A DNA stretch of 28,901 nt, from positions 1-28,901 of IMG/VR virus record IMGVR_UViG_3300025873_000029; one strand, given 5' to 3'. Within the stretch, counting starts at the first letter, position 1. Each line of letters starts with the position of its first letter. Of this stretch, positions 1 to 28,901 are shown piece by piece. The DNA is from a virus. Position numbers and translations under genes: made by a program. Under the pieces are notes generated by a model. It saw only the letters and a program-made list of their open reading frames with translations, was not told the origin of the DNA and did no database searches.

Positions 1-15
1 CTTTTCTTTTCTTAT

Positions 16-71
16 ACGCAAAATTGGGGGTTTGGCCCAGAGGGGAGAGGCATTAACGCAAAAAGGGGTTT
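16..71. repeat. Direct repeat pair near left end, candidate terminase/cos region
   Basis: Two imperfect copies of ACGCAAAA-(TT/A)-GGGG-(G)TTT lie at 16-33 and 56-71, about 40 bp apart. They flank a GC-rich patch (GGCCCAGAGGGGAGAGG, 34-50) that stands out in this AT-rich sequence. The block lies upstream of the terminase genes; in a circular arrangement it lies between the HNH gene (28507-28842) and the small terminase, where cos sites of HNH-carrying phages usually sit. That it binds the small terminase or contains cos is inference from position only. Confidence 0.3.
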
Positions 72-123
72 ACTATTTGTAGGTTTATCTACTTAGTTCA
101 AACCAAAACGAAATAAAAAAAGG

Positions 124-312
124 ATGGGAACAATTTATAAATGTAAAGAATGCAAAAAGGAACGCACATTGGAAAAAGCAACAATTTGTGTTATTGATGG
201 GAGTGTTGAAGTTAAACAGGCAAAGTGCGAATGCGGAAATTATATGAAAGCAAAACCAACAACAGGGATGCCATCACTTATAAGAACAGAACCAACATTG
301 ACTAAAAAATAA
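124..312 (+). CDS. Small zinc-ribbon protein next to terminase
   Basis: A 62-residue protein with CKEC near residue 7 and CECG near residue 36, a two-knuckle pattern able to bind one zinc ion. It is lysine-rich, which suits nucleic-acid contact. The ATG follows an A-rich leader with no Shine-Dalgarno site, and the stop codon abuts the ATG of the small terminase, so the two are probably co-translated. The family was not recognised. A role in packaging or in regulating the late operon is possible from position, but nothing in the protein itself proves it. Confidence 0.6.
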   Translation: MGTIYKCKECKKERTLEKATICVIDGSVEVKQAKCECGNYMKAKPTTGMPSLIRTEPTLTKK

Positions 313-789
313 ATGGGAAAGGGCCGCAAGAAATTACCAACCGCATTAAAAAAAATGCAGGGGACAACCGAAAAGAGCAGGGAGGTTGAAAATGAAATGC
401 AAGTTGAATTGTGTTCATCATTGCCTGATGCACCAGAGTTATTGAGTGAAATTGGAAAAGGTGAATGGTTAAAAGTAACGCATCAATTGTTCAATTTAAA
501 AATGTTGCATTCAGTTGATTTAAGATTGGTTGAGGCGTATTGCAATGAGATTGCTTTATATATTGAAAGCGAACAATGGCTAAGGCAAAACGGCAGGGTT
601 GAGGAATTTAAAAACATTGATGGGATGGTTACAAGATCACAGGCAAACCCGCATCAGAAAATAGCAAAGGATGCATTAGCATCAGCATTAAAGTTAGCAA
701 CACAGTTTGGATTAACACCTGTTGCAAGAGCATCAATTTCATCACCAACAGTAAACAATAATACGCAAATAAATAATTATTTTGAATAA
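313..789 (+). CDS. terS: Phage terminase small subunit, P27 family
   Basis: 158 residues with the P27-family pattern: a basic N-terminus (GKGRKKLP), a proline-containing segment (LPDAPELLSEIGKGEW) followed by the helical core, and the C-terminal FGLTPVARASI block that is the most recognisable part of the family. It recognises phage DNA and hands it to the large subunit for packaging into proheads. The large subunit is not next door: two methyltransferase genes (782-2321) lie between them, which is unusual. The last codons overlap the TTG start of the first methyltransferase by 8 bp. Confidence 0.85.
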   Translation: MGKGRKKLPTALKKMQGTTEKSREVENEMQVELCSSLPDAPELLSEIGKGEWLKVTHQLFNLKMLHSVDLRLVEAYCNEIALYIESEQWLRQNGRVEEFKNIDGMVTRSQANPHQKIAKDALASALKLATQFGLTPVARASISSPTVNNNTQINNYFE

Positions 790-1543
790 ATTATATAATG
801 GGGATTGCTTAGAAGTAATGAAAAATATTGCTGATGGAAGTATTGATGCAATTATTACAGATCCTCCTTATGGCACAACAGCGTGTAAATGGGATTCAGT
901 TATTGACTTTGAATTAATGTGGGAACAACTGAATAGAATAATCAAACCAAACGGAGCTATAGTATTGTTTGGTTCAGAGCCTTTTAGTAGTGCTTTAAGA
1001 ATGAGTAATATTAAAAACTTTAAGTATGATTGGAAGTGGAAGAAAAACATTCCATCAGGTTTTCAATTAGCCAAAATACAGCCTAGGAGGGCTATTGAAG
1101 ATATTATTATATTTTACAAATCACAACCTACATATAATCAGCAATTCATCAAGTCAGATATAAAAGATAGAAAAATAATTAATGGAAAAAAGAATGGTGG
1201 GGGTAGGTCAGTTGATATAAAAAACGAACACCGATTAGGAACTAAAGCCCAAGCAAACATAATGAAAGACACGGTTTCCCCTCATAATTTATTAAATTTT
1301 AATGTTGCTAAAAGAAGTGGAAGCAGATTACACCCAACACAAAAACCAATACCATTAATGGAATACCTTATAAAAACATACACTAACGAAAATGAAATAG
1401 TTTTGGATTTTACAATGGGTAGTGGAACAACAGGAGTAGCAGCAAAGAATTTAAATAGAAAATTTATTGGAATTGAGCAAGATGAAAATTACTTTAAGAT
1501 TGCAGAAAAAAGAATAAAAGAAACAGAATATAAACTATTTTAA
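782..1543 (+). CDS. DNA methyltransferase (N6-adenine/N4-cytosine type), copy 1 of tandem pair
   Basis: 253 residues with motif IV DPPYG at about residues 27-31 and the SAM-binding motif DFTMGSGT at about 209-216. The catalytic-before-SAM order is that of beta-class amino-methyltransferases. HPTQKP at about 184 is the usual conserved block ahead of motif I. It starts with TTG; the second copy has its ATG at the equivalent place, which supports this start. No restriction gene is nearby, so this is an orphan enzyme that probably shields phage DNA. The neighbouring gene is a paralogue with near-identical ends and a different middle, the expected position of target recognition. The modified base and site cannot be read from sequence. 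Confidence 0.88.
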   Translation: MNKLYNGDCLEVMKNIADGSIDAIITDPPYGTTACKWDSVIDFELMWEQLNRIIKPNGAIVLFGSEPFSSALRMSNIKNFKYDWKWKKNIPSGFQLAKIQPRRAIEDIIIFYKSQPTYNQQFIKSDIKDRKIINGKKNGGGRSVDIKNEHRLGTKAQANIMKDTVSPHNLLNFNVAKRSGSRLHPTQKPIPLMEYLIKTYTNENEIVLDFTMGSGTTGVAAKNLNRKFIGIEQDENYFKIAEKRIKETEYKLF

Positions 1544-1684
1544 AATGAAATTATACAAAGGCAATTGTTTAGAAGTAATGAAAAATATTCCTAATGGGAG
1601 TATTGATGCAATAATTACAGATCCTCCTTATGGCACAACAGCGTGTAAATGGGATTCAGTTATTGACTTTGAATTAATGTGGGA
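854..1684 (+). repeat. 71-bp exact repeat between the two tandem methyltransferase genes (854-924 and 1614-1684)
   Basis: The segment covering motif IV and the following region is identical for 71 bp in the two genes (854-924 and 1614-1684), including synonymous positions. Homology continues with scattered differences to about 1010 and 1770, and resumes over the last ~220 bp of each gene. This points to a recent duplication or gene conversion. The repeat is long enough to support homologous recombination between the copies, which would delete one gene and make a chimera. Confidence 0.9.
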
Positions 1685-2321
1685 GCAACTTAATAGAATA
1701 ATTAAGCCAAACGGAGCAATTGTTTTATTTGGCTCAGAGCCTTTTAGTAGTGCATTAAGGATGAGCAATATAGATAATTACAAATATGATTGGATATGGA
1801 ATAAAAGCAATCCAGCAAATATAAATTGTGGAAATTTTCAGCCGATGAAATACCACGAGATAATAAGCGTTTTTTATAGTAAGAAAGGGATTTTTAATAA
1901 ACAAATGATAGAAAGAAGTAAAGAGGGAATTAAAACTATTAAAAATGTAAAAAAGAATAAAACATCTTTTAAACCTACTTTTAAAGACCTAAACTCTAAA
2001 GATAACAAAACAGAATATAGCAGCGAAAGATACAATACAAAATTAAAAAATCCGAGTTCACTTATTTTCTTTAATTCTGTACGACCTAAATCAAAAGAAA
2101 AGGTAAAACACCCAACACAAAAACCTTTAGCATTAATGGAATACCTTATTAAAACATACACAAACGAAAACGAAACAGTATTAGATTTTACTATGGGAAG
2201 TGGCTCTACGGGAGTAGCAGCAAAGAATCTAAACAGAAACTTTATAGGTATTGAGCAAGACGAAAATTACTTTAAAATTGCAGAGCAAAGAATAAAAGAA
2301 ACTGAATATAAATTGTTTTAA
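1545..2321 (+). CDS. DNA methyltransferase, copy 2 of tandem pair, with diverged central domain
   Basis: 258 residues with DPPYG at about 26-30 and DFTMGSGS at about 214-221. The first ~85 and last ~70 residues are nearly the same as in the preceding gene. Residues ~85-185 differ almost completely and are lysine- and asparagine-rich here. In beta-class enzymes this stretch carries target recognition, so the pair probably methylates two different sites. The gene starts 1 bp after the stop of copy 1 and its stop abuts the ATG of the large terminase. The C-terminus reads YKLF, as in copy 1. Confidence 0.88.
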   Translation: MKLYKGNCLEVMKNIPNGSIDAIITDPPYGTTACKWDSVIDFELMWEQLNRIIKPNGAIVLFGSEPFSSALRMSNIDNYKYDWIWNKSNPANINCGNFQPMKYHEIISVFYSKKGIFNKQMIERSKEGIKTIKNVKKNKTSFKPTFKDLNSKDNKTEYSSERYNTKLKNPSSLIFFNSVRPKSKEKVKHPTQKPLALMEYLIKTYTNENETVLDFTMGSGSTGVAAKNLNRNFIGIEQDENYFKIAEQRIKETEYKLF

Positions 2322-3866
2322 ATGAGTAAATATTATTTTGACAAAGAATCAGCATTAAGAGCAATAAGTTTTATTGAGAAATTTTGCAGCCATACAAAAG
2401 GCGAGTTAGCAGGAAAGCCATTTTTATTGGAGGATTGGCAAAAGGAAATTGTTGGAAATATATTTGGTTGGAAAGATGAGGAAACAAATCTAAGAAAATA
2501 CAGAACAGTATTTGTTGAAGTTCCAAGAAAGAACGGGAAAACAACATTATGTGCGGCCATCAGTTTATATATGTTATTTGCAGATAGTGAAAGGGGTTCA
2601 GAAGTTTATGCAGCAGCAGGGGACAGAAACCAGGCAGGAATTGTTTTTGAAATTGCAAAGGGAATGATATTAAATTCCCAAGAATTAACAAGCCGCTCCA
2701 AAGTGTTCAGAAATTCAATCACACATGAGGCAAAGGGAAATTTCTTCCAAGCAATAAGTTCAGACAGTAAAACAAAACATGGATTCAATGCAAACTGCAT
2801 TATTTTTGATGAGTTACACACACAGCCAAACAGGGATTTATGGGACACCTTAACAACATCAACAGGGAGCAGGAGGCAACCATTAACAATTGCAATCACA
2901 ACAGCGGGATATGATAGGCAGTCAATTTGTTATGAGGTTTATTCATATGCAAAGAAAGTGCAAGATGGAGTAATTGATGATGATACATTTTATCCTGTAA
3001 TATTTGAAGCGGATGATGAGGATGATATTACATTGGAGGAAACATGGAAAAAAGCAAATCCAAATTATGGGGTTTCGTTAAGGAAAGATTATATGCTCCA
3101 GGAATCAAAAAAGGCGGTTAATGTTCCATCATATCAAAACACATTTAAGAGGTTAATGTTAAATATTTGGACAGATTCACAAACGCAATGGATTGGCCAT
3201 GATGAGTGGGCGGGATGCAACCAGGATTTTGATTATTCAAGTTTGGAGGGAATGGAATGTTGGGGCGGTTTAGATTTAGCATCAACACGAGATATTAGTG
3301 CATTCGTTTTAGTTTTTAATGTTGAGGATAAAATTATTGTTTTGCCTCATATGTTTATCCCAAAAGATAATGCAAAGAAAAGAAGTGATAGGGATGGGGT
3401 TAATTACATGGAATGGATGAGGGATGGCCATGTAATAGGAACAGAGGGAGATGTTGCAGATTACAATTTCATTAAAGCAAAAATAAATGAATTAAGCAAA
3501 AAATATAGGATTCAATCAATTGCTTATGATAGGTGGAACGCATCACAATTAGTAATTGATTTACAAAATGATGGAGCAAACATGGATCCATTTGGGCAGG
3601 GTTTTGTTTCAATGTCAGCACCAACAAAGGAATTGGAGAAACTTATTTTGGGTAAACAAATTGTGCATGATAACAATCCTGCAATGAATTGGATGTTATC
3701 AAATGTTGCAATACAGGAAGATCCAGCAGGAAATATTAAGGTTGCAAAAAATAAGAGTAAGGAGAAAGTTGATGGAATTGTTGCATTGGTAATGGCAATT
3801 GGGGAAATGATGACAGGGGAAGATGTAAACAGCATTTATGATGGTAGGGGATTATTAATTTTATAA
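2322..3866 (+). CDS. terL: Phage terminase large subunit (Terminase_1 type ATPase-nuclease)
   Basis: 514 residues, normal length for the family. Walker A is VPRKNGKTT at about residues 67-75 and Walker B is CIIFDELH at about 159-166, together forming the packaging ATPase. TTAG near 193 follows as the usual coupling motif. The C-terminal nuclease begins around GGLDLAS (about 316-322), whose Asp is a predicted metal ligand. The protein translocates DNA into the prohead and cuts it. Its P27-type partner is at 313-789. In HK97-like phages this combination usually goes with cos packaging, which fits the HNH gene at the far right end. Confidence 0.95.
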   Translation: MSKYYFDKESALRAISFIEKFCSHTKGELAGKPFLLEDWQKEIVGNIFGWKDEETNLRKYRTVFVEVPRKNGKTTLCAAISLYMLFADSERGSEVYAAAGDRNQAGIVFEIAKGMILNSQELTSRSKVFRNSITHEAKGNFFQAISSDSKTKHGFNANCIIFDELHTQPNRDLWDTLTTSTGSRRQPLTIAITTAGYDRQSICYEVYSYAKKVQDGVIDDDTFYPVIFEADDEDDITLEETWKKANPNYGVSLRKDYMLQESKKAVNVPSYQNTFKRLMLNIWTDSQTQWIGHDEWAGCNQDFDYSSLEGMECWGGLDLASTRDISAFVLVFNVEDKIIVLPHMFIPKDNAKKRSDRDGVNYMEWMRDGHVIGTEGDVADYNFIKAKINELSKKYRIQSIAYDRWNASQLVIDLQNDGANMDPFGQGFVSMSAPTKELEKLILGKQIVHDNNPAMNWMLSNVAIQEDPAGNIKVAKNKSKEKVDGIVALVMAIGEMMTGEDVNSIYDGRGLLIL

Positions 3867-3870
3867 AATT

Positions 3871-4080
3871 ATGGACAATAAAATATTAGCATTATTAACA
3901 CCAGAGGGATTTGATGACAGATTTTGGGATGTTGCATCACAAACAAAAACCTATAAAAAAGCATATGAAATTGTAGAGGAAGAATGTGAGGAACATTTCA
4001 ACAGGAGGCGATATTCAGACTACAATAGTTTCAGAAATTGCAGAGATAAGAGGTTAAAAAGAGTGCAAAAAACAATTTAA
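3871..4080 (+). CDS. Hypothetical protein following terminase
   Basis: 69 residues, charged and predicted mostly helical, with an acidic middle (EEECEEHF) and a basic end (RDKRLKRVQK). It starts 5 bp after the terminase stop and is the last gene before a 190-bp non-coding stretch, so it belongs to the terminase transcript. The family was not recognised. Position between terminase and portal suggests a packaging accessory or nothing structural; no function is claimed. Confidence 0.6.
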   Translation: MDNKILALLTPEGFDDRFWDVASQTKTYKKAYEIVEEECEEHFNRRRYSDYNSFRNCRDKRLKRVQKTI

Positions 4081-4093
4081 CATAATAAATTTG

Positions 4094-4213
4094 TTTGGTT
4101 AGTCCTTATCTAGCAATCAATTTTATATGTTTTTTAGTGCATATATACCATAAAACCATCAAAATGCCTTAGAACGCATAAAAAGGGCGTTAAATTAAAT
4201 TTAAGAAATGCAA
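4094..4213 (+). promoter_or_regulatory. Intergenic element A, homologous to element B at 17091-17192
   Basis: Ordered matches to 17091-17192 are: TTAG-N7/8-CTAGCA; the exact 14-mer TTATATGTTTTTTA (4123-4136); an ATATAC block; AAAAGGGC (4181-4188); and AAGAAAT near the right end (4203-4209). Gaps between blocks differ by a few bases, as in a diverged repeat. It lies between the terminase operon and the portal operon. No good host-type -33/-7 pair was found in it, so a phage-specific promoter, RNA processing site or replication-linked site are all possible. Confidence 0.5.
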
Positions 4214-4271
4214 CCAAGTTGCACAAAAGTTAGTGTTTTAAAGCGTATAATTGCACAAATTCTTATAAGAT

Positions 4272-5462
4272 TTGGGCGTAATTGATACAATTAAAAATGT
4301 GTTTTATCCATCAAAAGATGAGGTTAGACACGAACAAAGAGCATTAAATGTAGTTCCAGCATTTGGGAGTGCAGTTGCAGTTGGAAGTGATAATGCATTA
4401 ACATTTACAGCAGTTTGGGCCGCAATCCGTTTATTAAGCGAGAGTGTTTCAAGTTTGCCGTTGGGGGTTTATTCAAAAAAAGATGGAGAAAAAATTGTTG
4501 CGGAAAGCAATCCTGTTTATTCTTTATTAAAGATTAGGCCCAATAATTATCAATCAAAAATTACATTTTTAGAAAAAGTAATGATGGATATTCTTACAAA
4601 AGGAAATTCATATGTTCGCATTGAAAGAAACAGGGGAGCAATCCCAACAGCGTTATTGCCTTTAAATGTAGATGAGGTAAAAATTAAATTTATTGATGGG
4701 GTTTTGTTTTACGAAACAGAAACAAACATTTATGATGCAGCAGATATTTTACATTTCAAAACATTAACGAAAGATGGGATTATTGGATTAAGTCCTATTG
4801 ATCAATGTAAAAATTCAATCGGTTGGGGAATGGCAGTTGAGGAATTTGGGAACACATTTTTTAAAAATGGTGCAAAATTAAGTGGAGTATTGCAAACTGA
4901 TAGAGCATTAAGTGAAACAGCAATTGGAAGATTAAAAAATTCTTTTAATAATGTTTATTCTCAATTAACAGGATCAAATTCAACAGTTGTTTTAGAAGAG
5001 GGATTGACATTTAAACCTGTTTCAATTTCAGCAGAACAAGCACAATTTTTAGCAAGTAGAACATTTAGCATTGAGGAAGTTGCGAGAATATTTAATATTC
5101 CTCCTCATATGTTGAAAGATTTAAGTAAATCAAGTTTTAACAATATTGAAATGCAATCACAGGAATTTGTTACATATACATTGATGCCGTATTTAACAAG
5201 AATTGAGCAGGAAATGAATTTAAAACTATTTAGAACAAACGAAATTGACAAAACAATAGTTGAGTTTAATGTAAATGGTTTATTAAGAGGAAACACAAAA
5301 GACAGGAGCGAATTTTATAGAACAATGCTAAACATTGGAGCAATGAGCATTAATGAAATCCGAAGCAAAGAAAATATGAACAAAATTGATGGTGGGGATA
5401 AACATTTCATGCAATTGAACATGACAACCATTGAAAAGATTGGAGAGGATGGACAAGATTAA
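4272..5462 (+). CDS. Phage portal protein, HK97 family
   Basis: 396 residues. The N-terminal WAAIRLLSESVSSLPLGVY segment and the later ADILHFK, GNTFFKNGA and FNIPPHML segments are typical of HK97-type portals. The portal forms the dodecameric ring through which DNA enters and leaves the head, and it binds the large terminase. The start is TTG: an in-frame stop lies at 4266-4268 and there is no in-frame ATG before clearly conserved sequence. It overlaps the end of a possible 25-codon leader frame (4208-4285). The protease gene follows with a small overlap. Confidence 0.9.
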   Translation: MGVIDTIKNVFYPSKDEVRHEQRALNVVPAFGSAVAVGSDNALTFTAVWAAIRLLSESVSSLPLGVYSKKDGEKIVAESNPVYSLLKIRPNNYQSKITFLEKVMMDILTKGNSYVRIERNRGAIPTALLPLNVDEVKIKFIDGVLFYETETNIYDAADILHFKTLTKDGIIGLSPIDQCKNSIGWGMAVEEFGNTFFKNGAKLSGVLQTDRALSETAIGRLKNSFNNVYSQLTGSNSTVVLEEGLTFKPVSISAEQAQFLASRTFSIEEVARIFNIPPHMLKDLSKSSFNNIEMQSQEFVTYTLMPYLTRIEQEMNLKLFRTNEIDKTIVEFNVNGLLRGNTKDRSEFYRTMLNIGAMSINEIRSKENMNKIDGGDKHFMQLNMTTIEKIGEDGQD

Positions 5463-6078
5463 AAACATTTGGGACAAAAAATATAATAAGATTATGGAAA
5501 AACGATTATTTGAAATAGAAACAAGAATGGAGGAGGGCGAAACAGTAAAAGTTGTTGGCCATGCATCTGTTTATAATACAATGAGTGAAGATTTAGGAGG
5601 TTTCAGAGAAATTATTGCACCTGGAGCATTTGATGATGTTTTGGAAAATGATGTTAGAGCATTAATAAACCATGATGGAAACCTTATTTTAGCGAGAACA
5701 ACAAGCGGAACACTAGCATTATCAACTGATGAAAAGGGTTTAAGATATGAATTTGAAATGCCTGAAACATCTTATGGTAAAGATTTAACAGTTTCAATGA
5801 AAAGAGGCGACATAACACAAAGCTCATTTGCGTTTACTGTTGCTGATGATAGTTGGGAAACAAGAGATGGGGTGGATGTGAGAACAATCACAAAAGTAAA
5901 AAGATTATTTGATGTTTCTCCTGTTACTTATCCCGCTTACCCTGATGCTGATAATTTAGTGATTGCACAAAGAGGATTAAGCGTTTACAAAGAAAAACAA
6001 GAAAGAGAAAAAGAGGAATTGGATTTAGTTAAGCGTTCAATCCTTAATTTAAAGATTGAGTTACAAAAAAGGAAATAA
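5449..6078 (+). CDS. Prohead protease, HK97 (S78) family
   Basis: About 209 residues. Recognisable S78 features run in order: VVGHASVYN near the N-terminus, the catalytic His in ALINHDGN, the catalytic Ser in TQSSFAF, and the acidic residue in LFDVSPVTYPAYPDA. It cleaves the capsid delta domain and itself during head maturation. Possible ATGs are 5431, 5449 and 5494. The 5449 start is chosen because the purine-rich GGAGAGG precedes it and it overlaps the portal slightly; 5494 would match the usual family N-terminus and is equally defensible. The C-terminal ~30 residues are a charged helix. Confidence 0.88.
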   Translation: MDKIKNIWDKKYNKIMEKRLFEIETRMEEGETVKVVGHASVYNTMSEDLGGFREIIAPGAFDDVLENDVRALINHDGNLILARTTSGTLALSTDEKGLRYEFEMPETSYGKDLTVSMKRGDITQSSFAFTVADDSWETRDGVDVRTITKVKRLFDVSPVTYPAYPDADNLVIAQRGLSVYKEKQEREKEELDLVKRSILNLKIELQKRK

Positions 6079-6103
6079 AATTATTAATAAAAAAGAAAGC
6101 AGA

Positions 6104-7324
6104 ATGAAAAATTCAAAAGAATTAAAAGAAATGCGTTCAGATATTATCGGAAAATTAGAGGAAATAAAACTAATTGCAGAAAATGAAGAGCGTGATTTAA
6201 CAACTGAGGAAAACACATCAGTTGATGAATTATTAACAGATGCAGACAATATGGATGCAAAAATTTTAAGAGCAGAAAAAATGGAAAAAGAAATAAGATT
6301 GGCAGCATCAACAGTTGGGACAACAGTTGCAAAGCCAGAAGTTAAAGAAGTTAGAGAATGGAGTTTATTCAAAGCAGTAAACGAAATGAGAAACGGTGGG
6401 ACGCTAACAGGAGTTGAGGCAGAAATGCACCAAGAGGCAGAAAGAGAAAACAGAGGAGCATTAAATGGAATTGGGATGCCATCATTTATGACTGAGAAAA
6501 GAACAATTGATCAGGGAACATCAGCAATTGCACCATCAGTAACGGGAGCATATGCAGATGCATTAATTCAAAGTGGAGTTTATTCACAAGTTGGATTGAA
6601 TGATTTAGGAAACATGGCAGCAGATACGGTTATTCCTGTAACAGGAAAATCAACAGCAGCATGGGCGGCAGAAAATGCAACAGTTTCAGATACAGGAGCA
6701 GATTTTGGAAAGGTAACATTAACTCCAAACAGATTATCAGCAGTTGCAAACATTTCAAATGTTATTTTAGCACAAAATGGAGGAGCAGAGGCAGCAATCA
6801 TGGCACAATTAGGGCAACAAGTTGCATCTAAAATTGATGCAGCAATGTTTGGCTCATCAGATGTTTCATCAGCACCAGGATGTATTGCAGGAACAAGTGG
6901 AGTTTTAACATTTACTGAGGCGGCATCAGCAGATTTAGCAGGGGATGCATTAACAGCAATCCAAACTATTGCAGATGATCATGGTTTAGGTGGAAATTTA
7001 GGGTTTGTTTACAATTGGGCGGCTTATAATGGTTTAATGACAGATGCACAGGTTTCAAATGTTTCAGCAGCATTGCAAAATGATTTGTTACTAGGAAGAG
7101 CGGTTCACTTTTCAAATGCACCAGCATCAGTTGCAGGAACATCAGCAGATGGAATATTTGGAGATTTTGACAGAGTATTTTTTGCGACATTTGGGCCGAC
7201 ATCAATCACGGTGGATCCATATACAAATGCAATGAACAATGAAGTTAGATTAGTTCTTAACAACCATTACGGTTGGGGAGTTGCTGATGGGGCATCATTT
7301 GTTAAATTTACATCATTAATATAA
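6104..7324 (+). CDS. Major capsid protein, HK97 fold
   Basis: 406 residues from the ATG at 6104. A TTG upstream at 6056 would overlap the protease and is not needed, because AGAAAGCAGA-ATG is a typical A-rich start. The first ~100 residues are charged and helical, matching a scaffolding delta domain removed by the protease. The rest is Ala/Gly/Thr-rich with SGVYSQVGLNDLGN, the PVTGKSTAAWAAENA stretch and the late NNEVRLVLNNHYGW strand typical of HK97-type coat proteins. There is no separate scaffold gene. A strong terminator follows within 15 bp. Confidence 0.92.
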   Translation: MKNSKELKEMRSDIIGKLEEIKLIAENEERDLTTEENTSVDELLTDADNMDAKILRAEKMEKEIRLAASTVGTTVAKPEVKEVREWSLFKAVNEMRNGGTLTGVEAEMHQEAERENRGALNGIGMPSFMTEKRTIDQGTSAIAPSVTGAYADALIQSGVYSQVGLNDLGNMAADTVIPVTGKSTAAWAAENATVSDTGADFGKVTLTPNRLSAVANISNVILAQNGGAEAAIMAQLGQQVASKIDAAMFGSSDVSSAPGCIAGTSGVLTFTEAASADLAGDALTAIQTIADDHGLGGNLGFVYNWAAYNGLMTDAQVSNVSAALQNDLLLGRAVHFSNAPASVAGTSADGIFGDFDRVFFATFGPTSITVDPYTNAMNNEVRLVLNNHYGWGVADGASFVKFTSLI

Positions 7325-7338
7325 TTTAATTGATTGAG

Positions 7339-7374
7339 AGGGGTTGGTTTTAATCGGCCAATCCCTTTTTTTTT
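7339..7374 (+). terminator. Rho-independent terminator after the capsid gene
   Basis: Stem AGGGGTTGG (7339-7347) pairs with CCAATCCCT (7358-7366) with one G-U pair, with a 10-nt loop, followed by nine T (7366-7374). It sits 15 bp after the capsid stop, so it would end or attenuate the portal-protease-capsid transcript and lower expression of the connector genes. Confidence 0.88.
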
Positions 7375-7385
7375 AAACCATTTCA

Positions 7386-7964
7386 ATGAGAGCATTTAAA
7401 GTAATAACAGTAGCGAGTTCGCAAGTTTTAACAACAGCAGAAGTTAAAGAACATCTGAAAGTTGATACAACAGCGGATGATACATTGATTGACAATTTAA
7501 TTTTGGCGGCAACAAGTAGTTGCCAAGAATATACAAACAGATTTTTTATTACAACTGAAATTACACAGTATGGAGATAATTGGAGTGATGTTTCAGAATT
7601 ATTTAAAAGTCCTGTTCAATCAGCATTGTTTAATGTTAAATATTGGGACACAGCAGGAACATTGCAAACTTTAGGCACAACAAAATATACTTTAGATAAT
7701 GTTTCGCAACCTGCAAGATTAGTTCCATCACCTGATGAAAGTTGGCCATCACTTATTGATGGGTTAAATGCTATTGAAATAAATTATAATGTTGGAGTTG
7801 ATAGTGCAGGTGATGTTGACAATGCTATAAAACAGGCGGTATTATTAACTATTGGGCATTGGTATCAGAATAGGGAGGCGGTTATTGTAGGGAGGCAAGT
7901 AAATGAAATGCCAATGAGTGCAAAATATTTGTTGGATCAATATAAAATCCAAGTAATAAGATAA
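7386..7964 (+). CDS. Head-tail connector protein (gp6-like, Phage_connect family)
   Basis: 192 residues. The N-terminal LTTAEVKEHLKVDTTADDTLIDNLILAA is the signature helix pair of gp6-like connectors, in which short helices follow a LKxD turn. The C-terminal AVLLTIGHWYQNREA helix is also typical. The protein forms a ring under the portal as the first layer of the neck. It follows the capsid terminator and its stop overlaps the ATG of the head-tail adaptor, so these neck genes are translated together. Confidence 0.8.
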   Translation: MRAFKVITVASSQVLTTAEVKEHLKVDTTADDTLIDNLILAATSSCQEYTNRFFITTEITQYGDNWSDVSELFKSPVQSALFNVKYWDTAGTLQTLGTTKYTLDNVSQPARLVPSPDESWPSLIDGLNAIEINYNVGVDSAGDVDNAIKQAVLLTIGHWYQNREAVIVGRQVNEMPMSAKYLLDQYKIQVIR

Positions 7965-8284
7965 TGCAAATTGGCGATTTAGATAGGAGAATCAGAATTG
8001 AAGTTCCAACTAGAACAGCAAACAGTTATGGGGAGGAAACTTTAAGTTGGGCTGCATATCGTAATGTTTGGGCAAAAATGGAATGGAGGGGAGGAAGTGA
8101 AAAAGAGGAAACGCAAAGAATTACAGCAACATCAAAATTAGTTTTTACAATCAGAAATTTAGATATTAGCATAAACGAACAAAACAGAATAAATTATGAA
8201 GGCAAATCTTATTATATTAAAGTAATTAATGAGATTGAGGGGAGAGAAAGTTTTTTGGAATTAGAAACAGAACAAAAAGACTAA
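7964..8284 (+). CDS. Head-tail joining/closure protein (SPP1 gp16-like)
   Basis: 106 residues with the family start IGDLDRRIRIEVPTRTAN, a central YRNVWAKMEWRGGSE, and an ending GKSYYIKVINEIEGRESFLELE. This is the small beta-barrel adaptor that closes the neck after packaging. Length is normal. Its ATG overlaps the preceding stop and its own stop directly precedes the next ATG. Confidence 0.85.
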   Translation: MQIGDLDRRIRIEVPTRTANSYGEETLSWAAYRNVWAKMEWRGGSEKEETQRITATSKLVFTIRNLDISINEQNRINYEGKSYYIKVINEIEGRESFLELETEQKD

Positions 8285-8818
8285 ATGGCAGGGACAACAT
8301 CAGTTGGGGGACAATCAGCACAGGCATCAAAATCATGGATTGAAGTTGATCCAGGAAATTTAAGAGCAATTGATAATATGTTTAAACAATTACCAAAACA
8401 AGTTGATAAAAACAAAGTTTGGGTTAAGTTTTGGAGGGAAAATTCCAAACCATTGCAAAAAGCAGCAAAAAGCAATGCACAGGGATTAGGAGGAACAGGG
8501 CAGTTGGCAAAAAGTGTTGGTTTTTTTACAACAAAAAGCAGCAGAAAATACAATGGCGGATATGTTGGCCCAAGGGTAAAAGGAGCATTTAGAAGTAAAG
8601 CAAAAAGCGGATATTATGGTGCGTGGGTTGAATATGGAGGGGATGTTAATTTTGGAGGTAAAGGAACAGGAAAAAATCAATCATGGATGGCAGATGCATG
8701 GGGTTCAGCACATCAGCAAGTTTTAAACAATGGAATGCGATCAGCAGAAAAGATATTTGTAAAAGCAGTTAAAGTGCATGAAAGGAGATTGGCAAAATAC
8801 GGAAAACTAGGATATTAA
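8285..8818 (+). CDS. HK97 gp10-like head-tail/minor tail protein
   Basis: 177 residues. LPKQVDKNKVWVKFWRENSKPLQKAAKS followed by a Gly-rich basic segment and YYGAWVEYGGD resembles the gp10-like family, in which a pair of helices precedes a loop-rich region and the aromatic YGxxVEYG motif. Members form part of the connector-tail junction. Position between the adaptor and the tail-completion gene is the standard one. The call rests on motif and synteny. Confidence 0.75.
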   Translation: MAGTTSVGGQSAQASKSWIEVDPGNLRAIDNMFKQLPKQVDKNKVWVKFWRENSKPLQKAAKSNAQGLGGTGQLAKSVGFFTTKSSRKYNGGYVGPRVKGAFRSKAKSGYYGAWVEYGGDVNFGGKGTGKNQSWMADAWGSAHQQVLNNGMRSAEKIFVKAVKVHERRLAKYGKLGY

Positions 8819-9934
8819 ATGAAAAGTGGATTAGCAATATATGATGTTTTAAGCAATGATTCTGATGTTTCAGCATTAGTTGCTACAAGAATATTTCCAA
8901 ATGTTGCCAAAAACGGAACAACATTCCCATTCATTATTTATGATGTTGAATCAGAAAGCCCAGAAGATTCAAAGGATGGGGTTGCAACATTAGATGTTGA
9001 TAGCGTTATGGTTTCGGTTTACTCAAAAACATACTCTGAGGCATCAGATTTAGCAAGAAAGATAAGAACAGCATTAGACAGGAAAAGCGGAAGTTATGGA
9101 GGGATTGATGTGCAGTCAATTCAATATAATGGTTATAATGATTTATTTGATGACAACACAAGTGATGAGGGCGTTTATCGTAAAGCATTAGATTTTAGAA
9201 TTAGAATCATTAACACTATTGAAACTGTTTGGGCAAACACATATTCATTAGAATTTGATGGAGTGGATGATTATTTGAATTTGGGAGATAGTAACGATTT
9301 TTCATTTGGGGATGGTTCAGAAGATAGTGCATTTAGTGTTTCATTATGGGCAAAAATAAATGAGGGATCACAAACAGCATTATTTGCTAAGTCAGCAACA
9401 AATAAAGAATTTCATGTTGTAACAAATTTTTCTGATTTATTAAGAATAAGACTATATGATAACAGCACAGGAGGTTACATTCAAAGCCAAATAGATGCAG
9501 CAGTAAATGAAAGCGAATGGGAAAACTATATATTTACTTATGATGGGACAGGGAGTCAAACAGGATTAAATATTTATGTTAATGGGAGTAATGTTGCACA
9601 AACCAAATCATCCAGCGGAAGTTATGCAGCAATGGAAAACACAGCATCAGAGTTAAGAATTGGATCATCAGAACAAAATAGTTTTTATTTAGATGGAAAT
9701 ATTGATGAGTTCGCGTTATTTAATATAGAGTTGTCATCAATACAAGCGACAGCAATTTACAATAGTGGAGTCCCAAATGATTTGGAGGCACACACAGGAT
9801 TGGAGGGATTATGGAGAATGGGAGATCCAACAGGAACAGGGGTTTATCCTACAATTACAGATGACAGTTCAAATTCTAATAATGGAACAATGACAAATAT
9901 GTCAAGTGGCGACATAACAACATCCACACCGTAA
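8819..9934 (+). CDS. Tail-completion protein (DUF3168-like) fused to a LamG-like jellyroll domain
   Basis: 371 residues in two parts. Residues 1 to ~132 match the tail-completion/terminator family (DUF3168): IYDVLSNDSDVSALV, IFPNVAKNGTTFPFIIYD, and a VSVYSKTYSEASDLARKIR helix. Stand-alone members are about this size. From ~137 a concanavalin/LamG-like domain begins with YSLEFDGVDDYLNLGD and continues with FSVSLWAKI, WENYIFTYDG, ELRIGSSEQNSFYLDGNIDEFALFN and an ending GLWRMGD. These are standard LamG strands and usually bind carbohydrate or decorate surfaces. The fusion is in one continuous frame with no frameshift. It would place a lectin-like knob at the top of the tail. Confidence 0.85.
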   Translation: MKSGLAIYDVLSNDSDVSALVATRIFPNVAKNGTTFPFIIYDVESESPEDSKDGVATLDVDSVMVSVYSKTYSEASDLARKIRTALDRKSGSYGGIDVQSIQYNGYNDLFDDNTSDEGVYRKALDFRIRIINTIETVWANTYSLEFDGVDDYLNLGDSNDFSFGDGSEDSAFSVSLWAKINEGSQTALFAKSATNKEFHVVTNFSDLLRIRLYDNSTGGYIQSQIDAAVNESEWENYIFTYDGTGSQTGLNIYVNGSNVAQTKSSSGSYAAMENTASELRIGSSEQNSFYLDGNIDEFALFNIELSSIQATAIYNSGVPNDLEAHTGLEGLWRMGDPTGTGVYPTITDDSSNSNNGTMTNMSSGDITTSTP

Positions 9935-10161
9935 TGAATGAAAATACATATATAATTTTACCAATTGAGGAATTGGATTACATTAATTTTAATCAAGTGA
10001 TTGAATTAAAGAAAACTATAAGATACAATTTAACAAACACAGAGTTCATTATTAAATTTTATGGCGACACCCCAACAGATTTAAAAGAATATAAAAAATA
10101 TACACATTCAGAAATTTTAGATGTAATAAATAATCCAGGAAATGGATGGTTAAAAATATAA
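9934..10161 (+). CDS. Hypothetical protein in the tail operon
   Basis: 75 residues, acidic to neutral, starting IILPIEELDYINFNQVIE, with a mixed alpha/beta look and a C-terminal THSEILDVINNPGNGWLKI. Its ATG overlaps the stop of the LamG fusion by one base. The family was not recognised. It is not an obvious virion protein and may be a late accessory factor. Confidence 0.55.
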   Translation: MNENTYIILPIEELDYINFNQVIELKKTIRYNLTNTEFIIKFYGDTPTDLKEYKKYTHSEILDVINNPGNGWLKI

Positions 10162-10163
10162 AT

Positions 10164-10328
10164 ATGAGATACGAATTATTAAAAGATTGGCCAAGCAAAA
10201 GACATGGCAAAACAATCAGAAAAGGAACATTTGTTATAATAACAAAAAAAGAGGAATTGGAGCAATTGATTGAGTTGGAATGCATACCAAAACCAAAAGA
10301 AATTAAAAAGAAAAAAGTAAAGAAATAA
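10164..10328 (+). CDS. Small basic hypothetical protein
   Basis: 54 residues from the ATG at 10164, which lies directly after the preceding stop; an upstream in-frame ATG at 10146 would overlap more and is less likely. The protein has a short beta-rich part (KTIRKGTFVIITKKEE) followed by a very lysine-rich tail (EIKKKKVKK). It sits immediately before the tail tube gene. The family was not recognised; in position it resembles small head-tail or tail-tube accessory proteins. Confidence 0.5.
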   Translation: MRYELLKDWPSKRHGKTIRKGTFVIITKKEELEQLIELECIPKPKEIKKKKVKK

Positions 10329-10350
10329 TTAATTATAAAAAAGAAAGAAA

Positions 10351-10782
10351 ATGGCAATATTAAATGGAACAGATATTAAGGTTTACGATAGTGGAACGGG
10401 TATCTTAGTGGCATACGCACAAAATGGGAGTTTAAACATCAATCATTCATTAAGGGAAATCACATCAAAAGAATCAGCAGGATGGAAAGAATCTTTAGAG
10501 GGGTTAAGAGATTGGAGTGTTGATTTGGATGGAGCATATGCATGGACAGATGCAGCAGGATCAGCAGTAACAAATTCAGCAGATGAGTTGTTGGCGACTC
10601 ACATATTAGCAAGAACAGCATTAACAATTAAATTTGGAAATGTAGCAGGAGCAACAGGCGACACAGTTTACAATGGAAGTGTTTATTTAACATCATTCTC
10701 AGTTTCAGCAGGAACAGAGGACACAGCAACTTATTCATTAAGCTTAGAGGGAACAGGCTTGATTACGCAAACAGTTTCGTAA
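10351..10782 (+). CDS. Major tail (tube) protein, TP901-1-like
   Basis: 143 residues. MAILNGTDIKVYDSGTG, the central GWKESLEGLRDWSVDLDGAY and the C-terminal TSFSVSAGTEDTATYSLSLEGTG are hallmarks of siphovirus tail-tube proteins with the TP901-1/gpV-like beta-sandwich. It polymerises as hexamer rings around the tape measure. It has an A-rich start region (AAAAAAGAAAGAAA-ATG) and a hairpin just downstream, consistent with high, separately tuned expression. Confidence 0.88.
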   Translation: MAILNGTDIKVYDSGTGILVAYAQNGSLNINHSLREITSKESAGWKESLEGLRDWSVDLDGAYAWTDAAGSAVTNSADELLATHILARTALTIKFGNVAGATGDTVYNGSVYLTSFSVSAGTEDTATYSLSLEGTGLITQTVS

Positions 10783-10801
10783 TAATAATTTTTGGGGAGC
10801 G

Positions 10802-10835
10802 AGGGGATGACTTGTTTAGGTTTGTTTCATCCCCT
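10802..10835 (+). terminator. Hairpin after the tail tube gene (terminator or attenuator)
   Basis: A perfect 9-bp stem AGGGGATGA (10802-10810) with TCATCCCCT (10827-10835) and a 16-nt loop. It is followed by only three T, so termination may be weak. Placement between the tail tube and the tail assembly chaperones suits partial termination or protection of the tail tube mRNA. Confidence 0.6.
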
Positions 10836-10865
10836 TTGCAACCCTACTAAAAAACAAACAAGAAC

Positions 10866-11201
10866 ATGAAATATTCATTTGTAGAAATAGCAGATAAAAA
10901 ATATCCTGTTAAATTTGGATTCAATGCATTAAGAAAGTATGGAATCAAAACAAATACATCATTAGCAGATTTGGATAAGTTGGGCCAAGATATGCGATTG
11001 AATGATGCATTAACTTTAATTCTTTGTGGAATTGAGGATGGATTCAGAGCAGCAAAACAAAAGTGCGAATTAGACATTGATAGTTTATCGGATTTAATTG
11101 ATGAGGATTTCAGTGCAATAGAAAGATGCATGGCAGTTTTGGGTGAGCAAATGGGAGGAAAAGAGGGAAAGCAGAAAGCCAACAAAACGAAAAAGCGTTA
11201 A
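10866..11201 (+). CDS. Tail assembly chaperone (gpG-like)
   Basis: 111 residues: a KYPVKFGFNALRKYG start, a central NDALTLILCGIEDGFRAAK helix, an acidic SLSDLIDEDFSAIE segment, and a very lysine-rich tail (KEGKQKANKTKKR). This is the usual shape of the first chaperone between tail tube and tape measure. The following frame is in -1 phase and open from 11147, so a fraction of ribosomes probably shift to make a G-T fusion. The best slip site is G-AAA-AAG at 11189-11195, two codons before the stop. Confidence 0.75.
   Translation: MKYSFVEIADKKYPVKFGFNALRKYGIKTNTSLADLDKLGQDMRLNDALTLILCGIEDGFRAAKQKCELDIDSLSDLIDEDFSAIERCMAVLGEQMGGKEGKQKANKTKKR
11189..11195 (+). promoter_or_regulatory. Candidate -1 frameshift site for the tail chaperones
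   Basis: G-AAA-AAG in the frame of the first chaperone (codons at 11190 and 11193). A-site AAG can re-pair as AAA in the -1 frame; the P-site re-pairing is imperfect at the first position. It lies within the window in which both frames are open (11147-11198). A clear downstream structure was not found by eye. CAAAACG at 11183-11189 is a less good alternative. Confidence 0.5.
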
Positions 11202-11212
11202 GTTGGCAAGAT

Positions 11213-11518
11213 TTGGAATCAATTGCATTTGGGCAGTTGGGAATGAGTGTTGATGATTTTTATGATATGATGCCAAAACATTTTTGGAACAAAATGGATG
11301 GGTTTTATAAGTTGGAAAACATAAGGGAGCAACAGGAATGGCAAAGGATAAGATGGCAAACAACCTTATTGTTAAACATTCAATTGCCGAAAAACAAAAC
11401 AATTAAACCAACAGATTTGATTGAGTTTGATTGGGATGATAAAGGAAAGGATGTTGATTTTGAGAAACTAAAAGCGAAAGCAGAATTTATTAAAAAAATG
11501 GAAGAGCATGGCAAATAA
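11213..11518 (+). CDS. Second tail assembly chaperone (gpT-like), probably read by -1 frameshift
   Basis: As a stand-alone frame this could only start at a TTG (11213). The -1 frame is open from 11147, and after a slip at 11189-11195 it would read KALSWQDLESIAFGQLGMSV, the Trp-containing start usual for gpT-like domains (aromatic pair, then LGxSxxxFxxMxP). The rest, YDMMPKHFWNKMDG and the QEWQRIRWQTTLL helix, agrees. The fusion chaperones tape measure and tube subunits. The frame overlaps the tape measure start by 11 bp. Confidence 0.7.
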   Translation: MESIAFGQLGMSVDDFYDMMPKHFWNKMDGFYKLENIREQQEWQRIRWQTTLLLNIQLPKNKTIKPTDLIEFDWDDKGKDVDFEKLKAKAEFIKKMEEHGK

Positions 11519-13856
11519 AGCAGTTGGTTTTTTAACATTTAATTTCGGTGCAAATATGGGTGGCTTTAATAAGGCCATGAAAAAAGCACAAAGAAGTGTT
11601 GGAAAGTTTGGGAAGTCAATGAAACGAATTGGAAGTTCCATGACTACAAATTTAACAATGCCAATTATTGGGTTGGGTGCAATTGCAATAAAAACATTTG
11701 CAGATTTTGAACAGGCAATGTTAAAAGTAAAAGCAGTAAGTGGTGCGACAGCATCAGAGTTCAAATCATTAGAGGCAAACGCAAAAAGATTAGGAAGTTC
11801 AACAATGTTTACAGCGACACAAGTTGCTGAGTTGCAATTGGAGTTATCCAAACTAGGTTTAACGCCAGAGGAAATAAACAAATCAACAGATTCAATATTA
11901 AGTTTAGCACAGGCAACAGGCCATGATTTAGCAGAAAGTGCATCAATAGTTGCATCAACAATGAACAGTTTTGGAATGGAGGCGAGTGAATCAGCAAAAG
12001 TTGCAGATATGTTTGCCGCTGCAAGTTCAAACGCAGCCATTGACATGGAGAAACTGAGTGCAGCAATGCCAACAGTTGGAGCAACAGCAAATGCGGTGGG
12101 AGTCCCTTTAGATGATTTAACAGCAATGATGATGACATTGGCAGATAGTGGAATGGAGGCATCAACAATGGGAACGCATTTAAGAAAAATATTTGTTGAG
12201 TTGGCAACTAAGGGAATCAGTTTTGAGGATGCCATGAATCAAATAAACACATCAACTGATAAAGTAACAACAGCAACAGGGTTATTTGGTAAAAGAGCAT
12301 TTGGAGCAGGTTTGATTTTAGCATCAAACACACAAAAAACATCAGAATATAATTCTGTACTAGACAAGTCGGCAGGGAAAGCCAAAGAAATGGCTGATAT
12401 CATGGATAGTGGAGCAGCAGGTGCAATGAGGCGATTAAAATCACAGGCAGAGGGAGTTGCAATTAGTTTGGGAGGAATGTTAATTCCTGTGTTCCAAAAA
12501 ATAATGGGCCTCATTCAAAAAGGTTTATCATGGTGGAGCAATTTGGATGGCGAAATGAAAAAGAACATTGTTACAATCGGTTTAATTGTTGCTGCAATTG
12601 GGCCTGTAATATCTATTGTGGGAACATTAGCAACAGCATTTGGAATGATTTTAAGTCCTGTTGGATTAGTAGTTGCAGCAATTGTTGCAGGAGGATATTT
12701 AATTTATCAAAACTGGGATCCAATTAAAAAACTAATTGTTGATGTTGCAAATTATTTTATTGATTTATATAATGAATCAATGATTTTCAGAGGTGCAATT
12801 CAATATATTATTATCACTTTTAAAAATTTATGGGCACAGGCAAAGTTTACATTCAATGCAATGAAAGGGTTGGTTACTGTTTTAATTGATTCATGGATTG
12901 GGCAATTTTCTGGGGTTGCCAAAGTTATAGAATCAGCATTAAAATTTGATTGGGATGGAGTAAAAGAGGGAGCATCAGAATATGGGGATGCGGTTGCTTA
13001 TGGAATTAAAGGTTCGGTTGATGTAGTAAAAAAAGAGGCTAAAATTTTTGGTGAGGAAATTGCTGAAAATTATAAGACAGGAATTGAGAATACATTATCT
13101 AGGGAAAAGATTGATTTCATAACTGAGGATGATGTGCAGGGTGCGGTTGATGGTGCAGCAGATGTTGCAATGGGCATATATGATAAAATAAAAGGAGTTT
13201 TTGCAGTTGGAACAGGAGGAAGTGGAGGAAGTGGAGGAAGTGGAGATGGGCCAACAATAATGCCAAAACTTGGGGAGGGTGAGGGTGGCCCAGATTTAAC
13301 TCCAAGAGTGTTTGCTCCTATGAATACAGAGTTAGAGAAAACAAAAACATTATTAGAGGTATTAGAGGAAAAATTTGGACTAACAAAAGAGGCAATGTTG
13401 GGTTTTGCAGAACAAACAGGAACAAGTTTAGCACAGGGAGCAGCAAGTTTTGCAGAGTATGGGGAACAAGTTAAAAACTCAATAAGAGAAGTAATAAGCG
13501 GTTTAATAGCACAGGGGGTTGCAGCAGCAGTAAGTGGTGCAATGAAAGCAGCAGGAATAAACCCAATAATGATTCCTATAATGGCAGGGTTGGCAAGTGG
13601 ATTAGCAAAAACCGCCTTTAGTAGTTTAATCCCTGCATTTGCAGATGGTGGGATTGTAAGCGGCCCAACTGTTGGATTGATGGGAGAATATGCAGGAGCA
13701 GGAGCAGGAAACCCTGAAGTTATTGCGCCTTTAAATAAGTTAAAAGGAATGATGGGAAGTGGGCAACAAAATGTTGTTGTTGAGGGCCGTATTAATGGAA
13801 ATGATATTTGGTTAAGTAATAGTAAAACAGGAGGGCAAAGACAAAGAGGAATTTAA
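11508..13856 (+). CDS. Tail tape measure protein
   Basis: 782 residues, the longest protein. It starts with a basic helical segment, then has a TP901-type core (FADFEQAMLKVKAVSGATASEF, LGSSTMFTATQVAELQ, MPTVGATANAVGVPLDDL), typical of phage tape measures. Hydrophobic helices run around residues 350-400 and 670-710. The C-terminus GPTVGLMGEYAGAGAGNPEVIAPLNKL is the usual tape measure ending. A 3x GGS linker (13215-13241) separates the middle from the C-terminal part. At about 0.15 nm per residue it would set a tail of roughly 117 nm, which is an estimate. Its stop overlaps the next ATG. Confidence 0.92.
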   Translation: MANKAVGFLTFNFGANMGGFNKAMKKAQRSVGKFGKSMKRIGSSMTTNLTMPIIGLGAIAIKTFADFEQAMLKVKAVSGATASEFKSLEANAKRLGSSTMFTATQVAELQLELSKLGLTPEEINKSTDSILSLAQATGHDLAESASIVASTMNSFGMEASESAKVADMFAAASSNAAIDMEKLSAAMPTVGATANAVGVPLDDLTAMMMTLADSGMEASTMGTHLRKIFVELATKGISFEDAMNQINTSTDKVTTATGLFGKRAFGAGLILASNTQKTSEYNSVLDKSAGKAKEMADIMDSGAAGAMRRLKSQAEGVAISLGGMLIPVFQKIMGLIQKGLSWWSNLDGEMKKNIVTIGLIVAAIGPVISIVGTLATAFGMILSPVGLVVAAIVAGGYLIYQNWDPIKKLIVDVANYFIDLYNESMIFRGAIQYIIITFKNLWAQAKFTFNAMKGLVTVLIDSWIGQFSGVAKVIESALKFDWDGVKEGASEYGDAVAYGIKGSVDVVKKEAKIFGEEIAENYKTGIENTLSREKIDFITEDDVQGAVDGAADVAMGIYDKIKGVFAVGTGGSGGSGGSGDGPTIMPKLGEGEGGPDLTPRVFAPMNTELEKTKTLLEVLEEKFGLTKEAMLGFAEQTGTSLAQGAASFAEYGEQVKNSIREVISGLIAQGVAAAVSGAMKAAGINPIMIPIMAGLASGLAKTAFSSLIPAFADGGIVSGPTVGLMGEYAGAGAGNPEVIAPLNKLKGMMGSGQQNVVVEGRINGNDIWLSNSKTGGQRQRGI
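13215..13241 (+). repeat. Three 9-bp tandem repeats encoding a GGS linker in the tape measure
   Basis: GGAGGAAGT occurs three times in frame, encoding (Gly-Gly-Ser)x3, followed by GGAGAT. It makes a flexible hinge between the central part and the C-terminal helical region of the tape measure. Length changes by slippage would stay in frame. Confidence 0.85.
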
Positions 13857-15979
13857 TGGCATACGGAAAGAAATTTTACACATCTTATAAAAGCTATAAT
13901 GGTTGGGATTATTACATGGAATTTTTTATTAAGGATTATGTGGGTTCGGCAACTGAAATAAGTTTAGGGCAGGGTGGCCCATCAATTTCATATGATACGG
14001 ATTCAGAAGATAGGGATAACCCAATTTTGGCATCACAAATGGAAATTCCTTTTGTTGTTACTGATGGAACAGAAAATTCATTTATTGATGCATTAAGAGA
14101 TACATACCAAGAGAAAGATGTTTATGTTTATTTGTATCAATCTACAAGTGCAAACGAAAGCCCATTATGGAGTGGTTTTATTTTAATGGATTTAGGAGAT
14201 AAAGAGGATGTTTGGTATCCTTATGAGGTAAAATTAAAAGCAACAGATGGAATATCATTATTAAAAGACATTGATTTTGTTGAGGATGGAGCGACAAAGC
14301 CATATGATTCAGATGATATGTATTATGGGCCTGGAAGATTTACGCATTGGATTTCAAAAATATTAAGAAAAGTTGGAGCGGCAGGAACGGATGAGGGTTC
14401 GTATAATGATCCGCATTTCAGAACATCCGTTAATTGGTATAATGCAGAACACAGCGGAACAGCAGAGGCGGATGATCCGTTGTATTTAACAAAAGGGAAA
14501 ATCAGTTGGACACATTCAAGTGATGACAATGGGAATTACACACCAATGAACTCTTATGATGTTTTAAAAGAAATAATGAAAACATGGCATTGCAGGATTG
14601 TTTGGTGGAAAAATGTTTTTTGGATTATTCAAATCCCTGAATATAATGAAACAGAAAATGGAACAAATTTAAACCCAGATAATGTTCCAACAAGAGTTTA
14701 CACATTAACAGGAACACCTGATGGCGATAGGGGATATTTAGGAGGGAAATATGAAACAAGATATGAGTTAATGATTGGAGCAGGAATTGACAAATTAACG
14801 GGAACAACCTATCAGTTTTATCCAAGATTAAAAAGCGTAACAGCCGAATATTTAACAGGGGGAGGTTCAAATTATTATGGAGGCTTCCCAACATGGAACG
14901 GAACAACATTAGACACACCATTTTTACAACAAACAATAATTGATGCCTCAGCAGCAGATGATTTGTATTTATCAATTCCATTAAATATGAACCAAGACAC
15001 AAATATAAACAGGATGGTGAGGATTTATTTTCGTCTAAAAGCAACAAATGGGGTGACAACAAAATGGTTACAATGGGATGATGGGACAGGAACATTCACA
15101 TGGGAGAACAGTAGTGGGACATTGTTTGATTTACCGAGGTTTGAGGGAACAATTTTTGGGAACAATCCCCAGCAAATTTTAGGTTTTAATGAAACAATCC
15201 CAACAGATGCAGCATTTACAGGAGCATGGAATTTTGAAATATCAACAGATGATTCAGATTGGGGAACAATTTACGCATCAATGTTTTTTTCACAGGATGC
15301 GGATATTGGTTATGGAACATTTATTTTAGATCCGCAAGATTCTACTCCTGGAGGTGATCCTGCAAATGTTACATGGACAAACATTCCTGGAACATCAAAT
15401 CCATTTGAGGGACAATTTTTAACATTAAATTCATCAGCAGGATTGAACATTGCAGGGCAAACAATATTAGTTGAAACAGCGTTAAGTGATTCAGCAAACC
15501 ATGATTTTGAGAAAATGCAATGGGGAGATTCACAGGATGCAACAGATACAGGAAATCTTTTAATTTGGGATGGTTCGGCATGGGTGCAAAGTGATTTTGC
15601 AGGAGAATGGGGAGTTGGAACATTGACAGGAACAGCCAGTTTTACAAATTTAATGTTGGAGGAATTTATGAAAGGGCAATCATCAAACATTCAAATTATT
15701 AATACTAAATTAATGGTTAGTGTAAGCACAAAAGATGATGATGATGGAACATTGAGCGTTCCAAATTACATCAATCCTGTTGGGAGAATTAGGGAATCAG
15801 TAATGGGAGATATTAATATTTATGTATTTAAAAGAGGGAAATTTAACACAATGTTTGATGAGTGGGAATATGAGGGTTGGAGCATTAAGGATGAAACACC
15901 AGGATTAACAACAACAACAACAACAGTTTGGAGTCCGAACGGGCCAATGGAAACTGATAATGGAACAATAGGATTGTAA
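13856..15979 (+). CDS. Large tail-tip/baseplate protein
   Basis: 707 residues directly after the tape measure, where siphophages encode distal tail and hub proteins. The N-terminal ~150 residues (YYMEFFIKDYVGSATEISLG, then DNPILASQMEIPFVV, then SPLWSGFILMDLGDKEDVWYPYEVKLKATDG) look like a distal-tail beta domain, and the rest is beta-rich and aromatic like receptor-binding or carbohydrate-binding modules. A run of six Thr followed by VWSPNGPMETDNGTIGL forms a flexible C-terminus. No enzyme motif was recognised. Identification is mainly by position and composition. Confidence 0.6.
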   Translation: MAYGKKFYTSYKSYNGWDYYMEFFIKDYVGSATEISLGQGGPSISYDTDSEDRDNPILASQMEIPFVVTDGTENSFIDALRDTYQEKDVYVYLYQSTSANESPLWSGFILMDLGDKEDVWYPYEVKLKATDGISLLKDIDFVEDGATKPYDSDDMYYGPGRFTHWISKILRKVGAAGTDEGSYNDPHFRTSVNWYNAEHSGTAEADDPLYLTKGKISWTHSSDDNGNYTPMNSYDVLKEIMKTWHCRIVWWKNVFWIIQIPEYNETENGTNLNPDNVPTRVYTLTGTPDGDRGYLGGKYETRYELMIGAGIDKLTGTTYQFYPRLKSVTAEYLTGGGSNYYGGFPTWNGTTLDTPFLQQTIIDASAADDLYLSIPLNMNQDTNINRMVRIYFRLKATNGVTTKWLQWDDGTGTFTWENSSGTLFDLPRFEGTIFGNNPQQILGFNETIPTDAAFTGAWNFEISTDDSDWGTIYASMFFSQDADIGYGTFILDPQDSTPGGDPANVTWTNIPGTSNPFEGQFLTLNSSAGLNIAGQTILVETALSDSANHDFEKMQWGDSQDATDTGNLLIWDGSAWVQSDFAGEWGVGTLTGTASFTNLMLEEFMKGQSSNIQIINTKLMVSVSTKDDDDGTLSVPNYINPVGRIRESVMGDINIYVFKRGKFNTMFDEWEYEGWSIKDETPGLTTTTTTVWSPNGPMETDNGTIGL

Positions 15980-16758
15980 TGATAAGAAGAAAGAACTCAG
16001 ATGTAGCGGCTAGAAACGCATTCTTTACAAGAACAACATCACACATCACAGGCGTAACAACTTATATTGATATTGTTGCAAATGGGATTGCAATGTTTAA
16101 AGATGGAGATTCTTTTTTATTATGTGATTTGGTTGGTAAAATATATCCATTAATTGTTGACGGGGATGTGGGTGCAAGTGACACTAGAATAAATATTGAT
16201 TCATATGATTTTGGACAGGATCAAGTTTTGGCGGGTGCATTAGTTTCTTTTGATGCAATAGACATGGTGCAAGAATATCAAAGAAAAACAAAGGGAACGG
16301 TTGGAGGTTTAGCAGTAACATCAATAGAATTAGGGCCATTGCATTCAGATGGAAATATTGATGGGGTTGATACAGAATATATTAAAATTCTTCCTAGAGA
16401 TTTCATGCCAAATGATGATCAATATAATAAAGGAATTGCATTTGATGAAACAGCAACAACAGGAGTTAAGGTATATAGTGCAGACACAGAATTATGGGCA
16501 TTTGTTCAAATACCATATGGAAAAGAGGCAACAGACTGTGAGGTTTATGGAAATAACACAAAGGTTGTTGATGTTTTTGAATTATCAATTGATGCAAGTG
16601 GAATAGGAACAGCAGTTGCAACAGGGAGTGTTGGCACGAGTTTTAGAATATCAACACCTGTTGCATCAGACACAACAAATTATTTAGGAATCAGAATTAC
16701 AATAACAGGAACGGCTCAAAGAATTTATGGAGGGAAGATTATACTAACAGATATATAA
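15979..16758 (+). CDS. Putative tail fibre or structural protein
   Basis: 259 residues, rich in Gly, Thr, Asp and Val with beta-strand patterning. The ATG overlaps the preceding stop. Its first part (TYIDIVANGIAMFKDGDSFLLCDLVGKIYPLIVDGDVGASD) resembles a small barrel. The second half (WAFVQIPYGKEATDCEVYGNNTKVVDVFELSIDASG, with the closing TGTAQRIYGGKIILTDI) looks like a beta-sandwich of the kind found on tail fibres. It is the last structural gene before lysis, the usual place for the receptor-binding protein. The family was not recognised. Confidence 0.5.
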   Translation: MIRRKNSDVAARNAFFTRTTSHITGVTTYIDIVANGIAMFKDGDSFLLCDLVGKIYPLIVDGDVGASDTRINIDSYDFGQDQVLAGALVSFDAIDMVQEYQRKTKGTVGGLAVTSIELGPLHSDGNIDGVDTEYIKILPRDFMPNDDQYNKGIAFDETATTGVKVYSADTELWAFVQIPYGKEATDCEVYGNNTKVVDVFELSIDASGIGTAVATGSVGTSFRISTPVASDTTNYLGIRITITGTAQRIYGGKIILTDI

Positions 16759-16767
16759 AAAAAGATA

Positions 16768-16956
16768 ATGAAAAACACAATAAAAGAGATTGGAGAAACA
16801 GCAATAGTTAGTGGATCGGTTTTAAGCGTAACAACATTTTCAAATTTAGAATTGGGATTAAAAATATTATTATTAATTGTAACAATTGTTTACACAGCAG
16901 ACAAGTGGTATTTTCACAGAAAGCAAAGAGATGGCAAAAAAAAGAAAACTAAATAG
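16768..16956 (+). CDS. Small membrane protein, possible holin or antiholin
   Basis: 62 residues with one clear membrane segment (ELGLKILLLIVTIVYTADKWYF) and a strongly basic cytoplasmic tail (HRKQRDGKKKKTK). A weaker hydrophobic stretch (AIVSGSVLSVTTFSNL) precedes it. It opens the lysis region just before the M15 peptidase. The second membrane gene (17564) is the better holin candidate, so this may be an antiholin or a partner. No motif settles this. Confidence 0.55.
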   Translation: MKNTIKEIGETAIVSGSVLSVTTFSNLELGLKILLLIVTIVYTADKWYFHRKQRDGKKKKTK

Positions 16957-17080
16957 TAAGAACCCAAAATATTGGCCAAAAGACAAATTGAATGAGCCAA
17001 AAATTAAAAGGAAAGTATTAATGCCAAATTCAAAGGGGTTAATTGTGCATGGTATTTGGTACGAAAACAATTTAACATAA
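16931..17080 (+). CDS. Small basic hypothetical protein
   Basis: 49 residues starting at the ATG at 16931 (AGAG-ATG), overlapping the end of the membrane protein gene. It is very lysine-rich (MAKKRKLNSKNPKYWPKDKL) with a C-terminal VLMPNSKGLIVHGIWYENN. The family was not recognised. An earlier in-frame TTG at 16886 would overlap the membrane gene much more and is not favoured. Confidence 0.5.
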   Translation: MAKKRKLNSKNPKYWPKDKLNEPKIKRKVLMPNSKGLIVHGIWYENNLT

Positions 17081-17090
17081 TATTTTAAAA

Positions 17091-17192
17091 ATTGTTAGTT
17101 CATTACTAGCAGAATAAACTTATATGTTTTTTAATACTAATATACTAGAAAAGACTAAAAGTTGCTTAAAAGGGCTTAAAATAAGAAATACA
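17091..17192 (+). promoter_or_regulatory. Intergenic element B, homologous to element A at 4094-4213
   Basis: It shares with element A the ordered blocks TTAG-N-CTAGCA, TTATATGTTTTTTA (17120-17133, exact 14-mer), an ATATAC block, AAAAGGGC (17168-17175) and AAGAAAT (17183-17189). It ends directly at the ATG of the lysin (17193), so the element would form its promoter and/or 5' leader. It also contains TAGT-TCATT-ACTA, a short dyad. Confidence 0.5.
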
Positions 17193-17552
17193 ATGGAATT
17201 AAAATATTTTAAAAGAAACGAATTTGATTGCAAATGTGGGTGCAAAACCAACAAAATTGATAAGGAGTTTTTGACAGATATTGACATGGCGAGAAAGTAT
17301 GCAGGAGTGCCGTTTAAAATTACAAGCGGTTACAGATGCCCAAAACATCCATTGTCAAAAAGCAATCCAACAAGTTCACACATTAAAGGAATTGCAGCAG
17401 ATATTAAATTCACAGATGGGCGGAATTTAGCATTAATAATTGGCGGTTTGGGAGGTGCAGGATTTGAGAGGTTTGGGATAAATTTTAAATCAAAGTTCGT
17501 TCATGTTGATTCGGACAAGAATAAAACAACTCCATGTTTTTGGGGTTACTAA
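17193..17552 (+). CDS. M15-family peptidase (endolysin)
   Basis: 119 residues. SGYRCPKHP near residue 45, the zinc ligands His63 and Asp70 in SSHIKGIAADI and His104 in FVHVD identify a peptidase M15_3-type D-Ala-D-Ala carboxypeptidase/L-Ala-D-Glu endopeptidase that cleaves peptidoglycan cross-links. The N-terminal FDCKCGCK is a common feature of the small phage form. The ATG at 17193 is preferred over an in-frame upstream ATG at 17124, because the upstream stretch is the repeated intergenic element B. It lies next to holin genes. Confidence 0.88.
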   Translation: MELKYFKRNEFDCKCGCKTNKIDKEFLTDIDMARKYAGVPFKITSGYRCPKHPLSKSNPTSSHIKGIAADIKFTDGRNLALIIGGLGGAGFERFGINFKSKFVHVDSDKNKTTPCFWGY

Positions 17553-17563
17553 ATTAAACTATT

Positions 17564-17956
17564 ATGGGAATTTGGAGCAAAATATTTACAAGTGGAGCAA
17601 CTGAATTAGTAAAGGAAGTTGGAAATGTTGTTGATGATTTAACAACATCTGATGAGGAAAGATTGGAGGCAAAACAAAAGTTAGAACAAATGATTTTTGA
17701 TTTTGAATCTAAAATGCAGGAGGAAGTTTCAGAAAGATGGAAAGCAGATATGCAATCAGATTCATGGTTGAGCAAAAATGTTAGGCCATTAACACTTATG
17801 TTTTTAGTGGTTTCAACAGTTTTAATGATTTTCATTGATGCAGGAGCAATTAACTTTGTAGTTGATGCGAATTGGAAAGATTTATTGCAGGTTGTTTTGA
17901 TTACTGTAATAGGAGCATATTTTGGTGGCCGCTCATATGAGAAAATAAAAAGATAA
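17564..17956 (+). CDS. Holin, 3TM/GTA-holin type
   Basis: 130 residues: a charged helical N-terminus with an amphipathic region (DEERLEAKQKLEQM), the conserved DSWLSKNVRPLTLMFLVVST entry into the first membrane helix (about 74-93), a second helix at about 105-120 and the ending AYFGGRSYEKIKR. These match the 3TM holin family of phages and gene transfer agents. It permeabilises the inner membrane so that the M15 peptidase can reach the wall. It follows the lysin by 12 bp. Confidence 0.82.
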   Translation: MGIWSKIFTSGATELVKEVGNVVDDLTTSDEERLEAKQKLEQMIFDFESKMQEEVSERWKADMQSDSWLSKNVRPLTLMFLVVSTVLMIFIDAGAINFVVDANWKDLLQVVLITVIGAYFGGRSYEKIKR

Positions 17957-17971
17957 ACAAAAACAAACAAG

Positions 17972-19201
17972 ATGAAAAACAAATACTTAATTTACAATGA
18001 TGAGATTGCAGACTTATGGCATTTAGGGAATGGCTATGTTGCAATAAGTGAAATATTAATTGATAGACATGGGCTGGATGTTACAGCAAACCATCTAAGG
18101 AAATCAATTGCTGAGATTATCAAATACAATTTAGCAGATAAGGAAATTGTGGAGTATAATGTTAGGTTGGCAAAGCAAAAACAAAAGGCCCAAGATTTAA
18201 ACAGAATTTCAAACAAATCATTTAGGGAACATTCCAGGATTGAAAATGCATTGGCATCTTATAATGAGGAATTGATTAAACTATTAAAGAGAAACGAGTT
18301 TAAAATTAAGATTCCAAAAGAACCAAAAGATGAAAGGGGTGCAATGATAGTTCAAATTGCAGATACACATTTCAATGAGTTGGTTTCATTGGATCATAAT
18401 AAATATGATTTCACAGTTGCATCAAAGCGGTTGCAAAAGTTTGCACACTATATAAAGAGATATGCAGAGTTTCATGGGGTTGATAATATCCTATTGGCCA
18501 TCACAGGCGATTTAATCAATTCGGATAGAAGATTGGATGAGAAACTAGCAATGGCAACAAACAGGGCAAAGGCAACATTTTTGGGTGTTCATTTATTGAA
18601 ACAATTTATTGTTGATATTAGTTCAGTTGCTGAAATAAGTGTTGGATGCGTTACAGGAAATGAAAGCCGAGTTAATGAGGAATTGGGATGGGTTGATATT
18701 GTTGCATCAGATAATTATGATTTTACAATATTTGAAATGCTGAGGTTATTGTTGCCAGATGTTAATTTTATTAGGGGAAACGCATTAGAATTAATTGTTG
18801 AGGTTGCAGGGCAAAATGTTTTATTAATTCATGGGCATCAATTGGGAAAAATGGACAGCAACAGGATTGCAAAAGTGGTGGCAAAGTATGCAAGAAAAGG
18901 AATCCAAATTGATTTTATGATGTGCGGCCATTTACATGAAACAATGATTACTGATTTATTTGCTAGGAGTTCATCATTAGTTGGTGCGAATGCCTACTCA
19001 GAGAACGCATTGAATTTAAGCAGTAGAGCAGCACAGAATATTTATGTTATGTTAAAAGAGGGCAGACAGGACATCAGAATTGATTTGCAAGATACAAAAG
19101 GTTTTAAAGGTTATGATATAGATAAGGAGTTAATGGCCTATAATACAAAGAGTGCAGAAAAAAGTATGCCAAAAAACACAATATTCAAAATAATTATATA
19201 A
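17972..19201 (+). CDS. Metallophosphoesterase with N-terminal HTH-like domain
   Basis: 409 residues. The calcineurin-like phosphoesterase motifs are in order: D131-x-H133 (IADTHFNE), GD at 179-180 (ITGDLINS), GN at 229-230, HGH at 287-289 and GHLH at 319-322. The usual GNH is GNES here, so the His thought to be the general acid is replaced by Glu. Residues ~15-60 (AISEILIDRHGLDVTANHLRKSIAEI) look like a helix-turn-helix, then a charged coiled segment to ~110. It may be a DNA nuclease or a phosphodiesterase; substrate unknown. Its leader (AAAAACAAACAAG-ATG) is shared with other genes. It is the last gene before the terminator at 19248. Confidence 0.85.
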   Translation: MKNKYLIYNDEIADLWHLGNGYVAISEILIDRHGLDVTANHLRKSIAEIIKYNLADKEIVEYNVRLAKQKQKAQDLNRISNKSFREHSRIENALASYNEELIKLLKRNEFKIKIPKEPKDERGAMIVQIADTHFNELVSLDHNKYDFTVASKRLQKFAHYIKRYAEFHGVDNILLAITGDLINSDRRLDEKLAMATNRAKATFLGVHLLKQFIVDISSVAEISVGCVTGNESRVNEELGWVDIVASDNYDFTIFEMLRLLLPDVNFIRGNALELIVEVAGQNVLLIHGHQLGKMDSNRIAKVVAKYARKGIQIDFMMCGHLHETMITDLFARSSSLVGANAYSENALNLSSRAAQNIYVMLKEGRQDIRIDLQDTKGFKGYDIDKELMAYNTKSAEKSMPKNTIFKIII

Positions 19202-19247
19202 ATTTGCCTTGTTTTAAGTCGTAATAATGGGTTTTTAGTTGAGAATT

Positions 19248-19279
19248 TGCATCACTTTTGTGGTGCATTTTCTTTTTTT
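19248..19279 (+). terminator. Rho-independent terminator closing the late block
   Basis: Stem TGCATCAC (19248-19255) with GTGGTGCA (19260-19267), one G-U pair, loop TTTT, followed by a T-rich tract interrupted by one C. It separates the late transcript from the early promoter downstream. Confidence 0.85.
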
Positions 19280-19320
19280 ATACCTAGTAAATAAAGTTTT
19301 TTTAAAATTTCTTTGTTTTA

Positions 19321-19352
19321 TTTTGCACATTTGTTAAAAAGGTGTATCTTTA
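19321..19352 (+). promoter_or_regulatory. Early promoter of Bacteroidota type
   Basis: TTTTG at 19321-19325 serves as the -33 element and TATCTTTA at 19345-19352 matches TAnnTTTG except the last base. Spacing is 19 bp, inside the known range for the Bacteroidota primary sigma factor. It lies between a terminator and the first early gene (ATG 19384). No other place in the window has such a good match, so this is likely the main early promoter, giving a long transcript over 19384-28842. Confidence 0.7.
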
Positions 19353-19356
19353 CACC
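19341..19356. promoter_or_regulatory. Operator-like dyad overlapping the -7 box
   Basis: GGTGTATCTTTACACC is a perfect 6-bp inverted repeat with a 4-bp centre and covers the whole -7 element. A protein bound here would block the promoter. As it would lie at or just before the transcription start, it is more likely DNA-level than an mRNA hairpin, though the latter cannot be excluded. Confidence 0.55.
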
Positions 19357-19383
19357 ATCAAACAAACAAAAAAAACTAAAGAC

Positions 19384-19602
19384 ATGAAAAATTTAACAAC
19401 AGCAAACACAAACACAAAAGGACTTAGCCAATCACATTTAAACTACCTTTCAAAACTTAGTGAAATAAGCACCCTTGAACAAATTAAAGAATCATTAGCG
19501 TTGGCATTATATGAAACTAATTTTTGTACTGAGGTTTCTACATCATTTGAAAGTATTAAGGTGTTAATATCTAACGCTAAAGCAGAATTAAAAAGACTAT
19601 AA
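19384..19602 (+). CDS. Hypothetical first early protein
   Basis: 72 residues from the ATG at 19384, behind an A-rich leader that follows the early promoter. It has a Thr/Asn-rich N-terminus and is then mostly helical (HLNYLSKLSEISTLEQIKE, SFESIKVLISNAKAELKRL). No family was recognised. First position in the early transcript suggests host takeover or regulation, which is inference only. A GC hairpin follows. Confidence 0.55.
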   Translation: MKNLTTANTNTKGLSQSHLNYLSKLSEISTLEQIKESLALALYETNFCTEVSTSFESIKVLISNAKAELKRL

Positions 19603-19612
19603 TAATTAATAA

Positions 19613-19630
19613 GGGGGTGTAAAAACCCCC
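19613..19630 (+). terminator. GC hairpin between early genes
   Basis: GGGGG (19613-19617) pairs with CCCCC (19626-19630) with loop TGTAAAAA. No T-run follows, so it is more likely an attenuator or an mRNA-stabilising or processing hairpin than a full terminator. It is striking in AT-rich surroundings. Confidence 0.5.
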
Positions 19631-19644
19631 ATAAAACAAACAAG

Positions 19645-19764
19645 ATGAGAAACTTTTTATACAACATTTTAGGAGTGATAGGAATGCTAGGAGCATTATT
19701 TATGTTACTCGCAACAATTCAATTAGTAGAGTTAATTTTAAAAGCATTATTAATATGGAATTAG
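19645..19764 (+). CDS. 39-residue membrane peptide
   Basis: The frame begins ATGAGAAAC after the leader ACAAACAAG and encodes MRNFLYNILGVIGMLGALF, then a second hydrophobic half ending in ALLIWN. Nearly the whole peptide is hydrophobic and would span the inner membrane once. It overlaps the start of the next gene by 10 bp, a sign of real translation coupling. No family was recognised; superinfection exclusion or inhibition of a host membrane protein are common jobs for such peptides. Confidence 0.5.
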   Translation: MRNFLYNILGVIGMLGALFMLLATIQLVELILKALLIWN

Positions 19765-20012
19765 AATACACAGAATCAATCATTAAAACAATTGATGCGT
19801 CAGATTTGCCCGTTTATACAGTATGGGAAAACAAATGGTTTTACAGAGTTCGCAATGTTGAGGGGCGTATTGTATGTGATAAGTTGTATGTTGATTCATT
19901 TGAATATCAACAATCATCATTAGGCGTTTGCCTATCAAAAGAAAATGAAAGAACAGATGAGAATGCATGGCGTAATGCAATGCATAAATTTATGAATTTT
20001 TTAAGAAAATAA
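19755..20012 (+). CDS. Hypothetical early protein
   Basis: 85 residues with aromatic, mixed alpha/beta composition (LPVYTVWENKWFYRVRNVEGR, then DENAWRNAMHKFMNFLRK). It overlaps the membrane peptide gene at its start and is followed after one base by the next small gene. The family was not recognised and no catalytic motif was seen. Confidence 0.55.
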   Translation: MELEYTESIIKTIDASDLPVYTVWENKWFYRVRNVEGRIVCDKLYVDSFEYQQSSLGVCLSKENERTDENAWRNAMHKFMNFLRK

Positions 20013-20013
20013 A

Positions 20014-20157
20014 ATGAACAATTTTGAATTAGCCAAAGCAGTTTCTAAGATTTGGGCAGAAACTAAAACAAAAGAGGAGATAGAAAATGAACTCTATCAG
20101 TTATTAATCATATTGCCTTATAACACTTTAAAGGAAATATATAAAGAAACAAAATGA
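20014..20157 (+). CDS. 47-residue hypothetical protein
   Basis: Reads from the ATG one base after the preceding stop to a TGA that overlaps the next ATG (ATGA), a compact arrangement that argues for a real gene. The peptide (MNNFELAKAVSKIWAETKTK, then EEIENELYQLL and ending LKEIYKETK) is fully helical and charged. No family was recognised. Confidence 0.5.
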   Translation: MNNFELAKAVSKIWAETKTKEEIENELYQLLIILPYNTLKEIYKETK

Positions 20158-20561
20158 CAAAACAAGAATTAAGAAAGTTTTACGAATTGCATAATTTATT
20201 GCCAACTGATGTTTATAAAGACAAAAGAGGGTTTGTGATTATAACAAGAAGTGGAATTGAGAAAATCCAAACACAGAACAATATTAAAGTTGCATTTAAT
20301 GTAATAGTTTGTGAGTTGGAAAATGTAGTATTAAAAGCCGTAAGCATGAGATTTGATGCAAATGCTGATGAGTTTGTTCCAATTATTGAAACATTTGGAT
20401 CAGCATCAAAGAACAATTGCAGACAACATTTTTTAGTTGAGATTGCAGAAAAAAGATCATTGGCGAGATGCATAATTAAAACAATGCAATGGACAAATAT
20501 ATTAGGGGAGGATGAGGTGGAAAATCAACCGAGCAAATCATTAGCACAATTAAAAAAATGA
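20154..20561 (+). CDS. Hypothetical protein with annealase-like C-terminal motif
   Basis: 135 residues. The middle is beta-strand-rich (GFVIITRSGIEKIQ, IKVAFNVIVCELENVVLKAV). The C-terminal HFLVEIAEKRSLARCIIK resembles the AExRAxxRA helix seen in Rad52/Mgm101-like phage single-strand annealing proteins. A nuclease (20805) and an ssDNA-binding protein (21910) are close by, as in phage recombination modules. The assignment is inference from one motif plus context; function is not proven. Confidence 0.5.
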   Translation: MTKQELRKFYELHNLLPTDVYKDKRGFVIITRSGIEKIQTQNNIKVAFNVIVCELENVVLKAVSMRFDANADEFVPIIETFGSASKNNCRQHFLVEIAEKRSLARCIIKTMQWTNILGEDEVENQPSKSLAQLKK

Positions 20562-20824
20562 GAATAAAAAAGGAAATTGAAAGTGTTATTTTGTTAGCAT
20601 TAGTAAAATGTGTTTCAGAACAATGTTATATATTAAACCATCAACACAAAATGCAAGTGAAACAAAAGTTTAACAGACTATTTAAGGCAGCAAAACAATA
20701 TGAAAAGGAAATTGATTTAATAATGGAATCAACAGGAGATTTTGGAGTTGAAAGTGTTTATGACACTATCATGGAAACAATCAATGATTCAAAAACAAAA
20801 GTTTATGAGCAAATTAAAGATTAG
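20558..20824 (+). CDS. Hypothetical helical protein
   Basis: 88 residues, highly helical (VILLALVKCVSEQCYILN, KFNRLFKAAKQYEKEIDLIM). Its ATG overlaps the stop of the annealase-like gene and its end overlaps the start of the nuclease gene by 20 bp, so all three are translationally linked. No family was recognised. A partner role in recombination is possible from context. Confidence 0.55.
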   Translation: MRIKKEIESVILLALVKCVSEQCYILNHQHKMQVKQKFNRLFKAAKQYEKEIDLIMESTGDFGVESVYDTIMETINDSKTKVYEQIKD

Positions 20825-21542
20825 TCAATCAGCATTAAAGGATTTTTACAACCCAGATGTTTGCCCGATTAGATGGGAGGAATCATATTTTAATGGTTAC
20901 CGATCAGAACCAAGTGCAGCAATGTTGGATGGGTTGGTATTTGAGCAAAATGTTATTGGATTAAGCAGAGGTGGGGAGGTTTATGAAATACCAAAAGGAA
21001 AGACAGGCAAAGTTTTAAAGCGTGAAGTTGATTTATTAAAATTAGCAGAGCAATCCAAACAGACAATGAAAGATTTAGATATTGAATTGATTGATGTGCA
21101 ACCGCATTGGGAGGTTGGGGATTTAGTGGGACACCCTGATGCATTAATTAAGTATAAAGGAGAATTGGCAATCATGGATTTAAAATACACAGGAGTGCGT
21201 GAGGATGAAAGTTGTAAATGGAATCCATTTGCCTGGGAGGATTTGGAATATAAAGATTTCAGACAGGCATTACATTACACAGAAATGTATTATTTGGAGC
21301 ATGGAGTTTATTTGCCATTTTTTTATTTGGTATTTGGAAAGAGTGGATGGTGCAAATTTATATTTATAGATACACAATTAAGTGCATTGGAGGATTACAG
21401 AATGTTGATAGATCAATTCAGAGAGGACATTAAAACATTCAAAGCAAAGCCAATAAATGATTATTCAAAGTGCCGCAAATGTGCGGTATTATGCGACAAA
21501 AGAACAATGAAACCTAATTTAATTGAAATAAAACTAAAATGA
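20805..21542 (+). CDS. PD-(D/E)XK nuclease, RecB/Cas4-like, probable Fe-S protein
   Basis: 245 residues from the ATG at 20805 (earlier in-frame starts would overlap the previous gene far more). The nuclease core is GHPDALI (Asp112), MDLKYT (Asp125-x-Lys127) and the RecB-type QALHYTEMY (Gln154). Cys20 near the N-terminus and Cys223, Cys226 and Cys230 in CRKCAVLCD form the one-plus-three cysteine pattern by which AddB/Cas4-like nucleases hold a 4Fe-4S cluster, though the C-terminal spacing is shorter than usual. It probably resects DNA ends for recombination. No cas genes are present. Confidence 0.82.
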   Translation: MSKLKISQSALKDFYNPDVCPIRWEESYFNGYRSEPSAAMLDGLVFEQNVIGLSRGGEVYEIPKGKTGKVLKREVDLLKLAEQSKQTMKDLDIELIDVQPHWEVGDLVGHPDALIKYKGELAIMDLKYTGVREDESCKWNPFAWEDLEYKDFRQALHYTEMYYLEHGVYLPFFYLVFGKSGWCKFIFIDTQLSALEDYRMLIDQFREDIKTFKAKPINDYSKCRKCAVLCDKRTMKPNLIEIKLK

Positions 21543-21913
21543 AAGAAGTAATAAAAGAATCATTAAGATTATGTTCCAATATGTGGGATGTTAAGCAAAG
21601 CAAAGTAAAGGGAAACAATTGCAGGGAGGCAAATGTTATAATGGCAAAAAGGATGTGGATATATTATCTTTACAACTTTGTAGAAATAGGACATGCACAT
21701 ATGAAAAAGCATATTAAGGGATTAAACCATGCAACAAGCATTTACCATGTGAGGCAATTTAATAAGCAATTGGACATGGATTATGCAATCAAATTAAAGT
21801 TCCAAAGATTTATGGAGGAAATGAGTTCGTTCAGTTTATATGGAGTGGAATATGAGATTAAAAAAAGAGAGTTGGAACAAATAAAAGTTGAATTAAATAA
21901 TTTAAAGAAATGA
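21539..21913 (+). CDS. DnaA domain IV-like DNA-binding protein
   Basis: 124 residues. The stretch RMWIYYLYNFVEIGHAHMKK followed by GLNHATSIYHVRQF aligns position by position with the DnaA DNA-binding domain (Arg...Tyr-Leu, then G-x-x-H-x-T-x-[LI]-x-x-x-R-x-[IF]). The ATPase part of DnaA is absent. Such proteins could bind DnaA-box-like sites in the phage origin or titrate host initiation. It overlaps both neighbours by a few bases and sits between a nuclease and an ssDNA-binding protein. Confidence 0.6.
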   Translation: MKEVIKESLRLCSNMWDVKQSKVKGNNCREANVIMAKRMWIYYLYNFVEIGHAHMKKHIKGLNHATSIYHVRQFNKQLDMDYAIKLKFQRFMEEMSSFSLYGVEYEIKKRELEQIKVELNNLKK

Positions 21914-22224
21914 AAATTACAGGGAAATTAGTTAGAGTATTGGAGAAACAAGTTGGAACATCAAAAGCAGGAAAGGAATGGATGAAACAGGAGTTTGTAT
22001 TAAACACAGGATCAGATTACAACCCAGAGATTTGCATAAGCGTTTTTGGTGAGGACAAAGTTAAGGGATTAAAACAATTTAACGAGGGACAGGAATTAGT
22101 TGTTGATGTTAATGTTTACAGCAGGGAATGGAATGGAAAGTATTATCATTCAATTGATGCATGGAAAATTGAAGTTGCAGGAGGCAACCAAGATGTTGGG
22201 GATGATGGAGATTTGCCTTTTTAA
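21910..22224 (+). CDS. DUF3127-type ssDNA-binding protein
   Basis: 104 residues with an OB-fold strand pattern (GKLVRVLEKQVGTSKAGKEW, YNPEICISVFGEDKV, LVVDVNVYSREWNGKYYHSI) and an acidic tail ending DDGDLPF. The tail closely resembles the DDxxPF tail by which SSB proteins recruit host replication partners. DUF3127 proteins are typical of Bacteroidota and their phages. It covers ssDNA during replication and recombination. Its ATG overlaps the previous stop. Confidence 0.82.
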   Translation: MKITGKLVRVLEKQVGTSKAGKEWMKQEFVLNTGSDYNPEICISVFGEDKVKGLKQFNEGQELVVDVNVYSREWNGKYYHSIDAWKIEVAGGNQDVGDDGDLPF

Positions 22225-22225
22225 A

Positions 22226-22441
22226 ATGAAATATATTTTAGGAATATTATTAATTTTTATGTTAAGCAGTTGTTTCACGCCATCTGAATTGGCAGAGTTG
22301 GATAAAATTGCAGCAACATATGAATGGAAAATTGTTTATCATAACAACAAACCTTATAATGTTTGGACAAATGGAAAGCACAATAATTTTTGTTGCAATA
22401 CAAATTGTTGCTCAAATAAGATTAAAACAAATAAAAGATGA
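22226..22441 (+). CDS. Small cysteine-rich lipoprotein
   Basis: 71 residues from the ATG at 22226. A hydrophobic signal (YILGILLIFML) ends in the lipobox LSSC with Cys16 as the lipidation site, so the protein would be anchored in a membrane after secretion. The C-terminus contains FCCNTNCCSN, four cysteines in ten residues. It lies inside the replication block, overlapping the next ATG. No family was recognised; phage early lipoproteins often block superinfection, but that is inference. Confidence 0.6.
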   Translation: MKYILGILLIFMLSSCFTPSELAELDKIAATYEWKIVYHNNKPYNVWTNGKHNNFCCNTNCCSNKIKTNKR

Positions 22442-22809
22442 TAAAAGGATTTGAAACAATGACAGCCGATTTAAACGCACAAGAATTGGAATTGATGCCA
22501 ACCATCATAAAAGGATTAAAAACCAAGCACGGCAAAGATATGGCAGTTACAGGCGGTAAAATAGCAGATGCAGTTGGATTGAGTGGGATAAAAGTTCAGA
22601 AAATAATTAATGTGATTAGAGTTAAAAATTTAATTCCAGGTTTATGTGCGTGTGGCAAGGGTTATTTTATAGCCAATAACATTGAGGAATTGGATAACTA
22701 CATTATAAGTTTAAAGCAAAGGATAAAGGCACAGGTTGATGTTTTAAACGCATTAGAGCAACAAACAATTATGTTTGGAGGAACAGGGCAAACAACATTA
22801 TTTGAATAA
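22438..22809 (+). CDS. Winged-helix-like DNA-binding protein
   Basis: 123 residues. ELMPTIIKGLKTKHGKDMAV and then GGKIADAVGLSGIKVQKIINVIRVKNLIPGL read as a winged helix-turn-helix, followed by ACGKGYFIANNIEELDNYI as wing and connector. The C-terminal helix (LKQRIKAQVDVLNALEQQTI) is probably a dimerisation coil. It could be a replication protein or a transcription regulator, including a candidate for binding the dyad at 19341. It is followed one base later by a methyltransferase gene. Confidence 0.6.
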   Translation: MIKGFETMTADLNAQELELMPTIIKGLKTKHGKDMAVTGGKIADAVGLSGIKVQKIINVIRVKNLIPGLCACGKGYFIANNIEELDNYIISLKQRIKAQVDVLNALEQQTIMFGGTGQTTLFE

Positions 22810-22810
22810 T

Positions 22811-23428
22811 ATGATAAATTTACACAACATGGATTGCTTAAAAGCAATGAAAGAAATGCAGGATAATCATTTTCAATTAGCAATAGTTGATCCTCCTTAT
22901 GGAATAGGGGGTAAATTTAAAGGAGGGAAAAGTGGAAAAATGAATTTTAATGAAGTAGTTGATAAGGGGTGGGATAATGAAATTCCTAAAAAAGAGTATT
23001 TTGAAGAATTAAAAAGAGTTAGTAAACATCAGATAATTTGGGGAGGAAATTACTTTTTAGATAATTTAGGAAATACAAGATGTTTTATAGTTTGGGATAA
23101 AAAAATTAGTGAAGATTTTAGTTTAGCTATGTCTGAATTAGCCTGGACTTCCTTTGATAGGTTGGCTAAAATATTTAGAATGAGCGTACCTAAAACTGGA
23201 GGTAAAATACACCCAACACAAAAGCCCGTTAAACTTTATGAATGGCTTTTAATGAATTATGCGGAAAAGGGAAATAAAATTTTGGACACACATTTGGGGA
23301 GTGGATCAATTGCAATTGCATGTGATAATTTAGGATTTGATTTGGAGGGTTTTGAATTAGATAAAACTTATTTTGAGGCAGCAAGTAAAAGATTAAAAAT
23401 TCATCAATCACAAATAAAAATGTTTTAA
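22811..23428 (+). CDS. DNA adenine-type methyltransferase
   Basis: 205 residues from the ATG at 22811. DPPYG at about 27-31, HPTQKP at about 134 and DTHLGSGS at about 159-166 give a beta-class amino-methyltransferase with the SAM motif in the C-terminal half. It is shorter than the pair at 782-2321 and has a different middle, so its target should differ. The DPPY codons and the CACCCAACACAAAA stretch are identical in DNA to those of the pair. It ends in KMF followed at once by the ATG of the initiator gene. Confidence 0.85.
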   Translation: MINLHNMDCLKAMKEMQDNHFQLAIVDPPYGIGGKFKGGKSGKMNFNEVVDKGWDNEIPKKEYFEELKRVSKHQIIWGGNYFLDNLGNTRCFIVWDKKISEDFSLAMSELAWTSFDRLAKIFRMSVPKTGGKIHPTQKPVKLYEWLLMNYAEKGNKILDTHLGSGSIAIACDNLGFDLEGFELDKTYFEAASKRLKIHQSQIKMF

Positions 23429-23429
23429 A

Positions 23430-24101
23430 ATGGAGATAATAAGAGTAATAAAAAACAAAAACTATTCTACAATTAATAATGAAATATTAAGGGATAAAGG
23501 CATTTCATTAAAAGCAAAAGGTTTATTAATTACAATTTTAAGTTTGCCTCCAGGATGGGATTTAACAATTAGCGGGATGAGTGTTATAGTTAAGGAGGGT
23601 AAAAGAAGTGTTGCATCAGCAATTAATGAATTGATTGAGTTTGGATACATTAAAAGGAATGCAATTAAGAATGGAACAATGTTTGCAGGATATGAATATT
23701 TTGTTTACGAATCCCTGAAATGCGGTTTTGTGGATACGGGAAATGGGGATACGCAAAATGTGGATACGCAAAACAGCACACAATTAAATACTTATAAAAA
23801 TAAAACCTTAAATAATAAAGTAAATATTAATGGGGGGAGATTTAAAAAACCTTTAATTTCTGAAATTTCAAATTACATTGATGAAAGAGGGAGTTTAATT
23901 AATGCAAACAAATTTTATGATTATTATGAATCAAATGGTTGGAAAGTTGGAAAAAACAAAATGAAGTGTTGGAAAGCAGCAGTTAGGAATTGGGAGAATA
24001 TGCGAAAAGAAAAGGGCCAAATTGAATCAAAAGTAATGGAAAGATTATCAAGCCATGACAAAGCAAAACAAATGTTAAAAAATATGCACAATGGAAATTA
24101 A
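23430..24101 (+). CDS. Replication initiator-like protein with winged helix
   Basis: 223 residues. The N-terminal winged helix, GISLKAKGLLITILSLPPGW then LTISGMSVIVKEGKRSVASAINELIEFGYIKR, is the common start of phage O/DnaD-type replication proteins. A linker with two DTQN repeats follows, then a C-terminal module FYDYYESNGWKVGKNKMKCW that in such proteins helps recruit the host helicase. It presumably marks the origin, which in lambda-like systems lies inside the initiator gene; short GGATACG-GGAAATGGGGATACG repeats at 23733-23770 are candidates. It overlaps the next gene by 11 bp. Confidence 0.7.
   Translation: MEIIRVIKNKNYSTINNEILRDKGISLKAKGLLITILSLPPGWDLTISGMSVIVKEGKRSVASAINELIEFGYIKRNAIKNGTMFAGYEYFVYESLKCGFVDTGNGDTQNVDTQNSTQLNTYKNKTLNNKVNINGGRFKKPLISEISNYIDERGSLINANKFYDYYESNGWKVGKNKMKCWKAAVRNWENMRKEKGQIESKVMERLSSHDKAKQMLKNMHNGN
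23733..23770. repeat. Three GTGGATACG/GGGGATACG repeats in the initiator gene, candidate iterons
   Basis: GGATACG or GGGATACG-type units recur three times (about 23733, 23747 and 23761) in the linker part of the initiator gene, encoding VDTGNGDTQNVDTQN. Phages with lambda-O-like initiators keep origin iterons in this linker. AT-rich DNA follows (23780-23830), as expected for an unwinding region. Origin function is inference. Confidence 0.4.
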
Positions 24102-25065
24102 AGAAATAAACAAAGTATTTAATATTGATTTTTTAAACAATGATTTGCCAGATAAATGTGCAAATTTGATTATTGCAGATCCTCCTTATTACAAAATTAA
24201 AGGGGAGTTTGATTTTATATGGAAAACCTTTGATGATTATTTAAAAGATGTTGAAAAATGGGCAATTGAATGCAAAAGATTATTGGCAGATAATGGAACA
24301 TTATTTTGGTATGGGGATGATAAAAATATTGCATATTCTCAAATTATTTTTGACAAATATTTTAATTTAGAAAACAGTTTGGTTTGGTATAAATATAATC
24401 TAAGAGGTGGAATGTTTGGAAGTGTTGGAGGAGACAATGTAAGATGTTTCCCAATATGCACAGAAAGAATTTTAATGTATTCTTTAGAAAATTATAATTT
24501 AACAGGTTGTATTTTTACAGTAAGGGATTACATCAGAAATGAAATAATAAGAGCAAAAGGAAAAATTATTTTAAAACATGTAAATGAGGCATTGGGAACA
24601 GCAACAAATGGCGGTGGGGTTGCATCAGCATGTTTAAGTTTAGACAAAGCAGAGCCAACAATGTTTACAAAAGAAATGTATTTAAAATTGAAATTATGGT
24701 TAAATAATGGGAAAGATTATGAGTATTTAAGGAAAGATTATGAGGATTTAAGGAAAGATTATGAGGATTTAAGGAGGCCATTTAATAATAAATTAAATTT
24801 GAATGAGGTTTTGCAATTTAACACTAACACAAATAAACAATTTGAACATGAAACAGTTAAGCCAGAAACATTAACAAGAGCATTAATTTTAACATGTAGC
24901 AGAAAAGATGATTTAGTAATTGTCCCATTTGCAGGAAGTGGCACAGAATGTGCAATGAGTGTTAAGGAGGGTAGAAAATTTATTGGTTATGAAATCACAG
25001 AAAAACATGCAATAATGAGTCAAAAAAGAGTTAATGAGATATTAAAACAACCAAAATTATTTTAA
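24091..25065 (+). CDS. DNA methyltransferase with heptad-repeat insert
   Basis: 324 residues. DPPYY at about 30-34 and FAGSGT at about 280-285 define a beta-class amino-methyltransferase. KPETL ahead of motif I replaces HPTQKP. The central part has three copies of the heptad KDYE(Y/D)LR (DNA repeat 24712-24774), followed by RPFNNK, probably a helical spacer next to the target-recognition region. It overlaps the replication initiator and ends in PKLF directly before the next ATG. It is the fourth methyltransferase in the window and the most different. Confidence 0.85.
   Translation: MEIKEINKVFNIDFLNNDLPDKCANLIIADPPYYKIKGEFDFIWKTFDDYLKDVEKWAIECKRLLADNGTLFWYGDDKNIAYSQIIFDKYFNLENSLVWYKYNLRGGMFGSVGGDNVRCFPICTERILMYSLENYNLTGCIFTVRDYIRNEIIRAKGKIILKHVNEALGTATNGGGVASACLSLDKAEPTMFTKEMYLKLKLWLNNGKDYEYLRKDYEDLRKDYEDLRRPFNNKLNLNEVLQFNTNTNKQFEHETVKPETLTRALILTCSRKDDLVIVPFAGSGTECAMSVKEGRKFIGYEITEKHAIMSQKRVNEILKQPKLF
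24712..24774 (+). repeat. Three 21-bp tandem repeats inside a methyltransferase gene
   Basis: AAAGATTATGAGTATTTAAG-G (24712-24732) is followed by two identical copies differing from it only by GAT for TAT (24733-24753 and 24754-24774). Each unit encodes seven residues, so gain or loss of a unit keeps the frame and would alter the length of a helical spacer by one heptad. Confidence 0.92.
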
Positions 25066-25066
25066 A

Positions 25067-25459
25067 ATGGAAATTAAAGAAATAAACCAACAAGAATTAG
25101 AGTTAATGTGTATTGATGTATTAACACAAACATATGCAGATTTAGGGCAAAAGGATAATGATCCGCAAAACAAAGTTATGTTGGCCCAAAGTTTAGCAAA
25201 GGATTTAAAAAGAAGATATGCATTTATGCCATTTGATGCAGTAGTTTTGGCATTTGAGAATGGAGTTCGTAATACTGAATTGTTTGTTATTAGTGCATCA
25301 ACATGGTGCAAGTGGCTTAATAAGATGAAAGCAGAAATTTGGGATGGTTGGCATCATTTTGAATTGGGAAACAATCATGTTATTCAACCTCATATTAAAA
25401 ATATAATGGATAAGCAACCTAAATTAATGTTGGAATATACAAAAAGATTAAATGGATAA
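25067..25459 (+). CDS. Hypothetical protein of the replication block
   Basis: 130 residues, helical, with QTYADLGQKDNDPQNKVMLA, a SLAKDLKRRYAFMPFDAVV helix and an aromatic ASTWCKWLNKMKAEIWDGW segment. Its first 21 bp are identical to the first 21 bp of the preceding methyltransferase gene, so both begin MEIKEIN. The place after an initiator and the helical form could suit a helicase-loader-like partner, but no ATPase motif is present and the family was not recognised with confidence. Confidence 0.6.
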   Translation: MEIKEINQQELELMCIDVLTQTYADLGQKDNDPQNKVMLAQSLAKDLKRRYAFMPFDAVVLAFENGVRNTELFVISASTWCKWLNKMKAEIWDGWHHFELGNNHVIQPHIKNIMDKQPKLMLEYTKRLNG

Positions 25460-25634
25460 TCATATAACAAACGACACAAACAATCCAATAAACAATTGGA
25501 GTGATGCAGAATTATGTGGGCAATGCAATTCAGAATTAATAAAAGAAAATGGGGAGTTAATTTGTGATGAGTGTGATAAGTGCATATATTGTGGAGAAAT
25601 TTTAAACGAATGCAGTTGCATTGATAATAATTAA
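25452..25634 (+). CDS. Small cysteine-rich zinc-ribbon protein
   Basis: 60 residues. CGQC at ~22 and CDEC at ~39 form one zinc site, and CIYC and CSC follow, enough for a second. The N-terminus is Asn/Thr-rich. The ATG lies inside the end of the preceding gene. Such proteins commonly bind nucleic acid or another protein; no specific role can be given. Confidence 0.6.
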   Translation: MDNHITNDTNNPINNWSDAELCGQCNSELIKENGELICDECDKCIYCGEILNECSCIDNN

Positions 25635-25638
25635 AAAC

Positions 25639-25800
25639 ATGGTAAAAACAGACAAAAAACCTTTTAAGGATTTAAGTAAACAAAAAAAGAATTTTATCTT
25701 TAAAGATTTGCAAAAATTAACATTAAAAGAAATTCAAAAGAAACACAACATAACAGGAGTTACAGTTGATAAAATAGTGAAAGAAATAGTTAAGTTATGA
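25639..25800 (+). CDS. 53-residue protein with HTH-like end
   Basis: Starts at the ATG at 25639 behind TTAAAAAC and ends with a TGA overlapping the next ATG (ATGA). The sequence is very basic at the N-terminus (MVKTDKKPFKDLSKQKKN). LTLKEIQKKHNITGVTVDKI looks like a helix-turn-helix of the kind in small regulators. It could be the missing transcription regulator, but evidence is limited to shape. Confidence 0.5.
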   Translation: MVKTDKKPFKDLSKQKKNFIFKDLQKLTLKEIQKKHNITGVTVDKIVKEIVKL

Positions 25801-26000
25801 TAAAAACAATTGAGAAAACAATCGGATGCAAAGATAAAAAAGGCATTGCAAGAGGTTGGGTGATAAAATACGATTCAAAGGATAGGATTAAAGAAATTAA
25901 AAGTTTGTTCAATCCAAGTCAATATAAAGGAAGTAGGCCCATTTATACTGATGCACAAATATTAATAATTTTAAAAACAGAAAAAACAAAAAAGAAATGA
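25797..26000 (+). CDS. Small basic hypothetical protein
   Basis: 67 residues, lysine-rich, beginning MIKTIEKTIGCKDKKGIARG and continuing with a beta-like WVIKYDSKDRIKEIKSLF and a KTEKTKKK tail. It overlaps both neighbours by 4 bp, showing tight translational coupling. The family was not recognised. Confidence 0.5.
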   Translation: MIKTIEKTIGCKDKKGIARGWVIKYDSKDRIKEIKSLFNPSQYKGSRPIYTDAQILIILKTEKTKKK

Positions 26001-26161
26001 TGACAATTGCAATTATTATTGTGGCAATGATTATTTTATTATTAATCAACACAATTATTGAAACAAAGATTAATTTAATAGAAACAAAAGAATTAATTAA
26101 GAATTTAGAAAGATTCAAAGAGGAATGGAAAAACAAATACACAAACAATGGAGAAAAATAA
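25997..26161 (+). CDS. 54-residue membrane-anchored protein
   Basis: Reads MMTIAIIIVAMIILLLINTI, one strong membrane helix, then a charged helix with KELIKNLERFKEEWKNK facing one compartment. Its ATG overlaps the previous stop (ATGA) and its end overlaps the next gene by 14 bp. The form (TM plus coil) fits a small inner-membrane inhibitor or a Rz-like protein; no family was recognised. Confidence 0.5.
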   Translation: MMTIAIIIVAMIILLLINTIIETKINLIETKELIKNLERFKEEWKNKYTNNGEK

Positions 26162-26465
26162 ATATTATTGGGAGAAAGGGAGGAATGGATGGACACCAGA
26201 CATTAATCCGAAAATGCATTTAACAAAAGAAGAATTGAAAATTGATTACAGCAAAGACAAAACGCCAAACTATTATATTGGAAATGTTTATGGATATGAG
26301 GCGAGAAAAGTAATTGAGGATTTTGATTTATCTTATAATGTTGGAACAGCAACAACCTATTTATTGAGGGCAAACAATAAACACAATTCCCCAATTGATT
26401 GCATACAAAAAGCAATTAACCATTTAGAGTTTGAGTTGGATAAAATAAAAAATAAAAATAAATAA
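26148..26465 (+). CDS. DUF3310-like protein
   Basis: 105 residues. GYEARKVIEDFDLSYNVGTA followed by TYLLRANNKHNSPIDCIQKAINHLEFEL matches the DUF3310 pattern (helix with VIxD, GxAxxYLxRxxxK, DCxKAxxxLE). These are small helical proteins often annotated nucleotide kinase or SaV-like with no proven enzymatic role. Here it may take part in nucleotide handling during replication. It overlaps the preceding membrane gene. Confidence 0.72.
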   Translation: MEKNKYYWEKGRNGWTPDINPKMHLTKEELKIDYSKDKTPNYYIGNVYGYEARKVIEDFDLSYNVGTATTYLLRANNKHNSPIDCIQKAINHLEFELDKIKNKNK

Positions 26466-26468
26466 CAA

Positions 26469-26633
26469 ATGTTAAAAACTATTACTTTAATTTACACCAT
26501 GAAAGAATTTGGAAGATTATTAATCACAACTATTTTGTTGCCATTTTTATTGGTTGCATTGGTTGGAATATTATTTATTGGAATACATGAGGGCATTTGG
26601 CACAGTAAAGGAGGGAAAACTGAAATTGAATAA
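26469..26633 (+). CDS. 54-residue membrane protein
   Basis: Begins at ATG 26469 (a later in-frame ATG at 26499 is possible). After a short polar start, LLITTILLPFLLVALVGILF is one strong membrane helix and IHEGIWHSKGGKTEIE a short polar tail. It overlaps the start of the NinB-like gene by 47 bp in another frame. No family was recognised. Confidence 0.45.
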   Translation: MLKTITLIYTMKEFGRLLITTILLPFLLVALVGILFIGIHEGIWHSKGGKTEIE

Positions 26634-26970
26634 CAGCAGACAATTCCAGGATTCATTAAGAGAATTTGAGGGAAAGGATGTTGAGTTAAGAATTAAGGAA
26701 AGAAGTGCAAACAGATCAAAGGAGCAGAACAGTTTGTATTGGACATGGATTGACATATTATCAAAAGAAATCGGCTACACAAAACAGGAAATGCATACAC
26801 TAATAAAATATAAATTCCTTAAAAGAAATGTTGTTGATGACAATGGAGTGGAGCAGGAAGTAATTAAAAGCACAACAACCTTAACAACAAAAGAATTTTC
26901 ATTAATGATGAATGATTTATTATTTTGGAGCAATAACACTTTAAATATTAATTTGCCGAGCAATGACTGA
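26587..26970 (+). CDS. NinB/Orf-like recombination protein
   Basis: 127 residues from the ATG at 26587. LREFEGKDVELRIKERSANR then SKEQNSLYWTWIDILSKEIGYTKQEMHTLIKYKFLKR is the recognisable core of NinB-like proteins (KxRSxxQNxxYWxxI). In lambda the Orf/NinB protein binds ssDNA and helps RecBCD-independent recombination. The end DLLFWSNNTLNINLPSND fits a C-terminal helix. Its stop overlaps the VRR-NUC start, and the order NinB then nuclease is common. Confidence 0.65.
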   Translation: MRAFGTVKEGKLKLNNSRQFQDSLREFEGKDVELRIKERSANRSKEQNSLYWTWIDILSKEIGYTKQEMHTLIKYKFLKRNVVDDNGVEQEVIKSTTTLTTKEFSLMMNDLLFWSNNTLNINLPSND

Positions 26971-27328
26971 GGAAAGATTACAGATTGCAGTTGTTAATTA
27001 TATAAAATTAAAATATCCAAAAGCGAGATATTGTGCATCATTGGGCGGCATATACACAGGGCCAAGACAAGCCATCAAAGCAAAGAGAACGGGCTACTCT
27101 CGTGGCTTCCCAGATTTACAAATATGTGAGGCAAGAGGTGGATATTTTGGTTTGTTCATTGAATTAAAAACAATCAAAGGAAGAGCAACAGATGTGCAAA
27201 GGGATTGGATTAATGATTTAAATGATAGGGGTTATTGTGCAGAGATATGCAAAGGGCTTGATGATTCATTAAGTGCAATTGATAATTATATGAGTAAAGG
27301 AATAACAATAGGAAATGAAAGCAATTAG
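26963..27328 (+). CDS. VRR-NUC domain nuclease
   Basis: 121 residues covering one complete VRR-NUC domain: EERLQIAVVNYIKLKYP opens it, GFPDL (Asp51) supplies the first acidic residue and ELK (Glu67-x-Lys69) the second, the usual PD-(D/E)XK catalytic trio. A Q-type helix (DVQRDWINDLNDRGY) follows. In phages it probably resolves branched DNA before packaging. It overlaps the next gene by 14 bp. Confidence 0.85.
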   Translation: MTEERLQIAVVNYIKLKYPKARYCASLGGIYTGPRQAIKAKRTGYSRGFPDLQICEARGGYFGLFIELKTIKGRATDVQRDWINDLNDRGYCAEICKGLDDSLSAIDNYMSKGITIGNESN

Positions 27329-27656
27329 TAAAAAGCAATCAGCAGTTAATAAAGAATTAAAGAAAGTATATAAAGAGATTGCAGAAGAGCGTGGGCATTA
27401 TTGCACAGGATGTGGCAGGAGTAGTGGAGTTGCATTAAGTCATTCACATATCATTCCAAGAAGTAGGCGTTCAGATTTAGTAACAGATAAAAGAAACATA
27501 ACATATCATTGTTTAGATTCAAATGGGCGTAAGGGTTGCCATACAATATGGGAGGGAGTTAAGAGGGACACATTGTTAGACTATCCCAGAAACATTGAAT
27601 ACATATTGGAGGTTGATGTTGAGTATTATTATTTAATAACTGAATTGAATGGATAG
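27315..27656 (+). CDS. HNH-like/zinc-binding endonuclease, NinG-like
   Basis: 113 residues: a basic helical start (KKQSAVNKELKKVYKEIAEE), C30xxC33, SHSHIIPRSRR (His43, His45), and H65-C66 with GCH (Cys75, His76). The SHxHIxxRS core and paired cysteines look like an HNH/treble-clef fold as in NinG/Rap-type nucleases. With the VRR-NUC gene upstream it makes two junction or strand nucleases side by side. Confidence 0.65.
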   Translation: MKAISKKQSAVNKELKKVYKEIAEERGHYCTGCGRSSGVALSHSHIIPRSRRSDLVTDKRNITYHCLDSNGRKGCHTIWEGVKRDTLLDYPRNIEYILEVDVEYYYLITELNG

Positions 27657-28254
27657 GACTGTAATAATAGAAAGAGTTAAAAAAATAATGGATAAGAAAG
27701 GTTATCAGTTTTTTGAAAGAGGAAACTATAATCTTAATATCATTGGCATCAGAAGTGATGTAAGTGTTGCAAATAGTTTTGATGATTCATTAATGTGCAT
27801 ATTTAAAAAAGAGAATGAGTGGGTTGTTAATGAATATACTATCACAACAGATGCAGGGAGTTATTGGTTAAAGAATCCCATTGATAATAAAGGGACAGCA
27901 TTATTAGTCCCAGATCAATATAGAGGCGTTTATGGTTTAAGGAAACATAATGGGAAATATAAAGCATTATGTCAATCATGGGGAGATGTTAAAGTTTACA
28001 GGGATAATGATAAGAATATTATTTTAGATTATAATTCTGAAACAATAGAGAAAGGAATGTTTGGAATTAATATACACAGGAGCAACCCAATAACAGAAAG
28101 CACAATAGTTAATAAATGGAGTGCAGGATGCCAAGTATTTAAAAAAGCAAATGAATACAATGAGTTTATTAATGATTGTGAAAAGGCAAAAAACATTTGG
28201 GGGAATAAGTTTACATATACATTGCTAACATATAAAGATATTAAGAATGGATAA
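27649..28254 (+). CDS. L,D-transpeptidase (YkuD)-like protein
   Basis: 201 residues. MFGINIHRSN (His143) and KWSAGCQVF (Ser158, Gly160, Cys161) form an H-x14-SxGC pattern like the YkuD catalytic motif, with Ala for the second His. Upstream GVYGLRKHNGKYKALCQSWGDVKVYRD suits the beta-rich fold. No signal peptide was seen. It may act on peptidoglycan from inside via the holin, or as a virion enzyme, but it sits in the DNA-processing block, far from the lysis genes. Confidence 0.55.
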   Translation: MDRTVIIERVKKIMDKKGYQFFERGNYNLNIIGIRSDVSVANSFDDSLMCIFKKENEWVVNEYTITTDAGSYWLKNPIDNKGTALLVPDQYRGVYGLRKHNGKYKALCQSWGDVKVYRDNDKNIILDYNSETIEKGMFGINIHRSNPITESTIVNKWSAGCQVFKKANEYNEFINDCEKAKNIWGNKFTYTLLTYKDIKNG

Positions 28255-28507
28255 TATATTTATAAAAGCAGCAACATCATTACTACTGCATGATGCAATG
28301 GAGGAATTAAAAGATATGGCAATACAGAACGGCAACCAACATGATGATGAGTATTTAGATAATATGTTATTAATATCAATGATAGGATATGCAATAGCAA
28401 CAGGCAGGGACAAAAGATATATTGTTGAAATGTTTGCAAACCTTATTGATGAGCATAGGGATATGGATGCTGAGGATATTATTAATCAAGCAAAAGATTT
28501 ATTATAA
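28247..28507 (+). CDS. Hypothetical helical protein
   Basis: 86 residues, acidic and helical (LLLHDAMEELKDMAIQNG, EMFANLIDEHRDMDAEDIINQA). It starts inside the end of the previous gene and its stop overlaps the start of the HNH gene by one base (TAATG). No family was recognised. Confidence 0.5.
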   Translation: MDNIFIKAATSLLLHDAMEELKDMAIQNGNQHDDEYLDNMLLISMIGYAIATGRDKRYIVEMFANLIDEHRDMDAEDIINQAKDLL

Positions 28508-28842
28508 TGCCAACACTACCAAAAGGAAACAGGCGGCCATGGATACCAAAGAAGAGAAAGGTTTATGGACAGACAGACAACAGTTCATTCTATCAATCAA
28601 AGCAATGGAGAATGTTAAGGCGTTACTATATCAAAGCAAATCCATTGTGTGAAGAGTGTATAAGAAACAAAAGAACAACAGCAGGGAATTGTGTGGATCA
28701 CATCAAGCCAATAAGTATGGGAGGAAGTAAGGTTGATGAATCAAACCTGCAAACATTATGTAACAGTTGCCATGCTAAGAAGTCGGCAAGTGAGGCTGTG
28801 GAATACAGGAAAGGAGTTAAAGACTATGTTAGGAAGAAATAA
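28507..28842 (+). CDS. HNH endonuclease, terminase-associated type
   Basis: 111 residues: FYQSKQWRMLRRYYIKANPL, C48xxC51, VDHIKPI (Asp64-His65), Asn80 in DESNLQTLCNSCH with C85xxC88-His89. This is a complete HNH nuclease of the type encoded next to the terminase genes in cos phages (HK97 gp74-like), where it supports terminase cutting at cos. In a circular map it lies about 180 bp upstream of the zinc-ribbon/small-terminase genes, as expected. Confidence 0.85.
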   Translation: MPTLPKGNRRPWIPKKRKVYGQTDNSSFYQSKQWRMLRRYYIKANPLCEECIRNKRTTAGNCVDHIKPISMGGSKVDESNLQTLCNSCHAKKSASEAVEYRKGVKDYVRKK

Positions 28843-28901
28843 TTTTATAAAATATTGTACGTGGGGTGCATCAAATCTTAAAAAGTAAATATTCTGTAAA
28901 T
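28842..28901. other. Right-end non-coding stretch, probably part of the cos/packaging region
   Basis: After the HNH stop there is a 12-bp palindrome ATTTTATAAAAT (28842-28853) and then GTACGTGGGGTGCATC. No gene is seen. Together with 1-123 it makes about 180 bp without genes between the HNH and terminase genes. No terminal repeat between the two ends of the window was found by eye, so this is either a linear cos genome or a circular map cut here. Confidence 0.4.

Follow-up and report, generated by a model that had tools for sequence, protein, structure and literature searches.

A tail terminator fused to a LamG-like lectin domain, and its LamG–g75 cassette, in IMG/VR phages

We find that a phage tail terminator and a LamG-like lectin fold are joined in one 371-residue protein, and comparisons across loci show that the LamG domain, far from being confined to this protein, belongs to a LamG+g75 cassette that has been repeatedly gained, lost and exchanged, g75 being a 75-residue protein of a new small family. 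In our best reading, to which we give a probability of roughly 0.6, six exchangeable carbohydrate-binding LamG adhesins would be shown at the head-tail joint, and g75 would be their assembly partner; here we infer the hexamer, the exposure on the virion, the carbohydrate binding and the role of g75.

The fusion gene and its predicted structure

The window, the whole stretch of DNA analysed here, is a 28.9-kb virus record from IMG/VR. The fusion gene is a single uninterrupted frame running from ATG to TAA (Table 1), which confirms the fusion and rules out both a programmed frameshift and separate genes. Pfam places Tail_completion_gp17 (PF11367) at residues 6-130 (E 4e-15) and Laminin_G_3 (PF13385) at residues 147-307 (E 1.1e-19), both above their curated cut-offs, so that the sizes given in the original prediction, ~130 and ~235 residues in one frame, were right. 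Its name for the product, tail-completion protein, does not match current usage, in which the product is a tail terminator of the lambda gpU / SPP1 gp17 type and tail completion, or Neck1, is the gene directly upstream. The tail terminator family phrog_347 matches the fusion protein with an E of 6.8e-62, aligning residues 1-161 to profile positions 1-151.

Table 1 Features of the neck region in the window
Feature	Position	Strand	Basis or remark
Neck genes upstream of the fusion	7386-8818	+	Pfam, PHROGs
Head-tail adaptor	7386-7964	+	Pfam, PHROGs
Head closure	7964-8284	+	Pfam, PHROGs
Neck1/tail completion	8285-8818	+	phrog_5
Complete gene of the terminator–LamG fusion, 371 aa	8819-9934	+	ORF, Pfam, PHROGs, AlphaFold2
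Tail terminator domain, residues 1-132	8819-9214	+	PF11367, phrog_347, fold match
Interdomain linker, residues 133-140, containing the left cassette edge	9215-9238	+	pLDDT <50 at 134-139; homology break
LamG-like lectin domain with its conserved C-terminal tail (NNGTMTNM...), residues 141-371	9239-9931	+	PF13385, fold match
LamG+g75 cassette, ~935 bp	9216-10150	+	Missing as one unit in L058, L060, L085
g75, 75-aa protein, new small family	9934-10161	+	LamG directly upstream in 80/80 loci
Major tail (tube) protein	10351-10782	+	PF06199, phrog_1407

An AlphaFold2 model of the fusion, built with 40 homologues (mean pLDDT 77, pTM 0.59), contained two domains, the first terminator-like and the second beta-rich, with a break between them at residues 134-139, where pLDDT fell below 50, leaving the placement of LamG on the ring unfixed. 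Residues 1-132 matched solved terminators at Z 14-16, including those of RcGTA (6tba_4A; Z 16.1, rmsd 2.3, 126 residues aligned), Bxb1 (9d94_Ia; Z 14.4), phiXacJX1 (9lbn_K; Z 14.4) and phiCD508, while residues 139-371 resembled the LG domain of PAPP-A (Z 20.8), pentraxins (PTX3; Z about 18) and laminin LG4-5 (Z 15). The predicted structure thus delivers, beside the terminator-like fold, the LG/pentraxin-like fold that had been forecast as a jellyroll. The terminator lies between head closure and Neck1 on its upstream side and the major tail and tape measure proteins on its downstream side, an order conserved across loci, which together with the terminator fold match backs the earlier assignment of the fusion protein to the head-tail joint. 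No sheath gene was seen in the window's phage.

Several other features were observed along the way. A 60-residue lysine-rich gene without a PHROG family lies between the terminator and the major tail protein (10146-10328) and recurs in several relatives whether or not they have the LamG cassette, and two consecutive major-tail-protein-like genes replace the single one in L008, L010-L013, L210, L212 and L213. Past the tape measure gene, two large genes at 13856-16758 contain no Pfam domain; the 707-residue product has phrog_23570 (virion structural protein) as its sole match and the 259-residue product has none, leaving the window without a recognisable receptor-binding protein. The 29-kb record also encodes four DNA-methyltransferase-like genes (phrog_67; 782-2321, 22775-23428 and 24091-25065), two of them in tandem directly before the large terminase gene.

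Recurrence and exchange of the LamG–g75 pair

The original prediction had proposed a search for the fusion in related phages, and the first two scans of IMG/VR recovered it in 57 loci, with a bare terminator of ~133-138 residues in 63 others, a few of them truncated by a contig end. Among the window's close relatives, LamG is under purifying selection, with dN/dS of 0.17-0.22 against the window compared with 0.13-0.16 for the terminator. Because it recurs in 57 loci and is held by purifying selection, the fusion is neither a product of chance nor an assembly error. No fusion was found among isolated phages in the phage collection searched, and among the matches listed from 395 Flavobacteriia genomes the only terminator was the stand-alone one of G001, nearly all the others being the LamG half alone.

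The identities of the two halves to the window diverge, 41% for the terminator and 75% for LamG in L010, 76% and 41% in L083, and 83% with LamG absent in L054; terminator and LamG have different histories. On the terminator tree the fused state requires at least six changes, five of them forced by well-supported branches, and on the LamG tree 10 changes, five forced, these counts being approximate since both trees contain long branches and the LamG bootstrap is unsettled; taken together, the trees require at least five to six gains or losses of the fused state. In the LamG tree the window's domain groups with L200, a LamG gene without a terminator. Relocation of LamG in place of its loss was considered and rejected, as the domain was found neither in the whole records (24-27 kb) of five bare-terminator relatives nor in that of L054, records that may be fragments.

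Other arrangements were also encountered. L151 encodes a 653-residue protein (2023-3981) composed of a terminator and two LamG domains and followed by g75, and in L183 (2584-3864) LamG is joined to a different N-terminal part of ~180 residues, with g75 and then the major tail protein downstream. By eye, this N-terminal part resembles a 174-residue product that L021 encodes in a separate gene close to its LamG (4606-5127 of L021).

The borders of the exchanged segment are sharp. DNA homology to the window ends at 9213-9216 and restarts at 10151-10154 in L060, L058 and L085, which are clean empty sites where LamG and g75 are missing together, and in L054 it ends at the same left edge. No flanking repeats were found around the cassette, and a transposon-like insertion was rejected on this ground.

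Linkage between LamG and g75 is strict. The g75 gene was present in 52 of the 57 fused loci, three of the five exceptions ending shortly past the fusion gene, versus none of the 63 bare-terminator loci, and a scan with g75 by itself returned 80 loci, on contigs partly shared with the earlier scans, with LamG immediately upstream in every one. A scan with LamG by itself added 72 further loci, comprising seven with a terminator and adjacent g75, 45 with adjacent g75 and no terminator, two with g75 farther off and 18 without g75. Unrelated phages, too, carry the pair with no terminator attached, and the LamG domain is found in them as separate genes and tandem arrays.

No match to the g75 family rose above noise in Pfam, PHROGs or NCBIfam, ruling out that it is a known family of these databases, and although its model reached a pLDDT of 89, nothing stood out in a search of solved folds (Foldseek best E 0.73; VIA best Z 4.1). 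A gene directly 3′ of its putative client is the arrangement of assembly chaperones, and it holds for g75 and LamG throughout the 80 loci. From this linkage alone, this LamG type probably has in g75 its dedicated partner for folding or assembly.

A diversifying LamG core and its proposed function

Across the sister clade L015-L053, very little changes in the terminator or in the final ~40 residues, whereas the LamG core between them is highly variable. Median dN was 0.086 for the terminator, 0.384 for the LamG core and 0.097 for the C-terminal tail, with median dS of 0.65, 0.96 and 0.54, respectively, and dN/dS below 1. This pattern fits a diversifying ligand-binding core, aided by recombination.

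Tail terminators are hexamers in RcGTA (PMC7296036) and T5 (PMC11784142), and by carrying this stoichiometry over we expect a six-subunit ring here, formed by the N-terminal domain and placed between the head closure and the tail tube. On every subunit a short flexible linker would hold LamG, producing a collar of six knobs, and the LamG core, as an accessory adhesin, would reversibly bind host-surface carbohydrate or the host's exopolysaccharide, with committed receptor binding and injection staying with the tail-tip proteins. The LamG segment and the adjacent g75 would form the exchangeable cassette, and g75 possibly works on the constant C-terminal tail of LamG, in the manner of tail-fibre assembly chaperones. 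As a caution against C-terminal display of LamG, the C-terminus of the T5 terminator contributes to subunit contacts, and aberrant polymers resulted from a His tag placed at that end (PMC11784142). Two further cautions are that certain LamG folds have a protein ligand or a purely stabilising role, and that the cassette is dispensable, since relatives without it exist.

Extending this reading, LamG and g75 might constitute a transferable two-gene adhesin cassette, a diversifying lectin with an obligate small partner of a new family, which moves between virion carriers (the tail terminator, a different small protein such as that of L183, and stand-alone or tandem LamG proteins), so that accessory specificity for host glycans could be swapped at the neck with the tail tip untouched; we put this forward tentatively, at slightly less than even odds.

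The original prediction had suggested that LamG may bind host capsule, mucus or polysaccharide and so help the phage stay near its hosts. In this vein, the displayed LamG might provide general retention in mucus, in marine gel or on glycan-coated particles, of the adherence-to-mucus type, and not recognition of host cells. Its anatomy would be identical to that of our best reading, and a neck position need not be the first to contact the host, as far as we can judge. However, the LamG core diversifies fast and has been swapped between near-identical terminators, making host-specific ligands likelier than one common ligand, and a variable core suits shifting ligand specificity better than a single generic mucus-binding role; we therefore regard general retention as unlikely.

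The domain sits here on a scaffold protein, and it could be a structural collar bracing the head-tail joint with no external ligand, much as extra domains on some other terminators are structural, for example in sheath contacts of myophages (PMC11784142, PMC13324602). Yet the cassette is absent from close relatives (L058, L060 and L085); moreover, surfaces that contact neighbouring proteins are expected to be conserved, whereas the LamG core varies most, and the separate genes and tandem arrays of the same domain in unrelated phages also count against a bracing role, which we consider improbable. Least credible, and in our view very improbable, is that LamG is cleaved off to act as a free protein with the shared frame merely an expression device, for although the linker is predicted to be flexible and stand-alone LamG+g75 pairs exist, the terminator fusion has originated or been exchanged on several occasions, the gene sits among virion genes, and we know of no cleavage motif at the joint.

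Relation to known systems and host

The PHROG 347 profile, annotated only as tail terminator, has 394 positions and matches the LamG half separately from the terminator half (E 6e-21, profile positions 212-392), so that terminator-LamG fusions are already clustered there and the fusion is less novel than the original prediction had implied. Its exchange and its g75 partner, like the fusion itself, are not noted in that entry, and no paper on LamG at a tail terminator was found among the open papers searched. New here are the recurrence of the fusion, the exchange of modules, the sites that lack the cassette and the strict linkage of LamG to g75.

The best-described cases of carbohydrate-binding modules (CBMs) carried by neck and tail scaffold proteins come from lactococcal phages. 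In 936 lactococcal phages, CBMs on the neck passage and major tail proteins bind host cells, and the CBMs of the neck passage structure (NPS), TpeX and evolved Dit resemble the present case in sitting on a neck or tail scaffold in some phages only (PMC6669499). There, BppA-like CBMs sit on neck passage, major tail and distal tail proteins, whereas here the carrier is the terminator and the domain is LamG, and the available part of that account reports no g75-like partner (PMC6669499). A lactococcal-type NPS has a separate collar protein and a helical fibre with a trimeric CBM at its end; here the lectin follows directly past the terminator and a short linker with no helical fibre, and the fusion may work like an NPS, though it is not one itself.

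Neck passage proteins likewise exchange their C-terminal receptor-binding domains while the neck protein that bears them stays constant, in an account whose text mentions neither tail terminators, laminin-G nor lectin (PMC10684548). Large terminators with an extra domain are also known from myophages (phiCD508 gp53, PVC16), in which that domain has a terminator-like fold for sheath/tube linkage in contrast to the lectin fold here (PMC11784142, PMC13324602). In the isolated cyanophage S-SKS1 (208 kb), the four-LamG protein SWZG_00005, a tandem array with no terminator domain, is directly followed by the g75 homologue SWZG_00004, the same order of LamG and g75 as in the window.

A Bacteroidota host, as originally proposed, is plausible on moderate evidence. 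One contig of a Flavobacteriales MAG, a contig that may be a wrongly binned phage, carries a related terminator, and Shine-Dalgarno-like motifs at only 5 of 37 gene starts together with 33% GC in the window fit a Bacteroidota-like pattern. The case is weakened by the terminase, which is closest to those of Streptococcus phages, at 47% identity.

If our best reading is true, a terminator lectin exchanged together with its partner gene in many uncultured phages would make the neck a second, evolvable site of host recognition outside the tail tip, and the finding offers a testable function for g75, an otherwise unnamed gene family.
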